64,000 bases of DNA, taken from positions 434,001 to 498,000 of the forward strand of contig JAQUGO010000001.1 of the NCBI GenBank assembly GCA_028684065.1, written 5' to 3'. Every line of letters begins with the position of its first letter. The first letter of the stretch is position 1. Of this stretch, positions 1-64,000 are shown piece after piece. The notes beneath the pieces were generated by a model. It was not told the origin of the DNA. It saw only the letters and a list, made by a program, of their open reading frames with translations, and ran no database searches. The DNA is from Sulfurospirillaceae bacterium. Its GTDB lineage: Bacteria; Campylobacterota; Campylobacteria; Campylobacterales; Sulfurospirillaceae. A program made the position numbers and the translations under genes.

Positions 1-1868
1 TGAATACTGAGCCAAAAGGATTTGAGTACAGGAACGAGATTCGTGATTTCAGGATCAATGTGACCTAGGTGTGCGACAAACATAAAAATACCCGCCATCA
101 AAACCGAACCTGAGAGTGCAAAAAGTGATTGGCGCATAAAAAGCACACTAAAAAGTAAACACGACCATGCAATATACACGATAGATTCGTAGGTGTCACT
201 AAAAGGAGCATGCCCACTCACAACCCAACGAGCGCCAAGCCCAAAAGTATGAACTAAAAACAACAGAAGAACTATTCCAAGAAGAGGTTTATCCCATTGA
301 CGGCTAAAGGTTGTAGGACTAAAAATACGCCCAAAAGAAACGATTAAAAGAATCAATCCAGTCAGCATGTAGACTAGTGTCAAACGTTCAAAAATCATGA
401 CTTTATTAAAAAGTATCTCACGCTTTATCTGCACTTTCGTAGGCATAATATCACTACCATAACGTGTTTGATACACTGAAAAGTCCTTCACATAAACGAG
501 GGCTTTTGTATAATTCCGAGCAAAAACCTCATCCAAAAAAGTGCGAGAACTTTTACGTAAAGCATTACCTTCTTCACCCTCTACACTCTCCCACATTTGT
601 TGAAAATCAAGCCATGCATGATTAGAACTCTGTGGTGATGGGAAAAACTTAAAAAGGGCCCCTCGATAAACCAAAAAAGCAATGTTAAGTTTTTCATCTA
701 CTTTGATAATATCATTTTCAAAGGTACCACGTTGTGAGGGTTTTAAAGCCAATGCTTTTTGCACTTCACGTTCAAGTTTATAGGTTTTACCATCTTCAAA
801 AAAATCGGCAAAGGAGGCTAAAGAAGCACTTTTATCAAGTCTAATAAACTCTTTAAGTTTGGGTGTCTTGACTTTAATTAAAGGAATTTTTTTCCAAATC
901 GTTGGACGTGTAAACATCCCTAAAAGTATCTGCGTTGCATCCATATCGTAAAGGCTATTTTTACCACTTAGTTTATACATCACTTCTTGGCTGAGAGTTG
1001 CCAAAGGTTTCATTCTTCCCATGCGTGATTGCACAACCAATTCACCTAAAGCAGTAGTTAGTTCTTTAGAATTTTCACGATGCTCCCGCATATAGGTATC
1101 ACTATACTCACTGCTGGCATGTAAAGGTATTTGGCCCATAAAAAGTGCTAGGAAAAGCAAAGGTAGCGTTGTGGCTTTGACACGCGTTATGAGTTTTCTA
1201 AAACGAGATTTGGTATCAAAGAAATTTAAAATAAGCCCTAAAAAAAGAAAAAAATACCCTGCATACGTCACTTCAACACCAGGATCCTTATTAACCGTCA
1301 AAATGGTACCTTTTTCATCAGGATCATAAAAAGTTTGAAAAAATTTATAGCCTTTATAGATAAGTGTATGGTTCATTGAAATGGTATAGGTAAAATTTTG
1401 TGAATTATTCGTATCTATCAAGGTTACTTTGCTGGAATATTCCGAAGGTGATCGGCTTCCAGCATACCTTGTCAATTCAAAGTTATCCAGTTTTAATTCA
1501 AAAGGAAGGCGTATCTCTTTGCTCTTGTCATTTGAAAAATAGACCTTGCTAGAAGAACCTTCTCGTATTTTCATAACACCATCATCTCCTAAAAAATGAG
1601 TTAGTCCTGCACCGATTAAAATCAGTATAAATGAAAGGTGAAAAATAAACTTGGGTAGATGTTTGTAAAGCTTTGTTTTGTGAAGAATAAAGAGGAGATT
1701 GAGTGCGCTTAAAAAAAATAATGCTTGATACCAGAGCGCGTGATAAACATTTTTACGTGCCACAGTGGAACCAAAATCATTTTCAATAAAAGTAGCTACT
1801 GCTGCCCCTAAAGCAAGGGCTAAGAGCAATACCATCATGACTTTATAAGAGCTAAACACTTTATACAA
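1..1868 (-). CDS. nrfI: Cytochrome c synthase, CcsBA/NrfI type (3' end outside window)
   Basis: Reading the minus strand gives one open frame of about 622 codons that runs off the window edge, so the C-terminus is missing. The N-terminus is ResB-like: several hydrophobic segments around KVMMVLLLALALGAAVAT and FHLSFILILIGAGLTHFLG, then a large periplasmic part. The last visible residues (VPVLKSFWLSIH, near bases 2-40) match the conserved start of the CcsA heme-handling domain, so this is a ResB-CcsA fusion. Such proteins attach heme to apocytochromes in the periplasm. In Wolinella the homologue NrfI lies in the nrf operon and is specialised for NrfA, which has a CXXCK heme site; the same order is seen here. 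I chose the TTG at 1868 because AAGGTGG lies five bases upstream. A GTG further upstream in frame is also possible. Confidence 0.85.
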   Translation of the reverse strand, partial: MYKVFSSYKVMMVLLLALALGAAVATFIENDFGSTVARKNVYHALWYQALFFLSALNLLFILHKTKLYKHLPKFIFHLSFILILIGAGLTHFLGDDGVMKIREGSSSKVYFSNDKSKEIRLPFELKLDNFELTRYAGSRSPSEYSSKVTLIDTNNSQNFTYTISMNHTLIYKGYKFFQTFYDPDEKGTILTVNKDPGVEVTYAGYFFLFLGLILNFFDTKSRFRKLITRVKATTLPLLFLALFMGQIPLHASSEYSDTYMREHRENSKELTTALGELVVQSRMGRMKPLATLSQEVMYKLSGKNSLYDMDATQILLGMFTRPTIWKKIPLIKVKTPKLKEFIRLDKSASLASFADFFEDGKTYKLEREVQKALALKPSQRGTFENDIIKVDEKLNIAFLVYRGALFKFFPSPQSSNHAWLDFQQMWESVEGEEGNALRKSSRTFLDEVFARNYTKALVYVKDFSVYQTRYGSDIMPTKVQIKREILFNKVMIFERLTLVYMLTGLILLIVSFGRIFSPTTFSRQWDKPLLGIVLLLFLVHTFGLGARWVVSGHAPFSDTYESIVYIAWSCLLFSVLFMRQSLFALSGSVLMAGIFMFVAHLGHIDPEITNLVPVLKSFWLSI

Positions 1869-1932
1869 AAATTCCACCTTAGTCACAATATAATACACTA
1901 AAAATGCCCATTGGAATTTTTAGTATAGCATA

Positions 1933-1960
1933 AGAGAAGAGAGAAATTTCTCTCTTCTCT
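1933..1960. repeat. Perfect 28-bp palindrome between nrfA and nrfI
   Basis: Two 14-base arms (AGAGAAGAGAGAAA and its reverse complement) meet with no spacer. The element sits between the nrfA stop and the nrfI start. There is no convincing T-run after it on the minus strand, so it may act as an mRNA 3'-end stabiliser or partial attenuator that sets the nrfA:nrfI ratio. That role is inference. Confidence 0.6.
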
Positions 1961-1969
1961 AGTGAAAAC

Positions 1970-3496
1970 TTACTTCTTATTCCAAGAAGATTTTCCATCG
2001 TTGATAGTATCAGCACCTTCGTAAGAAGAGGCATTCAATCTACCTTTTGCAATCGCTTCTTTTTTCCACTCTTGCTCTAATGTTTGTTTAAACTTCATTT
2101 TCTCAGCCGCTAATGCTTGAAGATTAACACCTGCAAGTTTTTGCGCTTTTTCTTTGGTATCAAAATCAGGAGCAACAAAATCTATCGCACCATGTTTGGC
2201 TAAAACACTCACCAATTTAATACGGGCTTGCTGTGCTTCATCATTTGCTGTTCCTAAGAGTCTTAAAGTCTCCTCAGGAGCGTGGAAGAATGAACCATGA
2301 CTTGCAACAGCCATATCCCATCTAAATTGTCCATGGCGAAGGTGTGTACGAATATCTGCAAGTTCAGCATCGCTTGCACCAAGCTCAATAGCTTTGCCTG
2401 TTTCGAGGTGTGCTTTACCAAGATTGTCCATAGCAATTTTATTTAAGAACTCTTTTCTAACCAGTTTTTGAGCCACGATATCTTTAAGTTTCGCTTCGCT
2501 CTCTCTATGACAATTCATACAACTCTTATCCATTTGATCCAATGGATTTCCCACTTGGTGATTTGAGTATTTAACAGAACCTTCTTGAACATAAGGCATA
2601 TGACAATCCGCACATGAAACACCTTTTTGTCCGTGAATACCTGTTTTATAAAGCTCAAAACCTGGATGTTGTGCTTTAATCATAGGGGTTTTTGAAATAC
2701 TATGTGTCCAGTCACTAAACTTTGCATCATCATAATATTTTTCCATACCTTCAACACTGAGGCCATTTGCCCAAGGAAGGGTAACAACACCTGCTGTTTT
2801 ATCAACGCCCTTAGCATCTTTCCATGGTGTTTTTTTGAAATAATATTCTACATGGCATTGCGCACAGACTAAAGAACGTTTCTCTTGGTGCGTTGATTCT
2901 TCAAATGTTTTAAGACCAGCCGCTTTTAGTCCACGGTCCAAATGAGGAACACGTACTTGAAGTTGCGCTGTTTTATCATCATGGCAGTTGGCACAACCGA
3001 TAGAATTAACAACTTGATTGCCGTATTTGGCCCATTTGCCTGTAAAATATTCTAATTCACCATCTTCTTCAATCAAACGAGGAACATCAGGAGATTTACA
3101 TGTCCAACACGCTGTTGGCATAGGACCGCTTTTCGCATCAGTTGGCGCGCCCGTACGTAGAGAATTGATATTGTCTTGTAAAGCATAGAAGTGTCCACGA
3201 GGTTTATTATAGTCTTTTGCAAAACCATACCCAGCCCATAAAATAGCGACTTGAGGGTCTCTTGCGATAACATCCACCAACTCAGTACCTTCTTTGGTTT
3301 TTTTCCAAGAATCATACTCACGTGGATAGTATTTTGCCCATTCTTCACTTTTTTCTTTTCCAACGATACCCGCGTTAGAAGGTGCTTTATTGAGCTCCAC
3401 TCTCTCTTTTTCTTTTTCATTGATATTACTTGCTAAAAGTGCCATTGCACCGATTGCAACCAACGAACCAACAAGTAACAATTTGAACTTATTCAT
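1970..3496 (-). CDS. nrfA: Ammonia-forming cytochrome c nitrite reductase NrfA
   Basis: This 508-residue periplasmic pentaheme enzyme reduces nitrite to ammonium with six electrons. It starts with a signal peptide (residues about 1-22). The heme sites are visible in order: CWTCK at 130-134, the lysine-ligated catalytic heme that defines NrfA, then CANCH 168-172, CAQCH 211-215, CADCH 295-299 and CMNCH 326-330. Length and heme order match the Sulfurospirillum and Wolinella enzymes. It lies 15 bases downstream of nrfH, its membrane quinol-dehydrogenase partner, and upstream of the cytochrome synthase needed for the CXXCK site. The gene set supports respiration with nitrite and possibly detoxification of NO and hydroxylamine. 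Confidence 0.98.
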   Translation of the reverse strand: MNKFKLLLVGSLVAIGAMALLASNINEKEKERVELNKAPSNAGIVGKEKSEEWAKYYPREYDSWKKTKEGTELVDVIARDPQVAILWAGYGFAKDYNKPRGHFYALQDNINSLRTGAPTDAKSGPMPTACWTCKSPDVPRLIEEDGELEYFTGKWAKYGNQVVNSIGCANCHDDKTAQLQVRVPHLDRGLKAAGLKTFEESTHQEKRSLVCAQCHVEYYFKKTPWKDAKGVDKTAGVVTLPWANGLSVEGMEKYYDDAKFSDWTHSISKTPMIKAQHPGFELYKTGIHGQKGVSCADCHMPYVQEGSVKYSNHQVGNPLDQMDKSCMNCHRESEAKLKDIVAQKLVRKEFLNKIAMDNLGKAHLETGKAIELGASDAELADIRTHLRHGQFRWDMAVASHGSFFHAPEETLRLLGTANDEAQQARIKLVSVLAKHGAIDFVAPDFDTKEKAQKLAGVNLQALAAEKMKFKQTLEQEWKKEAIAKGRLNASSYEGADTINDGKSSWNKK

Positions 3497-3511
3497 TTTT
3501 TACCCTTCCTT

Positions 3512-4045
3512 TTACTTTACTTCTTTAACACCCAAGTTATTTGGTGTTGTCGCTAGACCTCTTACCTTACCGTGTGGCACACTTTTATGACATTCCCAAC
3601 AACGTCTGCCCGTAGCAACGCTTGGGTCATCAAATTGATGATTGAGATCACCGTTACTTGCAAGTGTTGAAACAATACTTTTATGACATGAAATACAGTT
3701 TGCCTGTACTCGTTTCGCACCATCATCACTAATTTTGATAGCATTTTTATAGGTATTGAACGTAAATGCAACGGTGTGGTTATAGCCATCTTTTGCTTTG
3801 GCCATATATTTATCAATCATATTATCACGTGGCAAATGGCACTCTACACAAGTTGCTCGCTCGGCATGTGAACTGTGTTGCCATGTCGCGTACTGCGTAT
3901 TCATGACATGACAGTTAATACATGCTTTAGGGTCACTTGATAGGTATGACAATGCTTTTGAAATAGTGATGACATAAATAAATAGTCCAATCGCAATAGC
4001 AAAAACCAGCAATGCGCCGTACTTTAGGAATTTAGTATTTTTCAC
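3512..4045 (-). CDS. nrfH: Tetraheme quinol dehydrogenase NrfH
   Basis: This 177-residue NapC/NirT-family cytochrome passes electrons from menaquinol to NrfA. It has one N-terminal membrane anchor (about residues 9-29) and four CXXCH heme sites at 42-46, 66-70, 117-121 and 149-153. The first is followed by VM; in Wolinella NrfH a methionine at this place ligates heme 1. The start is GTG at 4045, with AAGGAGGG a few bases upstream; the overlapping ATG is in another frame and meets a stop at once. It is the first gene of the nrfH-nrfA-nrfI operon and is preceded by a predicted FNR-type promoter. Confidence 0.97.
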   Translation of the reverse strand: MKNTKFLKYGALLVFAIAIGLFIYVITISKALSYLSSDPKACINCHVMNTQYATWQHSSHAERATCVECHLPRDNMIDKYMAKAKDGYNHTVAFTFNTYKNAIKISDDGAKRVQANCISCHKSIVSTLASNGDLNHQFDDPSVATGRRCWECHKSVPHGKVRGLATTPNNLGVKEVK

Positions 4046-4068
4046 ATTCCCTCCTTGAAATTTCTTTG

Positions 4069-4122
4069 TTACTTACATGCAAGCAACAACTTTGACCACA
4101 AAACCAAAACACAAAAAAACAT
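4069..4122 (-). CDS. Possible 17-codon leader ORF before nrfH
   Basis: A short frame (MFFCVLVLWSKLLLACK) lies in the predicted nrfH mRNA leader. It begins with ATG two bases after AGGAGG, which is closer than usual, and ends 23 bases before the nrfH GTG. The strong Shine-Dalgarno-like hexamer is the only support. It may instead be a chance match or a ribosome standby site. Confidence 0.2.
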   Translation of the reverse strand: MFFCVLVLWSKLLLACK

Positions 4123-4172
4123 AACCTCCTAATTATAAGTTTAGTATTAAATTTAAAATCTAAAAAGTAATT

Positions 4173-4221
4173 TTATGTAATTGTATAAAGAATGGTGGCG
4201 AAAAACATTGACATAAGTCAA
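4173..4221 (-). promoter_or_regulatory. nrfHA promoter with FNR/NssR-type box centred at -41.5
   Basis: The palindrome TTGACATAAGTCAA (4208-4221) fits TTGA-N6-TCAA, the core recognised by Crp/Fnr proteins. On the minus strand it is followed by a -10 hexamer TACAAT (bases 4185 to 4180). Placing that hexamer at -12 to -7 puts the transcription start at 4173 and the palindrome centre at -41.5, the class II activator position. The box lies just after the stop of the adjacent Crp/Fnr gene, so that protein is the obvious candidate regulator. A leader of about 128 bases follows before nrfH. Confidence 0.65.
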
Positions 4222-4226
4222 CACTT

Positions 4227-4871
4227 TTAAGCGGAGAGTATTTCTTCAAGTTTTTCCTTGTCTAAAATAGATACGTGATGGCGTTCATCTATTGTTATTA
4301 TGGAAGCTGTTTTAAATTTGCTGAGGGTTCGAGAAAGGGTTTCTGGAGTAATATTAAGGATGGAAGCGATTTGGGTGTTTTTAAGTGTATCGAAGAGCTC
4401 TAAATTTTCTAAAATAAACTTAGCGATTTTGGCATCAGCGGTTAAAATAACCTCCTTTTGAATAATCTCAATTAAAATTTTATGTTTAGCAATTAACGAT
4501 TTAATAATTTCCATAGAAATATCAGGGTTTTTAAAAAAATCCTTCTCCAAAGAAGCATAATCAATACGTAAAACCTCCGAATTACTTGTAAATTCAGCTG
4601 TTGCAGGATACGGAATATTTTCAAAATTGGCCAACTCCGCCACCAATCCACCAGGGTAAAACTGATGCAAAAAAATCTGCTGACCTTTAAAATTAGTCTT
4701 ATAAACTTTAAGCATCCCTTTCAAAAGCGCATACAAATAAACAGGTGTATCGCCTTCGTAAAAAAGTATCTCTTTGGCATTGTATTTTTTTATGACCGAT
4801 ATTTTTTTAAGTTTTTCGAGTTGTTCATCACTCAAGTTTGCAAAACAAGCAATATTTTTGATACGTTCCAT
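4227..4871 (-). CDS. Crp/Fnr-family transcription regulator
   Basis: This 214-residue protein has an N-terminal cyclic-nucleotide-binding-type fold (about residues 15-125), a long dimer helix and a C-terminal winged helix with the recognition segment ITPETLSRTLSKFK (near residues 174-187). Its only N-terminal cysteine is C9, so it lacks the cysteine cluster that holds the [4Fe-4S] centre in true FNR. That fits the nitrosative-stress or nitrogen-oxide regulators of epsilonproteobacteria (NssR, and NssA/NssB in Wolinella), but I cannot tell which orthologue it is. It lies directly upstream of nrfHAI on the same strand, with an FNR-type box just after its stop codon. Confidence 0.85.
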   Translation of the reverse strand: MERIKNIACFANLSDEQLEKLKKISVIKKYNAKEILFYEGDTPVYLYALLKGMLKVYKTNFKGQQIFLHQFYPGGLVAELANFENIPYPATAEFTSNSEVLRIDYASLEKDFFKNPDISMEIIKSLIAKHKILIEIIQKEVILTADAKIAKFILENLELFDTLKNTQIASILNITPETLSRTLSKFKTASIITIDERHHVSILDKEKLEEILSA

Positions 4872-4911
4872 GTCATCTTCCTTCGTGTAAAATGTAATGG
4901 TACCAAAATAT

Positions 4912-4947
4912 CTTTACATGTAAGGAATTATTGCCTTACATGTAAAG
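4912..4947 (-). terminator. 14-bp hairpin after the TPS transporter gene, built of two TTACATGTAA copies
   Basis: Arms CTTTACATGTAAGG (4912-4925) and CCTTACATGTAAAG (4934-4947) are perfectly complementary across an 8-base loop. On the minus strand the stem is followed by ATATTTT, a weak T-run, so it can end tpsB-type transcription before the Crp/Fnr gene. Each arm is itself a copy of the palindrome that recurs through the window. Confidence 0.55.
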
Positions 4948-4966
4948 CCTAAAAACTTATAAATCG

Positions 4967-6640
4967 TTAATAAACCCACCCAACCTGCAACAGTAATTTA
5001 GTAGAACGTTCACTCTCACTCTCTACCTTCTCACCCCCAATCACTCTTGCTATCTGAGCTTTTGTGAAGAACTCTTTATAGCGTGCTTGATAGCCTAGTC
5101 CCATATCAGAGAGTTGTCTTCCTTGGGTACCTGCGAGTGGGTTTTCCATTTTAGCATACCCCGTATCGGCAAAGATGCTGGCTTTATGGTTTATTCCCTC
5201 ATAACTAGGAAGGGCATAGAAGAGTTCAGCGCCTAGGATATAACCATTTTCAGCAGAGTATTCACCATTAGGAAAGGCTCGAACTCCATAAGCTCCACCC
5301 AAAGAGAAGTCTTCACTACTATCTAGGTTTTTAGCGTTAAGGGCTTTTTGAAATCTAAAACTGGTGGTAAGAGCGTATTGGGGATCAAACTGAATAGATT
5401 TTTCGATGCTCCCGCTAAGCTTAGTGTAATCTCCATTCGTTTTTGTGCTTGATTGATCGAATGCAAGGCTTGAGGCATCCTTAAAGCTTAGATTACCATG
5501 GGTGAGTGTGATGGTAGCGTTGGTAGTGCTGTCCAAACCAAAGAGAAGGCAACTTTTCATATAGGCTAACGTAAGATGGGTCGCATCAGACTCTTTTTTG
5601 CTAAGTGTATTGGTACTGCGTACTTCATCTTTCATATTTTTATGAACATAACTTACACCCATATCTAAACTTTCAAGGCGTGTTTTAATAAAAGGATAGA
5701 TGAGGGAAGCTTCAAGAGTTGTAACATTGCCAAGGGCATCGAGAGCCGCATACTCGTTGGCTAAAGAGTACGTCGTTTTAGAGGCACTTAGTTCTCCTCT
5801 TAAACCATTGTCCATCATAGGAAAGCCATAGGCTATTTTTCCATTTTTCAAATCAGTGGTTGTGGACATTACCCCATTAAGACTGAGTTTATCTCCATAA
5901 CCTAAGGGTGAGTTTGCATTGAGTCCTATGTTAATTCTGTATCTTCCTGTATACTGAGAACCATAGTTATCCCCTAAGATATAACCGCTGTATGGATTGG
6001 TGGCTTCTGTGGTGATAGCAAAGTCACTGACGCCGACTTTACTTCCTGGCATGATATCAGCTCCAGTGACTTTAGCTCCTGGGGTGTCATTAATAAGGAG
6101 CATGGCACGCTCTAAGCTGTTGGTACTGATGATGGTATCTTCTTTGGCTCCATCTAAGATTCCTTGAATGGTTTCATTTGAAACTAAGGAGTTATTGGTC
6201 AGTTTAAACTGACCATAGTTGCCCTCAATAATAGCTATCTCTAAAACACCTTCTTTGAGCTCTTGTTTAGGAAGATAGGCACGTGCCACAAAGTATCCCT
6301 CTTCACGATACGCTTTGGTAATCAATGAGGCAATCTTTTGCAATTGTGCGAAACTATGGCTTTTCCCCTCATAAGGTTTCAACAGTTCCATAAGAGTTTC
6401 AGGTTTTATATGCAAAGCTCCTGTAAGCTTAAAATGGGTGACTTCAATCATCTTTCCATGCTCTTCTACCATCGGTTCTTTATACGCTTCATGGGGCAGA
6501 GAGGGGATTGTTGTATTGGACTTTTCTTGAACTTCCTTGGGAACCTGGACTTGCCTTTGCATATCACTACTACTAGGAGGTGCTGCCAAAAGAGCGTTTG
6601 CGGTTATCAGTGATAGTGCTAGAATATGGGTTGTTTTCAT
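4967..6640 (-). CDS. Two-partner secretion outer-membrane transporter (TpsB, ShlB/FhaC family)
   Basis: This 557-residue protein exports the neighbouring TpsA exoprotein across the outer membrane. After a signal peptide (cleavage near residue 19) there is a proline-rich linker, then POTRA domain 1 (about 63-142, with FKLTGA and AYREEGYFVARAYLP), POTRA domain 2 (about 145-215) and a C-terminal beta-barrel. The lid-loop motif appears as LGGAYGVRAFPNGE, where family members usually have VRGY or VRGF, so the G-to-A change is mild. The last strand ends QVGWVY, with a terminal aromatic residue as expected for BAM substrates. It follows the exoprotein gene after eight bases, so the two are one operon. 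Confidence 0.93.
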   Translation of the reverse strand: MKTTHILALSLITANALLAAPPSSSDMQRQVQVPKEVQEKSNTTIPSLPHEAYKEPMVEEHGKMIEVTHFKLTGALHIKPETLMELLKPYEGKSHSFAQLQKIASLITKAYREEGYFVARAYLPKQELKEGVLEIAIIEGNYGQFKLTNNSLVSNETIQGILDGAKEDTIISTNSLERAMLLINDTPGAKVTGADIMPGSKVGVSDFAITTEATNPYSGYILGDNYGSQYTGRYRINIGLNANSPLGYGDKLSLNGVMSTTTDLKNGKIAYGFPMMDNGLRGELSASKTTYSLANEYAALDALGNVTTLEASLIYPFIKTRLESLDMGVSYVHKNMKDEVRSTNTLSKKESDATHLTLAYMKSCLLFGLDSTTNATITLTHGNLSFKDASSLAFDQSSTKTNGDYTKLSGSIEKSIQFDPQYALTTSFRFQKALNAKNLDSSEDFSLGGAYGVRAFPNGEYSAENGYILGAELFYALPSYEGINHKASIFADTGYAKMENPLAGTQGRQLSDMGLGYQARYKEFFTKAQIARVIGGEKVESESERSTKLLLQVGWVY

Positions 6641-6648
6641 AGTCGTCC

Positions 6649-9600
6649 TTAAAGAGATTGTTTTTCTAAGAGTGGGTCTTCTTCAAGACCATCGGGTAAG
6701 CGAATGCTACCATGAGTAAAGTTCAACGGTGGAAGGGCATTTTCTTTAGAATGAAAATTAAATTCTCGTTTTGCATTTAACGTAGCAATGTGCGCAGCTT
6801 CGATGGCGGCAAGACGAGCAGCTTCTTGTTCAGCTGCTATTCTAGCGGCTTCAATGGCGGCGAGTTCTTCTGGGGTTGGGCCCAATGCTGGGGAAATTGT
6901 CGCACTCACACTTCCACCTGTCAGTGTATAATTGTTTGCATCACTCAGACTGAGTGTATTGGTCGTAAAACTGGTGTAACTTCCCGTATTTGCACTTGAT
7001 ACGGTTGCACTACCACTATCAATGCTGACGGTTTCACCACTCACGATATTTCCCAGTGTAAACCCTGTGGTAAAATCAGCATTTCCATTATAGTTTTTTG
7101 CAACACTGATATTCACAGGGCGTTTAGCGATACTTAGTTCATTGTTTACCGAGGTATCATCCGCAAAGGTATATCCCAATTGCGATGCCAATCCCGAACT
7201 ATACGCGATATCATGACTTCCAGCGACCCAATGTCCTGAGCCTGATAGTGTACCGCCTAACGTGTACACAGCCGTTCCGCTAATACCCGATGATGCCACA
7301 TCATCACCATCGATAAACCCACTTACAGTATAACCACTCGCACTAAAGCTATCGCCATAGGTCGATGTTTGTCCACTCGTGGGTGAAACGGTTAAGACAG
7401 GAGCTTCGGCATAGAGGAGATTGACACCCGTGGTTGGAAGGGTGCATCCTGCACTTAAACATCCCCCTGCATAGGTGGTATTGTAACGCTTATCATCAAC
7501 AGTGAGTCCATTGAGTGTCGCATCGGTATGACTTGGCAGATAAATAGTTGTCAAAGCCGCACTAAAAGGTGCGCTCAATCCTGTCGCATTGACAAATTCA
7601 TCACTTCTAAGGGTAATCGTACCCGTTCCTGTACTCAGTGTTGCATTAGCAGTTTCAAACTTTAACCTATCGGCATTTAAAGCGATATCCCCACTGCCAC
7701 TGCTAATCGGACTAAACTGGTAAATCCCATAGGTACTGGTGCTAGCGGTCGTACCCGTGAGGGTGATAGAACCTGTGGTAGAGGTGATGGAAGAATATGA
7801 GAAGATTCCATGATTATTGGCACCTGTGCCACTATTTGTGCCGCTAATCTCGATATTGCCTGCACCGGAGTTTATGGAAGAAGAAGGATACAACTCTACC
7901 CCATCAAAATTATCCAATATTCCTGTATAGGCTCCTTTGATAAAAATATCTCCACCGTCACTGGTAAGGGAAGAGAAGTTCATAAGTGTCACTCCATAGA
8001 GATTTGCACTTGTAGCTGCCCCATTCCCCACTGTTAAGCCATGCCATGTGGCGGTTCCAGAACCACCCCCTATCCACAGATGCCCGCCATGGGTGTTGAT
8101 AGATGCAACACCCATTATATTATTTCCTATCTCAACCCGTCCCTCACCATTGCCATCCGCATCGGCCCACAGAACCAAAGAGGCATTTTCACCTGCCACA
8201 CCCGCAAGAGTGCCACCATTCATCATAATATCACCCGCCGTTTTAAGGGTCAGGGTGTCGTTATAGGTGGTGGTGCCGTCTATGGTTATCGTCCCTGCGG
8301 TAGCACTGCCGATGGTGATACCCGAAAAACTGTTTTGAAAATTGGTACTAAAGTAACTGCTAGGTAAATATAATGTTCTGGATGTGCCTATACCAATCGC
8401 AGTCCCTGCCGTGGTAGGTGCGATGCTCAGTTTCCCTGTGCTTGCGAGGATGACACTTCCAATAAGATTTAACCTATCGGCATTTAAAGCGATATCCCCA
8501 CTGCCACTGCTAATCGGACTAAACTGGTCAATCCCATAGGCACTGGTGCTAGCGGTCGTACCCGTGAGGGTGATAGAACCTGTGGTAGAGGTGATGGAAG
8601 AAGCTGAGAAGATTCCATGATTATTGGCACCTGTGCCACTGTTTGTGCCGCTAATCTCGATATTGCCTGCACCAGAGGTGATGGTATCCCCAACCAAATC
8701 TACCCCTCTAACATTATCCGATGTTCCGGTATAGGCTCCTTTGATAAAAATATCTCCACCACTGCTGGCAAGGGAAGAGAAGTCCATAAGCGTCACTCCA
8801 TTGAAATTTGCACTTGTAGCTGCCCCATTCCCCACTGTTAAGCCATGCCATGTGGCGGTTCCAGAACCACCCCCTATCCATAGATGCCCGCCATAGGTGT
8901 CGATAGCTGTACCCGGCCCTCCCAATCCTATCTGAACCCGTCCCGCACCATTGCCATCCGCATCTGCCCATAGCACCGTATTGAGCTTATTTGATATTGA
9001 TGTGATATCACTATAAATAAAAATATCACCACCGGCTTTAAGGGTTAAGGTCGCATCAGTGCCAGAGGTTTTAGAGATGAGAGAGAAAAGAACAATGTAA
9101 CCATCGGTTGTTATCGTCACATCAGTACCGCCGTTTAAGGCAGTATTGTAAGCAGAGGCATCAGAGATAGTCATATCCGTTGGGTCTATCAACCATGTTT
9201 TGGCTTTAACGATTGTCTCATCGGCTACTGAAAACGCTTTACCGCTGGTTTCGATAAAACCATTTTTGGCTTCCAGTGTTCCCTCTACATGTAAAGCTCC
9301 GCCATGCGCATAAAGTTCAATTTTTCCTGTGATGTCATCAATGGAGTTTGCTTCCACAATGCCTGTGTTATTGACCACACCACGGAGTAGTTCATCCACC
9401 GCATTGGTTGTTAAGTAAACTTCGCCACCATCGGCGTAAATCGCCCCTTTGTTCTCCACGAGCGCATCAAGCACACCTTTGTTTACCGTCAAGCTGACCA
9501 TTGAGTTACCATTAAGATTGAGGGTCACCTCTTTTGCCCCTGTGAGTTCGACTTTACCCAGTGTGGCTTTGATGATACCCCCGTTTCTCACCTCCGCTCC

Positions 9601-10134
9601 AAAGAGAGCGGCATAGCCTTTATCTGAAATGTTAATCGTTCCTTGATTGATGATGGAAGCAGAGCTATCGCCTTTGAAGGTGTAGTTGCCTGCTTGAAAG
9701 TCTGCATCACTGAGGTTCATGGTCGTAGCGATGAGCCCTGCAGTGTTAATAGAGGCATTTTTAGAAAACAGCAGACCGTTGGCGTTTAGAATCCACACTT
9801 GCCCATTGGCATTGAGCGCACCGTCGATGATGCTTTTCTCATTTCCCACAACACGGTTAAGGGTTATCGACGAGGTGGAGGGTTGGTTGAAAGTAACTGC
9901 CTCGTTTGTGCCGATGGAAAAGTTTTGCCAATTGATGGCGGCTTTATGGGTTGTTTGGGTGATGTTGGTCACACTACCACTTTGAGCGATGCTTGCACTG
10001 CCACTGCTAACCACACCGCCGCTAGGAGCTGCAAAACAAAGCGTTGTTCCTGTAATAAGTGCGGAGATGACAAGGGAAATTTTCCCACCTTTTAAGATGC
10101 GAAAGCGTGAGTTATAATCGGGTCTATAGTTCAT
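6649..10134 (-). CDS. Haemagglutinin-like exoprotein of two-partner secretion (TpsA)
   Basis: This 1161-residue secreted protein carries an extended signal peptide (about residues 1-35, ending CFA) and an N-terminal TPS domain with the hallmarks NWQNFSIG, ITLNRVVG and VWILNANGLLF (near 68-123). The middle is a beta-helix-type region. It contains two near-identical blocks of about 170 residues (about 386-555 and 654-824) marked by GGHLWIGGGSGTATWHGL. A CLSAGC cysteine pair lies at 892 and 897. The C-terminal third has YDG/MBG-like beta modules, and an alanine/glutamate-rich helical stretch (ELAAIEAARIAAEQEAAR) ends the protein. Likely roles are adhesion or surface attachment. The start has GAGGAA seven bases upstream. 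Confidence 0.92.
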   Translation of the reverse strand: MNYRPDYNSRFRILKGGKISLVISALITGTTLCFAAPSGGVVSSGSASIAQSGSVTNITQTTHKAAINWQNFSIGTNEAVTFNQPSTSSITLNRVVGNEKSIIDGALNANGQVWILNANGLLFSKNASINTAGLIATTMNLSDADFQAGNYTFKGDSSASIINQGTINISDKGYAALFGAEVRNGGIIKATLGKVELTGAKEVTLNLNGNSMVSLTVNKGVLDALVENKGAIYADGGEVYLTTNAVDELLRGVVNNTGIVEANSIDDITGKIELYAHGGALHVEGTLEAKNGFIETSGKAFSVADETIVKAKTWLIDPTDMTISDASAYNTALNGGTDVTITTDGYIVLFSLISKTSGTDATLTLKAGGDIFIYSDITSISNKLNTVLWADADGNGAGRVQIGLGGPGTAIDTYGGHLWIGGGSGTATWHGLTVGNGAATSANFNGVTLMDFSSLASSGGDIFIKGAYTGTSDNVRGVDLVGDTITSGAGNIEISGTNSGTGANNHGIFSASSITSTTGSITLTGTTASTSAYGIDQFSPISSGSGDIALNADRLNLIGSVILASTGKLSIAPTTAGTAIGIGTSRTLYLPSSYFSTNFQNSFSGITIGSATAGTITIDGTTTYNDTLTLKTAGDIMMNGGTLAGVAGENASLVLWADADGNGEGRVEIGNNIMGVASINTHGGHLWIGGGSGTATWHGLTVGNGAATSANLYGVTLMNFSSLTSDGGDIFIKGAYTGILDNFDGVELYPSSSINSGAGNIEISGTNSGTGANNHGIFSYSSITSTTGSITLTGTTASTSTYGIYQFSPISSGSGDIALNADRLKFETANATLSTGTGTITLRSDEFVNATGLSAPFSAALTTIYLPSHTDATLNGLTVDDKRYNTTYAGGCLSAGCTLPTTGVNLLYAEAPVLTVSPTSGQTSTYGDSFSASGYTVSGFIDGDDVASSGISGTAVYTLGGTLSGSGHWVAGSHDIAYSSGLASQLGYTFADDTSVNNELSIAKRPVNISVAKNYNGNADFTTGFTLGNIVSGETVSIDSGSATVSSANTGSYTSFTTNTLSLSDANNYTLTGGSVSATISPALGPTPEELAAIEAARIAAEQEAARLAAIEAAHIATLNAKREFNFHSKENALPPLNFTHGSIRLPDGLEEDPLLEKQSL
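7661..8173. repeat. Internal direct repeat of the exoprotein gene, copy 2
   Basis: This block is closely similar to 8468-8977, with an offset that shifts from 807 to 801 bases, so there is a net six-base indel. It encodes the second beta-helix block. Long exact runs, for example around GGGGGTGGTTCTGGAACC, suggest recent duplication or gene conversion. Confidence 0.85.
8468..8977. repeat. Internal direct repeat of the exoprotein gene, copy 1
   Basis: This is the partner of the block at 7661-8173. Recombination between the two would delete or add one unit of about 800 bases. Because the offsets (807 and 801) are both multiples of three, the reading frame would be kept. Confidence 0.85.
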
Positions 10135-10268
10135 AGTGTATTCCTCAAAATGAATTATGATAATTATAAGAAAAAAATGTTAGAAAAGTGTCCATTTAAA
10201 CTTATATATGGCTTAATGTTGTCATAAAAGTGTTTGTTTGGATTGTCCTTCCTTATACTGTAATGAAA
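10135..10268 (-). promoter_or_regulatory. Promoter region of the two-partner secretion operon
   Basis: This 134-base AT-rich gap lies between the histidine kinase stop and the exoprotein start. On the minus strand it holds a TGACAA-like element followed by TATATAAG, and a Shine-Dalgarno GAGGAA before the ATG. A short inverted repeat (TTATGATAATTATAA, 10155-10169) lies close to the gene and could be an operator. No clear terminator for the kinase gene is seen. Confidence 0.4.
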
Positions 10269-12155
10269 TTAAGGGCTAATTGGGTTATCATCAAAACGAC
10301 ACGTCAGTGCAAATAGCATCCCTTTTCGTTGATAAAAGTTATAGTTAGAGTCATTGAAACTATTGGCAATGGTTCTAATGAGATTGATTCCAACACTTTT
10401 GGATAAATCTACCGAATCAAGGTCAAAACCTCTGCCATTGTCTTTGATAAATAAGGAAAGTTTTGAGTGCGCAAAATTGATTTTAACCAATATTTTCAAG
10501 TTCTTCATATTTTTATTGTGTTTGATAGCGTTAGAAACCAACTCAACGAGAATAAGCCCTAAATTGATGGCATCACGCATTCCGATATTTTGTTTATTGC
10601 ACGAAATATGAATCTTTACATCCGCATCATCAAACATCAACTTAATGGAACGTATAAGCGTGTGAGTGTAGGCAGATAACGAGATAGAGGTAATGTCCGC
10701 TGAAGCGTAGAGCATCTCATGAATAGAAGAGATAGATTGGATGCGTAAAATAGTATTTTTAAGGATATTGCTGGTCTCTTCGGATTTTGACTTGAGCATT
10801 TCCAGTGAAATAATCGAAATAACCATTTGAAGGTTATTTTTAACCCTATGATGAATTTCTTGCATCAATGCAACTTGGTAGCGGAAGTTTTTTTCTAGCT
10901 CTTGATTGGTAGCATACAGCTTTTCTGTTTTTTCTCGAATCTCTTTTTCAAGCTCTTGCGTATATCTTTCTCGTAAAATATCTAACTCTTGCTTCTCTTT
11001 TTCCTTTTCTTTTTTCATTTTGATGATATAAAATATAGATAACAAAGCAAAGCCGTTTAGCTCGATGAGTGAACCTAATACATAGAAATATTGATATTTG
11101 AAGTTTGGCTCAATAACATTGGAAGACGCCAATAAGTAAATCAGTAAAGAGCTTAATAAGGGCAATAAGATAATTAAATATATTTTGATTATCTTTTTAA
11201 TTGGCATAAAGAGAAGAATAACAATTGCCGTAATTAAAAAAGTCAAAACAATAAACCCTATATAAACCAATAAAGAGATACCTAATGTCATGTCAATAAA
11301 CGACAAAAAAGCGGTCACAACTAAAAGCGATTGTAAAAAAAGAACGGCACGATGTAAATGAATCGAAATTTCTTTAAGGTTAATGAAAAACTTGGCAAAT
11401 TCGATAAGAAGTATATACGAAATAGAGATTGAACACGACAATCTCCACGCTACATAAGAGGGGAAAAAGTACGAATAAAGCCCAGAATTAAGTAAAATCC
11501 AAAGTAAACTAAAAAATAAATACAGCGTGTTGACCACCAAAATTTTTTCTTTGATGGTAATGGCGATAATCAAAGAATATATCAAAGTTGTAATCAAAAT
11601 CCCAAAATAAACAACATACATCAATAGGGTTTCTTTTTCAAATTGCGCAAAATCCTGTTCCGTTGATAGCCAAATTTCTTCAAACGAAGGCAGAAGAGAG
11701 TTTATGTGAAGATAAAAAGTAGATTCTTCATGCGGTTGCAAAGTCACTTTAAATGCTATAAGATGCGAGTGAATGGGGCGTTGTTTTATTTGGATAGTCG
11801 CGCCAGAGGCTTCTTTTATCCATTGGGTATCTTTTTTGTGATACAAATCTACATATTCGATATTGGTTTCGGTAAAAAAGAAGATTCTCGATTGAGAAGC
11901 TGATGTTACATTTTGAAGGGATACTTTATACCAATAGTTTTTTTTGGGGACTAAGTGAACTTTATTGTTTATGATTTCCCATACAGTATTGTCGTTGATT
12001 TCAGAAAAAGCATTTACTTTGTCAGCATACTCAAGATTGAATGATTTAAGAAGTGATGTGTTTGCATCTACGTTTACAATTGTGCTGGCGTAAACATAGA
12101 GATGAAAAAAGGTCATGTACCCTAAAAACAATCGTACAAAAATGGGTATTTTCAT
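10269..12155 (-). CDS. 7TM-DISM sensor histidine kinase (HisKA_2 type)
   Basis: The 628-residue protein has a signal sequence, a periplasmic DISMED2-like sensory domain (about 25-165), seven predicted membrane segments (about 178-378), a lysine/glutamate-rich coiled coil (about 379-425) and a cytosolic kinase. The phosphoacceptor box is EIHHRVKNNLQ, with likely phospho-His at H436; this is the HisKA_2 form. The ATPase part shows the N box (LVELVSNAIKHN) and a G box (DNGRGFDL). The 7TM-DISM family often senses carbohydrate or other small extracellular ligands. It lies three bases after the response-regulator gene and upstream of the secretion operon on the same strand, so it may control that operon (inference). 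Confidence 0.9.
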   Translation of the reverse strand: MKIPIFVRLFLGYMTFFHLYVYASTIVNVDANTSLLKSFNLEYADKVNAFSEINDNTVWEIINNKVHLVPKKNYWYKVSLQNVTSASQSRIFFFTETNIEYVDLYHKKDTQWIKEASGATIQIKQRPIHSHLIAFKVTLQPHEESTFYLHINSLLPSFEEIWLSTEQDFAQFEKETLLMYVVYFGILITTLIYSLIIAITIKEKILVVNTLYLFFSLLWILLNSGLYSYFFPSYVAWRLSCSISISYILLIEFAKFFINLKEISIHLHRAVLFLQSLLVVTAFLSFIDMTLGISLLVYIGFIVLTFLITAIVILLFMPIKKIIKIYLIILLPLLSSLLIYLLASSNVIEPNFKYQYFYVLGSLIELNGFALLSIFYIIKMKKEKEKEKQELDILRERYTQELEKEIREKTEKLYATNQELEKNFRYQVALMQEIHHRVKNNLQMVISIISLEMLKSKSEETSNILKNTILRIQSISSIHEMLYASADITSISLSAYTHTLIRSIKLMFDDADVKIHISCNKQNIGMRDAINLGLILVELVSNAIKHNKNMKNLKILVKINFAHSKLSLFIKDNGRGFDLDSVDLSKSVGINLIRTIANSFNDSNYNFYQRKGMLFALTCRFDDNPISP

Positions 12156-12158
12156 ACA

Positions 12159-12842
12159 TCATTCTTCAATGATAAGTTCATATCCAATACCTGAATGATT
12201 TTTAATTTTTAAACAAGGGATTTTTTTGCGTAACCTTGAAAACAGTTCACGCACGGCTGAATGAGACACAGATTTAAAATCCCATATATAATTTTGAAGT
12301 TCTTCATAGGAAACAATTTGATTGGATTTAGTGCACAATAATTCTAATGCATGAAGCTCTGTAGGTGTCAAAAAGATTTTATCTTCACCACATGTTACAT
12401 ATTTTAACTTTGCATTAAAAATATAATTTGGACACAAAGTGAATAAAGACGTCTTATCTGATTTATTTTTAATTTTATTAATGGCAAGTTTGAGAGAAAT
12501 TTTGATGGATTCTTCGGTAAAAGGCTTGACAATATAATTTTCAGGATTTTGCTTTATCGCATCTTTCACGATAGAATCATTGCTGTAAGCTGTGATAAAG
12601 ATGGTTAAAATCTCGTGATGTTTAAGTGCTTCAGCTATCGTAATACCTGCTTTTTTGGTCTCTTCAGTACCAAGATTAATATCGAGCAATAAAATATCAG
12701 GACGAATTTGGCTGATTGTTTCGATGGCATTGTCAAATTTATGAATTACTTTAACAACGCTGCATCCCATTTTTTTCAATACTTCAGACATAAAATGTGC
12801 AACAACTATCTCATCTTCTACAATAACAACACGTATCATCAT
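12159..12842 (-). CDS. Response regulator with winged-helix output
   Basis: This 227-residue protein has an N-terminal receiver domain (about 1-120) with the acidic pair E9/D10, the phosphoacceptor D54 in LLLDINLG, a conserved T and the YIVKPF lysine motif. The C-terminal half (about 145-225) is a winged helix of the OmpR type: LTPTELHALELLCTKSNQ, then the recognition region SHSAVRELFSRLRKK and a final GYELI hairpin. It is the first gene of the pair with the histidine kinase. Two TATAAT-like -10 boxes lie upstream on the minus strand (12894 to 12889 and 12877 to 12872). Its target genes are unknown. Confidence 0.92.
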   Translation of the reverse strand: MMIRVVIVEDEIVVAHFMSEVLKKMGCSVVKVIHKFDNAIETISQIRPDILLLDINLGTEETKKAGITIAEALKHHEILTIFITAYSNDSIVKDAIKQNPENYIVKPFTEESIKISLKLAINKIKNKSDKTSLFTLCPNYIFNAKLKYVTCGEDKIFLTPTELHALELLCTKSNQIVSYEELQNYIWDFKSVSHSAVRELFSRLRKKIPCLKIKNHSGIGYELIIEE

Positions 12843-13005
12843 AAACCTTTTAATTTATTACACCAATATAAATTATAAAAAGAAGTTTATTATATCGTTT
12901 TTTTTTAGTGCTTACAAAAAAGCTTCATACGTAATTTTGCCCTCTTTATGTTGCGTGGTACATTTTAAATTGAACGCTTTAATACACTCTTTATTGCACA
13001 TAAGA

Positions 13006-13021
13006 TAGAATTATCTATACT
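13006..13021 (+). promoter_or_regulatory. Candidate -10 elements for the glnS operon
   Basis: TAGAAT (13006-13011) and TATACT (13016-13021) lie 80-95 bases before the likely glnS start, in the gap that separates it from the divergent response-regulator gene. Either could be the -10 box. No clear -35 is seen, which is usual for this group. Confidence 0.4.
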
Positions 13022-13099
13022 CATAAATCCCATTTATTAATATAGAGCATGGTAAAATATGAACTTAATAAAAGTTTTACATCAAAAGGTTTTAGTAAC

Positions 13100-15352
13100 A
13101 TGAGTGAGAGCAAAGATTTTTTACGTACCATTGTGGAAGAGGACTTACAGTCTGGAAAGTATCACGAAATTATTACTAGGTTTCCTCCAGAACCTAATGG
13201 ATTCCCGCACATTGGTCATGCTAAGTCTATCTGTATCAATTTTGGCATTGCGCGTGATTATAAAGGGCATTGTAATCTCAGAATGGATGACACCAACCCC
13301 ACAACCGAAGATATGAAATATGTTGAAGCGCTAAAAGATGCTGTGACATGGCTTGGGTTTGAATGGGCGAATCACGTACGCTTTGCCTCTGATTATTTTC
13401 CTAAAATTTACGACTATGCCGTACAACTGGTCAAAATGGGCAAAGCCTATGTGGACAGCCTCAATGAAGAAGAGATACGCGAATACCGCGGTACGATCAA
13501 AGAAGCAGGTCGTAGAAGTAAATTTGCGCAGCGTTGTATTGAAGAAAATCTTGACCTGTTAGAGCGCATGAGAAAAGGTGAGTTTAAAGATGGCGAACAC
13601 GTTTTACGTGCCAAAATTGACATGAGTGCGGCGAATATGAAAATGCGCGACCCTCTACTGTATCGTATCCGTCATGCGCATCATTTTAGAACAGGTGATG
13701 AGTGGTGCATCTACCCAATGTACGACTTTGCGCACTGTTTGTCCGACTACATCGAAGGTGTGACGCACTCTATCTGTACGTTAGAGTTTGAAAACAACCG
13801 TGAGATTTATGACTGGGTTTTAGATGAACTTGAATTAAAACTCCCTCGCCCTTACCAATATGAGTTTGCACGTCTGGGCATCAACTATACGGTCATGAGC
13901 AAACGAAAACTCTTAGAGCTTGTCAATGGCAATTATGTTCATGGCTGGGATGACCCTCGCCTTCCGACCATTGCAGGCTACAAACGAAGAGGCTACACTC
14001 CTGAATCCATCTTGAATTTTTGTGACCAAATCGGCATCGCCAAAGCAAACTCCATGGTCGATGTGGCACAGCTTGAATTTTGTATCAGAGACGATTTAAA
14101 TCAAAAAGTACCGCGTGTGATGTGTGTACTAGACCCTCTCAAAGTGACTATCGAAAATTATGCAGGAGAAGAAGTTATTGATGCTTCTTACTACCCGCAT
14201 GATGTGCCAAAAGTTGGCTCACGTAAGCTTCCTTTCTCTCGAGAAATTTATATCGAGAGAGATGATTTTATGGAAAATCCTCCACAAGATTATTACCGTC
14301 TGACACCTAAACAATCTGTACGCCTAAAACATGCGTATATTCTTACATGTAAAGAAGTTGTGAAAGATGCTAATGGCACGATAACAGAGATAAAAGCTGT
14401 ATACTATCCTGACTCCAAAAGCGGCGAAGATACCAGCGGTATTAAAACGAAAAGCGCCATTCATTGGGTCAGTGTAAACCATGCTAAAAAAGCCGAAGTC
14501 AGACTTTATGAGCGGTTATACTCTAATGAAGCACCGGATGGCTTAGAAGATTTAAACCCAAATTCATTGCATATCATCAAAAATGCCTTTGTTGAACCCG
14601 CTGTTATCACTGAAAAAACCGATGTTAGATTCCAATTTGAAAGACAAGGGTATTTTTACGCAGACCCTATTGATTACACCGCTGAATTGCCTGTCTTTAA
14701 TAAAATTGTAGGGCTTAAAGACTCTTGGGCTAAAAAGGCAGAAGTACCTGAGCCTATGCCAAAACCAGAGGCTAAAAAGCGCCCTATCGTAGAAGGTGTT
14801 GTAGCTCCTATGGGTGACGCTGAGCAGAGACTGTTTGATCAGTATACAAAAGAGTTTGGGCTTAACCATGAAATAGCGAATATTTTGGCGCGTGATGCAC
14901 AACTCTCCGATTTTTATAAAGAGACGCTCTCTTTCGCAAACAGCCCAGTAAGTCTTGCTAACATTGTGGCAAACGAAGTAGCAAGAGAACTTAAACTTGA
15001 GGCACCATTAAAATTTAGTGCCAAAGAGATAGCCGAACTTGTCACAATGATTGATGAGGAAACGATTTCCACTAAAATTGCAAAACAAGTCTTTGAAGAG
15101 ATGGTTATTTCAGGAGAGAACCCAACAGCAATTGTTGAAGCTAAAGGGCTGACACAGATTAGTGATCCTGCAAAATTAAAGCCTATCATTGATGAAGTCA
15201 TTACCAACAATCCTGATAATGTTGCAAAATATCAAGCAGGCAACACCAATCTTTTTGGCTTCTTTGTGGGACAAGTCCTCAAAAGAAGTGCTGGCAAAGC
15301 CAACCCAACCGTGGTCAATGAACTTGTGCAAGAGAAATTAAAACATGTATAG
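13100..15352 (+). CDS. glnS: Glutaminyl-tRNA synthetase with C-terminal YqeY-like domain
   Basis: This enzyme charges tRNA-Gln directly with glutamine. The catalytic core has FPPEPNGFPHIGHAKS (HIGH at 37-40) and the KMSKS-type motif VMSKRKL. Features such as CNLRMDDTNP and NSMVDVAQLE separate GlnRS from GluRS. After the beta-barrel anticodon-binding region and a proline/lysine linker, the last 175 or so residues form a GatB/YqeY-like tRNA-binding tail, as in the Deinococcus enzyme. I chose the ATG at 13100 (750 residues, MSESKDFLRT) because it aligns with the usual N-terminus and has AAAAGG ten bases upstream. An upstream ATG at 13049 is in frame but has no good ribosome site. Most Campylobacterota make Gln-tRNA through GatCAB, so the gene looks acquired. 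Confidence 0.95.
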   Translation: MSESKDFLRTIVEEDLQSGKYHEIITRFPPEPNGFPHIGHAKSICINFGIARDYKGHCNLRMDDTNPTTEDMKYVEALKDAVTWLGFEWANHVRFASDYFPKIYDYAVQLVKMGKAYVDSLNEEEIREYRGTIKEAGRRSKFAQRCIEENLDLLERMRKGEFKDGEHVLRAKIDMSAANMKMRDPLLYRIRHAHHFRTGDEWCIYPMYDFAHCLSDYIEGVTHSICTLEFENNREIYDWVLDELELKLPRPYQYEFARLGINYTVMSKRKLLELVNGNYVHGWDDPRLPTIAGYKRRGYTPESILNFCDQIGIAKANSMVDVAQLEFCIRDDLNQKVPRVMCVLDPLKVTIENYAGEEVIDASYYPHDVPKVGSRKLPFSREIYIERDDFMENPPQDYYRLTPKQSVRLKHAYILTCKEVVKDANGTITEIKAVYYPDSKSGEDTSGIKTKSAIHWVSVNHAKKAEVRLYERLYSNEAPDGLEDLNPNSLHIIKNAFVEPAVITEKTDVRFQFERQGYFYADPIDYTAELPVFNKIVGLKDSWAKKAEVPEPMPKPEAKKRPIVEGVVAPMGDAEQRLFDQYTKEFGLNHEIANILARDAQLSDFYKETLSFANSPVSLANIVANEVARELKLEAPLKFSAKEIAELVTMIDEETISTKIAKQVFEEMVISGENPTAIVEAKGLTQISDPAKLKPIIDEVITNNPDNVAKYQAGNTNLFGFFVGQVLKRSAGKANPTVVNELVQEKLKHV
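14343..14352. repeat. TTACATGTAA palindrome inside glnS
   Basis: This full copy encodes LTCK. Its presence in a gene that looks acquired suggests the motif arose or spread after arrival, or that the donor shared it. Confidence 0.7.
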
Positions 15353-16532
15353 ATTTGCCTTTTCACCTACGGACGATATGACCATCAACGACCTTAGGGT
15401 TGCGCTTTTAAATTATATCTGTGCCAAACAAGCTGGTGAACAACTTATCGTGCGCATAGAAGATGGCGATAAAGCACGCCTTATCGAAGGTAAAGACCAA
15501 GAGATGTTAGAGATGTTAGAACTCTTTGGCATCTCTTTTTCACAACTTTATTATCAAAGTAACAATTTCAAATACCATCTCCAATTTGCCTCCACGCTTT
15601 TGGACACAAAAAAAGCTTTTATCTGTTTTTGTCCCCACGAAAATGAGACGTCCCCTTGTGAAGGCACATGCGAGCATTTAAGCCCAGAAGAGGTTTTAAA
15701 TACACCAAAACCTTTTGTGATTCGTATGAAAAACCTTGAGCACACCTGTGATAACTTTACTATTATGCGCACGGACAAATATCCAACCTACACATTTGCT
15801 TGTGCTTGCGACGATATGCTTCAAGGCGTTAGTAGCGTTATTCGAGAAGAAGAGCAAAAGCAAAATGTGCCTAAAGAGGAATATATCCGAAAATCCATAG
15901 GCTATGAGCAAACGATACACTATGCGCATGTGCCTTTCATTCAAGGTCAACATGATGAAAGCATGGTTACGTGGCTTTTGAACCAAGGGTTTATGCCTGA
16001 GGCGATTGTAAACTATCTAGTCCTTTTAGGTAACCCTACGCCAACAGAAATTTTCACGATTGAAGAAGTAATTTCGTGGTTTGATATCACTAAAATTTCC
16101 AATGCTCCTATGACTTTTGACATTGATAAATTACGTTCTATTAATATTGAGCATATCAAACGTATTCCTGATATGGAACTTTCAAAACGCATCGGTTATG
16201 CATGTGAAAACATTGGAAAATTGGCCAAACTTTACACCGAAGAAGTTAGCACTACACATGAAATTAAACAAAAAGTAGATGCCATTTTTGCAAAAAAAGC
16301 GTTTTGTCCTGAGTTTGAAAATGAGAGCAAACATTTGCAAGAACTCATTTTAAGCGCGCCTTATTGTGACGAATTTGATGCTTTTGAAGCCTATTTATTA
16401 GAAAAAAGTGGCCTTAAAAATGAAGCGCTTTTAAAACCTCTTCATTTCTGGCTCACGGGCACAGATCATAGCCCTGAACTAGAACAGCTCTACCCATTTA
16501 TTAAACATTATCTTAAGGAGATTGTCAGATGA
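15345..16532 (+). CDS. GluRS (GltX1) homologue lacking HIGH and KMSKS motifs; likely pseudoenzyme
   Basis: The 395-residue frame is intact and clearly homologous to epsilonproteobacterial GltX1: MYRFAFSPTDDM, LIVRIEDGDK, KPFVIRMK, YPTYTFACACDDM and MPEAIVNYLVLLGNPTPTEIF. The catalytic signatures are gone. HIGN is replaced by TIND (13-16), the conserved RGEDH by REEEQ (167-171), and the KMSKR loop is deleted between G201 and Q202. The insertion before TCEHLS is also shortened. ATP binding and adenylate formation are therefore unlikely. Its start overlaps the glnS stop by eight bases and its own stop overlaps the next gene. In C. jejuni, as I recall, gltX1-yggT-slt is the same order, so this is the syntenic orthologue after loss of function. 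A retained tRNA-binding or structural role is possible. Confidence 0.85.
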   Translation: MYRFAFSPTDDMTINDLRVALLNYICAKQAGEQLIVRIEDGDKARLIEGKDQEMLEMLELFGISFSQLYYQSNNFKYHLQFASTLLDTKKAFICFCPHENETSPCEGTCEHLSPEEVLNTPKPFVIRMKNLEHTCDNFTIMRTDKYPTYTFACACDDMLQGVSSVIREEEQKQNVPKEEYIRKSIGYEQTIHYAHVPFIQGQHDESMVTWLLNQGFMPEAIVNYLVLLGNPTPTEIFTIEEVISWFDITKISNAPMTFDIDKLRSINIEHIKRIPDMELSKRIGYACENIGKLAKLYTEEVSTTHEIKQKVDAIFAKKAFCPEFENESKHLQELILSAPYCDEFDAFEAYLLEKSGLKNEALLKPLHFWLTGTDHSPELEQLYPFIKHYLKEIVR

Positions 16533-16825
16533 TCGTTCTTTCAACATTTATTGAAGCCTTTGCACAAATTTTACACACTATTATCAATATCTATATTTGG
16601 GTGATTATTATCGCCGCACTGATTACTTTTGTGCGACCCGATCCTTATAATCCTATCGTACAAATATTGTTTCGATTAACAAATCCAGTATATGCCTTTA
16701 TCCGCCGCTATATTCCTACTATTTTTGGAGGATTGGATATTGCGCCTATTATTGTAATTTTGAGTTTGCAATTCATTGATTTATTTGCAGTAAAATTACT
16801 TTTCACCTTAGTCAATGCGCTCTAA
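16529..16825 (+). CDS. YggT-family membrane protein
   Basis: This 98-residue protein has two hydrophobic segments (about 8-32 and 62-95) flanking the family signature FVRPDPYNPIVQILFRLTNPVY and the RRYIPTIFGGLDIAPI motif. YggT proteins are small inner-membrane proteins of unclear biochemical role, linked in different bacteria to osmotic tolerance, division or chloroplast membrane organisation. The ATG overlaps the stop of the GltX1-like gene by four bases, and its end overlaps the lytic transglycosylase start, so the three are translationally coupled. Confidence 0.88.
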   Translation: MIVLSTFIEAFAQILHTIINIYIWVIIIAALITFVRPDPYNPIVQILFRLTNPVYAFIRRYIPTIFGGLDIAPIIVILSLQFIDLFAVKLLFTLVNAL

Positions 16826-18455
16826 ATTATTTCTAGGAGGGTTGTTTGTTTTTATAACAACCCTTACCTCATTTGCCGGTGAACCTTTAAACTTTACTTT
16901 TTTCGAAGACAAACCCCAATGTCTCGCTAAAGATTTCTATATCTATTCTTACCTTGAGCAAAACACGACAACACCCGAAGAGGCAAAAGAGCTTTTTGGC
17001 ATGGTCTATATGATGAACATACGCTTTTTTAATCTCTTTGCCCAAAAAATGGATAATGAAGATTTTAAAAAAATTTCAAAATGTTTAAAGATGGATATTA
17101 CCGCTTTGCTCAAAGAAGACAAAGAGTGTTTGAGCATTGGGATAAGTATTTCTAAAGCTACCTCTTTACCCAAAAGTCAGTTAAAAATACTCGCTGAAAA
17201 AATGCGTTTCAATCCTAGTTTTTCACGACTTTTAGCTATTATGAGCCATGAGGATGTTTTTAATACCCTTTTGAACGAGGATGCACATACGTTTTTAACA
17301 CTTTTTAATGGGAGTATTACAGCCTATAAAGAAGCCAACCTTAATTTTCCTATCCCAAAAAATAAGATAAATGCCCTTTCGGAGAGTGTAAAATTTAATG
17401 CTTTTGTAAATAATGTCATCCAAAATGATAAACTCATTCCCGTACAAAAATCACTTTTACATGTCAACCCCTCTTTACATGTGAAACCAAAAGCTCTCTT
17501 CTTTCTCGGCCTGAATGCCCTAAAATACAACGATAAAAAACAAGCTATGCATTTTTTTGCACTCTCTTTTGAACGCACCACTAAGCGTGATGAAAAAGAT
17601 AAAGCACTCTTTTGGCAATACCTTGTCAGTCAAGACCAACATTATCTTCAAACGATGATGGAAAGTTACGATATCAATATATACACACTTTATGCGCACG
17701 AAGCACTCAATATTCCTGTTAAAAATATTGTATCGCCTATCCTTGAAGGCGAACACCCTACCTTTGATGTGAGCGATCCTTTTGCATGGCCTAAAGAGAT
17801 GGATAAAATTGTAAAGATGAGTCCTGATGAAATAGTAACCGAAGCGAATAGCTTTAAATATGCCAACACACTACCTCAGTACAGTTACTTGATGGAACGT
17901 GTGATGCGGTATCAAACCAATTTTTATCCCATTCCTTATGCTGAGTTTTTAAGTGACTACTCAACACAACGTAAAGCATTAATATTGGCTATAGCAAGAC
18001 AAGAAAGTCGCTTCCTTCCCTCTGTCGTTTCTACTTCTTATGCTCTTGGTATGATGCAGTTTATGCCCTTTGTAGCACGTGATATTGCCAAAAAAGAGCA
18101 TTTAGAGAATTTTACGCTAGAAGCGATGTTTAATCCTCATATTGCTTACCTATTTGCCAATATTCATCTTGATTTTTTAGAACGAAATTTAATGCATCCT
18201 GTCTTTATAGCCTATGCCTATAATGGTGGGATTGGCTTTACAAAGCGATTATTGCAAAGTGGAACATTTAAGAAAGGCCCTTATGAGCCCTTTTTGAGTA
18301 TGGAAATTATGAGTAATGAAGAGAGCCGCGAATACGGTAAAAAAGTGCTTGCTAATTATGTCGTTTATATGACGCTTTTAGGAGAAGAGGTATCAATTAA
18401 AAATCTTTTTGAAATGTTACTGATACCTTCTCAGAGCGATCATTTTCGAAACTAA
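16815..18455 (+). CDS. slt: Soluble lytic murein transglycosylase (Slt)
   Basis: This 546-residue periplasmic protein cleaves peptidoglycan glycan strands to 1,6-anhydro-muropeptides. It has a signal peptide (cleavage near residue 21), a long helical superhelix and a C-terminal lysozyme-like domain (about 380-530). The catalytic glutamate is E397 in IARQESRF, followed by the family motifs SYALGMMQFMPF and FIAYAYNGG. It sits in the same order as the C. jejuni slt gene. The last 59 bases overlap, on the opposite strand, the end of a lipoprotein gene. Confidence 0.92.
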   Translation: MRSKLFLGGLFVFITTLTSFAGEPLNFTFFEDKPQCLAKDFYIYSYLEQNTTTPEEAKELFGMVYMMNIRFFNLFAQKMDNEDFKKISKCLKMDITALLKEDKECLSIGISISKATSLPKSQLKILAEKMRFNPSFSRLLAIMSHEDVFNTLLNEDAHTFLTLFNGSITAYKEANLNFPIPKNKINALSESVKFNAFVNNVIQNDKLIPVQKSLLHVNPSLHVKPKALFFLGLNALKYNDKKQAMHFFALSFERTTKRDEKDKALFWQYLVSQDQHYLQTMMESYDINIYTLYAHEALNIPVKNIVSPILEGEHPTFDVSDPFAWPKEMDKIVKMSPDEIVTEANSFKYANTLPQYSYLMERVMRYQTNFYPIPYAEFLSDYSTQRKALILAIARQESRFLPSVVSTSYALGMMQFMPFVARDIAKKEHLENFTLEAMFNPHIAYLFANIHLDFLERNLMHPVFIAYAYNGGIGFTKRLLQSGTFKKGPYEPFLSMEIMSNEESREYGKKVLANYVVYMTLLGEEVSIKNLFEMLLIPSQSDHFRN

Positions 18456-18882
18456 GTTTCATCTTGTGTTCTTTGTGATAGGGTGCCTCGACAAGGAGGT
18501 ACTCTGTCCATGGATTGGACGAAGATATAAGCGTCAATAATGGTGCATCTTTTTCTAATTTTGTCACACTAATACTCTCATTTGAATCATTAACTTCAAA
18601 ATTTGAAAGCTCCATAGACCGTGTTGTTCCCTCACCTGTTGCCACATACGTACCTATGATAAATTGTTCTGATTCTTGGGAATTAATAAGTTCATGCTTG
18701 ATTGGATTTAAATACGTGACGGTAAAATAAGTTTTTGAATCTTTATCATTGAGTAATTCTATTTTTTTACTATTTACCATTCCGAAATCAAGGAGTTTCT
18801 CATTTTCAAAGGAAGCTAATGGCTTTGAAGAACAGCCTAAAAAGACTAATGAAAACATCATCACTATAGAACTATATTTCAT
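18397..18882 (-). CDS. Putative lipoprotein of unknown function
   Basis: This 161-residue protein begins with a lipoprotein signal (MKYSSIVMMFSLVFLGCSS, lipobox FLGC with C17 as the lipidated residue). The mature part is charged, rich in beta-type sequence and has no domain I recognise. It is convergent with slt, and the two coding ends overlap by 59 bases. A protein of similar type occupies this place in Campylobacter. Function is unknown; an envelope role is suggested only by the signal and context. Confidence 0.75.
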   Translation of the reverse strand: MKYSSIVMMFSLVFLGCSSKPLASFENEKLLDFGMVNSKKIELLNDKDSKTYFTVTYLNPIKHELINSQESEQFIIGTYVATGEGTTRSMELSNFEVNDSNESISVTKLEKDAPLLTLISSSNPWTEYLLVEAPYHKEHKMKLSFENDRSEKVSVTFQKDF

Positions 18883-18965
18883 AAAAACTCCAAATTTTTA
18901 GATGAAAAGCATTGTAAACTTTTTTCCATAACAATCTCATTAAAGAGCTCTAAACCTTTTTTTGC

Positions 18966-18971
18966 TATAAT
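18966..18971 (+). promoter_or_regulatory. -10 box (TATAAT) for mobB-fbp
   Basis: TATAAT preceded by TTTTTGC lies 40 bases before the mobB ATG, giving a start near 18978. A GAGGT Shine-Dalgarno precedes the ATG. Confidence 0.5.
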
Positions 18972-19010
18972 CTACAACTATTTATCAAATTTAGCAACAA
19001 ATGAGGTACT

Positions 19011-19508
19011 ATGAAATCTTTAGCTGTCGCATTTACAGGTCCTTCCAATAGTGGCAAAACGACCTTAATTCTTAAAGTCGCCAATATACTCAAAAAAGAC
19101 AATCATCTAGCCATCATCAAAAATGACCCTAGTGACAAAGCTGTCTTTGATGTAGAAGGTAAAGATAGTTGGAGGTTCTCACAAACGGGAGCTGAAGTTG
19201 TCATCACCTCACCTACTCGTACCACCCTCTTTTCTCAACAAACTAAAAGTTTAGATGATATTATTGCTATGCTGGGTGAATTTGATATTTTGTTGGTTGA
19301 AGGTCTTAAAACATTACCATTGCCCAGAATCGCTATCTTTCGTAATAAACTTGATGAAAGTTATTTTGATTGTAGTGATGCTATCGCTGTTGACGAAAGT
19401 GTTCCTTTAGAGAATTATGCGATTCCTAGCACCATAGCACTTTTAGATCTCAACAAACCAGAACAAATTGTAACGTGGATTTTAGACCATGCTAAAAAGG
19501 TAAAATAA
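19011..19508 (+). CDS. mobB: Molybdopterin-guanine dinucleotide biosynthesis protein MobB
   Basis: This 165-residue P-loop GTPase assists MobA in forming the guanine-dinucleotide form of molybdenum cofactor, which is needed by formate dehydrogenase, periplasmic nitrate reductase and related enzymes. The Walker A motif GPSNSGKTT is at 10-18. [21 protein letters not shown] segment and ILLVEGLK (Walker B region) fit the family. It starts the mobB-fbp cluster and is four bases ahead of fbp. MobA is not in the window. Confidence 0.93.
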
Positions 19509-19512
19509 CGCA

Positions 19513-20349
19513 ATGAATGAGATTATTGAAGCGATTAAACGTTCCGCTATACGTATTAAAGAGGCGATTGAGTTTGATGATACTGGCTATTCTGAAAATA
19601 TCAACTCTACGGGCGATACGCAACTCAAACTAGATATCAAAAGTGATTTGATTATCGAAGAAGAATTTAAAAAAGTTGTCTGTATCAAAGAAATTGTGAG
19701 TGAAGAAAAAGAAACCAAAACACCTTTGCATGCAGAAGGTATTTACGGTGTCGGTTATGACCCGTTGGACGGCTCAAGTTTGATTGATGTGAACCTCAGT
19801 GTAGGTTCTATCTTTGGCATTTACGAAGGTGGCTATGCAGGAAGTAACCTTAAAGTAGCTGTTTATGTAGTATATGGCCCAAGGGTTGAATTGGTTATCG
19901 CTCAAGATTCTGTGAAGCTTTATCGCCTTAATAAAAAAGATGAATTTGTTTATATTCAAGATATTGTGCTGAAAGAAAAAGGAAAACTCAATGCACCTGG
20001 TTCTACGCAAATGTGTTGGGAACCTAAGCATAAAGCTATGATTGATGCTATTTTTGCAGATGGCTATCGTTTACGCTATTCAGGAGGAATGGTGCCTGAT
20101 TTGCATCAGATTTTACTCAAAGGGGGTGGGCTCTTTTCTTATCCTGCCACCAGTGATGTGCCCAAAGGAAAACTGAGAATGATTTTTGAAGTCTTCCCTT
20201 TTGCTTTTGTCTATGAAAAAGCAGGTGGCGAAGCCATTGATGGTCACAATCGTATCTTAAATTTAAATCCAAGTCATCCACACGATACCACACCATGCTT
20301 TTTTGGCTCTCATGCTGAGATAGAACGTGTTCGGAAGTGTTATGAATGA
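19513..20349 (+). CDS. fbp: Fructose-1,6-bisphosphatase, class I
   Basis: This 278-residue enzyme removes the 1-phosphate from fructose 1,6-bisphosphate in gluconeogenesis. The metal- and substrate-binding motif DPLDGSS is at 83-89, and the sugar-phosphate motif RYSGGMVPD and the late acidic site KAGGEAIDG are present. It is shorter than the E. coli enzyme (332), which is normal for epsilonproteobacteria. Its stop overlaps the start of a small cysteine-containing protein, and metG follows. Gluconeogenesis matters here because these organisms live largely on organic acids such as lactate and pyruvate. Confidence 0.95.
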
Positions 20350-20536
20350 AATTTTAGATATCTATGTGCAAGATCTCCTTACTAAAAAAGAGCTTTTGCA
20401 AAAATGTCAACAAGAGAAAAGCTTAGAAAGCTGTACTCTGTGTGAACGCATATTTGACTGTGAAACACGCAAAGCTTATGTCAAAGCAGTCTATGAGAGT
20501 ATGGCTAAAGGACAAGGTGGTGGTTTTGAGTTTTAG
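20342..20536 (+). CDS. Small conserved cysteine-containing protein
   Basis: I place the start at the ATG at 20342, which overlaps the fbp stop by eight bases and has GGAAGTG upstream; a longer frame from 20327 lacks this support. The 64-residue product has four cysteines spaced C-X10-C-X2-C-X5-C ([20 protein letters not shown]), which could bind a metal. The tail is glycine-rich (GQGGGFEF). I recognise no named family, but a small gene occupies the same place between fbp and metG in Campylobacter. Confidence 0.7.
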
Positions 20537-20539
20537 AAT

Positions 20540-20553
20540 CTTTACATGTAAAG
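20540..20553. repeat. Full palindrome CTTTACATGTAAAG between genes
   Basis: This is one of the recurrent TTACATGTAA palindromes, extended here to 14 bases, starting four bases after the small-protein stop and followed by AAAAAAG. The gap to metG is about 150 bases and holds nothing else firm except a 7-bp hairpin (AGAGTTC/GAACTCT, 20642-20659) close to the metG start. Confidence 0.7.
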
Positions 20554-20685
20554 AAAAAAGCATCAAAGGCATGTGAGCACTTCACAGAGAAAAACACAGC
20601 GTTAACGTAGTCTTTAGAATAAGGCTTTAGAGTTTGTATCCAGAGTTCGTAAGAACTCTATAAAAAAATGTTACTAGGAAAAAAA

Positions 20686-22617
20686 ATGTCCCAAAAAGCG
20701 TATGTTACTACCCCAATTTATTATGTTAATGATGTCCCTCATATCGGACACGCCTATACAACCATTATCGCTGATACGATGGCTCGCTATTACCGTTTAA
20801 AAGGCTATGAAACCTTCTTTTTAACAGGTACGGATGAGCATGGGCAGAAAATTGAAGAGGCAGCAAAACTGAGGAATAAATCACCTCAAAGCTATGCCGA
20901 TGAAATCAGCGGAAAATTCCGTGCGCTTTGGGATGAGTTTGACATCAGTTACGATAAATTTATTCGGACCACCGACAGTGACCATAAAAGCGGTGTTCAA
21001 AAAGCCTTTCAAGTCATGTTTGATAATGGAGACATCTACAAAGGCGAGTATGAAGGGCACTATTGCGTGAGTTGCGAAACATTTTTTACCGATACTCAAC
21101 TCGTGGATGAAGGTGGATGCCCCGATTGTGGAAAGCCTACTCGCCTTGTTAAAGAAGAAAGTTACTTTTTTAAACTCTCCAAATACCAAGAAGAGTTGCT
21201 GAATTGGTACCACAATGATGAAAAATGTGTGCTTCCAAAAGGCAAAAAAAATGAAGTCATTAGCTTTGTCAAACAAGGCTTACGTGATCTTTCTATCACA
21301 CGAACAAGCTTTGATTGGGGTATCAAATTACCCGCTTCAATGAATGACGATAAGCACGTTATGTATGTCTGGCTTGATGCTCTTTTAAATTATATTACAG
21401 CCCTTGGGTATGGTAATGAAGAAGAAAATATGGCATTTTGGCCAGCCAGTATTCAACTCGTTGGTAAAGACATTTTACGCTTTCATGCAATTTACTGGCC
21501 AGCATTTTTAATGAGTCTTGGATTGCCTCTTCCTAAACACGTAGCAGCTCACGGTTGGTGGACACGTAACGGGGAGAAGATGAGTAAAAGCAAAGGTAAT
21601 GTGGTTAATCCTAAAGAAGTTGCTGATGCTTATGGCTTAGAAAACTTTCGATACTTTATGCTTCGTGAAGTGCCATTCGGACAAGATGGCGATTTTAGTC
21701 AAAAAGCACTGATTGACAGAATTAACTCAGACCTTGGCAATGAATTTGGAAACCTTTTGAACCGCATTATTGGTATGAGTGGTAAATACAGTAATTTTCT
21801 TATTGACTCTTGCGATGTTGTCAAATTTCATGCCAACGAACTCAAAGCAGTCGATGAGATTTTAAGTGGTGTGGAAAACAACCTTTTAGAGCTTCAAACC
21901 AATCGCTATTTAGAGGATTTATGGAAAGCGCTTACTATTGCTAACCAATCCATCACGTTACACGAACCATGGGTTAAGATGAAAGAAGGAAAAACCGATG
22001 AAGCCATGGCTGTTGTGGCATTGGTTTCTAACATTCTTGCACGTGTCACGCTTTTATTGCATCCCGTTATGCCAAAAACGACAGCAAAAATTGCAGAAGC
22101 AATGCATTTTGAAATATCTACAGCCTCATTTGAAACATTGGTTATAGCGAAAAAAATGCTAGATACGTTTAGCATTGAAAAAGTTCCACCACTTTTTCCA
22201 CGTATCGAAGAAGAGCTTTTAGCACAACCTGAAGCTTCTGCTCCCGTTGTCGTTGAAAGTAAAGCAAAAAAAGAGTCTAAAAAAGAAGAATCCATCATTA
22301 CCATTGATCAATTTTTTGAAACTTCTTTAAAGATTGGTACTATTTTAGAGGCCTCTATCGTCGAGGGAAGTGATAGATTATTACAACTTAAAGTTGATGT
22401 AGGCGAGTCTAGCCCTAGACAAATCGTTGCAGGTATTCGCGAGTACTATCAACCAGCAGACCTGATTAACACACAAGTCTGCGTCGTAGCTAACCTTAAG
22501 CCTGCTACCATTAAAGGACTTGTCAGTCAAGGAATGCTTTTAGCCGCTAAAGATAAAGAAGGCCTATGCCTTGTACGCCCTGAAAAACCACGGCAAAGTG
22601 GCGCATCTATTGGATGA
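20686..22617 (+). CDS. metG: Methionyl-tRNA synthetase
   Basis: This class I synthetase charges initiator and elongator tRNA-Met. I take the ATG at 20686 (643 residues, MSQKAYVTTPIYY) because AGGA lies eight bases upstream; the ATG at 20668 has no ribosome site and adds six non-conserved residues. HIGH is at 19-22, a CVSC/CPDC zinc knuckle lies near 125-150 and KMSKS appears in NGEKMSKSKGN. The C-terminal 110 or so residues form an EMAP-II-like tRNA-binding and dimer domain after a lysine/glutamate linker. The stop overlaps the next ATG by four bases (ATGA). Confidence 0.97.
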   Translation: MSQKAYVTTPIYYVNDVPHIGHAYTTIIADTMARYYRLKGYETFFLTGTDEHGQKIEEAAKLRNKSPQSYADEISGKFRALWDEFDISYDKFIRTTDSDHKSGVQKAFQVMFDNGDIYKGEYEGHYCVSCETFFTDTQLVDEGGCPDCGKPTRLVKEESYFFKLSKYQEELLNWYHNDEKCVLPKGKKNEVISFVKQGLRDLSITRTSFDWGIKLPASMNDDKHVMYVWLDALLNYITALGYGNEEENMAFWPASIQLVGKDILRFHAIYWPAFLMSLGLPLPKHVAAHGWWTRNGEKMSKSKGNVVNPKEVADAYGLENFRYFMLREVPFGQDGDFSQKALIDRINSDLGNEFGNLLNRIIGMSGKYSNFLIDSCDVVKFHANELKAVDEILSGVENNLLELQTNRYLEDLWKALTIANQSITLHEPWVKMKEGKTDEAMAVVALVSNILARVTLLLHPVMPKTTAKIAEAMHFEISTASFETLVIAKKMLDTFSIEKVPPLFPRIEEELLAQPEASAPVVVESKAKKESKKEESIITIDQFFETSLKIGTILEASIVEGSDRLLQLKVDVGESSPRQIVAGIREYYQPADLINTQVCVVANLKPATIKGLVSQGMLLAAKDKEGLCLVRPEKPRQSGASIG

Positions 22618-23612
22618 GAATTGATAATTTAGTTCGTATCGTGGAAGGAGAATTGCAAAGTTCTCCTTTAATTGATGCCTTTGAAGCAATTCATTTCGAA
22701 TGCCAAAAAATCAATCGTGGAGATCTTTTTATTGCTTATGAGGCTTCTGAAGAGGCTATTGTAACAGCTATAGAAAGAGGTGCTTATGCCATCTTAACAA
22801 CCGATAGTTTTAGCAGTAACGATACAGAAATCGCATGGATAAAGGTAGCTTCTATCACGCACGCTATCATTCAAATTTTGCGCTTTACATGTACCCAAAA
22901 ATCACTCAATTTTGTCCTTACTTCTACGGTTCAAGGAGCTTTTCTTTTAGCCCTACAGAATGAAAAAAAGATTAAAAAACTTCCTATCAAATTTATAGAA
23001 CTAGCCAAAGAATTAATCAAAGCAAAGCCTAATTCTCTTTTTTGTCTTCACGATGAAATCTTAGCATTTCAGCTTAGTCCAAGTACTCAACGTATTGAAA
23101 AACCTTACCATATTCATACACTAAGTAAAGGACTGTTTATCTCTACACTTTCCAATGAAACACATTTTTTTCACGAGATAAAAATACCCTCTTTATTTGC
23201 TTCTGATTTTTTAGGCGTTATTGAATACTTAGAAGCACAGCACATTACTTATTCCTTGGATTCTTTTTCATCCATTGCCCATTTTTATCCGCAATTCATT
23301 ACCTCACATTTGCGTAAAAAAGAATTTGGAATGGGTGAAAAAGTTTTAATATTTGAAACGGATAGCGCTTTAATCGAGCTTGAAATTGCCTATTTAGCAG
23401 AACGTACAAAAAGAGATGAAACACTTATCTGCATTCCTAAGGAGATTGCTTTGCCATGTGTATACTCTTTTAAAACCGTCCATTTTTCATCCGCTTTTGA
23501 ATTAGAGACTTTATGTCATACACCCTTTAAGTATGCTCTTATTCTTGGTGATAGAGAGCTTTTTGATGATTTTCTCACCAGAGATTTTTCCACCCAACCT
23601 TCCCTCTTCTAA
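22614..23612 (+). CDS. MurF N-domain-like protein without a P-loop
   Basis: The 332-residue product resembles the N-terminal domain of Mur ligases of the MurF type over its first 90 or so residues (FECQKINRGDLFIAYEASEEAIVTAIERGAYAILTT). The central ATPase is missing: no GTNGKT-type loop is visible where MurF would carry it, and the rest is weakly conserved sequence. It starts on the metG stop and runs to ten bases before ybeY. A gene of similar kind follows metG in Campylobacter. It may be a structural relic or a binding protein; ligase activity looks unlikely. Confidence 0.7.
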   Translation: MRIDNLVRIVEGELQSSPLIDAFEAIHFECQKINRGDLFIAYEASEEAIVTAIERGAYAILTTDSFSSNDTEIAWIKVASITHAIIQILRFTCTQKSLNFVLTSTVQGAFLLALQNEKKIKKLPIKFIELAKELIKAKPNSLFCLHDEILAFQLSPSTQRIEKPYHIHTLSKGLFISTLSNETHFFHEIKIPSLFASDFLGVIEYLEAQHITYSLDSFSSIAHFYPQFITSHLRKKEFGMGEKVLIFETDSALIELEIAYLAERTKRDETLICIPKEIALPCVYSFKTVHFSSAFELETLCHTPFKYALILGDRELFDDFLTRDFSTQPSLF

Positions 23613-23622
23613 AGGAGACCTA

Positions 23623-24042
23623 ATGTTATTAATAGACAATGAATCCAACATTCCCTTACATGTGAGCTTGCTAGAGCAAATTTGTAGTGCCTATACGATT
23701 AAAGAAGTTGAACTGCTTATTGTTGATGCGACAAGTATTAAAGAACTCAATCATGATTACAGAGGTATAGATAAAGCAACTGACGTACTCAGTTTTCCTG
23801 TGGAAAATTTTCCGCATTCTCCTTTAGGCTCTATCGTGATTAATTATGCGCTTGCAGGCGAGAAAGCAGAAGAATTTGGACATGCAATTGAAGAAGAAAT
23901 CACCTTACTCTTTATTCACGGATTACTCCATCTTTTAGGCTATGACCATGAATGTGACCATGGTGAAATGCGTGATAAAGAAGAAGCCCTTATTAAACAC
24001 TATAACCTTCCCTCAAGTTTAATCGTTAGAACACAAGAGTAA
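23623..24042 (+). CDS. ybeY: Endoribonuclease YbeY
   Basis: I place the start at the ATG at 23623, four bases after AAAGGAGACC; an upstream in-frame ATG lies inside the previous gene. The resulting 139-residue protein fits the family length. The zinc triad is HGLLHLLGYDH, with H99, H103 and H109. YbeY is a metal-dependent RNase that takes part in 16S rRNA 3'-end maturation and ribosome quality control. A DJ-1/PfpI gene follows after three bases. Confidence 0.95.
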   Translation: MLLIDNESNIPLHVSLLEQICSAYTIKEVELLIVDATSIKELNHDYRGIDKATDVLSFPVENFPHSPLGSIVINYALAGEKAEEFGHAIEEEITLLFIHGLLHLLGYDHECDHGEMRDKEEALIKHYNLPSSLIVRTQE

Positions 24043-24045
24043 ACT

Positions 24046-24624
24046 ATGATAACCATTGGTATCGTTATCTTCCCTGATGTGGAAGAACTTGATTTCATAG
24101 CACCTTTTGAAGTTTTAAGCTACATCAACAAGATTCAACCCAACAGTACAAATATTCTCCTTGTTGCTCCTAGCTTAGAGCCTATACAAGCTTTTAATGG
24201 TCTTCGAGTTTTACCTGATGTCACATTTGTAAATTGTCCAAAATTAGATATTTTACTGTTTCCAGGAGGAAAAGGTCGCACAAAATGGATGAAAGAGCCT
24301 TCTGTTCAAACCCTTATTCAAGTGCAGCAAGAAAACCTACGTTTTCTTGCATCTGTTTGTACCGGTGCTTTTTTTCTTGCCGAAGCAGGCTTACTTAAAG
24401 GCAAAAAGGCAACTACCTATCACAGTGCTTTTGATGAACTTTCACGTTATGAAATTACGGTTATCCCTTCCAAAATCGTTCGCGATGGAAGTATAGTAAC
24501 AGCAGGTGGGGTTAGTTCTGGGTTGGAGCTTGGATTTTATCTCTTACGAGAACTTTTTGGTGTTTCCCTAGCCCAAGAGGTTGCCACTAAAATAGAGTAT
24601 TCTATTGATGTAGGACTACTCTAG
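24046..24624 (+). CDS. DJ-1/PfpI-family protein, isonitrile hydratase-like
   Basis: This 192-residue protein has the flavodoxin-like DJ-1/PfpI fold. The nucleophile elbow is ASVCTGAFFLAEAGLL, with C105 as the reactive cysteine, followed by KGKKATTYHSAFDEL and TAGGVSSGLELG. That pattern is closest to the Pseudomonas isonitrile hydratase (InhA) subgroup and ThiJ-like proteins rather than to PfpI proteases. Its real substrate is unknown. It ends the plus-strand cluster and is convergent with the PBP2 gene, twelve bases away. Confidence 0.85.
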   Translation: MITIGIVIFPDVEELDFIAPFEVLSYINKIQPNSTNILLVAPSLEPIQAFNGLRVLPDVTFVNCPKLDILLFPGGKGRTKWMKEPSVQTLIQVQQENLRFLASVCTGAFFLAEAGLLKGKKATTYHSAFDELSRYEITVIPSKIVRDGSIVTAGGVSSGLELGFYLLRELFGVSLAQEVATKIEYSIDVGLL

Positions 24625-24636
24625 CACAATAAATGA

Positions 24637-26451
24637 CTATTTCTTTTTGGGTGTATCAACCGTGATATAGCCTAATTCATAAAGCTTATCATAAATTTTG
24701 GAAGCAATTGGTCCACCTTCACTACCCCCATGGCTTCCATGTTCGACTAAAACGGTAACCACATATTGTGGATTTTCATACGGACCAAAGGTTGTGAGCC
24801 ACGCGTGAGAGCGTTGGTAATACTCCATATCCTCTTCTTTCATCCGCTTTTTATCCGTTTGTGAGATACTAACAACTTGTGCTGTTCCTGTTTTTGCCGC
24901 TATTTTAAAAGGAGCTGTAACAGTAATGTATCGTAAGGCCGTTCCCCCTTGGACATTGGCCACTTCATACATCCCTTCACGTGTTATCTTTAAAAAACGC
25001 TTTTCATTTTCACTGACAATATTGGGATCAACAGGAAAATCAATTGCTATATTATTGATTTTATGTAAGAAATGAGGTACAACACCATTCCCTGTTGCCA
25101 AAAAGGCAGTATAACGCGCAACTTGTATCGGTGTTACTAAAAAGTACCCTTGTCCAATGGAAGAAATAAGTGTTTCGCCTTGTGACCAACCTTTTCCAAA
25201 GCGTTCTCTTTTCCATTGACGACTAGGAACTGTTCCCATAAATTCTCTAGGCAAATCAATATCTGTCTTAGTTCCAAAACCAATTTTAGTCATGAAAGGG
25301 GCTATATTATCAATACCTGTTTTAAGACTTGCCTTATAAAAATAATCATCACAACTTTCCCGAATGGCACGTACATACGAAATCATGCCATGTCCCTCTT
25401 TTTTCCAATCTCGAAAAACACGACCTCCAAGTTCCATAGTACCCGTTGATTCGAAAGCCATGGAAGGCGTAATAATACCTGTATTGAGCATCGCTAGGCC
25501 AATACCCATTTTAATGACCGAACCTGGGGGGTATAATCCATTGACCAATTTATTAGTAAAAGGATGATTCAAGTCATTGGCTAAAACAACCCATTCATCA
25601 CGTGAGATACCATTAACAAATTTATTGAGATCATACTCAGGAAAGCTTGCTGCTGCTAAAATTTCGCCTGTTTTAGCATTCATAACAACAACGGCTCCAC
25701 TGTCCGTACCAAAAAGACCCATGATATACTCTTGTAGTTCTAAATCCAAACTCAAAATAATGTCATTACTCACAGGAAGTGTTTTACTAATTTGTTCAAT
25801 CTCTTGGTTAAAGGCTGTTACCTTTGTCTTTTTTTCACCTTTAGTCCCTTGTAAAACAGCATTATAATATTTTTCAATTCCTGTCTTTCCTGAAAATCCA
25901 ACAAGCTTTGCCGTGTTATCTTCTTCAATATCTTGTGTATTGGATTTGCCGACATAACCAATGACATGTGAAGCTAAAGAACCATGAGGGTAGTGCCTCT
26001 TGGAAGCTATCTCAATTTCTATATTTTCTCTTTGAGAAATTTTTGAAAAACTCGCAATGACTTTATCATACGATATAAAACTTACCACTTCAACAAAATC
26101 ATGATTGTAAGGAGAATCACTTTTAAGATACTCTTTGGTTAACTCTTTAATACTAGTATCAGGAAGAAGTGAGGCAAGGAAGGCTATTTCATTATCTAGA
26201 GTTTCTCGTTGATGCTTCGAACTAAGACCCGGTTTAATACGGATTGAAAAGCCTAATTTATTAACAGAAAGTGGCTTAAGGTTTCTATCCAAAATAAGCC
26301 CTCGTAAGGGAGCCAACTCATCCACTTTTACAACATTTTGCTTAGCAATTTCTTCATAATAGGCATTTGATTTTATACTGATATAAAAAACACGTACCAA
26401 TAAAGCTAACCATACAAAAAAGAAAATGCTCAGAACAATTTTTATTTTCAT
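24637..26451 (-). CDS. mrdA: Penicillin-binding protein 2 (elongasome transpeptidase)
   Basis: This 604-residue membrane-anchored transpeptidase cross-links peptidoglycan during cell elongation, working with RodA (encoded at 56.1 kb in this window). It has one N-terminal membrane segment (about 5-25), the PBP dimer/pedestal domain and a C-terminal transpeptidase domain. Catalytic S311 lies in SVIK, followed by the SCD motif (SxN position, near 368) and KTGTAQ near 515. It overlaps the MreD-like gene by four bases and is the last gene of a long envelope operon. Confidence 0.95.
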   Translation of the reverse strand: MKIKIVLSIFFFVWLALLVRVFYISIKSNAYYEEIAKQNVVKVDELAPLRGLILDRNLKPLSVNKLGFSIRIKPGLSSKHQRETLDNEIAFLASLLPDTSIKELTKEYLKSDSPYNHDFVEVVSFISYDKVIASFSKISQRENIEIEIASKRHYPHGSLASHVIGYVGKSNTQDIEEDNTAKLVGFSGKTGIEKYYNAVLQGTKGEKKTKVTAFNQEIEQISKTLPVSNDIILSLDLELQEYIMGLFGTDSGAVVVMNAKTGEILAAASFPEYDLNKFVNGISRDEWVVLANDLNHPFTNKLVNGLYPPGSVIKMGIGLAMLNTGIITPSMAFESTGTMELGGRVFRDWKKEGHGMISYVRAIRESCDDYFYKASLKTGIDNIAPFMTKIGFGTKTDIDLPREFMGTVPSRQWKRERFGKGWSQGETLISSIGQGYFLVTPIQVARYTAFLATGNGVVPHFLHKINNIAIDFPVDPNIVSENEKRFLKITREGMYEVANVQGGTALRYITVTAPFKIAAKTGTAQVVSISQTDKKRMKEEDMEYYQRSHAWLTTFGPYENPQYVVTVLVEHGSHGGSEGGPIASKIYDKLYELGYITVDTPKKK

Positions 26452-26939
26452 CGTGGTATCTTTGTAAAAACTAAAAAAGCGACTAAAGAATCAATAGAAA
26501 TATAGTAAAAATAGTGACTTGAAAAATAAGGAAATGGCATATTGCTAAAATAGGCCAATAGACAATTGATAAGATAATGCCCTAGGTAACCAGTGACGAC
26601 ATAAATTGCCAAAATACAATTACTACATTGTGTAAGGTCGCGAATTTTATAACGTGCAAAATGGTAAAAAATCATAAACAAAATCACATAAGAAAAGAGA
26701 TAAAAACCTCGATTAATATCATAAAAAATCAAATAGGCAAAAGACAATGACAGTGTAAACATTTTTCCTTCTCTATCGAAATAGAGTAAAATATAACAAA
26801 AGAAAAAACCTGTAAAGGGTGGTATCCATGGATAGAGAGAGGACATAATTTGCCCAAGTACTATTACCAAAGAGAGGAAAAAAAGTTTTAAAGATTCTTG
26901 ATCAGTGCTATTTCGTCGCATATCGGAAAATGTTTGCAT
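26448..26939 (-). CDS. MreD-like membrane protein
   Basis: This 163-residue protein is almost wholly hydrophobic, with about five membrane segments. Its place directly before PBP2, its size and its membrane pattern fit MreD, the rod-shape protein that links MreC to PBP2/RodA, but the sequence match is by character and context rather than by a clear signature. It begins inside the upstream acetyltransferase gene (overlap of 52 bases); a second possible start is the ATG at 26921. Confidence 0.65.
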   Translation of the reverse strand: MQTFSDMRRNSTDQESLKLFFLSLVIVLGQIMSSLYPWIPPFTGFFFCYILLYFDREGKMFTLSLSFAYLIFYDINRGFYLFSYVILFMIFYHFARYKIRDLTQCSNCILAIYVVTGYLGHYLINCLLAYFSNMPFPYFSSHYFYYISIDSLVAFLVFTKIPR

Positions 26940-27346
26940 TTAATACAGTCTGCCCAAATTTTATGTGAAGGTAATGACTCTTTAGGAATTTCAATAAATC
27001 CAACCGCCTCAAAAAAAGCTTTTTTATACGTTAACGTAAAGACTCTTTTGACACCAAGTTGCCTTCCCTCTTCCAATAATGTATTGACTATACCTTTGCC
27101 CACACCTTTGCTACGTTCTGTATCTTTTACAACCAAACTTCTTACTTCAGCCAAATCATCAGCATGAAAGTGTAATGCTCCAAAACCAACAATATTGCTA
27201 TCTTCTTTAGCCAAAATATAGGAGCGTATATTAGTCGCAATTTCATCAGAATTACGAAATAAAATAATCCCTTTTTCGACTTCAGGTTTTACCAATTCTT
27301 GCATAGATACAATATCACTCAATTTAGCTTTACAAAAGACTATCAT
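26888..27346 (-). CDS. GNAT acetyltransferase, short N-acetylglutamate synthase-like
   Basis: This 152-residue protein has the GNAT fold with an acetyl-CoA pyrophosphate loop in RSLVVKDTERSKGVGKGIV and the LGVKRVFTLTYKKAFFEAVGF segment. The cysteine-bearing tail CIKCKHFPICDEIAL is typical of the short N-acetylglutamate synthases that make the first arginine intermediate. That specificity is a family-level inference. The gene overlaps engB by four bases and the MreD-like gene by 52. Confidence 0.75.
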   Translation of the reverse strand: MIVFCKAKLSDIVSMQELVKPEVEKGIILFRNSDEIATNIRSYILAKEDSNIVGFGALHFHADDLAEVRSLVVKDTERSKGVGKGIVNTLLEEGRQLGVKRVFTLTYKKAFFEAVGFIEIPKESLPSHKIWADCIKCKHFPICDEIALIKNL

Positions 27347-27945
27347 GCGGCATCTCCAAAAAGACTTTTAAGAATCACTTCCATTGCTTTGTCAATTCCT
27401 TTTTTATTACTACTAGATACTAAAAGTGCTTGAGGATACTGCTTTTTGATAACACTTATCTCACTTTGTCCCAGTTTATCAGATTTAGTAAAGATTTGTA
27501 ATATCTGCTGATCAGCTCTTACAATCGAACGTAAATAGGTATCAACTTCTTTATCTATCTCTAGAAAAGGATGTCTGGAATCTATAAGATGCACAAAAAG
27601 ACGAATAGATGCTCTTTTTTTTATATAGTTAGTCAAATTTTTCTGCCATTCTTCTTTAAGGCTCTTTGAAACTTTAGCATAGCCAAACCCTGGTAAATCA
27701 ACAAATTGACACGTCAAAGGAACATCATTGCGCAGTATATCCACATGGAAAAAATTAATTAAACGCGTTTTCCCAGGTGTTGAAGAACTCTTTGCTAAGC
27801 CTTTTTTATGTGTTAGCGCATTTATAATGGAGCTTTTACCAACATTACTACGTCCCAAAAAAGCAACTTCACTGAAAATATCAGCTGTTGTTTCTTCCAT
27901 TTTAGAGGCCGATTTTAGAAAATAGGCATCCTTAATTAGTATCAC
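27343..27945 (-). CDS. engB: Ribosome biogenesis GTPase EngB (YsxC/YihA)
   Basis: This 200-residue TRAFAC GTPase is needed for late 50S subunit assembly. The G motifs are clear: GRSNVGKSS (G1), STPGKTR (G2), DLPGFG (G3) and TKSDK (G4, near residue 145). It overlaps lptA and the acetyltransferase gene by four bases each. The engB-lptA-lptC neighbourhood is conserved in Campylobacter. Confidence 0.95.
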   Translation of the reverse strand: MILIKDAYFLKSASKMEETTADIFSEVAFLGRSNVGKSSIINALTHKKGLAKSSSTPGKTRLINFFHVDILRNDVPLTCQFVDLPGFGYAKVSKSLKEEWQKNLTNYIKKRASIRLFVHLIDSRHPFLEIDKEVDTYLRSIVRADQQILQIFTKSDKLGQSEISVIKKQYPQALLVSSSNKKGIDKAMEVILKSLFGDAA

Positions 27946-28409
27946 TTCTTCGTATCCTCAACTTTAAAGATGAATTTCACAGGATTTCCATCTTTACCAT
28001 CAACGACATAATGCCCATTTAATTGTTCTACACGAATATAATCACCATAAACTTTTTTATCAGTTTCTATATCATGTAAAAACGCTTTTTTTTCTAATAT
28101 ATAAATACTTGTTGCAGGCTCATACGTCATTTTTTCTGCTTCACCATAATATTTTTTTTCATTCATCGTCATATTGACTTTAGCATCCCCTGTAGCGATA
28201 TAGCGAATGGGCTGTTTTTTTTCATCAAAATTAATCGTCACCTTATGTGCCGTTAATTTGTCACTCTCTTTGAGAACTTTGACATTACCATCAAAAACAC
28301 TAATTCGCTTTGTTTCGTCAGCAAAAAACTTATCGGCTGTTACTTCAACATTGGCTGCATATAGAAACGTTGATAGCATACACAGTGCTACACATTTAAC
28401 ATAGTTCAT
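27942..28409 (-). CDS. lptA: LPS transport periplasmic protein LptA
   Basis: The 155-residue protein has a signal peptide (cleavage near residue 18) and an OstA-like beta-jellyroll (ISVFDGNVKVLKESDKLTAH, GDAKVNMTMNEKKYYGEAE). It bridges the periplasm and carries LPS from LptC to LptD at the outer membrane. It overlaps lptC and engB by four bases. LptB, LptF and LptG are not in the window. Confidence 0.88.
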   Translation of the reverse strand: MNYVKCVALCMLSTFLYAANVEVTADKFFADETKRISVFDGNVKVLKESDKLTAHKVTINFDEKKQPIRYIATGDAKVNMTMNEKKYYGEAEKMTYEPATSIYILEKKAFLHDIETDKKVYGDYIRVEQLNGHYVVDGKDGNPVKFIFKVEDTKK

Positions 28410-28939
28410 CTTTTTTTACCTGCTTGAATTACGGAATATATATTATTAGCTGCTATTGTGCCCTCTTTCATCTGATAGACAAATGAAAGCCCAGCTGTAC
28501 GACTTTGCTGTTGTGTAAATATAAAAGGTTTTTGACTGCTTAATATTTTTTTTTCAATCTCATAACGAATTTCTTCACCATCTAAACTTACGCCATCATT
28601 CCTTGAGTAGTGTGAATTTTGTAAAAACGTAATCACACCATTTTGGAGTACTGCTTCGTCAGAAATAATGGTATCAATTAAGCCTTGATTATTTTTATGC
28701 TTAACATTGACAAAAAATAGTTGATCAAACTCTTTAAAGCGCGCTACCCGACTTGAGGTAACAATGCTTTCAACACCTGTTTCTTTAATCTGATAATTTT
28801 TGGCATTAAAAAGTTCAATGTCAGGTACATTCTGTCCACTAATATCACTACTTTTCAGGGTATATGGTTCTTTAACCATTAAAAATATCATCATAACGAA
28901 AAAGAAAAGAGCACTGTAAGTCAGTATTTTTATACCCAA
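28406..28939 (-). CDS. lptC: LPS export protein LptC
   Basis: This 177-residue protein has one N-terminal membrane anchor (about 5-22) followed by a periplasmic LptC-type beta-jellyroll. Family-type features are the early SSDISGQNVPDIELFNAKNY segment and DGVSLDGEEIRYE. It passes LPS from the LptBFG transporter to LptA. Sequence conservation in LptC is low, so the call leans on its place between kdsC and lptA, the usual order in this group. It overlaps kdsC by ten bases. Confidence 0.82.
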   Translation of the reverse strand: MGIKILTYSALFFFVMMIFLMVKEPYTLKSSDISGQNVPDIELFNAKNYQIKETGVESIVTSSRVARFKEFDQLFFVNVKHKNNQGLIDTIISDEAVLQNGVITFLQNSHYSRNDGVSLDGEEIRYEIEKKILSSQKPFIFTQQQSRTAGLSFVYQMKEGTIAANNIYSVIQAGKKR

Positions 28940-29427
28940 AGTTTTATAAACTCCTCGCTTAGGTTTTCTTTTTCTACAACAATATCTATCATCTCTCTGA
29001 CAGCAGCTTTGCCACCATCCTTACGTAAGACAATATTGACCTCGTCACAAACTTGTTTTATTGCATCCGCTGGAGCAAAAGACATACCTACAGAGCGAAG
29101 TAAAGTCAAATCATTCAAATCATCACCAATAGCAGCTACATTTTGAAAAGTAAGTCCTTCTTTTTCTAAAATACCTTCTAAGACTTGCTTTTTATTTTTG
29201 ACATCTTGGAATAAGTATGTAATACCTAATTCTTTTGCTCTTCTTTCAACAACACGAGAAGCACGCCCCGTGATAATAGCACTTTTTTTGCCTAGCTTCA
29301 TCCACGAAACAATTGCAAAACCATCTTTAACATTAAAGGTTTTAAATTCTTCATTATCACTGTTACCATACTGTATGCCGCCATCAGTAAGGCATCCATC
29401 GACATCAAAAACCAATAATTCTATCAT
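28930..29427 (-). CDS. kdsC: 3-deoxy-D-manno-octulosonate 8-phosphate phosphatase KdsC
   Basis: This 165-residue HAD phosphatase without a cap domain hydrolyses KDO 8-phosphate to KDO for the LPS inner core. The nucleophile motif DVDGCLTDG is at residues 8-16. Other motifs are the threonine motif AIITGRAS, a lysine region KKQVLEG and the metal-binding GDDLNDL. It overlaps hisB by four bases and lptC by ten, which ties KDO synthesis to LPS export in one transcript. Confidence 0.93.
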   Translation of the reverse strand: MIELLVFDVDGCLTDGGIQYGNSDNEEFKTFNVKDGFAIVSWMKLGKKSAIITGRASRVVERRAKELGITYLFQDVKNKKQVLEGILEKEGLTFQNVAAIGDDLNDLTLLRSVGMSFAPADAIKQVCDEVNIVLRKDGGKAAVREMIDIVVEKENLSEEFIKLWV

Positions 29428-29996
29428 AGAGTACCCTTGGTACTTGGAATGCCCAATCGTTCATTTTTCACTAAACTGCGTCTTAATGCCACGGCAAATG
29501 CTTTAAATGCTGCTTCTAATAAATGATGTTTATTTTTACCACGCTGCGCTACAATATGCGCTGTAATACTGGCATTGAGTATCACTGCTCTAAAAAATTC
29601 TTCTGCCAATTCAACATCAAAAGTACCCACTTTGCCATCCATTGGAATATCATATACTAAGTAGGGACGGTTACTTAAATCAAGGGCACACTCTACACTT
29701 GCTTCATCCATAACGACAATAGCATTGCCATAACGCTCAACAGCGATGATAGGATAAATAGCTTCATGCAAAGCACGACCTAAAACAATACCAACATCTT
29801 CAACACTATGATGAAAATCAATATGCGTATCACCTTGACATGTAAGGGTGATATTAATGAGTGAATGTTTAGCAAATGCTTCTAACATGTGATCAAAAAA
29901 GCCAATACCTGTATTTATTTCCGCTTTACCGCTACCATTGATATCAAGTTTAAGTGTGATATCTGTCTCTTTTGTAACGCGTTGAATCTCTTTCAT
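29424..29996 (-). CDS. hisB: Imidazoleglycerol-phosphate dehydratase
   Basis: This 190-residue manganese enzyme catalyses the sixth step of histidine synthesis. Both metal-binding motifs are present: GFFDHMLEAFAKH and HHSVEDVGIVLG in the first half, then the repeat HHLLEAAFKAFAVALR near the end. It is monofunctional; the phosphatase half found in E. coli HisB is absent, as is usual in epsilonproteobacteria. It stands alone among envelope genes, overlapping kdsC by four bases and starting three bases before rlpA. Confidence 0.97.
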   Translation of the reverse strand: MKEIQRVTKETDITLKLDINGSGKAEINTGIGFFDHMLEAFAKHSLINITLTCQGDTHIDFHHSVEDVGIVLGRALHEAIYPIIAVERYGNAIVVMDEASVECALDLSNRPYLVYDIPMDGKVGTFDVELAEEFFRAVILNASITAHIVAQRGKNKHHLLEAAFKAFAVALRRSLVKNERLGIPSTKGTL

Positions 29997-29999
29997 ACT

Positions 30000-30791
30000 T
30001 TATTCCTTCACGATAAATGCGCCTTTGAAGAGCCCTTTTGAGATAAAATCCCCTGCCTCATCTTCACTGGCAAACCCTTTAAGCCATACTCTATAGATGG
30101 GTTCATTGACAAATGTACCTTCTTTGACGATGGCATTATAGCGATTGTTAACATTAGTATTACTTTTAGCGTAACGATAAGCCCCATCTTTATTTTTAAA
30201 AGCGCCAATTTGTACTAAATAATCAGACTGTTCAACACTTTGCTGTGGTGCACCACCCGGTGATATAACACCTGAAAACCCTATAACTTCAAGGCCAACA
30301 GGGCCTGTTCCATGTGCGACCAAATCAAGCCTTGTTGCAGCATTATAGGAAAGATCAATGATACGGCTTCCGACAAAAGGTCCACGGTCATTGACACGGA
30401 CAACAATACTTTTATTGTTTTTGAGATTTGTTACTTTGAGCATTGTATTCATGGGGAGCGTCTTATGGGCTGCTGTCATATCGTTCATATTATAAACTTC
30501 TCCATTAGAAGTCTTTTTACCATGAAAATCTTTACCATACCAACTTGCAACACCACTAAAATAATCCCCTACACTAACCATCGTTGGATAATATGTCTTT
30601 CCATCAATAGTATAAGGACGCATTGTCGCTCGATGCATGTTTTTTGAATCTATGATTTGACCCGTTGTATTTGTACCAGCATTGGAGTTATTCGATGGGT
30701 TAAAACTGTAATTACTTTTTGAAGCGCAACCTGCACACAAAACCATTATCACACACAAAAAGCAAAATTTAATACTTCTTTGGAATGACAA
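30000..30791 (-). CDS. rlpA: RlpA-family septal lytic transglycosylase lipoprotein
   Basis: The 263-residue protein has a lipoprotein signal (lipobox CAGC, lipidation near C22), a double-psi beta-barrel domain (about 80-170: GVASWYGKDFHGKKTSNGE, NDRGPF) and a C-terminal SPOR domain (about 185-260). The catalytic residues expected for RlpA transglycosylases, a glutamate in TSNGE and an aspartate in NDRGPF, are visible. SPOR domains bind denuded glycan at the division site. It overlaps mltD by 23 bases; the two murein hydrolases are probably co-made. Confidence 0.92.
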   Translation of the reverse strand: MSFQRSIKFCFLCVIMVLCAGCASKSNYSFNPSNNSNAGTNTTGQIIDSKNMHRATMRPYTIDGKTYYPTMVSVGDYFSGVASWYGKDFHGKKTSNGEVYNMNDMTAAHKTLPMNTMLKVTNLKNNKSIVVRVNDRGPFVGSRIIDLSYNAATRLDLVAHGTGPVGLEVIGFSGVISPGGAPQQSVEQSDYLVQIGAFKNKDGAYRYAKSNTNVNNRYNAIVKEGTFVNEPIYRVWLKGFASEDEAGDFISKGLFKGAFIVKE

Positions 30792-32001
30792 TGCTCTCTC
30801 CCACTTTTACAAATGCTTCTGTTTTGTGATTTGCTTTCATTAAAGCTGAGACGGAAATGTTATATTGTTTTGCAACTAACTCCATCGTATCCCCAGCTTT
30901 AATAGTATAAGAAGCGGAGGAAACAGTTTGCGTTGAAGGATGCGTAGATAAAGGAATGATAAGTTCACTTTTAGGTTTAATATAGCTAGTTTTAAGACTA
31001 TTGATTTGCGTGATAGCTTCCGTGGTTATGCCATATTTTTTAGCTATTTTATAAAGCGAGTCCCCTCTTTTTGCCACATAAACATCGTATTTTCCACCAC
31101 TTTTACTACGGTCAAAATTTTGAGAAAATGCAATTTGACGATCTTGAGGAATATAAAGATATGTTTGAGAGCCTTGCGGTGGCGTAAAAACTTGTTTTAA
31201 TTGTGGATTATACGCTTTAAGTTCTTTAAGCGAGATACCAATACTATCCGATACATCCTGCAGAAGTGTACCACTGTTCACTTCTACTTTAATAAAGGTA
31301 GCATTATTGGCACGATTTAAAAGATATTCAGATTCATGATCTAACATAAAGCCTGTACTATTTGAGATAAAACTCATCATCAAAATTTTACGAATATAAA
31401 GTCGACTCTCTTTTGGAAGATATTTTTTATTTTCATCCAAAAGTACATTAATATCATCAGTTCCTGCTTTGGCGATGGCCTTGAGAACAGTTCCTTCTCC
31501 ACAATTATACGCAAGTGCCGCAACATACCATTTATCAAACATGCTGTGCAACCGTTTTAGATAAGCAATAGCAGCTTCCGTGGACTTGACAGGATCTTTG
31601 CGTTCATCAATAAAACGGTTATCTACCAATCCATACATTTTACCAGTGGAAGGAATAAACTGCCATAAGCCAGAAGCGCGTGCTGACGAAGAAGCATTGG
31701 GACTAAATCCAGATTCTGTCATAGCAAGGTATAAAAATTCTACAGGAATTCCTGCTTCACGCATCATTTTTTGCAGTACAGGAACAAACCGATCCCCATT
31801 TTCAAGATCTTGTAAAAAGTGCTTTGTTTTATAAATTTCCAAATCTTCTTTCATACTAATAAAAATGGAATCTTTTAAAAAATTGGCAGGGATATCAAAA
31901 TTTTTAAGAACGGTGAGTTGTTTTTCGTAGTTATTATCGGTATTTAAAAAAGCATGGAGACTCTGGAAAAGTACAAAAAGAATGATTATAATCCTCTTCA
32001 C
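30769..32001 (-). CDS. mltD: Membrane-bound lytic murein transglycosylase D with LysM repeats
   Basis: This 410-residue protein has a signal peptide (cleavage near 17), a lysozyme-like transglycosylase domain (about 75-215) with catalytic glutamate in AMTESGFSPNASSSA and the SGLWQFIPSTG and AYNCGEGTV motifs, and two C-terminal LysM domains (about 307-352 and 364-408) that bind peptidoglycan. No lipobox is seen, so it may be soluble in the periplasm despite the family name. It is followed by rlpA with a 23-base overlap and preceded by tatD after 38 bases. Confidence 0.93.
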   Translation of the reverse strand: MKRIIIILFVLFQSLHAFLNTDNNYEKQLTVLKNFDIPANFLKDSIFISMKEDLEIYKTKHFLQDLENGDRFVPVLQKMMREAGIPVEFLYLAMTESGFSPNASSSARASGLWQFIPSTGKMYGLVDNRFIDERKDPVKSTEAAIAYLKRLHSMFDKWYVAALAYNCGEGTVLKAIAKAGTDDINVLLDENKKYLPKESRLYIRKILMMSFISNSTGFMLDHESEYLLNRANNATFIKVEVNSGTLLQDVSDSIGISLKELKAYNPQLKQVFTPPQGSQTYLYIPQDRQIAFSQNFDRSKSGGKYDVYVAKRGDSLYKIAKKYGITTEAITQINSLKTSYIKPKSELIIPLSTHPSTQTVSSASYTIKAGDTMELVAKQYNISVSALMKANHKTEAFVKVGESIVIPKKY

Positions 32002-32039
32002 TATGCATCTCCTTTATGTTGTTGTTTTCTTAAGATTCA

Positions 32040-32840
32040 TTAGATTGTATCAAAACTTCTCTTTCTCAAACCTTTAAAGAGCTTAAAAGCATTTTCACTT
32101 GTTAACGTGTGAATTTCAGTTACATCTACGTTTAACAATATTGCCATCTTATCAGCAACCAAAGAAGTATATCCTGGTTCATTTCTTTGCCCACGATACG
32201 GCATTGGTGTTAGATAGGGAGCATCTGTCTCAAGGAGTAACTTATCTTTGGGTATCAAAGGTAAAACTTCGACTAAATTTTTAGCATTTTTAAATGTTAA
32301 CACTCCTCCAATCCCAAAATAAAAACCTTTTTCGCCCAATTCAAGAAGATGTTTTGAAGCATTATAACAGTGTAATACACCACCCACCTCAGAAGCATTT
32401 TTATCTAACAAGAGCCGTTTACTATCTTCATTAGCATCTCTAATATGTACAATCAGTGGTTTCTTAACCTCTTTAGCCAGAGCAATGTGTCGGGCGAAAA
32501 CAACTTTTTGTTCCTCTTTTTCCTGAGCTTTTTCATCCTCATTCTCTGGTAATCGATAGTAATCCAAGCCACATTCACCCACAGCAATGCATTTTTCATC
32601 CCGTAAAAATTCTCGTAAAATATTTTCATCAAATTGTTCTTTATGATAAGGGTGTACTCCAGCAGCATAATAGATATGTGAATATTTATGAGCTATTGCC
32701 TGAGCATGTGGTAAATCATCGATATTAGCCCCTGGAATAATAATATACTGAATATTTTTTTCTGTCGCTCGTGTAATGACCGCATCTAAATCTTCGCCAT
32801 ACTGTTCATCATCAAGGTGACAATGTGTATCAATAATCAT
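32040..32840 (-). CDS. tatD: TatD-family metal-dependent deoxyribonuclease
   Basis: This 266-residue TIM-barrel hydrolase has the metal ligands of the family: DTHCHLDDE at the N-terminus, GECGLDYYR, PLIVHIRDA, LHCYNAS and LLETDAPYLTP. TatD proteins are nucleases linked to DNA repair and RNA quality control; despite the name they are not part of the Tat exporter. The start codon shares a base with the cbrR stop, so they are cotranscribed. Confidence 0.95.
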   Translation of the reverse strand: MIIDTHCHLDDEQYGEDLDAVITRATEKNIQYIIIPGANIDDLPHAQAIAHKYSHIYYAAGVHPYHKEQFDENILREFLRDEKCIAVGECGLDYYRLPENEDEKAQEKEEQKVVFARHIALAKEVKKPLIVHIRDANEDSKRLLLDKNASEVGGVLHCYNASKHLLELGEKGFYFGIGGVLTFKNAKNLVEVLPLIPKDKLLLETDAPYLTPMPYRGQRNEPGYTSLVADKMAILLNVDVTEIHTLTSENAFKLFKGLRKRSFDTI

Positions 32841-34096
32841 TATGCCAACTCCACTCTATTTTTACCATTTTTCTTTGCTTTATACAATGCCAAATCTGCT
32901 TCTTTGAGCATTTCATCGATATGAAGAATACCATTAAATGTTACTCCAGTAGAGATGGTAACAGTTAAAACTTTACCATCACTCAGTATTATTTTGTGTT
33001 GAGCGATACTATTAGTTAATTTAATTAAATGTTCCAATGCACTTTTTTGTGTGCTATTTTTTAGAACAATACAAAATTCTTCTCCACCAAATCGTGCTGC
33101 GATATCATCTTTTTTAAGACTTTTTTGTAGGCCCTCTGAAACTTCTTTCAAGACAACATCCCCAATACTATATCCATACGTATCATTGATTATTTTAAAA
33201 TTATCAATATCTATCATAGCCACGGCAAAAAATTCATTTTTCGCTTTAGCACTTGGACCATACTCCTCCATTAAGTCAAAAAAGTAACGTCTATTGTATA
33301 AACCTGTTAGAAAATCGTGATGCGCTATGTATTTAAATTGTAATCCGTATTCTAACGTGTCCAAGGAGTTATTGATGCGACATGTCAAACCTTCTTTACT
33401 AAAAGGTTTATGAATAAAATCATTCGCTCCAATTTTCAAAAATTGAGCATCAATCAGCTCATTACTCGATGCTGTCGTGGCGATAATAGAAATTTCATTT
33501 TTATTGTAACGTTTGCGTATTTCCCTAGTTAACTCTAGTCCATTAATCACTGGCATAGTATAATCTGTTAATACTAATTTTATATCTGGATTATCTTCTA
33601 AAAAAACCAGTGCTTCTTCTCCATGTGCTGCTACTAATACCGTAAACATTTGCTGTTTTAACATCTCTTTAATCTGTGCACGTACCACCATGGAATCATC
33701 AACAACTAAAATTTTAATACCACGATTTTTATGTAACCGCTCAATTAATGAAAAGATATAATTCACATCATCAATATTGCCTTTATAAACATAATCAATA
33801 ACATTTTTTTTCAATATAGCATTGCGAATTTCTGCATCCATCGTTCCTGTTAAAACAATAGAGGGTACTTTATTTTCTATCATCATATCCACAACTTCTC
33901 CATCAGGGGCATCGGGAAGATTTAAATCTAGAAGTGCTATAAAATAATTATTACCCTGATCCAACAACTCCTGTGCCATTGCCAAGGTATAGGCAACGTC
34001 TACATGAAAATGGGGATTGTTCTCCATCTTTTTAGCAATTAATTTTGAAAGTGCTTTATTATCTTCAACAATTAGAATTTTTTCTTTTGGCATCAA
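32840..34096 (-). CDS. cbrR: Tandem-receiver diguanylate cyclase (CbrR-like)
   Basis: The 418-residue protein has two receiver domains (about 5-120, D57 region in LLDLNLPD; and about 128-245, D in LVLTDYTMP) and a C-terminal GGDEF domain (about 260-418) with an intact GGEEF active site, so it should make c-di-GMP. The residues where the inhibitory RxxD site would sit read KKDD, so product inhibition may be weak. C. jejuni CbrR, needed for bile resistance, has the same REC-REC-GGDEF order and, as I recall, also sits next to tatD and recN. It heads the long minus-strand envelope operon. Confidence 0.85.
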   Translation of the reverse strand: MMPKEKILIVEDNKALSKLIAKKMENNPHFHVDVAYTLAMAQELLDQGNNYFIALLDLNLPDAPDGEVVDMMIENKVPSIVLTGTMDAEIRNAILKKNVIDYVYKGNIDDVNYIFSLIERLHKNRGIKILVVDDSMVVRAQIKEMLKQQMFTVLVAAHGEEALVFLEDNPDIKLVLTDYTMPVINGLELTREIRKRYNKNEISIIATTASSNELIDAQFLKIGANDFIHKPFSKEGLTCRINNSLDTLEYGLQFKYIAHHDFLTGLYNRRYFFDLMEEYGPSAKAKNEFFAVAMIDIDNFKIINDTYGYSIGDVVLKEVSEGLQKSLKKDDIAARFGGEEFCIVLKNSTQKSALEHLIKLTNSIAQHKIILSDGKVLTVTISTGVTFNGILHIDEMLKEADLALYKAKKNGKNRVELA

Positions 34097-34160
34097 TGTT
34101 CCTCATCTTACATGTAGGAATAATTTTAACATAAAAAGTTTGGAAGGGAGATAAAGGAGT

Positions 34161-34187
34161 AGTGCCACCTCAAAAAGAAGTGGCACT
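34161..34187 (-). terminator. Terminator hairpin after the lactate permease gene
   Basis: Arms AGTGCCAC (34161-34168) and GTGGCACT (34180-34187) form an 8-bp GC-rich stem with an 11-base loop. It lies 26 bases beyond the lctP stop; on the minus strand it is followed by a modest T-containing stretch (ACTCCTTTAT). Confidence 0.6.
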
Positions 34188-34212
34188 GTATTTGTGAGTC
34201 TACACTATCAAA

Positions 34213-35862
34213 CTATGGAATCATCCATGTGAAGATATAAGCTTGTGCCATTGTTAAGGCACTCATCATTAAAACTAAGACAATACTATGCTTAACAGTC
34301 ATTCTAAAGAGATCCGCTTCTTGACCAACAAGGCCTGCAGATGCACATGCAACAGAGATAGATTGTGGAGAAATCATTTTACCACAAACGCCACCCGTTG
34401 TGTTAGCGGCGACATGTAACGTTTCAGAAAGACCTAACTGACCTGCAGTTGCTTTTTGCATTCCACAGAAAAGAGCATTGGAAGAGGTATCTGAACCTGT
34501 CAAGAATACGCCTAACCATCCAAGAATTGGAGAGAAGAATGGGAACATAAAACCAGTTCCTGCAAGCACTAATGCCATTGTGATTGCCATACCAGAGAAG
34601 TTCATAATATAAGCAAAGCCTAAAACCATACCAATGGTTAAAATTGGCCATCGAAGCTCAAACAACGTTTCTCCAAATGTTTGGATAGCTAAACCAGGCT
34701 TGACTTTTAATACGAACATAGAAAGAATAGCTGCTACTAAAATTGCTGTACCTGTCGCAGAAACAGAGTTAAAAGTATAAACTACTTTAAAGTTTGTAGG
34801 TTCAGCAACTACTGGTGCCATTTTATAAATCATATTACTAATTGATGTGAATTCAAACGTGAAATTGGTACCCGCCAATGCTGCACCTTTTGCAAAAAGT
34901 GCCTTAAAGGGTTTCAATGTCCAAATAGTAACCATTATAGTTAAAAGTAAGAATGGTGACCATGCTTTAAAAATCTCACCTCTAGTATGTACTTTTTTAG
35001 TTTCTTCTTCAAGTTCTTTTGAAACAACACCTTTTTTAATGTTTTTTGGCTTCCAAACTTTCAAGAAGAGGTACAATGCAACAATAGATACGATTGCTGA
35101 TGTAACATCTGGTAACTCTGGTCCAATAAAGTTTGATGTAAAGTATTGAGAAAGAGCAAAACTGCCACCAGCTACTAATGCTGCAGGCCATACTTCTTTA
35201 ACACCTTTCCAACCGTCCATAATAGCAACAATCCAAAGAGGAATTAAAACGGAAAGAAATGGTAATTGACGACCGGCCATTGCACCTACAGTAAATGGAT
35301 CAATACCAGTAACTTTACCTGCAACCAAAATTGGAATACCCAATGCGCCAAACGCAACTGGAGCAGTATTCGCAATCAAACATAATGCCGCAGCATAAAG
35401 TGGATTGAATCCTAAACCTACTAGGATACCAGCGGTAATAGCAACGGGTGCACCAAATCCTGCAGCACCTTCTAGGAAAGCTCCAAAAGAGAACGCAATC
35501 AAAAGAACTTGAATTCTTTGATCTTCTGTAATGGTAATAATAGAATTTCTAATTACACCAAACTGTCCACTTTTAACGGTTAGCTTATAGAGGAAAACAG
35601 ATGCCACAATAATCCAAGCAATTGGCCATAACCCAAAGAGGAAACCATAAAGAACAGATGCAAATGCCATTGTTGCTGGCATTCCAAATACAAAAATTGC
35701 AATAGCCGTAGCTAAAGCCAAAGTAATGGCTCCCGCAATATGTCCCTTCATTCTAAATACAGCGAGTGCCGCAAAGAAGAAAACGATTGGGATTACTGCT
35801 ACAAGTGCAGATAACCCTATACTTCCACCAATTGGTGCGTAAACTTGTTGCCAAGCCTCCAT
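34213..35862 (-). CDS. lctP: L-lactate permease
   Basis: This 549-residue transporter of the LctP family has about twelve membrane segments and takes up lactate (and often glycolate) with protons. Typical features are FLEGAAGFGAPVAITAGILVG and the late SDTSSNALFCGMQK and ANTTGGVCGKMISPQS motifs. It is a single-gene unit with its own upstream gap and a terminator hairpin. Lactate is a main electron donor in Sulfurospirillum, so this links to the nitrite respiration at the left end. It is not in this place in C. jejuni, so it is inserted in an otherwise conserved block. Confidence 0.95.
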   Translation of the reverse strand: MEAWQQVYAPIGGSIGLSALVAVIPIVFFFAALAVFRMKGHIAGAITLALATAIAIFVFGMPATMAFASVLYGFLFGLWPIAWIIVASVFLYKLTVKSGQFGVIRNSIITITEDQRIQVLLIAFSFGAFLEGAAGFGAPVAITAGILVGLGFNPLYAAALCLIANTAPVAFGALGIPILVAGKVTGIDPFTVGAMAGRQLPFLSVLIPLWIVAIMDGWKGVKEVWPAALVAGGSFALSQYFTSNFIGPELPDVTSAIVSIVALYLFLKVWKPKNIKKGVVSKELEEETKKVHTRGEIFKAWSPFLLLTIMVTIWTLKPFKALFAKGAALAGTNFTFEFTSISNMIYKMAPVVAEPTNFKVVYTFNSVSATGTAILVAAILSMFVLKVKPGLAIQTFGETLFELRWPILTIGMVLGFAYIMNFSGMAITMALVLAGTGFMFPFFSPILGWLGVFLTGSDTSSNALFCGMQKATAGQLGLSETLHVAANTTGGVCGKMISPQSISVACASAGLVGQEADLFRMTVKHSIVLVLMMSALTMAQAYIFTWMIP

Positions 35863-35964
35863 ACAAAACCTCCTAATTAATATAAAACTCTGCGGTCATC
35901 GTAATTTAACCGCATGATATTTGTATGATTTTTAGGAGAAGAAAAAGAATGGGTTTCAGAGGTG

Positions 35965-37518
35965 TTACAAATCTCTACTTTTGAGTAAAGACTTAGCAAA
36001 ATCGATGGCTTCTTCAGTAATATTTTCGCCACTTATCATACGAGCAAGCTCTTTTATACGTGCATTTTCATCTAGTAAATGCACATTACTTTCATTATTT
36101 GTCTCTTTTATGACAATAAAATGCATATCCGCCATCGATGAAAGTTGTGGTTGATGAGAGATTGCAAATATTTGATATTTAACGGAGAGTTGTTTGAGAA
36201 CATTAGCAACACTCATAGATTCTTTACCACTCAGATTAGCATCGATTTCATCCAAGACCAAAATACCGCCATTCGCTTGTAAAAAGTCATTGTGCGTGGC
36301 GATAAAGGCTAAGCGTACACGATTATATTCACCTGAACTAATCTTTTTTAAATCAACCTTCCCTAGCTCTACATGTAAGAGATCAATGCCCAATCCACTG
36401 AGTGGGCCCTCTTCTATAGCTAAACTAATCGGCGGCATGTAAAGCTGTTTAAGATAGTCATTTATTTTTTCTTCAAGTAGAGGAAGTGATTCTTTTCTTC
36501 GTCGACTAATATGATGCGCAGACTCTGTAATATGGGTAAATTGGCGTCCTACTTCTTTGATTAGTTTGCCTTTCTCAAAAGCAATATTTTCATATTTTTC
36601 AAGTTCTAATCGTCGTTTTTCAAGATGCTCTAGTGTCTCGTTAATCGAGCCATAACGTTTTTTTAGTCCAGCAATTTTTTCGATACGGTCCAACATCGCC
36701 TCAACATCAATTTCATCCAATGCCTCAAGCTTTTCATTCTCTTTTTCAAACAAGGCACGAAGTTCGTTCATACACTCATCAAAAAAAGCACTTGAAGTAT
36801 CACTGAGTGCAAAAACCTCTTGAACATAAGATTCCGCACTAAAAATTGCAGAGGCATTTTTAAGTGAAATCTCTAATTTTTCTTTTTTTGAAAGTGATTT
36901 TTTAAACGCCAACAGTTCTTCATCTTCTCCTATTTTTGGAGAGACTTCAGTGATTTTAGCTATTTCAAAACGTGCAAACTCTTTGAGCTCTTCTACTTTT
37001 TGCTCTTGCTTTTCAAGCTCATCAAGCTCTTCTTTGAACTTTTTATACGTAAGATATATTTCCTCAAAATGCATAACTTCATTGAAGTGTTCAGGTATAC
37101 TTCTCGCACATACACCATCAAGCAATGTCAATAACTTTTCATTTTCAAATTCACTATTATCTTTAACTGAAAGATAATTCACAAAGGTTCGGGAGAGTTC
37201 CATCATTCCTTTTTTGGAAATACTTTGTTCATTCACAAAATAGCGAGCACTCTTACTTTTAACATATTTAAAGATATTTGGATTTGCTTCTTCAAAACCA
37301 AAGCCATCTAATCCTAACTCACGCTCAATACTGCACTCCATCACATCCGCCATGGGTTCGCCATAACCAAAAAGTGATAAAAGTCCTTGCATCAGAACCG
37401 ATTTTCCTGCTCCACTAGGCCCAGTAAAAACTATAAGCCCTTTATCAAAATGAATATCACACGCTTTAAAAGAGAGTTGATTTTTAACGTAAAGTCGTTC
37501 TATCACACATTTCCCCAA
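35965..37518 (-). CDS. recN: DNA repair protein RecN
   Basis: The 517-residue SMC-like ATPase acts in double-strand break repair. Walker A (GPSGAGKS, near 33-40) is at the N-terminus. Long charged coiled-coil arms fill the middle (about 150-370), and the C-terminal head has the SSGEYNRVRLAF signature and ILVLDEIDANLSG Walker B. It is shorter than E. coli RecN (553), in keeping with epsilonproteobacterial versions. It overlaps nadK by 16 bases. Confidence 0.93.
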   Translation of the reverse strand: MGKCVIERLYVKNQLSFKACDIHFDKGLIVFTGPSGAGKSVLMQGLLSLFGYGEPMADVMECSIERELGLDGFGFEEANPNIFKYVKSKSARYFVNEQSISKKGMMELSRTFVNYLSVKDNSEFENEKLLTLLDGVCARSIPEHFNEVMHFEEIYLTYKKFKEELDELEKQEQKVEELKEFARFEIAKITEVSPKIGEDEELLAFKKSLSKKEKLEISLKNASAIFSAESYVQEVFALSDTSSAFFDECMNELRALFEKENEKLEALDEIDVEAMLDRIEKIAGLKKRYGSINETLEHLEKRRLELEKYENIAFEKGKLIKEVGRQFTHITESAHHISRRRKESLPLLEEKINDYLKQLYMPPISLAIEEGPLSGLGIDLLHVELGKVDLKKISSGEYNRVRLAFIATHNDFLQANGGILVLDEIDANLSGKESMSVANVLKQLSVKYQIFAISHQPQLSSMADMHFIVIKETNNESNVHLLDENARIKELARMISGENITEEAIDFAKSLLKSRDL

Positions 37519-38387
37519 TGTAATTTATCTTTTAACACATCAAAATAGCTACGATTCAAACAATGAATCAATTTAGCACCCTTATGCGCATTTTTAACAC
37601 TCACAAAATCGACATCACTCATTTTATACGTATCATGCCCATCAACCACGATTACCGTATCATCACTACTTTGAAATGAAATCTCAAAATCTACAGGTAA
37701 AACCAAGGGGCGCTGTGTGAGGGAATGAGGACAAATAGGTGTTAAAATAAAAGCCTCTGTTAAGGGATAAAGTACAGGACCTCCAGCAGAGAGATTATAC
37801 GCCGTTGAACCCGTAGGTGTCGATACAATTAGCCCATCACCATAATAAGAATTAAAAAGAACTCCATCGACAAATGCTTTGATTGTTGTCATATGCGAAA
37901 TTTTAGAGCGTGAAAAAACTATGTCATTAAACGCAACAAATTTTTCTATTTTTCCTTTTACATGTAATGAGATTTCAAGCATCATACGTGTATCAATGCT
38001 ATATTTGCCTTCGAAGATAGCATCAATAAAAGACCCTATTTCGCTTGTTTTAATATCTGTTAAAAATCCCAATTGCCCAGCATGTATTCCTAAAACTGGC
38101 TTAGCATATTTAAAGCTTCGTCTGCATAATGAGATTAAGGTACCATCTCCACCAAGAGAAATCAAAAAATCACTCTTGTCACACATTTCCTCAAACTCAA
38201 TACCCTCGCAACCTAACAATTCTGCACTCTTACGTTCTACTAAAAGTGTCGCTCCGTGCTTTGCTAAAGCCACTTTTATCTCATCGACAAAAGAGCCTAG
38301 TCTTGTATCGTGTGGCTTGCTCACAAGCCCCACTTTTGTAATAGTTGTTAGTTGTTTAGTTGTATTTGTTATTTTCATGATTACCAA
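37503..38387 (-). CDS. nadK: NAD kinase
   Basis: This 294-residue enzyme phosphorylates NAD to NADP. The signature LGGDGTLIS, the TPTGSTAYNLSAGGPV motif and PLVLPVDFEI are present. The start could be ATG 38387 or the ATG three codons later; both give the same core. It overlaps recN by 16 bases, an arrangement shared with Campylobacter. One copy of the recurrent palindrome TTACATGTAA (37958-37967) falls inside the gene. Confidence 0.95.
   Translation of the reverse strand: MVIMKITNTTKQLTTITKVGLVSKPHDTRLGSFVDEIKVALAKHGATLLVERKSAELLGCEGIEFEEMCDKSDFLISLGGDGTLISLCRRSFKYAKPVLGIHAGQLGFLTDIKTSEIGSFIDAIFEGKYSIDTRMMLEISLHVKGKIEKFVAFNDIVFSRSKISHMTTIKAFVDGVLFNSYYGDGLIVSTPTGSTAYNLSAGGPVLYPLTEAFILTPICPHSLTQRPLVLPVDFEISFQSSDDTVIVVDGHDTYKMSDVDFVSVKNAHKGAKLIHCLNRSYFDVLKDKLHWGNV
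37958..37967. repeat. TTACATGTAA palindrome inside nadK
   Basis: This full 10-base copy encodes part of the segment LHVKGK, where LHV is written on the palindrome. Confidence 0.7.
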
Positions 38388-38421
38388 TTTTATCGTTTCT
38401 TTTATTAAGCACGGATTATGG

Positions 38422-38427
38422 TATAAT
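38422..38427 (+). promoter_or_regulatory. -10 box (TATAAT) for the YajG-like lipoprotein gene
   Basis: TATAAT preceded by GGATTATGG lies 39 bases before the ATG, in the gap shared with the divergent nadK. GAAGGA precedes the start codon. Confidence 0.5.
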
Positions 38428-38465
38428 TCGCGCTTAACGAATCATGATTATACGAAGGATTTCAC

Positions 38466-39032
38466 ATGAAAAATGTTCTTGTTTTGCTATTTGCTCTCTT
38501 ATTTTTGACTGGCTGTACCTACAAAAATGAAGCTTTAAATCTTGCTTCATACAAGGCTAATTATCCTGGCCCTACAGCAAAAGACAGAAGTACCATCTAT
38601 TTGCGTTGGGTAAAAGACGTTAGAACCGATAAAAGCAGCGTAGGCTACCTCTTGCAAAATGGTGATAGGTTGGCAACACTTTATAGTGATGTTGATTTTG
38701 CAGACAAATATACTGAAGGGTTACAATATGCTTTAAATCTTGCAGGATTTAATACAGATTCTACCGCACGTGCCTCTTCTATGGTTGTAGAAGTTTATAT
38801 TAAAAATATTGAACTGATCTATAACGATAAAAACTTTGATAAAAATCTTCAAGGAGAAATTGAAATTGAAGTCATCGTCAGAAGAAACAATGATGTCATC
38901 ACACAAAACTTTAAACAAAAAGGTGGCAAGTGGATTGCGCCCTCTTTTAATTCAAAAGATTTAGAGCCATTTTTATATTCACTTTTTGCAGATAGTATTA
39001 ACGATATTGTATCAAGACTAACACGCTTCTAA
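38466..39032 (+). CDS. YajG-like lipoprotein
   Basis: This 188-residue protein has a lipoprotein signal (lipobox LTGC, lipidated C17) and one mixed alpha/beta domain with WVKDVRTDKSSVGYLLQNGD, a YTEGLQYALNLAGF helix and EGEIEIEV-like strands, in keeping with the YajG family of outer-membrane lipoproteins. Function is unknown. It is transcribed alone, divergent from nadK and convergent with a diguanylate cyclase, with a hairpin between. Confidence 0.7.
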   Translation: MKNVLVLLFALLFLTGCTYKNEALNLASYKANYPGPTAKDRSTIYLRWVKDVRTDKSSVGYLLQNGDRLATLYSDVDFADKYTEGLQYALNLAGFNTDSTARASSMVVEVYIKNIELIYNDKNFDKNLQGEIEIEVIVRRNNDVITQNFKQKGGKWIAPSFNSKDLEPFLYSLFADSINDIVSRLTRF

Positions 39033-39039
39033 TCAGTTC

Positions 39040-39061
39040 GGTAAGAGGAAATCCTCTTACC
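39040..39061. terminator. Hairpin between convergent genes
   Basis: GGTAAGAGGA and TCCTCTTACC form a stem of up to nine or ten pairs with a very short loop, between the lipoprotein and cyclase stops and overlapping the latter. There is no T-run on either strand, so it may block antisense read-through rather than be a classic terminator. Confidence 0.4.
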
Positions 39062-39896
39062 AATTACTACAAGCCACCCTATTTCTACCATACTTTTTAG
39101 CTAAATAAAGAGCTTGATCGGCTTCTTCAATTAATGCATCCTTATCGGTAATAACAGGGCTAAGAGAGCATACACCAAAGCTTGCTGTCACTTGGATAAC
39201 TTCTTGCGTCGAATCTATTTTGGCCACCGTTGTTTTTTCAATCACACCTCGTAAACGTTCCGCTAGATTTTCAGCCTCTTTTTTACCACTGTTTGGGGTA
39301 ATAATCACAATCTCTTCACCACCATAACGTGCTACGATGTCAGTATCTCGAGCAACACGAACAATCAATTGTGCCAAACTAATTAAAACTTCATCGCCTA
39401 TTTTATGCCCGTAAGTATCATTCACATTTTTAAAATGGTCAATATCTAGTAATATAATAGACAATGGTAACTTATAACGTTTTGCTAATGTTACTTCTTC
39501 TTGAATACGTTGATCAAAATAGCGTCTATTTTTAATACCTAATAATCCATCTGTCACACTTTCGTGCTTTAAAATAGCTATATTTTTAATATCATTCATT
39601 GTTTGCAGAGCCAGATCACCCACTAAATACGCAAATACACCACCAAAAAGCAACATTGCTGATACAACGATGACAAGATTATTGGCGTGATCACGGTTAC
39701 TCCAAAGATTATAAGCAAAAACAATATATCCAATGATAAAAAATCCAATCAATATACTTAAAACTTTCCAGCGCGTACGTAAATTACCCGTAGGTAAATC
39801 TAGAACCAGTGTTCGTATGGGGAACAATGCACGGATTAAGTATATAGCCCCTAGCCCAATTAGAAAAAGTTGGAAAAATACAGTTATAAGACTCAT
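39057..39896 (-). CDS. Membrane-bound diguanylate cyclase
   Basis: The 279-residue protein has three N-terminal membrane segments (about 4-24, 45-65, 73-95) and a GGDEF domain (about 110-279). The active-site motif is GGEEI rather than GGEEF, a change at the last, less critical position; the rest of the site (FDQR, DIDHFKNVNDTYGH) is intact. An inhibitory I-site RDTD sits five residues upstream, so activity is probably feedback-limited by c-di-GMP. There is no separate sensor domain apart from the membrane part. It is a single-gene unit, divergent from aspS. Confidence 0.9.
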   Translation of the reverse strand: MSLITVFFQLFLIGLGAIYLIRALFPIRTLVLDLPTGNLRTRWKVLSILIGFFIIGYIVFAYNLWSNRDHANNLVIVVSAMLLFGGVFAYLVGDLALQTMNDIKNIAILKHESVTDGLLGIKNRRYFDQRIQEEVTLAKRYKLPLSIILLDIDHFKNVNDTYGHKIGDEVLISLAQLIVRVARDTDIVARYGGEEIVIITPNSGKKEAENLAERLRGVIEKTTVAKIDSTQEVIQVTASFGVCSLSPVITDKDALIEEADQALYLAKKYGRNRVACSNW

Positions 39897-39990
39897 GCAT
39901 ACCTAACTTTAAAATAAAAATATGTACGCAATCGTAGCACAATCTCTGCCAATCCATTCTAAAATAAAGGAAAGACAAGCAAGTTTTAGT

Positions 39991-39996
39991 TATAAT
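39991..39996 (+). promoter_or_regulatory. -10 box (TATAAT) for aspS-adk-cinA
   Basis: TATAAT lies 29 bases before the aspS ATG with a T-rich stretch upstream, giving a start near 40003. AGGA sits just before the ATG. Confidence 0.5.
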
Positions 39997-40024
39997 CTTA
40001 CCTTTAAAAAGACTTTTATTAGGA

Positions 40025-41782
40025 ATGGAACAATTGAGAAGTCATTATTGTACAGATTTAGATACAACAAATATCGGCGATAGCGTCGTCGTATGTGGAT
40101 GGGCAAACAGTAACAGAGACCATGGTGGTGTTATTTTTATAGACCTTCGTGACAAATCAGGTTTGGTGCAACTTGTGTGTGACCCAGCAGATAGTGAAAA
40201 TGCACATACTATTGCAGCACAAATCAGAGATGAGTTTGTCTTAAAAGCTAAAGGAAGAGTCAGAGCAAGAGGTGAAGGCTTAGAAAATCCTCGCCTTAAA
40301 ACAGGTAAAATTGAGATTGTTGTTGATGAATTAATCATTGAAAATGTAAGTGAAACAGTTCCTTTTGTCATTGGTGATAATAATGTTGGTGAAGATGTAC
40401 GGCTTAAATACCGCTACCTTGACCTACGTAACCAAAAATCATACGATATTTTCAAACTTCGTTCAAAAGCAACTATAGCGGTGCGTAACTCTTTAGATGC
40501 ACAAGGATTTTTGGAAGTTGAAACTCCTATTTTAACGAAATCCACCCCTGAGGGAGCTCGTGATTATTTAGTGCCAAGTCGCGTTCACAACGGTGAATTT
40601 TATGCTCTTCCCCAATCTCCACAACTTTTTAAACAATTGTTGATGTGTGCAGGATTTGACCGTTATTTTCAAGTAGCAAAATGCTTTCGTGATGAAGATT
40701 TAAGAGCTGACCGTCAACCTGAATTCACACAAATCGATATTGAAATGAGTTTTTGTGACCAAGAAGATGTTATGAAAGTCACTGAAACTCTTTTAAAAGA
40801 TGTCTTTAAAGCATGTGGCCATGAAATTCAAATTCCTTTTAACCGTATGCGTTATAAAGATGCCATGGAAAAATATGGTTCTGATAAACCAGACCTTCGC
40901 TACGATTTAAGTATGGTTGATGTCATTGATATTTTTGCTAATTGTACCAACGAAATTTTTAGTAATATTGCCAAAGATCCTAAGAAAAATCGTATTAAAG
41001 CCCTTAAAGTACCTAATGGCGACAACATCTTTTCAAAACGTCAAATGCAAGGTTTCGAGGAATATGTCAGAAAATTTGGAGCTTCTGGACTAGGTTATTT
41101 TCAAATGAAAGAAGAAGGGCTCAAAGGTCCTTTGACAAAGTTTTTTAGCGAAGCAGATATCCAAAAGATTATTGATGTTGCTGACCTACATGTGGGTGAT
41201 GCTATCTTCTTTGGCGCTGGTGAGAAAAAACTTGTTTTAGATTATATGGGACGATTTCGTATCTTCTTAGCGGAAGCGATGAATATCATTCCAAAAGATA
41301 AATTTGAATTTGTCTGGGTTGTTGATTTTGAAATGTTTGAAGTTGAAAATGGTAAAGTCAAAGCGCTTCACCATCCTTTTACAATGCCAAAAGATATTGA
41401 CAATACCCCCATTGACGAGATGGAATCCATCGCCTATGACGTTGTTCTTAATGGTACAGAATTGGGTGGTGGTAGTATCAGAATTCATAAAAAAGAGATT
41501 CAACAAAAAGTCTTTAATCTTCTTGGTATAACAGATGAAGAGGCCCATGAAAAATTTGAGTTTTTACTGGATGCACTTAAATACGGTGCACCACCACACG
41601 GTGGTTTAGCGATTGGACTCGATAGACTGATGATGCTTATTACACAAAGTGATAGTATTCGTGATGTTATAGCCTTCCCTAAAACACAAAAAGCACAATG
41701 TTTACTGACACGAGCTCCTAGTGTTGTAGAAAATGACCAACTCAGAGATCTTGGCATTCGCCTTCGAGAAAAAATAAAATAA
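40025..41782 (+). CDS. aspS: Aspartyl-tRNA synthetase
   Basis: This 585-residue class II synthetase charges tRNA-Asp and, in organisms of this group, probably also tRNA-Asn. It has an N-terminal OB anticodon-binding domain (about 1-105), the class II motifs ([51 protein letters not shown]) and a bacterial GAD insertion (about 290-400). It is followed by adk after a short gap, and the aspS-adk pair is conserved in Campylobacter. Confidence 0.97.
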
Positions 41783-41794
41783 AAGGATTTGGTA

Positions 41795-42367
41795 GTGAAA
41801 AAACTATTTTTGATTATTGGCGCTCCAGGAAGCGGTAAGACAACGGATGCAAGCTTAATTGCCCAAAATAACAGCGAGAGTATTGCTCACTATTCAACAG
41901 GTGAGTTACTTCGTGATGAAGTGGCTAGTGGTAGTGAGCTTGGCAAAACTATTGATTCATTTGTGAGCGCTGGTAATCTTGTTCCTCTTGATATTGTTAT
42001 CAATACGATTGTAAGTGCTATTAAAAATAGTCCAAAGAATGTTATTTTAATTGATGGGTTTCCTCGTTCAGATGAGCAAATGCGTGCTCTTGATGCACTT
42101 CTTTCTAAAGAGACTAGTGTCAAACTTGTTTCTGTTATCGAAGTTGAAGTGAGTGAGCAAGTGGCATGTGACCGCGTTTTAGGTCGAGCACGCGGCGCTG
42201 ATGATAATGTCCAAGTCTTTAAAAACCGTATGAAAGTTTATACTGATCCATTAGCCGGTATTCAAACATTTTATGGAGCAAAAAATCTTCTTCATAAAAT
42301 TAATGGCGAACGTGGTATTGAAGAAATTGTAGCCGAAATGGATAGTTATATCAAAAGTAAAATCTAA
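41795..42367 (+). CDS. adk: Adenylate kinase
   Basis: This enzyme interconverts 2 ADP with ATP and AMP. I choose the GTG at 41795 because AAGGA lies seven bases upstream; a TTG two codons earlier is too close to that site. The 190-residue product has the P-loop GAPGSGKTT at 8-16, the AMP-binding region [10 protein letters not shown] and the DGFPRSDEQ motif. It is of the short type with no zinc lid. It starts the adk-cinA tail of the aspS operon. Confidence 0.95.
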
Positions 42368-42369
42368 TT

Positions 42370-43107
42370 ATGATGCCCCACTTCTACTCTGTGATTATTG
42401 GCACCGAATTACTCAATGGTCGCAGGGTAGACAAACACTTTACCTTCTTAAACACCGAACTTCTCAAACGAGGCTTAGTACATGTAAGCAATTTTGTCAT
42501 TAATGACAATCCGCAAATCATGCAAAACTGTTTCAATACAATTCTAGCTGACCCACAAAGTATTATGTTTTGCTTTGGAGGTCTTGGGGCAACACCTGAT
42601 GATTTAACTCGTCAAATTGCTAGTGATGTTTTTACAGCACAACCTTTAGCCTTACATGTAGAGGCAAAAGAGCTGATTGAAATGCAATTTGGCAAGGAAG
42701 CTTACCCTCATCGTATTACTATGGCCTATTTACCACCCAATGCTACACTTCTACCCAATGTGGTCAATAACGTACCAGGGTTTCAACTCTTTAACCGCTT
42801 TTTCTTTACACCAGGCTTCCCATCCATGGCATGGCCTATGATTACGAACGTTTTAGACACCTATTTCCCGACTCAAACAAAACCATTTAATGTCACATTT
42901 AAAATTGAATCTTCCGAGAATGATTTAATTGAGATTATGCAAGCACTGCCTAAAGAGCTTGAATTCTCTTGTCTTCCTCGTTTTGAAGGAGAAAAAAGAT
43001 CCGTTGAAATCTATCTTGCACATCCAGATGATAACACGCTGAAACTATGGACAGATTTTTTTAAAAGAGAAGCTTTATTAAAAGGGAAAATTATTAGGGA
43101 TTGTTGA
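42370..43107 (+). CDS. CinA/MoaB-like molybdopterin-binding domain protein
   Basis: The 245-residue product matches the N-terminal (COG1058) domain of CinA: IIGTELLNGRRVDKH, FGGLGATPDDLTRQ and the late NVPGFQLF and FTPGFPSMAW motifs. The C-terminal nicotinamide-nucleotide amidase domain of full CinA is absent, so it is a stand-alone form. Related proteins are proposed pyrophosphatases for ADP-ribose or NMN-type substrates. It follows adk by two bases and its end overlaps the convergent amiA gene by 14 bases. Confidence 0.85.
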   Translation: MMPHFYSVIIGTELLNGRRVDKHFTFLNTELLKRGLVHVSNFVINDNPQIMQNCFNTILADPQSIMFCFGGLGATPDDLTRQIASDVFTAQPLALHVEAKELIEMQFGKEAYPHRITMAYLPPNATLLPNVVNNVPGFQLFNRFFFTPGFPSMAWPMITNVLDTYFPTQTKPFNVTFKIESSENDLIEIMQALPKELEFSCLPRFEGEKRSVEIYLAHPDDNTLKLWTDFFKREALLKGKIIRDC

Positions 43108-44584
43108 TAAAGTATTTATCGATACCATCACTCACACCAGACACGAGTAGTTTTTGATAATTTAGATTAAAAATATTACTTGACTCTTCTGGATTGGTAA
43201 TATAACCTACTTCTATTAATACGGAAGGCATCGTAGCACCAACTAAAACCCAAAATGGTGCTTCTCTTACACCACCATCTTCAACATTGTATTTTTGCTT
43301 TGCACTTTGTAGCATCCCTTTTTGAATATCAATGGCTGCCTTATTTGAAAGCACTATTTTTTCACGATTTAATACATTTAAAAAGGTCTCTTTAGAATAG
43401 TAATTCATATCTTCCATATCAGATTTATTCTCAAGTGCCGCCACATTTTTCGAACGCTCTGAACGATCAGGAGAGAGAAAAAATGTTTCGAGACCTTTCA
43501 TTGAAAGTTGCTTTTCAGCATTGGGTGCAGCATTGGCATGTATTGAAATAAAAAGATCGGCATTCTTATCATTGGCTATCTTTGTACGATCTCTAAGATT
43601 AATAAAAACATCTCTATCTCTCGTTAAATACACTTTATAACCGCGTGCTCTAAGTTCTTTTGCTAATTGCAATGAGAGATCAAGAACAAGATGTTTTTCT
43701 TGTTTTTGTTTGTATCCAATGGCACCAGCATCTTTTCCGCCATGCCCTGCATCGATAACCACTACTTTATCTTTACGTGTAAACTTTCTAGTTGCTTGTT
43801 GTTGCGAAAGAGTGGTTGGACTAACTTTTGGTGTAGATTTATCAGCACTTTGTTTGGTTTGAGAGGCTATAGGTTTGGCCGCATTATTCGGTGTCGATAA
43901 AGATAAAATGACTTTATAATCATCAATAGATAGTGTTGTATCAAAAGGTGTCGTATTATCCAATACTACGCGAATCATCTCTTTTGTAAACTGACTAACA
44001 CGGAAGTTATGAAGTTTTTTAGGCGTCACTAGCTTAGGAGTAGAAAGTATCACAGAAGGAATGTCATAGACTTTTTTGTAGCTATTCGCACTCTTAAGCA
44101 CAAATGATTTAATTTTTTTTGTCTTCATCTCATCATCAAATTCCAAAATAATCTGGTCATCACTGCAAATGACATTATGGAGAACTGTTTTATCAGTATA
44201 AATTTTTTTAGGTTTTTCTTGACTCAGCATAGGTTCGGCGACATGCTGAGAAGGAAATACAGATTCTTCTTTTGGTGTGTGGGATGGGGATGTTTTTTTA
44301 TTCATCCCTCCTAATTCGGATTCATATTTAGTCGCATCAATTTTTAAGACATGTGCACATTTTATTAAACGCTCTAATGTCTCTTTTTTTAAGCCATCAT
44401 CATTGGCAATAATCGAGTGAATATAAACACTCTTAAGCCCATGAAATATCCGTAGCATTTCATCGCTGCTAGAATTGCGCATTTGAGCATCATAAGATTC
44501 TAACTGCTTTGTATAATTTGTGCTTGCAACAAGAGTCAAACATGTGAACAATAAAAAAAATAGAATTCTAACGTTCTTCTCCAT
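43094..44584 (-). CDS. amiA: N-acetylmuramoyl-L-alanine amidase (AmiA/AmiC type)
   Basis: This 496-residue periplasmic amidase separates daughter cells by removing stem peptides from glycan. It has a signal peptide (about 1-20), an AMIN-like cell-wall targeting region in the middle, a serine/threonine/lysine-rich linker and a C-terminal Amidase_3 domain (about 273-490). Zinc ligands and catalytic residues are visible: DAGHGGKDAGAIG, the glutamate in KQEKHLVLDL, SIHANA and VLIEVGYITN. Activity of such enzymes is usually gated by EnvC-like activators, and one is encoded with FtsEX further along. It overlaps the flavoprotein gene upstream by 17 bases. Confidence 0.93.
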   Translation of the reverse strand: MEKNVRILFFLLFTCLTLVASTNYTKQLESYDAQMRNSSSDEMLRIFHGLKSVYIHSIIANDDGLKKETLERLIKCAHVLKIDATKYESELGGMNKKTSPSHTPKEESVFPSQHVAEPMLSQEKPKKIYTDKTVLHNVICSDDQIILEFDDEMKTKKIKSFVLKSANSYKKVYDIPSVILSTPKLVTPKKLHNFRVSQFTKEMIRVVLDNTTPFDTTLSIDDYKVILSLSTPNNAAKPIASQTKQSADKSTPKVSPTTLSQQQATRKFTRKDKVVVIDAGHGGKDAGAIGYKQKQEKHLVLDLSLQLAKELRARGYKVYLTRDRDVFINLRDRTKIANDKNADLFISIHANAAPNAEKQLSMKGLETFFLSPDRSERSKNVAALENKSDMEDMNYYSKETFLNVLNREKIVLSNKAAIDIQKGMLQSAKQKYNVEDGGVREAPFWVLVGATMPSVLIEVGYITNPEESSNIFNLNYQKLLVSGVSDGIDKYFINNP

Positions 44585-45665
44585 GCACCAACTTTGCTAT
44601 TAACTCTTTGACACTAATAATTTCATTAAGCTTATACCCATTAGCACCTGTAAAGAAAAGCCCTGTTTCGACTTTACCTAAGTAAGCATCAGATAATCGA
44701 TCTGCTATACAATACCCTACTGCTTTTGCTTCTTGTCCACGATGACAAGGACTCACACAGTTACTGATACATCGAATGGCAGGGCCTTCTTTCTTTTCTA
44801 CCATTTGTATAAGATTTGTTCTAACACCTCGCGCAGGGTAACCAACGGGAGATTTAAAGAGTTTAATACTCTCTTTTGTTGAATTTAAAATAACTTCTTT
44901 AAAATTTTGATCAGCGTCACATTCATGCGTTCCGATAAAACGCGTTCCCATTTGTACACCATCAGCTCCTAAAGCCATCATTTTTTTAATATCTTCATGG
45001 TCCCAAACTCCACCGGCAGCAATCAGTGGAAAATCACCCCATGCTTTTATCTCTTCTTTAATAGGACCTATCAGATTTTCAAGTTGATACTCTTCCATTC
45101 CACACTGCTCATAAGTAAAGCCTTGATGTCCACCACTCAAAGGGCCTTCAACAACAATAGCATCAGGTAATCGATTATAACGTTGTGTCCATCGTTTGCA
45201 AATAATTTTAAGTGCTTTTGCCGAAGAAACAATAGGGACTAGAGCAATATCTGGATAATCAGCTGTAAACTCTGGCATATTCGTAGGTAATCCTGCACCA
45301 GTGATAATAATATCGGCCCCTGCTTCACATGCATCTTTAATAACTCGTGCATAGTCATTAATAGCATAAAGGATATTGACGCCAAGAGGCTTTGTACCGC
45401 AAATTTTTCGACTGTTGGCGATAATTGCGTTTAATCCTTCTTTAGAATAAAAATTTTCAACCTCAAAAGGACGTGAACTAATATCTTTTTTACTGAATTT
45501 TGAATTGTCATAATAACCTGTCCCTACAGTGCTCACAACGCCCAATCCACCTTCTAAACTCACCGTTCCAGCAAGTTTATCCCAACTAATACCAAGACCC
45601 ATTCCGCCTTGAACTATAGGGTTTTCAATCGTATGTTTACCAATTTTAAGAGGTTTAAAAGACAT
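44568..45665 (-). CDS. Flavin-dependent oxidoreductase, nitronate monooxygenase/FabK-like
   Basis: The 365-residue protein is a TIM-barrel FMN enzyme of the 2-nitropropane dioxygenase superfamily: NPIVQGGMGLGISWD, IITGAGLPTNMPEF, VEGPLSGGHQGF and AAGGVWDHEDIKKMMALGADGVQMGTRF. Members include nitronate monooxygenases and the enoyl-ACP reductase FabK; sequence alone does not decide. A cysteine cluster near the C-terminus (CISNCVSPC) is distinctive. It shares one base with the tyrS stop and overlaps amiA. Confidence 0.85.
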   Translation of the reverse strand: MSFKPLKIGKHTIENPIVQGGMGLGISWDKLAGTVSLEGGLGVVSTVGTGYYDNSKFSKKDISSRPFEVENFYSKEGLNAIIANSRKICGTKPLGVNILYAINDYARVIKDACEAGADIIITGAGLPTNMPEFTADYPDIALVPIVSSAKALKIICKRWTQRYNRLPDAIVVEGPLSGGHQGFTYEQCGMEEYQLENLIGPIKEEIKAWGDFPLIAAGGVWDHEDIKKMMALGADGVQMGTRFIGTHECDADQNFKEVILNSTKESIKLFKSPVGYPARGVRTNLIQMVEKKEGPAIRCISNCVSPCHRGQEAKAVGYCIADRLSDAYLGKVETGLFFTGANGYKLNEIISVKELIAKLVHGEER

Positions 45666-46870
45666 TATTCTACCTTTAGTTTTGCAAATTTTCGTTTACC
45701 GACTTGTACAATATATACACCTATTTCAAGTTGTAACTGTTCATCTTCAACTTTAATTTGATCAAGCTTCACAGCACCTTGTTTAATATCTCGTCGAGCT
45801 TGAGATGTTGAAGCTTCCATTCCACAATCTACGAGTGCTTTAGCAATCCAAATAGGAGCTTGCATACTATACTCTTCTAGATCTGTCGGTATCTCGTTTT
45901 GTGCATGTACGCGGTTAAATTCCACCTGTGCTTCTTGTGCTTTTGCTTCATTATGGTATCTCGTTACTAGTTCAATGGCAAGCATTTCTTTGACGCTTTT
46001 TGGATGCAATATACCACTTTCAACATCTTTTTTAAGAACATTTATCTCGTCAAGTGTTCTCATGCTCAATAACTCATAATAGCGCCACATCAACACATCG
46101 CTAATGCTTAAAATTTTTCCAAACATATCTGTTGGAGCATCAGTGACACCTATATAATTACCCAACGACTTACTCATTTTGTTAACGCCATCAAGACCTT
46201 CTAACAAAGGCATCATAATAACTGCTTGCTCTTTTCCTACATTATAAGCTCTCTGAAGATGACGACCCATTAAAAGATTAAATTTTTGATCTGTTCCACC
46301 CATTTCAATATCACATTTCATAGCGACACTATCATAACCTTGCAATAAAGGGTATAAAAACTCACTGATAGAAATAGGCGTTTGTGATTTATAACGTTTT
46401 TCAAAATCTTCACGTTCTAACATGCGTGCAACATTAAAAGTTGTCGTAAGCTCAACCAAGCCACTTGCCCCTAGTGCTTCAATCCATTCTGAATTAAACA
46501 TAACAATAGTTTTTTGTGGATCTAATACTTTGAACACTTGCTCTTTATAACTTTGAGCATTAGCTAAAACAATCTCTCGTGTCAATTTTTTACGTGTCTC
46601 ATTTTTACCTGTTGGATCCCCAATCATGCCAGTAAAATCACCAATGAGAAATTGCACCGTGGCGCCAAATTTTTGAAGTATAGCCATTTTTTGAAGTAAA
46701 ACAGTGTGTCCTAAATGTAAATCTGGTGCTGTTGGATCAAATCCAGCTTTGACAAAATAGGTTTCCCCTTTTTCAAAATAGTTCTTCAGTAGCGTAATAA
46801 TTCTCTCTTCATCAATAATTTCACTCACGCCACGTTGAATCTCTTTTAAAGCATTCTCAACCATTCCCAT
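45665..46870 (-). CDS. tyrS: Tyrosyl-tRNA synthetase
   Basis: This 401-residue class I synthetase charges tRNA-Tyr. The HIGH-type motif HLGHTVLL and the KMSKS motif NKMSKSLGN are clear, with the tyrosine-site features GGTDQKFNLLMGR. An S4 RNA-binding domain forms the C-terminus (about 338-400). It belongs to the TyrZ-like length class. It lies between spoT (26 bases upstream) and the flavoprotein gene. Confidence 0.97.
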   Translation of the reverse strand: MGMVENALKEIQRGVSEIIDEERIITLLKNYFEKGETYFVKAGFDPTAPDLHLGHTVLLQKMAILQKFGATVQFLIGDFTGMIGDPTGKNETRKKLTREIVLANAQSYKEQVFKVLDPQKTIVMFNSEWIEALGASGLVELTTTFNVARMLEREDFEKRYKSQTPISISEFLYPLLQGYDSVAMKCDIEMGGTDQKFNLLMGRHLQRAYNVGKEQAVIMMPLLEGLDGVNKMSKSLGNYIGVTDAPTDMFGKILSISDVLMWRYYELLSMRTLDEINVLKKDVESGILHPKSVKEMLAIELVTRYHNEAKAQEAQVEFNRVHAQNEIPTDLEEYSMQAPIWIAKALVDCGMEASTSQARRDIKQGAVKLDQIKVEDEQLQLEIGVYIVQVGKRKFAKLKVE

Positions 46871-46896
46871 TCATCTATCCTTTATTCTCTTTTACA

Positions 46897-49065
46897 TTAT
46901 TTTTGTGATTTATATGCATCATTGACTGATACAAATTGAATAATTCTATACTTTCCTTTTAAATTGTCTCTAATGGATTCCATGTTTTTATCGGGTAGCT
47001 CAAGAATCATCTCAAAATAATCGGCATGCCCTTCATCTTCAGCTTTTCCAAGTTCAATTGTAACGAGGTTGATTTGCATTTTAGCCAAATAAAGCAGAAA
47101 TGCCGCTAAAGAGCCTTTTTTGTTTTCTAAGCTTACAATCAATTTATAACGATCGGGTGCTTCTCTAGTCCATTTTGAAAAGACCATTGGCTCTTCATTA
47201 CTTTCCATTAAATGAGCAGCTCGCTCACATAACTTATGGTGTACAAAGACATCATTACCTCGTTTAAATCCAACGATATCGTCTCCTCGTTTAGGATGGC
47301 AACAATAATCAAAATAAACATTGGCAATATGATGATTCGAATAAATAACAATATTTTCAAATTTCTGTTTTTTAATTTTATAGCGGTCTTTTTTCAATAA
47401 AGGAAATAAAAGGGTGTCGTGATGGCCATGTTCTTTAAGAATATTAACGACTTCTTGAAAAAAAATAGAATCAATCGTTAATTTAAAAATTTTTTTTGTA
47501 AGGAGTTCACGATCTAGCCATGAGATAATACGATCTTCTGCGGCACTAAAAACATACGAAAGAATTTTAATGGCGGCTTTGTGATTGATATCTTTAATTT
47601 TCTGACGACAATTGGCTAGAATGGTACTTCGAGCTTTTCCTGTTTTAACGCTATTAACCCAACTGCAACGATACTTTGGTTCTTTGCATGTAACGACCTT
47701 AACAATATCACCATTTTTAAGCTCTGTTAACATAGGAACCTTCTGTTTATTTACATAGGCTTCATCAGCATAGGTACCAACTTCTGTATGCACTTCATAA
47801 GCAAAATCCAATACTGTAGCACCTCTTGGTAAAGTAAAAATATCTCCTTTTGGTGAAAAAACGGCAATATCTTCACTGTAAAGGTTATCTTTTGCCAGTG
47901 CATAAAAATCTTCAATGTTATCTACTTCACCATTTTGCTCATTTAAATCATTTAACCAATCAAGTTTGGGATTCAATCCACCTGATTTGTATTTCCAATG
48001 TGCCGCAACACCATACTCTGCTGTTTTGTTCATATCATAGGTTCGAATCTGTGATTCAACAATCGATTTATCATCAAAAACTGTTGTATGAATGGTTTGA
48101 TATCCGTTTTCTTTAGGGATTGCAACGTAATCTTTAAAACGCGAGATAAGAGGATTAAAATGTTGATGGATAATTCCAAGGGCTCGATAACAATCAATAG
48201 GAGTACGTACAATAATACGAATGGCAAGTAAATCAAGAATCTCTTCAATAGAGACGCCTTTTCGTTGCATTTTTAAATAAATTGAATAGTAGTGTTTAAT
48301 ACGTTTTTGTATCGTAAAATCACTTTCTATAAAACCTTCTTTAAGCATTAAATGCTTAATTTTTGAAATAAAGTGATTCAGTCGCAGTTGTAGCTGTTGT
48401 CCATGTTCTTTGATATAATTATCGATTTTTGCATACTCATTAGGCATTACATAGTAAAAACTCAAATCTTCTAATATATTCTTAATCGAAGAAATACCTA
48501 GACGATGGGCTATGGGAGCATAAACGACTAATGTTTCTTCACTAATACGTTTTTGTTTCATGGCATCCAATGCCTCAAGGGTAAGCATATTATGCAATCT
48601 GTCACATAATTTTACAACTAACACTCTAACATCACGAATAGAAGCGATAAGCATTTTACGAAAAGTTAAAGCAGATGCAACCAGGCGATCATTAGATGAA
48701 GAGGGGATAAGCTCAACATCACGGATTTCCATGATTTTTGTTAAGCCATCGACCAAATGTCCAACTTCTTCACCAAACAATGCCCTAATTTCTTCACTAG
48801 AACAACTCGTATCCTCAACAACATCGTGCAAAAGCCCTGCTATAATTGTTGCTTCATCACCACCTAAATAGGCAACAAAAACACAAACGAGCAGAGGATG
48901 AATTACATATTCTTCACCACTTTTACGGTATTGCCCCGTATGCTTTTCCATCGTAAAAGCAACTGCTTTCTCGATATTTTGAGTTTTTTTGATGTACTTG
49001 TATAAGAGTTCAACAGCTTGATCAGCCTGCTTGCACTCTTTAACAATCTCAACTAAATCTTCCAA
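46897..49065 (-). CDS. spoT: Bifunctional (p)ppGpp synthetase/hydrolase SpoT/RelA
   Basis: The 722-residue protein makes and degrades (p)ppGpp in the stringent response. It has an HD hydrolase domain with HTGQYRKSGEEYVIHPL and GLLHDVVEDT, a synthetase domain with RFKDYVAIPKENGYQTIHTTV, a TGS domain (about 385-445) and a C-terminal ACT domain (about 645-720). Both catalytic halves look intact, as expected for the single long RSH enzyme of this group. It sits with rpoZ upstream; the omega subunit is part of the ppGpp-binding site in many proteobacteria. Confidence 0.96.
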   Translation of the reverse strand: MEDLVEIVKECKQADQAVELLYKYIKKTQNIEKAVAFTMEKHTGQYRKSGEEYVIHPLLVCVFVAYLGGDEATIIAGLLHDVVEDTSCSSEEIRALFGEEVGHLVDGLTKIMEIRDVELIPSSSNDRLVASALTFRKMLIASIRDVRVLVVKLCDRLHNMLTLEALDAMKQKRISEETLVVYAPIAHRLGISSIKNILEDLSFYYVMPNEYAKIDNYIKEHGQQLQLRLNHFISKIKHLMLKEGFIESDFTIQKRIKHYYSIYLKMQRKGVSIEEILDLLAIRIIVRTPIDCYRALGIIHQHFNPLISRFKDYVAIPKENGYQTIHTTVFDDKSIVESQIRTYDMNKTAEYGVAAHWKYKSGGLNPKLDWLNDLNEQNGEVDNIEDFYALAKDNLYSEDIAVFSPKGDIFTLPRGATVLDFAYEVHTEVGTYADEAYVNKQKVPMLTELKNGDIVKVVTCKEPKYRCSWVNSVKTGKARSTILANCRQKIKDINHKAAIKILSYVFSAAEDRIISWLDRELLTKKIFKLTIDSIFFQEVVNILKEHGHHDTLLFPLLKKDRYKIKKQKFENIVIYSNHHIANVYFDYCCHPKRGDDIVGFKRGNDVFVHHKLCERAAHLMESNEEPMVFSKWTREAPDRYKLIVSLENKKGSLAAFLLYLAKMQINLVTIELGKAEDEGHADYFEMILELPDKNMESIRDNLKGKYRIIQFVSVNDAYKSQK

Positions 49066-49076
49066 TGTAATAGCTA

Positions 49077-49289
49077 CTAAACATCTAAAATTGAATCAAG
49101 CTTTACTTTACCTTCTGCGATTTCTAGCAATGCTATATCTGTAAATTTTTGCTTATTTTTATCGGCTTTGATTAACGGCTCTGCACCATTAGCTAATTGT
49201 TCAGCACGTTTTGATGTCATCAAAACTAACTTATAGCGATCATGCCCTACTAACGATAATGCTTTTGCGATTGTTTCTTCAATTCTCAT
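49077..49289 (-). CDS. rpoZ: RNA polymerase omega subunit
   Basis: I choose the ATG at 49289 because AAGGA lies seven bases upstream and [11 protein letters not shown] matches the usual N-terminus; a longer frame to 49343 runs into pyrH. The 70-residue protein has the family core [20 protein letters not shown] and the [15 protein letters not shown] helix. Omega helps assemble RNA polymerase. It lies between pyrH (one base away) and spoT. Confidence 0.93.
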
Positions 49290-49290
49290 T

Positions 49291-50034
<744 letters not shown>

Positions 50035-50078
50035 CTACACAGAAAACTTCTCTATTTTACCCTAAAAGACCTAAAAAG

Positions 50079-51299
50079 TTACTTTGTACTAATTAATTCG
50101 AGTGGGTCAATATGAAAGTTCTTTTGGGTTACTTCAAACGTTAAATCATTTGTCACACGCCCAATAATATAGCCTTTTTTTACTTTTTGTCCGACCTGAA
50201 TAGTAGGAGCAATTTTATCTAAATGGGCATAAATCGTGTAAATTTCGTCACTATGCTCAATAATAACAACCTTTTCCAAAGATGACGTATCTTTGGCAAA
50301 AATGACTTTCCCATTAAGAACACTTTTTACTGTGGCATCGGCTGTTTTTGATGCTAGAACAACAGATTCATTAAAAATTTTAATATTATAAATAGGGTCT
50401 ATATAATCACCAAATTTTCGCTTCACAGTATAACCGTCAAGTGGAGCAATTGTTCGTTCTCCAACATATCTTTTAACATTGCTATTTTGGTAAGAAGAAC
50501 CTATTTGTCGTATTCCTGAAGATGCTGTCGAACCCTTAGCTTTATCTTTATGGGCATTTTTTTCTGCAATGAGTTTATTATCTTCTTGAATTTTAATAAT
50601 TTTCAGTTTTTCAAGTGTTGTGCGTATCTCTTCTTTCTCTTTTTGCAAATCATCTAATTGCTTTTTATACCCTACTTTTTTAGCATTCAAACTCGCAATA
50701 GAGCTTTCTCTTCTTTTTTCTAATGCAATCAATTCTTCTTTTTTATTTTTTGCATTTTGTATCTCTTGGCGAATGCTTTTCACTTCATGGGTTTGCGAAT
50801 AAATTTGTTCATTCACTAATTTATAGTCTGAGGCTAATTTACCAAGCTCCTTTCGAATGATAATATCCATCTTTTGTAAAACATCGTCCACTAAAATACC
50901 ATCTTCATTATCGACATACCCACTATCTGAAATCAAATAAAAAGAGAAGTCTTCGGCAATAATTTTAATAATCTTATCTTCAAGATCTTTTTTTAAAGAG
51001 GAGAGCATTTGAGTATCTTGTGTCAATTTTTCAAGATATTGATACTTTTTTTGCATGGTTTCTTGCGAACCTGCAATATTTTTGACGAGTTCTTCTACTT
51101 GTTGCTTAATCTTTTCTATATTTTTTTCTTCATTGACGATTTCACTAGCAATATCTTGCAGTTTACCATGCAAATTTTGTTCGATTTTAGTCGTTTCTTC
51201 AAGACTTTTCGCTTTTTCATTTATTTTTTGAGCTGTATTACTTGCCCATAAAGCACTATATCCGAAAAGGAAAAAAAGTAAAAATAGCGTGTTTTTCAT
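50079..51299 (-). CDS. EnvC-like murein hydrolase activator (degenerate M23/LytM)
   Basis: The 406-residue protein has a signal peptide (about 1-19), a long coiled coil (about 20-250) and a C-terminal LytM fold (about 290-405). Zinc-binding residues of active M23 enzymes are largely missing: the HxxxD stretch is replaced by YNIKIFNES, and the last HxH reads TFEV, although HSDEIYTIYAHL remains. This is the EnvC pattern: a non-catalytic activator controlled by FtsEX that switches on amidases such as AmiA (encoded at 43.1 kb). It overlaps ftsX by four bases, so FtsE, FtsX and this protein form one unit. Confidence 0.85.
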   Translation of the reverse strand: MKNTLFLLFFLFGYSALWASNTAQKINEKAKSLEETTKIEQNLHGKLQDIASEIVNEEKNIEKIKQQVEELVKNIAGSQETMQKKYQYLEKLTQDTQMLSSLKKDLEDKIIKIIAEDFSFYLISDSGYVDNEDGILVDDVLQKMDIIIRKELGKLASDYKLVNEQIYSQTHEVKSIRQEIQNAKNKKEELIALEKRRESSIASLNAKKVGYKKQLDDLQKEKEEIRTTLEKLKIIKIQEDNKLIAEKNAHKDKAKGSTASSGIRQIGSSYQNSNVKRYVGERTIAPLDGYTVKRKFGDYIDPIYNIKIFNESVVLASKTADATVKSVLNGKVIFAKDTSSLEKVVIIEHSDEIYTIYAHLDKIAPTIQVGQKVKKGYIIGRVTNDLTFEVTQKNFHIDPLELISTK

Positions 51300-52117
51300 G
51301 CACGCCCTATTTTTTGTGAAACTAACGTTACTGCGAAAATCGAAAATAAAAAGGCTCCACCCATAAGAGCGCCACCTTCATAGATAATGTTAAACTGGGG
51401 TAAAGTAATTCCAAGTGACTCGGCAAAGGCTTGAACCATACTAATCTTTGGTAAAATAAAATAAAATACACTCACCAATAGTGCACTTAGCACCGAATCA
51501 ACAATTGCCATACGATATAACATAGCACTTTTCATAAAAAAAGAAGCTCCAAAAAGAGACATAATGCTCATACGCCTATTATGTTCATAGACCCAAATAC
51601 GTACTTGCTTAAAAATTAATAGCATTGAGATAAGTGCAATAAAGGTTGTAAAAACATAGGCTGTCGTTTGTAAAATTAAAAACATTTTAAATATTTTTTC
51701 ATGTGTTTTGGCAAACGTCTCTATGCGCGTAATAGAGGAAATTGCCCCTAATTTTGTTTTAATCTCTTGTATATTTTTTTGATTGGGCATGACCCCTAAT
51801 TTAATTGTATAAAATTTAGGTAAGGCTACCTGTAGCAATGCCAAATTTTTTGATGACATATCATTTTTTAAACGATCAAGAATTTTCTTACTACTGATTT
51901 CAGAAAGGGATGTGACTTCTGAAATTTGCTTTTTTAGGTCTTCTTCTTTAATTTCAATCGAAGAGACAATAACGATTGAGTAATCATTGGTTATTTTATC
52001 TGCATATTCATCAACGATTTTATTAATCACATTGGCAAATTGCAAGCAGAACAGTAATACGAACACTGATAGCATCACCGATAAATGGCTACTAATTGAC
52101 TTCATGCAAGACTCCAC
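51296..52117 (-). CDS. ftsX: Cell division protein FtsX
   Basis: This 273-residue membrane protein has four predicted membrane segments (about 11-31, 155-180, 200-225, 245-268) and a periplasmic loop between the first two (about 32-150) that in E. coli recruits EnvC. It works with FtsE to couple ATP use to cell-wall splitting at the septum. It overlaps ftsE by 26 bases and the EnvC-like gene by four. Confidence 0.9.
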   Translation of the reverse strand: MESCMKSISSHLSVMLSVFVLLFCLQFANVINKIVDEYADKITNDYSIVIVSSIEIKEEDLKKQISEVTSLSEISSKKILDRLKNDMSSKNLALLQVALPKFYTIKLGVMPNQKNIQEIKTKLGAISSITRIETFAKTHEKIFKMFLILQTTAYVFTTFIALISMLLIFKQVRIWVYEHNRRMSIMSLFGASFFMKSAMLYRMAIVDSVLSALLVSVFYFILPKISMVQAFAESLGITLPQFNIIYEGGALMGGAFLFSIFAVTLVSQKIGRA

Positions 52118-52766
52118 CTTCTAAGAAAAAGTGTTTATAATCAATACCTAAGGTTGCAGGAATATTATGCGTTACCACTAATATTGTTGTACCTAAATGC
52201 TCCTTTGCACCTTTTAGTAAATTCCAAATCACTTCACTCGAATAACTATCTAAATTACCCGTAGGTTCATCGGCTAAAATCAATACTGGATTATGGGCAA
52301 GGGCCCTTGCCATCGCTACTCTTTGTTGTTCTCCACCACTAAGTTCAAAAGGATATTTATTAACTTTATGCAACAACTTGACGTGCTTTAAAAGTTTATG
52401 TGCTTGTTTGATACACACACTACGGGAAAAGCCACCTATGATTAAGGGTAACATTACATTTTGTTCGACTGTCCACTCGTCAATTAATTTATAATCTTGA
52501 AAGACAACACCTAAATAGCGACGTAATACATTAAGTTTTGAGCTGGTTATATTTTTAAAATCAACACCACACACATTAAGTTCTCCACGCGTGGGCATTA
52601 AATCTCCATATAATGATTTAATAATTGTAGATTTTCCACTTCCACTTTTACCCGTAATAAAGACAAATTCATGCGCCTTTACAAGCATGCTTGCATCGGT
52701 AATAATTGGCTCATCTCTACCATAACTAATATTGAGCCCATTGGCTTTAATTACATAATCCATCAA
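52092..52766 (-). CDS. ftsE: Cell division ATP-binding protein FtsE
   Basis: The 224-residue ABC ATPase has Walker A GKSGSGKST (near 38-46), a Q-loop, the signature LSGGEQQRVAMARAL and Walker B VLILADEPTGNLD, followed by the switch histidine in VVTHN. It pairs with FtsX. It overlaps trmB by 20 bases and ftsX by 26. Confidence 0.94.
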   Translation of the reverse strand: MMDYVIKANGLNISYGRDEPIITDASMLVKAHEFVFITGKSGSGKSTIIKSLYGDLMPTRGELNVCGVDFKNITSSKLNVLRRYLGVVFQDYKLIDEWTVEQNVMLPLIIGGFSRSVCIKQAHKLLKHVKLLHKVNKYPFELSGGEQQRVAMARALAHNPVLILADEPTGNLDSYSSEVIWNLLKGAKEHLGTTILVVTHNIPATLGIDYKHFFLEGGVLHEVN

Positions 52767-53925
52767 TCCACTCTTTTATTAATTTATCGGCTTGTATATT
52801 GCTCTGTGTTGCCAAAACCGTATTAGGAAAATACGATACATGCCCCTCTTTAACCCAAAGATAACACTTTTCATTACGCTCATTGGCACCAAAAGAGATG
52901 CGAATCAACCCATTGGATATATCTATCAGATAAAGCTCTTCAAAGTGAACAAAGAAGCCATCTCCACGTACAGTTTCTTCTCGAAAAAGTGAACAAAATT
53001 TTGGGAAATCAATCTCTTTCGAAAATTGTAATGTCTCAACTCTCGGAATCAAAGGCGAAAGTGTTTCATTGATGAGGGTTACATCATAAATGTCTTTTTC
53101 CATCCGAAGCCACCTATCTTCGTATTTACTTGTGATTTCCAGTGCTTCATTTTTCTTTACATGTACGTTAACCTTTGAAAGTTTCATCATTTCACCGAAT
53201 GAAAACTCAAAATACCGTGGACTGTCAGTGCGGAGTTCTAGCTGACCTGATTGATTTAATACACGCATTGCCTCATCTATAAAAGACTGAGACATCACTC
53301 TTCTGTGTGGTTTTTTATCCCATGGTACAGGAAAATGCACAAAAATTTTGCCTACACAATTGGAGGGTAAAAATTCCATAAACAATCTCGCATCATAGTC
53401 AAGAACTAAAATATTCTCAATATTTTGAAGTTCACACTGCTTTAAGACTTGTTCAATAGAGGGCTTGTGAATTTCAATCCCAATGAATTGAATATGTGGA
53501 TGTTTCTTTGCTTGATGTAATAAATGCCTACCACTACCAAACCCTACCTCGACCCAAATTTCACGTGTTACTTCAAAACTAGAGGCAAAAAAATCAATTG
53601 TTTTAAGATAAGGTGAGCGCGTTACATGCAAGGCCCGTTTAGGTTCAATATTGGAGCAAATTTCTATGGCTTCACTGACATCTCTAAAATCCATCAATAC
53701 TTTTTGCAAAATAGATACTTGAGAAGGGCGTGTAACTTTATCGCCTTTAACCAACAATCGATTACCTTCTTTATGGCTTACACGTAAAAGATATCTCTCT
53801 CCTTTTGTAGAAGCTACAACTAATTTATTATTCTTTGCGCTTATAGCTTCACATTCAAAGTATGTGTCCCCATATGCGCAAGGATACGTTAATGGTTTAA
53901 GTGTGTGTGTTTGAAAATTTGGCAT
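52747..53925 (-). CDS. trmB: tRNA (guanine-N7)-methyltransferase TrmB, long form
   Basis: The methyltransferase core (about 110-270) has the SAM site WVEVGFGSGRHLL, IGIEIHKPS and the substrate motif FVHFPVPWDKKPHRR, and makes m7G46 in tRNA. At 392 residues it is far longer than E. coli TrmB (239), with about 100 extra residues on the N-terminal side and a further C-terminal domain of about 120 residues. The long form occurs in Campylobacterota. It overlaps ftsE by 20 bases and follows the FlpA-like gene by eight. Confidence 0.92.
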   Translation of the reverse strand: MPNFQTHTLKPLTYPCAYGDTYFECEAISAKNNKLVVASTKGERYLLRVSHKEGNRLLVKGDKVTRPSQVSILQKVLMDFRDVSEAIEICSNIEPKRALHVTRSPYLKTIDFFASSFEVTREIWVEVGFGSGRHLLHQAKKHPHIQFIGIEIHKPSIEQVLKQCELQNIENILVLDYDARLFMEFLPSNCVGKIFVHFPVPWDKKPHRRVMSQSFIDEAMRVLNQSGQLELRTDSPRYFEFSFGEMMKLSKVNVHVKKNEALEITSKYEDRWLRMEKDIYDVTLINETLSPLIPRVETLQFSKEIDFPKFCSLFREETVRGDGFFVHFEELYLIDISNGLIRISFGANERNEKCYLWVKEGHVSYFPNTVLATQSNIQADKLIKEWIDGLCN

Positions 53926-53933
53926 CCCCTCAT

Positions 53934-55166
53934 CTAATCCTTAGGTATCGTAATCACAACACTATCGGAAGGGTCAGATGCAATTCCAAATTTATCAATT
54001 GCAATAATATGATATTTATACTCAACGCCAGGAACTGTATCTAAATCGTGGTAATTATTTTCAAAAACCCCTGTATAACTCTGTTTTTTCACACTTCCAC
54101 CACTTTTAAATTCACGCAAAACATTATATTTAATAGCATTATCAACATTATTCCATGTTATAAAAATTGATCTACCATCGTGTTTAACTGATTGAACAAT
54201 AGGCGCACGTAAGGCAGAAAGTGTACTTCCACTAATTGGGTTCTCTTGCTGTCTAGACTCTAAACCATCTGTATCAACTGCTGTCACTTTATAGTAATAT
54301 AACTTTCCATTATCGCTTACGATGTCTTCAAATTCTGTATTTTTAGTCTTACCGTGATAACTGTAAAAAAGACTTGCATTGGAAGATCTGTAAATTTTAT
54401 AGTGTGAAAAATCACTTTCACTAGAAGGTGCCCATTTAAGAACAATTTTTTTAGGTAAATCTGTTGTTGAACTCAATCCCCCAATCGTTTTTGGGAGTGG
54501 CTTTGTATGTGCTTCAACAATTTCACTAGGTTTTGAGACAATACCATCAAACGTTTTAACTTTGACACGGTAGCGATATACATAATTATCTTTTAAGCCG
54601 GTATCAATATATTCAGCATTTAATCGACCATCAATTTTACCGATTTCTTCCCATTGTGTTGATTTGAACTCATTACGCTCGATAATGTAAGATTCAACTC
54701 TCTCCATTGGATGCGGACGCCATACTAATTTAACACGATTAGGCAAACCCGTAATAGCTTTGATAAACGAAACAGATTCTATTGTACCAATCGTTGCTGC
54801 GGTAATAATTTGACTTGGCTCTGATTCTCGCTTTTCAGCAGAGAAGGTTGCAAAACGATAACTGTATTGTGTATCGGGTACTAATTTTGTATCAACATAA
54901 TGCGATGTATATTTATCTTTGATTGTGGCAATTTTTTTCATTTTATTACCATCAAGACGATAAATCACATACCCTTCAACATTTTCACTGTATGTTGGTG
55001 TCCACTCAAACCCAATTTCAGTAATATCTGCTAATGTTCGTACAGTTTCTATACGAGGTAATGAAGAATCAACTAAAGGCTCTTTAGGTGTTTCAAGTGT
55101 CTTTTCGCACCCAGTCATTAACAGTATCAAAGCTATTAATGATGCAATCACATGTAATTTTTTCAT
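53934..55166 (-). CDS. flpA: FlpA-like fibronectin type III lipoprotein
   Basis: I take the ATG at 55166, eight bases after AAGGA; an ATG six codons earlier has no such site. The 410-residue product has a lipoprotein signal (lipobox MTGC, C20) and four fibronectin type III-like repeats (about 40-125, 128-222, 230-315, 320-408). The second repeat carries WRPHPMERV at 149-157, very like the WRPHPDFRV segment that binds fibronectin in C. jejuni FlpA. The locus order trmB-flpA-rluD matches C. jejuni. In a free-living organism the domain probably binds other surface proteins or has an envelope role. The start overlaps the pseudouridine synthase gene by 74 bases. Confidence 0.85.
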   Translation of the reverse strand: MKKLHVIASLIALILLMTGCEKTLETPKEPLVDSSLPRIETVRTLADITEIGFEWTPTYSENVEGYVIYRLDGNKMKKIATIKDKYTSHYVDTKLVPDTQYSYRFATFSAEKRESEPSQIITAATIGTIESVSFIKAITGLPNRVKLVWRPHPMERVESYIIERNEFKSTQWEEIGKIDGRLNAEYIDTGLKDNYVYRYRVKVKTFDGIVSKPSEIVEAHTKPLPKTIGGLSSTTDLPKKIVLKWAPSSESDFSHYKIYRSSNASLFYSYHGKTKNTEFEDIVSDNGKLYYYKVTAVDTDGLESRQQENPISGSTLSALRAPIVQSVKHDGRSIFITWNNVDNAIKYNVLREFKSGGSVKKQSYTGVFENNYHDLDTVPGVEYKYHIIAIDKFGIASDPSDSVVITIPKD

Positions 55167-56073
55167 GAAGCTGTTCCTTATCAAATTTTTTTACTAAATA
55201 TGCCTTAAAATCATCCATTAATGGTGCATTAACTTGTAGCATTTGACCCGTTCTTGGATGTTTTAGGTACAAAATGTAGGCGTGTAACATAACTCTTGGT
55301 ATTGTATCATTTTGGCTCTTAAAACCGTATAAACTATCTCCCACAATATGCCTAGACAGTGCACCCAAATGCACTCGTATCTGATGGGTTCTGCCTGTAA
55401 AAAGTTTTGCTGCTATCAATTCCTGCTTTTTATCATTAGAAAGTGCTAATTTACAAAAAGCACTTTTGGCGGCCCGTCCCTCTTTTAAAACAGACATTTT
55501 AAGTCTATGATTGGGATTTCGTGCAATTGGTAAATCTACAACCATATCTTCTTTTAAAGGTAAATCTATAAGTGCCAAATAATAGCGCCCCATGCTCTTA
55601 TCTTCTAATTGCTTTGAAAGTGCATAGTGTGCTTCGTTATTTTTAGCAATTACCAGTGCGCCACTTGTTTCTCTGTCAATGCGATGTACAATGCCATGCC
55701 GCTCTTCCCCACTAATGGTCGAGAGTGAGATACCTTTATGTTTGAGCCAATCAACCAGAGTCGCTTCTTTAACACTGGGGGCTGGATGAACGGTTAAAAA
55801 AGGTGGCTTATTCACAACTAAAAGATCATCATCCTCATACAATATATCGATATCAAAATTAATTGCATACGCACTGGGTATCTCTACAGCTTGCGCAAAG
55901 TCATACGTTACACATTCTCCGACATTTAACTTTGTACTGCTTTTTATTACCACTTTTCCATTTATTGTTACGCCTATTGTTTTAATCAATTTCTCAACTT
56001 GATTTCTCGGTAAGTTCAAAGCTTCACTCATAGCAGTATCCAACCGATTGGCTTCTTTACATGTAAATTCCAT
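55093..56073 (-). CDS. RluD-family pseudouridine synthase
   Basis: This 326-residue enzyme isomerises specific uridines in 23S rRNA. It has an N-terminal S4 domain (about 15-70, with ALNLPRNQVEKLIKTIGVTING) and the RluA/RluD catalytic domain, whose signature HRIDRETSGALVIAKN carries the catalytic aspartate. Specificity among RluA/C/D is not decided by sequence alone. It is divergent from rodA and overlaps the FlpA-like gene. A copy of TTACATGTAA lies at codons 3-6. Confidence 0.92.
   Translation of the reverse strand: MEFTCKEANRLDTAMSEALNLPRNQVEKLIKTIGVTINGKVVIKSSTKLNVGECVTYDFAQAVEIPSAYAINFDIDILYEDDDLLVVNKPPFLTVHPAPSVKEATLVDWLKHKGISLSTISGEERHGIVHRIDRETSGALVIAKNNEAHYALSKQLEDKSMGRYYLALIDLPLKEDMVVDLPIARNPNHRLKMSVLKEGRAAKSAFCKLALSNDKKQELIAAKLFTGRTHQIRVHLGALSRHIVGDSLYGFKSQNDTIPRVMLHAYILYLKHPRTGQMLQVNAPLMDDFKAYLVKKFDKEQLHEKITCDCIINSFDTVNDWVRKDT
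56057..56066. repeat. TTACATGTAA palindrome near the start of the pseudouridine synthase gene
   Basis: This full copy encodes the residues FTCK at positions 3-6, eight or so bases from the start codon and so close to the ribosome-binding region. Confidence 0.7.
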
Positions 56074-56101
56074 TTTGTGTTATTTTCCTTAAATTTTTTG
56101 C

Positions 56102-56107
56102 TATACT
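56102..56107 (+). promoter_or_regulatory. -10 box (TATACT) for rodA
   Basis: TATACT lies 24 bases before the TTG start, within the short gap to the divergent pseudouridine synthase gene; AAGGGAT follows as the ribosome site. Confidence 0.45.
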
Positions 56108-56130
56108 TTTGAAAATTTAAAAGGGATATT

Positions 56131-57237
56131 TTGTTTCAAATAGATAGACGTATCTTAACACATTTTGATTTTTTAATTCCTATTTTAGTCCTACCAATCA
56201 TCACAATTTCCTATTTTCTCATTTCAGAAGCGAGTACTATGCTCGGAAATAAACAAATTGTTTACTATATTGTGGGAATAGGTGTCTTTTGCTTGTTTTT
56301 TATCACTCCTATACGCAAAATCGAATGGCTTATCCCTTTTCTATATTGGATCACCATAGGTCTTCTCGTAAGTGTTGATTTTTTTGGTATCGCAAAATTA
56401 GGTGCTCGAAGATGGTTAGATATTCCTTTTGTTCATTTTACCATCCAGCCTTCCGAAATATTTAAACCAGCATTCATTTTAATGCTTGCCTACCTTATCA
56501 AACAAAACCCACCTGATGAAAATGGTTATGGATGGAAAGATTTTTTTAAACTTAGCTTTTACATCGTGTTACCCTTTATACTGATTGCAAAAGAGCCTGA
56601 TTTAGGGACTGCAATGGTTTTACTTTTACTAGGCTATGGTACATTATTTGTCATTGGTGTCAATAAAAAAATTTGGATATCTTTGGTTATTCTTATCGGT
56701 ATTAGTGGCCCTTTCTTATACAATAGTTTGCATGATTACCAAAAACAACGTATTGCTGATTTTATTAGCGAAAAGCCAAGTTATCATGTTAAGCAATCCA
56801 TTATTGCCATTGGTTCAGGAGGGCTTAATGGAAAAGATAAAAGTGAAGCTACTCAAACGCATTACAAATTCTTACCAATCGCTACGAGTGATTTTATCTT
56901 TGCTTATACCGTTGAACGTTTTGGTTTTTGGGGAGCTTTTGGTATCATTATTTTGTACGCGCTCTTAATCATTCATATGATGACGCTCAATTTTAAGCTC
57001 AAGCATGATTACTTTGCACAAGTCATTACTAGTGGCATTTCTCTTCTTATCTTTTTTTATATGAGTATTAATATCGCTATGACGATTGGCTTAGCACCTG
57101 TAGTAGGTGTTCCTTTGCCATTTTTTAGTTATGGCGGAAGCAGTTTTATCACCTTCTTTGCACTTTTTGGTATTTTAGAAAATCTCTTAGCCTTTCGTTT
57201 TGACCCAACTTATAAATTTATAAAATATCTAAGATAG
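56131..57237 (+). CDS. rodA: Rod-shape peptidoglycan glycosyltransferase RodA (MrdB)
   Basis: The 368-residue SEDS-family protein polymerises lipid II during elongation together with PBP2, encoded at 24.6 kb here. It has about ten membrane segments. The family motifs GARRWLDIPFVHFTIQPSE, KEPDLGTA, a large loop with IAIGSGGLNGK and PLPFFSYGGSSF are clear; the aspartate in EPDLGT corresponds to the essential catalytic-site residue in SEDS proteins. The start is a TTG with AAGGGAT upstream. A weak stem (CCCT/AGGG, 57238-57251) with five Ts follows the stop. Confidence 0.94.
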   Translation: MFQIDRRILTHFDFLIPILVLPIITISYFLISEASTMLGNKQIVYYIVGIGVFCLFFITPIRKIEWLIPFLYWITIGLLVSVDFFGIAKLGARRWLDIPFVHFTIQPSEIFKPAFILMLAYLIKQNPPDENGYGWKDFFKLSFYIVLPFILIAKEPDLGTAMVLLLLGYGTLFVIGVNKKIWISLVILIGISGPFLYNSLHDYQKQRIADFISEKPSYHVKQSIIAIGSGGLNGKDKSEATQTHYKFLPIATSDFIFAYTVERFGFWGAFGIIILYALLIIHMMTLNFKLKHDYFAQVITSGISLLIFFYMSINIAMTIGLAPVVGVPLPFFSYGGSSFITFFALFGILENLLAFRFDPTYKFIKYLR

Positions 57238-57302
57238 CCCTTTGCATAGGGTTTTTATATTGTTTTAACTTTAAAAAGAGTAAAATACTTCTCTTAAAAA
57301 AT

Positions 57303-57379
57303 GGGTCCTTAGCTCAGTTGGTTAGAGCACCCCGCTCATAACGGGGTGGTCGAGTGTTCAAATCACTCAGGACCCACCA
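57303..57379 (+). tRNA. tRNA with anticodon CAT (Ile2 or elongator Met), CCA encoded
   Basis: The cloverleaf folds cleanly: acceptor GGGTCCT/AGGACCC, D arm GCTC/GAGC, anticodon arm CCCCG/CGGGG with loop CTCATAA, T arm GAGTG/CACTC and an encoded CCA. The CAT anticodon fits elongator Met or the lysidine-modified Ile2. The loop and the variable region TGGTC look more like Ile2, but identity elements should decide. Confidence 0.95.
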
Positions 57380-57465
57380 CCTTAATAATAAAACATATAG
57401 AGAAGAAACTCTTTCGTAAATAGATATATACTGTTTGATGACAATTTATACTAAAAAGGTCAACG

Positions 57466-57942
57466 ATGAAAAAACTCCTTCTACCCCTTGTCTTTCTTGT
57501 ACATACTTCACTTTTTGCAGGCTTCTTAGACAATCTTATTGGAAAAGATCACACATTTTTAACTGAAAATGGATTTAAATGTACAGAATTTTCATGTATT
57601 ACTAAAGATCAAAAATATTTCAATATTAAACTGCTTGATGATACAATAGAATATGTTGAAGTTTATAGTAATGAAAAAGATGAAGTCTATAAAATAGCTA
57701 TTTATCTATATCAAAATGATAAACTAAAAAATAAAGAGCTCGATGAAGCTTTTTACAAAGCCCTTACAAAACTCAATGAAAAATCAAAACTGGCCTATGA
57801 AATCACAAAAATTAGTGACAAATATGGTAATGAAGCCCTTATTACTATGACAGATACTAAAAAAGCTGCTGCTTATATTAATATGCTTAAAGAAACTTAT
57901 GCCGATAGTATGAAAGAATTTGGTAAAACTGCCGCTCAATAA
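57466..57942 (+). CDS. Secreted protein of unknown function
   Basis: The 158-residue product has a clear signal peptide (cleavage after SLFAG, near residue 19). The mature part has two cysteines close together (KCTEFSC), which may form a disulfide, and a charged helical second half. I recognise no domain. It is a single-gene unit: a tRNA lies upstream and a strong terminator downstream. Confidence 0.7.
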   Translation: MKKLLLPLVFLVHTSLFAGFLDNLIGKDHTFLTENGFKCTEFSCITKDQKYFNIKLLDDTIEYVEVYSNEKDEVYKIAIYLYQNDKLKNKELDEAFYKALTKLNEKSKLAYEITKISDKYGNEALITMTDTKKAAAYINMLKETYADSMKEFGKTAAQ

Positions 57943-57957
57943 AATTACTATTTCTTA

Positions 57958-58013
57958 AGATGCAAAATCATTTTTAAATACAACAAAGATTTTGCATCTC
58001 ATTTTTCTTTTTT
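57958..58013 (+). terminator. Rho-independent terminator after the secreted-protein gene
   Basis: Perfect 12-base arms AGATGCAAAATC (57958-57969) and GATTTTGCATCT (57988-57999) enclose an 18-base loop and are followed by CATTTTTCTTTTTT. Confidence 0.85.
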
Positions 58014-58081
58014 CACTCTAAAACATACTCTTGTGGTGAAGTAACTCTACGCCTTAAGGTCAATTTTTACTATTTATATGA

Positions 58082-58087
58082 TAGAAT
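58082..58087 (+). promoter_or_regulatory. -10 box (TAGAAT) for trkA-trkH
   Basis: TAGAAT lies 46 bases before the trkA ATG, after the terminator of the preceding gene; AGAAGGA precedes the start. Confidence 0.4.
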
Positions 58088-58133
58088 TAAGATTCGTTAT
58101 TTATTCACTACTTTTAAGGTACAAAGAAGGATT

Positions 58134-59474
58134 ATGCAAGTAATTATCGCTGGAGCTGGTCGCGTTGGCTACAATATTGCCAAGCATTTAATGGTAAACA
58201 ATAGTGTGACCGTCATCGATCAAAATGAATATGCTATTCAAAATATACAGGAAAATTTAGATGTATTAGGTATTTGTGGAAATATTGAAAATCCACATAC
58301 TTATCTTGGAATTAACCCCCAAGTTGATCTTTTTATTGCTGTTACTGATACCGATGAAGTTAATTTACTTTCGTCCCTTATTATTGACAATATTGCAACC
58401 GTCAAGAAAAAAATTATTCGTCTTAAAAACAACTTTTTTGCGAGTGATTTGATTAAAGCTAAACTAAATATCAGCGAAACCATTGTCCCTTCCTATGAAG
58501 CAGCTCAGCCTTTTAAGTATTTAGTAGATTTCTCACATGCTCACAATGCTAAATCTTTTGACTATTCTAAAGCCTTATTGATTTCAATCCGACTCAAAGA
58601 GGATTTTGAACCTCGTATGATTTCTACGTTTATTGGTGAGATTAGCGGAGAAGTTGCCGTAGCAGGTATTGAACGAAGTAAGAAATTTTATATCCCTAAA
58701 ACTTCTGAGACACTCCTTCCCAAAGATTTGGTCTACTTTTTTGCTTTTCCCAATGCTATTCTTTCTTTACGCTCTATGGTATGCGAATCTAATGAACCTA
58801 TGACACCTATTAAAAACTGTGTTATTTTTGGAGCCGATACTCTTGGCGTTGAAATTGCTAAAGTACTTTTAAAAAAAGGTATTGATGTTCAAATAATGGA
58901 TAAAAATATAGAATTATGTCGTAAAGCTAGTTTTGAACTCAAAAATAAAGCAACTGTTTTAAAAACAAATTATGATGCAGACCATATTACTGATAAAACG
59001 CGTTTTGATACCGATATGTTTATTGCCGCTACAAAAAATGATGAATATAATATCACAAAATGCATCGAAGCCAAACAAAGAGGCATTAAAAAAATCGTTG
59101 GTATCAATAATGATATTGCTTACTCTTCCTTAATGAGAAACCTTAATATCGAAGTTGTACGCGGTGAAAAAATCAATGCATTTTATTCTATTTTAGAAAA
59201 AATTCAATCATCTCAAATTATTATTCAAAAAAAGTTTTGCGGTGGCGAAGGTGATGCCTTATTGCGTAAAATATTTGCAAATTCAAGCCTCATTGGTACC
59301 AAACTTCATCTTCCTGATAAGGTAGACGATAAAGGCTATTTTATTATCATCAGAGACAATCATATCTTAGAATATAAAACGGTTGAGACCTTTGAAAAAG
59401 ATGATGTCATTGTTGCGTTTACGAAGGATTCTGATTTTGATGTGGTTTCTAAATGGCTCAATCAAAACGCCTAG
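58134..59474 (+). CDS. trkA: Potassium uptake regulatory subunit TrkA
   Basis: The 446-residue cytosolic protein gates the TrkH channel in response to nucleotides. It is a tandem RCK protein: two Rossmann NAD-binding domains (IIAGAGRVGYNIAKHL at the start and VIFGADTLGVEIAKVL near 230), each followed by a TrkA_C domain. The second glycine motif (GADTLG) is weaker than the first. It lies nine bases ahead of trkH. Confidence 0.94.
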   Translation: MQVIIAGAGRVGYNIAKHLMVNNSVTVIDQNEYAIQNIQENLDVLGICGNIENPHTYLGINPQVDLFIAVTDTDEVNLLSSLIIDNIATVKKKIIRLKNNFFASDLIKAKLNISETIVPSYEAAQPFKYLVDFSHAHNAKSFDYSKALLISIRLKEDFEPRMISTFIGEISGEVAVAGIERSKKFYIPKTSETLLPKDLVYFFAFPNAILSLRSMVCESNEPMTPIKNCVIFGADTLGVEIAKVLLKKGIDVQIMDKNIELCRKASFELKNKATVLKTNYDADHITDKTRFDTDMFIAATKNDEYNITKCIEAKQRGIKKIVGINNDIAYSSLMRNLNIEVVRGEKINAFYSILEKIQSSQIIIQKKFCGGEGDALLRKIFANSSLIGTKLHLPDKVDDKGYFIIIRDNHILEYKTVETFEKDDVIVAFTKDSDFDVVSKWLNQNA

Positions 59475-59483
59475 AGAGAGTTT

Positions 59484-60926
59484 ATGAGTATTAAAAGTAT
59501 TTTTAAATTCGTTTCAGCTGTTGGGCTAGTTGTATTCTTTTTGTTTTTAATCCCTCCTTTTATAGGATTTTTATATAACGAAGATGTCTTTATTTATGCT
59601 GCATCTATGTTTCTTCTTTTTATTATCAACCTTTCTATTTTTTTAATCCTTAAAAATGATGAAATGATTTTGGGCATTAAAGAGAGTATTATTTCAGTTA
59701 ACTTTATCTGGATACTCTTAGGAGTTGGTGGTGCAATCCCTCTAATTCTCTATACAAAACTTGATTTTGCCAGCGCTTTTTTTGAAGCAATTAGTGGCTT
59801 TACAACGACGGGAGCAAGTGTCTATACGAATGTTGAAATACTCCCCAAATCGATTCTTTTTCATCGTAGTCTTATGCATTGGATTGGTGGTATCGGCATT
59901 ATTGTTTTAGGTGTTGGATTACTTCCTTTGATCAATCCAAGTGGCTCACTTAGTCTTTTTAAAGCTGAGTCAACAGGAATATCAATGGATAAAATCACAC
60001 CAAAAATTAAAGACACGGCTAATCGTATTTGGGCAGTTTATATTCTCTTTACACTAACCAATATACTTTTATTGATGCTTTTTGGAATGAATTGGTTTGA
60101 TGCTATTAATCACGCTTTTGCAACGATTTCAACAGGAGGCTTTTCAACAAAAAATGACTCTATTGGAGCTTTTCATAGTGATGGTATTATTTGGACAACT
60201 GTTTTCTTTATGGCTATTTCTGGTATCAATTTTCTTGCTCACATTCGCTTTTTAAGCGGTGATAAATTCAGTTACAATACAGAAGAAACAAAGTGGTATA
60301 TAGGCCTTATCATTTTACTCTCATTTATTTTAGCCTTTGTACATTTTAGTCAAAGTGAAGACTCTTTTTATTACTCACTTAAACACTCATTTTTTATCAT
60401 TACCACATTAGCAACAACAACAGGATTTGCTTCTTTAGATTATGAAAAATGGGGTCAATTTGCAATGATGATAGCCATTGTTGCAATGATGGTTAGTGCC
60501 AATACGGGTTCAACAGCAGGCGGTGTTAAATTGATTCGCTATATTCTCTTTTTTAAGAATATCGGACTCGAAATTAAACGCGCTGTTCAACCTGATGTCA
60601 TTACGTCTATTTTTGTGGATGGTAAACAAATTAGAAGCTCTGTACTTAATTCTATTTTTGGCTTTTTTGCACTCTTCATTTTAACAGCTTTTTTAACAAC
60701 TATGTATTTGTATGCTAGGGGTTTTGACTTTTTAACCTCATTTACAACGGCTATCGCAACCTTGGGTAATATTGGCCCAGGGCTTGGGCTTGTTGGCCCA
60801 TCTCAAAACTATGCCTTTTTTTCATGGTATGATAAATTAATTCTCTCAGCTATTATGATTATTGGAAGACTTGAATGCTATACAGTCTTTATTTTACTCA
60901 GTAAAACGTTTTGGAAGAAGTTCTAA
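59484..60926 (+). CDS. trkH: Potassium uptake channel protein TrkH
   Basis: The 480-residue membrane protein forms the K+ pore, made of four M1-P-M2 repeats. Pore-loop segments are visible: EAISGFTTTGASVY, FATISTGGFST, TLATTTGFASLD and TAIATLGNIGPG. Between the first two lies HWIGGIGIIVLG, typical of TrkH/KtrB. It works with TrkA for low-affinity K+ uptake and turgor control. Thirteen bases after its stop is a copy of the recurrent palindrome. Confidence 0.95.
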   Translation: MSIKSIFKFVSAVGLVVFFLFLIPPFIGFLYNEDVFIYAASMFLLFIINLSIFLILKNDEMILGIKESIISVNFIWILLGVGGAIPLILYTKLDFASAFFEAISGFTTTGASVYTNVEILPKSILFHRSLMHWIGGIGIIVLGVGLLPLINPSGSLSLFKAESTGISMDKITPKIKDTANRIWAVYILFTLTNILLLMLFGMNWFDAINHAFATISTGGFSTKNDSIGAFHSDGIIWTTVFFMAISGINFLAHIRFLSGDKFSYNTEETKWYIGLIILLSFILAFVHFSQSEDSFYYSLKHSFFIITTLATTTGFASLDYEKWGQFAMMIAIVAMMVSANTGSTAGGVKLIRYILFFKNIGLEIKRAVQPDVITSIFVDGKQIRSSVLNSIFGFFALFILTAFLTTMYLYARGFDFLTSFTTAIATLGNIGPGLGLVGPSQNYAFFSWYDKLILSAIMIIGRLECYTVFILLSKTFWKKF

Positions 60927-60939
60927 ATGTTTTCAAATC

Positions 60940-60951
60940 TTTACATGTAAA
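60940..60951. repeat. TTTACATGTAAA palindrome after trkH
   Basis: Full 12-base copy of the recurrent palindrome, extended to CTTTACATGTAAAAAC, at the start of the 226-base gap before lrgA. Confidence 0.7.
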
Positions 60952-61004
60952 AACTTTTATACGTAAAAATTTCAAATTTAAGCTATTTTAATTTTAGTTT
61001 GATG

Positions 61005-61010
61005 TATAAT
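61005..61010 (+). promoter_or_regulatory. -10 box (TATAAT) for the lrgAB unit
   Basis: TATAAT preceded by TTTGATG lies about 143 bases before lrgA, giving a start near 61017 and a leader of about 136 bases. Confidence 0.5.
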
Positions 61011-61036
61011 TCCGCTAAATTAAATTTTGGTTATTT

Positions 61037-61123
61037 ATGAAACGCTTTCGTATGTTATTATCACTTTTACACACGTATTTTAAAGCTACAAAAACCCCGC
61101 AGAGAGTTTTTCCTAAGCCCTAA
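61037..61123 (+). CDS. Possible 28-codon leader ORF before lrgA
   Basis: A frame of 28 codons (MKRFRMLLSLLHTYFKATK, then TPQRVFPKP) begins about 20 bases after the predicted transcription start and ends 29 bases before lrgA. Its ribosome site is weak (TTTGG). The end of the ORF overlaps a short imperfect inverted repeat (AAAACCCC and GAGTTTT). It might be a leader peptide or an unrelated small gene; support is slight. Confidence 0.3.
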   Translation: MKRFRMLLSLLHTYFKATKTPQRVFPKP

Positions 61124-61152
61124 TCATGAGTACCTAATCCGAAAAGTTTGCC

Positions 61153-61581
61153 ATGCTACCTCATACCTTCAAAAAAACATTCATTCTCTTCAAACGTAAA
61201 TTTCACAGAAGTCGCATCCTACAAATAGGCCTCCTATCCATCTTTTGGCTTGTGGCACAAGAGATTTCGCTCCTCTCTCACCTTCCTATTCCAGGCGGTG
61301 TTATAGGACTTCTTTTAGTGCTAATGCTTTTGTATTTTCATATCTTGAGCATTCGCTCTTTGGCATTGGGTGCGGAATGGTTTTTAGCCGAGATGCTTCT
61401 TTTTTTTATCCCAGCAGTACCAGCAGTACTGAACCACCAAGAATTTTTTGGATGGACGGGGCTAAAGATACTCGCCATTATTATTTTAGGTACGACTATT
61501 GTGATTATTGGTACCGCTTTTATCGTCGATTTTAGTTTTTACAAAGTGGAAAAACACTCCAAAAACAAGAATATACAATGA
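61153..61581 (+). CDS. lrgA: LrgA/CidA-family holin-like protein
   Basis: This 142-residue membrane protein has four predicted segments and the family motif HLPIPGGVIGLLLVLMLL. LrgA/CidA proteins were named for control of murein hydrolase export and autolysis in Staphylococcus; in other bacteria the LrgAB pair imports pyruvate or exports by-products of overflow metabolism. It overlaps lrgB by four bases. The role here is open, with pyruvate or glycolate transport a reasonable guess in a lactate user. Confidence 0.88.
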   Translation: MLPHTFKKTFILFKRKFHRSRILQIGLLSIFWLVAQEISLLSHLPIPGGVIGLLLVLMLLYFHILSIRSLALGAEWFLAEMLLFFIPAVPAVLNHQEFFGWTGLKILAIIILGTTIVIIGTAFIVDFSFYKVEKHSKNKNIQ

Positions 61582-62303
61582 ATTTTGACCTATTTTTTAC
61601 CTATCGACCTCTTTTAATGGCTGCAGAAGTCACACTGATATGGTCTTTTTTGACCATAGGACTCTATTGGCTCTCTAAGTTTTTTCACCGTCGTTACAAA
61701 CGCTGGTGGACAGCCCCTATTGTCATTACACCCATCATCTTAATCATCATTACGATTTTATCGCACACCAATTACAATGTCTATATTAGCGGCACACATT
61801 GGTTGCTTGCCTTACTTGGACCTGCTACGGTGGCTTTTGCTGTGCCTATTTACAGACGTAGAAGCATCATCGTGATGTACTGGCGAACGCTGGGCATTGG
61901 TGTTATTTTTGGCTCCGTTCTCTCCATTGCCTCCGCATGGCTCTTAGCCTCCTTAGTTGGCATTGATAGTACACTTCGGTTAAGCCTTTTACCGCGCTCT
62001 ATCAGCACTCCGTTTGCGATGGTAATCTCAGGAGAAATTGGTGGTACGCCAGAGTTAACGGCTCTTTTTGTGGTCTTAACAGGTATTTTTGGCGCCTCTT
62101 TTGGACAGCTTGTCCTCTATTGGCTTCCCTTAAAGTCCAAAATGTCACGTGGTGCCTCTTTTGGAATAGCAGCTCACGTTGCAGGCTCAAGCAAAGCCTA
62201 TGAATTAGACAGTGAAATTGGAACCATTGCCGCTTTGGTTATGGTACTAACAGGTATATTTAACGTGCTTCTAGCCCCTGTGTTGGAGATGATCTTAGCT
62301 TAA
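61578..62303 (+). CDS. lrgB: LrgB-family membrane protein
   Basis: The 241-residue protein has about seven membrane segments and the LrgB signatures HWLLALLGPATVAFAVPIYR, PRSISTPFAMVISGEIGG and RGASFGIAAHVAGSSKAYE. It is the obligate partner of LrgA. Its last four bases overlap the end of a convergent aminotransferase gene. Confidence 0.92.
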   Translation: MNFDLFFTYRPLLMAAEVTLIWSFLTIGLYWLSKFFHRRYKRWWTAPIVITPIILIIITILSHTNYNVYISGTHWLLALLGPATVAFAVPIYRRRSIIVMYWRTLGIGVIFGSVLSIASAWLLASLVGIDSTLRLSLLPRSISTPFAMVISGEIGGTPELTALFVVLTGIFGASFGQLVLYWLPLKSKMSRGASFGIAAHVAGSSKAYELDSEIGTIAALVMVLTGIFNVLLAPVLEMILA

Positions 62304-63589
62304 ATGCTGCACGTATTTTTTTGACGTAGCGCTATGACGGCTTTTTTGATTGCATGCAACAATCGGGCGATCTCTTTTTTCGTGTGGGTGTAATGCAAAG
62401 AGATGCGCAACCAACCCGGTTTTTCTTCAAAACTTTGTCCATCACTCAAATGCAAAAGATCGTGCCCGTAAGGGCCTGCACAGCTACATCCTGCTCTAGT
62501 TTGAATACCAAAATGATCGGAGAGATACTGTGAAATGTCATAAGGATTGATCCCCTCAAAATTAAGTGAGAAGATGGGAAGTTTATCTTGAGAGTATTTA
62601 CAATAAAGCTTTACCCCTTCAATGGAGCGTATGCGTGATCCAAAATAAAATTTGAGTTCTTCTTCCACTGCGTGAATTTTATCCAGACCAATTTCATTGC
62701 GAAGATTGTACGCCAAAGAGGCTCGTATAAACTGCAAAATAGCAGGTGTTCCTGCATCTTCCACCATCTCAATATCGCTTAAAAACGTATGCGATGTACG
62801 CGAAACATATCCGACCGTTCCACCTCCCGCAAAGGTTGGTATGGGTTCGGTACACAACGCTTTTTTCATCACCAAAACACCACAGGAGCCTATGCCGCCC
62901 AAGAGTTTATGCGGCGAGAGAAACAGTGCGTCGTAGTAGTGGCAATCAATGTTGATGTAAGGCGACGCAGCTGCCGCGTCAAGGCATAAAATGCCGTTGT
63001 AGCGTTTAATAAACGCATAAATGCTTTTGTAATCACTGACAATGCCCGTCACATTGGACGCGACGGAAAAAGAGGCAATGATTTCGCGCTCTTTATTAGC
63101 TTCAAGGTGCGTCTGTAAAAACGTCATATCGATTTTCTCATCGCTATCCAAAGGTACACGAATCACTTCGCATAACCCTTCGCGAAAACTGAGCTCATTG
63201 GAGTGATGCTCATAAGGTCCTACGAAGACAATGGGAAGGGTTTTGGGTTTACATGTAAAGCGTTTGAGCGTGCGAGAGGGAATGTAAATGCCCATCAATT
63301 CTTGAAATTTTTTAATCGCACCCGTAGCGCCAGAACCGCATGGAAAGAGGTAAAAGCTCTCATCAATTTCAAGCGCCACTTTAAGATCATTGCGTGCCTT
63401 GGCATAATATTTGCTCGTTTTAACCGCACTCGAAGCGACTTCGGAGTGGGTATTGGCGTAGGTTTTAAGAATCTCTTGCATCTGTTTTTCAATCGGTTTA
63501 TACGCTTGACCTGATGCAGTATAATCAAAATAAAGAATCTTTTTATCTTTAATAATATTTTTTCGAATTACTTTCACGCTTTTTCCCAA
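62300..63589 (-). CDS. Class V aminotransferase, cysteine desulfurase-like
   Basis: This 429-residue PLP enzyme has the pyridoxal lysine in SPHKLLGGIGSCG, the aspartate in CLDAAAASPY and an active-loop cysteine in TRAGCSCAGPYGHD, where desulfurases place their sulfur-carrying cysteine. It belongs to the SufS/CsdA-like branch common in epsilonproteobacteria, where a gene of this sort lies near flgS. The substrate is not certain; cysteine desulfurase or a related lyase is likely. A copy of TTACATGTAA at 63249-63258 encodes FTCK. It is divergent from the FlgS-like kinase. Confidence 0.85.
   Translation of the reverse strand: MGKSVKVIRKNIIKDKKILYFDYTASGQAYKPIEKQMQEILKTYANTHSEVASSAVKTSKYYAKARNDLKVALEIDESFYLFPCGSGATGAIKKFQELMGIYIPSRTLKRFTCKPKTLPIVFVGPYEHHSNELSFREGLCEVIRVPLDSDEKIDMTFLQTHLEANKEREIIASFSVASNVTGIVSDYKSIYAFIKRYNGILCLDAAAASPYINIDCHYYDALFLSPHKLLGGIGSCGVLVMKKALCTEPIPTFAGGGTVGYVSRTSHTFLSDIEMVEDAGTPAILQFIRASLAYNLRNEIGLDKIHAVEEELKFYFGSRIRSIEGVKLYCKYSQDKLPIFSLNFEGINPYDISQYLSDHFGIQTRAGCSCAGPYGHDLLHLSDGQSFEEKPGWLRISLHYTHTKKEIARLLHAIKKAVIALRQKNTCSI
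63248..63259. repeat. TTTACATGTAAA palindrome inside the aminotransferase gene
   Basis: Full 12-base copy of the recurrent palindrome; it encodes FTCK on the minus strand. Confidence 0.7.
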
Positions 63590-63664
63590 GTTTTTTAATA
63601 TTATACCTTCTCCTTATCTTGAAAATGTTAAAATTGACTCTATATCCCGCAAAGGACCTCCTTA

Positions 63665-64000
63665 ATGATTGATGAAAGTTTGTTAAATAGTCTGAGTAGT
63701 GATGAAAAAGAACTCTTTAAAAAAGGACTTCAAGACCTTATTGACCAAACATATGTCATCGAAGATGAGTATAAAAAGCTAGGCGATTCCTATAGTGCAC
63801 TACAAAATGTTATCCACCAAATCATCGAAGTACAGCCTAATGCATTATGGGTTTTGGAAGAAAATGGTGAAATTTTTTTGCAAAACAGTGAAGCCAATAG
63901 TATTAGTAGCATCCTTTCGCTTTTTTCTACTCAAGAAGGCAATCAAGAAGTCGAATTTGAAGGTAGATTTTTTCTTTTAAAAAGTGTTAAAAAAGGTGAT
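63665..64000 (+). CDS. Sensor histidine kinase, N-terminal part (FlgS-like), cut by window end
   Basis: The frame opens with ATG 13 bases after AAGGACC and stays open for 112 codons to the end of the window. The N-terminus (MIDESLLNSLSSDEKELF) and the segment ALWVLEENGEIFLQN, the start of a PAS-like domain, resemble FlgS, the cytosolic kinase that drives sigma-54 flagellar genes through FlgR in Campylobacter. As I recall, a class V aminotransferase gene also lies near flgS there. The kinase core is outside the window, so the call is tentative. Confidence 0.6.
   Translation, partial: MIDESLLNSLSSDEKELFKKGLQDLIDQTYVIEDEYKKLGDSYSALQNVIHQIIEVQPNALWVLEENGEIFLQNSEANSISSILSLFSTQEGNQEVEFEGRFFLLKSVKKGD

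Follow-up and report, generated by a model that had tools for sequence, protein, structure and literature searches.

A GluRS2-derived pseudoenzyme, evolved repeatedly and kept under purifying selection in Campylobacterales with GlnRS

Introduction

Two classes of glutamyl-tRNA synthetase (GluRS) are distinguished in epsilon-proteobacteria, GluRS1 with an HxGG motif and GluRS2 with HxGN, according to PMC3927822. Some synthetase-like proteins are kept without adenylation, such as the HisRS-like HisZ, which is described in PMC9437257 as a regulatory subunit of HisG. GluQ-RS (YadB) is another GluRS-like protein and has no anticodon domain. No literature on a dead GluRS2 was found in our search, whose coverage of subscription papers was thin.

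The window analysed here is a stretch of 64,000 nucleotides from a Sulfurospirillaceae bacterium. It carries a GluRS2-like gene whose catalytic motifs are gone, at the gltX2-yggT-slt locus known from Helicobacter pylori and its relatives.

Results

The window gene is a GluRS-like protein without catalytic motifs

The locus contains the following features.

13049..15352, + strand: glnS, glutaminyl-tRNA synthetase (GlnRS) with a C-terminal YqeY domain, 767 aa (NF011291 1222 bits, TIGR00440 712 bits, both above cut-off)
15345..16532, + strand: dead gltX2 (GluRS2-derived pseudoenzyme), 395 aa, ATG start (open reading frame, profile search, predicted model)
15381..15392, + strand: former HIGN, now TIND (aa 13-16; alignment)
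15453..15470, + strand: former RIEDTD, now RIEDGD (aa 37-42; alignment)
15624..15671, + strand: CFC ... CEGTC, putative zinc site (Cys94, 96, 105, 109), zinc binding being suggested by analogy only
15783..15818, + strand: PTYTFACACDDM, conserved core segment, mostly retained in dead copies (alignment)
15843..15857, + strand: former RGEDH, now REEEQ (aa 167-171; alignment)
15948..15959, + strand: site from which the KMSKR loop is missing, at about aa 203/204 (alignment, on which the exact place of the gap depends)
16515..16522, + strand: AAGGAGAT, Shine-Dalgarno-like site of yggT, in the last codons of gltX2 (KEIVR; read in the sequence)
16529..16825, + strand: yggT, 4-bp overlap with gltX2 (PF02325, 68.7 bits)
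16815..18455, + strand: lytic transglycosylase-like gene, which we take to be slt from the sequence-only reading and synteny (open reading frame; tblastn relatives adjoin yggT elsewhere)

The frame at 15345-16532 (+) is intact. The sequence-only reading had described an intact frame with TIND, RIEDGD, REEEQ and no KMSKR loop; the alignment bears out every one of these changes, and the pattern extends beyond what had been noted. With TIND and the deleted loop, neither the HIGH nor the KMSKS-type signature is present. The 395-aa protein scored 249.4 bits with TIGR00464 (bacterial GluRS, cut-off 289.95) and 99.5 bits with TIGR03838 (GluQ-RS, cut-off 276.7), below the cut-off in both cases. Its predicted model (pLDDT 90.6, pTM 0.87) has the GluRS fold including the anticodon-binding domain, and aligned to the structure 1j09 with Z 31.6 over 392 residues (rmsd 3.0). 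Model confidence is low around the CFC...CEGTC stretch (60-73 in 10-residue blocks), where the putative zinc site has a Cys in place of the usual Tyr. The catalytic residues are gone while the frame and selection on the amino acids persist, as in a pseudoenzyme. Judging from its motifs, the protein is predicted to be catalytically dead and not to glutamylate tRNA-Gln, and annotating such genes as glutamate--tRNA ligase would be misleading.

The gene descends from GluRS2

Intact relatives at the gltX-yggT-slt locus carry HxGN, the GluRS2 class, and the ancestor was therefore a GluRS2. The window protein matched A1, a profile of the GluRS2 lineage that has this protein among its own members, with an E-value of 5.9e-192, against about 1e-80 for GluRS1 rows of other genomes. 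In a tree from which GluRS1 was absent it groups within intact GluRS2; it shares 38-47% identity with intact relatives outside the genus and is encoded upstream of yggT, as expected of the GluRS2 lineage. The gene had been read as an old gltX1 that lost its chemistry but was kept. What we find at the ancestral gltX-yggT-slt locus is indeed a pseudoenzyme that was kept; its source is GluRS2, the tRNA-Gln-specific misacylating GluRS, and not the canonical GluRS. A search for a second gltX, which the same reading had proposed, showed that the window's own genome has one GlnRS and one other GluRS, the latter with normal motifs (HIGG, RIEDTD, RGDDH and KLSKR).

The sequence-only reading had also pointed to translational coupling with glnS and yggT and to a conserved gene order. 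The dead gltX2 frame shares 8 bp with glnS and 4 bp with yggT. The gltX2/yggT overlap was seen in 19/19 loci examined within the genus, and a 4-bp overlap in 28 of the 34 determined loci. The order gltX2-yggT-slt was found in 8/8 Helicobacter loci, and slt relatives (tblastn) adjoined yggT in all 11 loci searched, 8 of them from Helicobacter.

Loss of GluRS2 motifs goes with the presence of GlnRS

We surveyed 150 Campylobacterales genomes, 50 of which have GlnRS. A stop-free GluRS2 frame was present in 39 of these 50, and its motifs were broken in 38 of the 39. Without GlnRS, 88 of 90 GluRS2 genes were intact or conservatively changed (84 with all four motifs, three with three, one with two); the remaining two were one broken gene (L168) and one split frame (L132). 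A contrary count came from a similarity-biased set, in which 7 of 24 GlnRS-positive genomes kept all four motifs. The motif count over 44 genomes left out the partial L057 and L062, and the dead/intact comparisons left out L122 and L132. L168, from a fragmented draft in which GlnRS was not found, is counted within the 39 dead rows of the pair test and of the residue, charge and locus-order comparisons. "Intact" in the residue, charge and locus-order comparisons means that GlnRS was not found, minus L168 and L132, and is not a motif score.

Eleven of the 50 GlnRS-positive genomes, one of them from the window's genus, gave no GluRS2 match, and the role of GluRS2 is therefore dispensable there. 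These absences rest partly on draft genomes; in two of the 11 (G075 and G117) neither GluRS1 nor GluRS2 scored above the threshold, so these assemblies may have gaps. Absence was not significantly commoner with GlnRS (11/50 versus 10/100, Fisher 0.08). Of the 21 genomes without GluRS2, 5 had no yggT, compared with 1 of the 129 that have GluRS2 (Fisher 0.0002 with kinship ignored, one weak match in G127 taken as present), and the shared absence may reflect joint deletion of neighbours. GatB was detected in 148/150 genomes, including all 11 GlnRS-positive genomes without GluRS2, and had no match in G146 (dead GluRS2) and G194 (intact GluRS2). Because GatB is nearly everywhere, it does not discriminate as a test for a GatCAB partner.

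Catalytic motifs were lost repeatedly and the dead copies are under selection

A tree of GluRS2 itself, as distinct from an independent species tree, was built with motif columns removed from 78 of 129 fetched copies (66 longer than 350 aa from six families and 12 others picked by hand). On these 78 rows the dead state required 15 parsimony changes. Across 12 independent pairs, GlnRS went with death in 10.8 on average, the opposite occurred in 0 and there was no difference in 1.2 (sign test about 0.001). The tree implies about 12-15 separate losses of the GluRS2 motifs, with the gain of GlnRS as their likely cause. A single ancestral death is disfavoured by the way dead copies cluster with intact ones from the same family group.

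The dead copies evolve under purifying selection. Omega was 0.162 for 19 Sulfurospirillum copies and 0.128-0.201 for four other dead groups, about 2-4 times that of three intact groups (0.035-0.076). Ten chosen Sulfurospirillum pairs gave 0.10-0.20, and three other close dead pairs 0.26-0.33. No stops were found in the 39 GluRS2 frames. Plain decay, which the sequence-only reading had tied to an omega near 1 together with frameshifts, is rejected within Sulfurospirillum by the omega of the ten chosen pairs and the stop-free frames. These results mark dead GluRS2 as a repeatedly evolved pseudoenzyme and not a product of plain decay.

RGEDH and KSKR were each kept in 0 of 38 dead copies with GlnRS, and the KMSKR loop was wholly deleted in 21. 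The fold is retained and so, mostly, are the putative zinc cysteines; 36 of 39 dead rows have Cys94 and 36 have Cys96. Arg3 was kept in 38/39 and Glu/Asp39 in 39/39; Y181 and R199, which we take from Thermus GluRS to be glutamate-pocket residues, were kept in 16/39 and 19/39. Dead copies are strongly acidic, with a net charge of -15.4 against -3.7 and -1.1 (counted on 36 of the 39, three short copies being left out) and a pI of 5.2 against 6.5-7.0. They were more acidic than intact copies in 13 of 14 lineage comparisons, a list picked by hand from the tree in which the intact row L133 is used twice. A conserved lysine of the anticodon-binding domain, K400, is mostly reversed to Glu (E or D in 28/36). 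Many basic residues are still conserved, and three dead copies have lost the anticodon-binding domain. The earlier idea that the protein may bind tRNA is weakened by the acidic character and by the reversal of conserved basic residues in this domain.

Discussion

We consider it probable that the window gene is a former GluRS2 that became redundant after GlnRS was gained, lost its chemistry and was kept as a selected, folded protein with a protein-binding (scaffold or regulatory) role. A horizontally acquired GlnRS would have made the tRNA-Gln-specific chemistry of GluRS2 redundant. GluRS2 would then have lost ATP handling (RGEDH, KMSKR and in most cases HIGN) together with positive charge in its anticodon-binding domain, changes that probably keep it from misacylating or holding tRNA-Gln. 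The dead protein is maintained by purifying selection, folded and with a putative zinc site; candidate partners are either the tRNA-Gln/amidotransferase machinery or the proteins encoded by yggT and slt. Because about 12-15 separate conversions are counted, the kept role most likely pre-existed in active GluRS2.

Dead GluRS2 might instead still bind tRNA-Gln by its acceptor stem and act on it, as a Glu-tRNA-Gln hydrolase (trans-editing) or a tRNA chaperone. GluRS2 of H. pylori recognises tRNA-Gln at the U1-A72 pair of its acceptor stem (PMC9976931), and a title in the reference list of PMC8406222 states that this enzyme hydrolyses excess Glu-tRNA-Gln. The retention of Arg3 and Glu/Asp39 agrees with such a role; the strong acidic shift, the reversal of K400 and the frequent loss of Y181 and R199 speak against it, and we regard it as unlikely. 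U1-A72 is present in all 40 fetched tRNA-Gln genes (25 GlnRS-positive, 15 GlnRS-negative; these cover 40 of the 106 genomes with a pattern match, 44/150 having none) and in the window's own genome. This fits continued acceptor-stem recognition, and its presence throughout makes a test for tRNA-Gln change uninformative. It is equally unlikely that dead gltX2 is a relic in slow decay, its frame held only by coupled translation of yggT. The common 4-bp overlap, the yggT Shine-Dalgarno-like site in the last codons of gltX2 (its letters persist before yggT in L322, where gltX2 is missing) and an omega above that of intact copies would suit a relic, but coupling leaves the omega of 0.1-0.2, the kept cysteines and core residues and the 39 stop-free frames unexplained. 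In L322, moreover, yggT comes after glnS with no gltX2 between them.

A subunit or regulator of GlnRS seems slightly less likely still. glnS abuts gltX2 or lies within about 300 bp in 18/39 genomes, an arrangement seen in three families with two geometries (gaps approximate), but it is at least 20 kb away on the same contig in 7/39, where the motifs are lost too; 13 more, with glnS on another contig, count neither way. The 11 GlnRS-positive genomes without a GluRS2 match also argue against it. Ligase chemistry of an unrecognised kind, on another substrate, has a precedent in the substrate change of GluQ-RS (PMC9437257), and is very improbable given that the RGEDH and KMSKR signatures are gone in 38/38, 21 of which have no loop at all.

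For the preferred reading of a kept protein-binding role, a wider version can be offered tentatively, with somewhat less than even confidence. GluRS2 throughout Campylobacterales may have a second, non-catalytic role apart from tRNA charging, exposed by the repeated loss of catalysis and of basic residues in the anticodon domain after GlnRS gain, and active GluRS2 (e.g. that of Helicobacter) would share it. The pseudoenzyme pattern also runs counter to a published proposal that casts GlnRS as the non-functional partner here. Roughly twelve natural replicates, in which an enzyme loses its chemistry yet stays as a protein after gene transfer, allow the kept residues to be read off statistically and predict a second GluRS2 function.

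Among known systems, the GluRS2 of H. pylori and other epsilon-proteobacteria is like the window gene in family and in gltX2-yggT-slt locus order, but the window protein has no catalytic motifs, is acidic and coexists with GlnRS. HisZ is likewise synthetase-like and kept; it is related to another synthetase and its partner is known. For dead GluRS2 the partners are candidates, and the conversion recurs many times. GluQ-RS resembles the three truncated dead copies in its missing anticodon domain; unlike them it is an active ligase, and the window protein falls below its TIGR03838 cut-off.

Motif loss in the window protein, and the enzyme it descends from

The gene under study lies downstream of glnS and upstream of yggT and slt.

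15345-16532, plus strand: dead gltX2, a complete frame of 395 aa with broken catalytic motifs

The breakage of motifs within a complete frame, as claimed by the sequence-only reading, was borne out. Compared with intact relatives, HIGN is changed to TIND, RIEDTD to RIEDGD and RGEDH to REEEQ, together with a deletion of the KMSKR loop. With Pfam, the class I Glu/Gln catalytic domain is above cut-off and the anticodon-binding domain slightly below it (22.7 vs 23.6 bits); TIGR00464 gives 249 bits at a cut-off of 290. The AlphaFold model (42 aligned sequences, pLDDT 90.6, pTM 0.87) has a predicted fold matching Thermus GluRS (1j09) with a Z of 31.6 over 392 residues. The same genome contains a GlnRS, encoded upstream as a GlnRS-YqeY fusion, and one other GluRS. 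This second gltX, which the reading had proposed to look for elsewhere, carries HIGG, RIEDTD, RGDDH and KLSKR.

Intact relatives at the gltX2 locus have HxGN. In epsilon-proteobacteria, according to the parts of PMC3927822 consulted, HxGN belongs to GluRS2 and HxGG to GluRS1. The gene is followed by yggT-slt in all eight Helicobacter loci searched, and GluRS2 of H. pylori is described as charging tRNA-Gln, not tRNA-Glu (parts of PMC9976931 and PMC3927822). The motif class, the shared neighbours and the H. pylori specificity together indicate that the ancestor of dead gltX2 was GluRS2, the tRNA-Gln-specific misacylating enzyme, and not the "old gltX1" previously proposed. That name would be explained by the Campylobacter annotation, in which the gene at this locus is called gltX1.

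Motif loss across the order

The loss of GluRS2 motifs is tied to GlnRS and repeated, with selection continuing on the protein. Of 150 genomes spread evenly over the order, each at least 95% complete, 50 were found to carry GlnRS. GluRS2 was searched for with a profile built from ten members of its lineage, both intact and dead; this found 129 copies, all of which were fetched. GluRS2 was present in 39 of the 50 genomes with GlnRS, where 38 copies had broken motifs and one (L122) was intact except for HIGD. It was present in 90 of the 100 genomes without detected GlnRS. Two of these 90 copies were set aside: L168, broken but from a fragmented draft in which GlnRS was possibly missed, and L132 (genome G100), split into two overlapping frames by a sequencing error or a true frameshift. 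The other 88 kept four exact motifs in 84 cases, three in 3 and two in 1, and the changes were conservative. The association between GlnRS and broken GluRS2 gave a Fisher p of 3e-30 with kinship ignored. RGEDH and KSKR were kept in none of the 38 dead copies, HxG in 6 and RIEDTD in 7; 28 copies kept no motif, 7 one and 3 two, and the KMSKR loop was deleted entirely in 21.

GluRS2 was not found in 11/50 genomes with GlnRS versus 10/100 without (Fisher 0.08, no significant difference). In G075 and G117, both among the 11, neither kind of GluRS reached the threshold, possibly because of assembly gaps. The ten genomes in which neither GlnRS nor GluRS2 was found at these thresholds (G080, G083, G085, G094, G097, G108, G119, G120, G130, G206) are candidates for a non-discriminating GluRS1. 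yggT was missing in 5 of the 21 genomes without GluRS2 (G102, G103, G119, G130, G206) versus 1 of the 129 with it (G134), which suggests that the neighbours were lost together or are functionally linked.

In a tree of 78 GluRS2 rows with motif columns removed, dead copies branched alongside intact ones from the same family group. Parsimony required 15 changes between the dead and intact states and 14 in GlnRS; the direction of the former is likely from intact to dead, because lost loops are unlikely to return. Across 12 independent pairs differing in GlnRS on supported branches, death was concordant in 10.8 on average, opposite in 0 and not different in 1.2 (sign test about 0.001). Of the 39 copies from genomes with GlnRS, 38 had yggT in the 600 bp fetched downstream and the remaining one ran into a contig end, so these genes occupy the ancestral locus. 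By approximate position in the 39 genomes, glnS was adjacent in 18 and 1.9 kb away in 1; 7 had it on the same contig at a distance of at least 20 kb, and 13 on another contig.

A second, partly overlapping set was contrary in part. It comprised the 44 genomes behind loci similar to the window protein, Helicobacter and the window's genus excluded. GlnRS, called from PF00749 frame length and match range, was present in 25, in 3 of these only as fragments (L023, L041, L053); in the L041 genome (G052:C28) a single contig carries both fragments, as frames of 248 and 233 aa, and the gene may be broken or misassembled. Readable copies from genomes with GlnRS (n=24) kept four motifs in 7, three in 1 (L029) and two or fewer in 16; those without (n=18) kept four in 15, three in 1 and two in 2. 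The seven four-motif copies (L016, L019, L028, L035, L039, L048, L049; four titled Sulfurovum) would reflect recent GlnRS gains, and are possibly early stages of conversion.

Selection on dead gltX2

The dN/dS calculation called for by the earlier reading gave an omega of 0.162 across 19 Sulfurospirillum copies. Four other dead groups gave 0.128, 0.128, 0.201 and 0.193, three intact GluRS2 groups 0.035–0.076, the GlnRS C-terminal part 0.097 and yggT 0.021; the group trees are long, and synonymous change is partly saturated. Ten chosen Sulfurospirillum pairs gave 0.10–0.20 at dS 0.06–1.12. Among other close dead pairs, three gave 0.26–0.33, one 0.09 with dS saturated, and L059/L060 had two changes only. 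The lowest windows were aa 55-102 (0.105) and aa 262-306 (0.086). Selection on dead gltX2 is relaxed and far from neutral.

In the Sulfurospirillum genus group, 22 of 24 genomes carry gltX2 without internal stops, some copies being partial, and all 24 have GatB. gltX2 was not found in G014 and G020 (77% complete), where the other GluRS alone was seen. Among 19 examined loci, gltX2 overlaps glnS by 8 bp in 17 and yggT by 4 bp in every one. Three copies no longer have the anticodon-binding domain: those of G011 and G015 from the genus, and that of G099 from the family. The last codons, KEIVR, contain AAGGAGAT, a Shine-Dalgarno-like site for yggT. In G014 (L322:2440-2530), gltX2 is absent between glnS and yggT, and AAGGAGAT persists directly 5' of yggT. 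This site would explain the conserved C-terminal tail, found also in two truncated copies, but not the remaining protein.

Residues kept and charge

In L012 numbering, R3 (38), Cys94, Cys96 and Cys121 (36 each), D188 (37), D189 (38), G255 and P258 (39 each), N263 and Y264 (38 each) were kept in the 39 dead rows; the ATP-handling residues and several basic residues were gone. By analogy, the conserved cysteines form a putative zinc site. At 15657-15671 the window protein, like several of its close relatives, has Cys in place of the site's Tyr, which gives a possible four-cysteine site.

Dead copies had a net charge of -15.4 and pI 5.24 (36 rows), intact copies of the same families -3.7 and 6.54 (29 rows), and those elsewhere -1.1 and 6.95 (59 rows). 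Compared lineage by lineage, dead copies were more acidic in 13 cases out of 14, with L118 as the exception. K400 is K in 99% of intact rows, 28 of the 36 dead rows have E or D at this position, and K398 and K388 are often changed to E; we take all three to face the tRNA. K335, K350, K358 and K427 are retained, so dead GluRS2 may still bind some nucleic acid. The tRNA-Gln of the window's genome (fetched as L308 and L319, the same gene) differs from other fetched ones at the acceptor-stem end and retains U1-A72.

Discussion

GlnRS would have taken over the charging of tRNA-Gln, and a GluRS2 still charging or holding this tRNA would compete with it. The protein may have been retained for a function other than catalysis, the simplest candidate being one already present in GluRS2. 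GatB does not discriminate as a partner because it is present almost everywhere (148/150 genomes).

Parts of PMC3927822 report GlnRS and GluRS2 together in six epsilon-proteobacteria including Sulfurospirillum, and suggest that this GlnRS is possibly non-functional; the main-text sections examined make no mention of broken GluRS2 motifs. Our literature search found no paper on a dead GluRS2. Synthetase-like proteins without synthetase activity are already known, such as HisZ (as described in part of PMC9437257). Dead gltX2 would belong among such proteins, and is unusual in its many separate origins.
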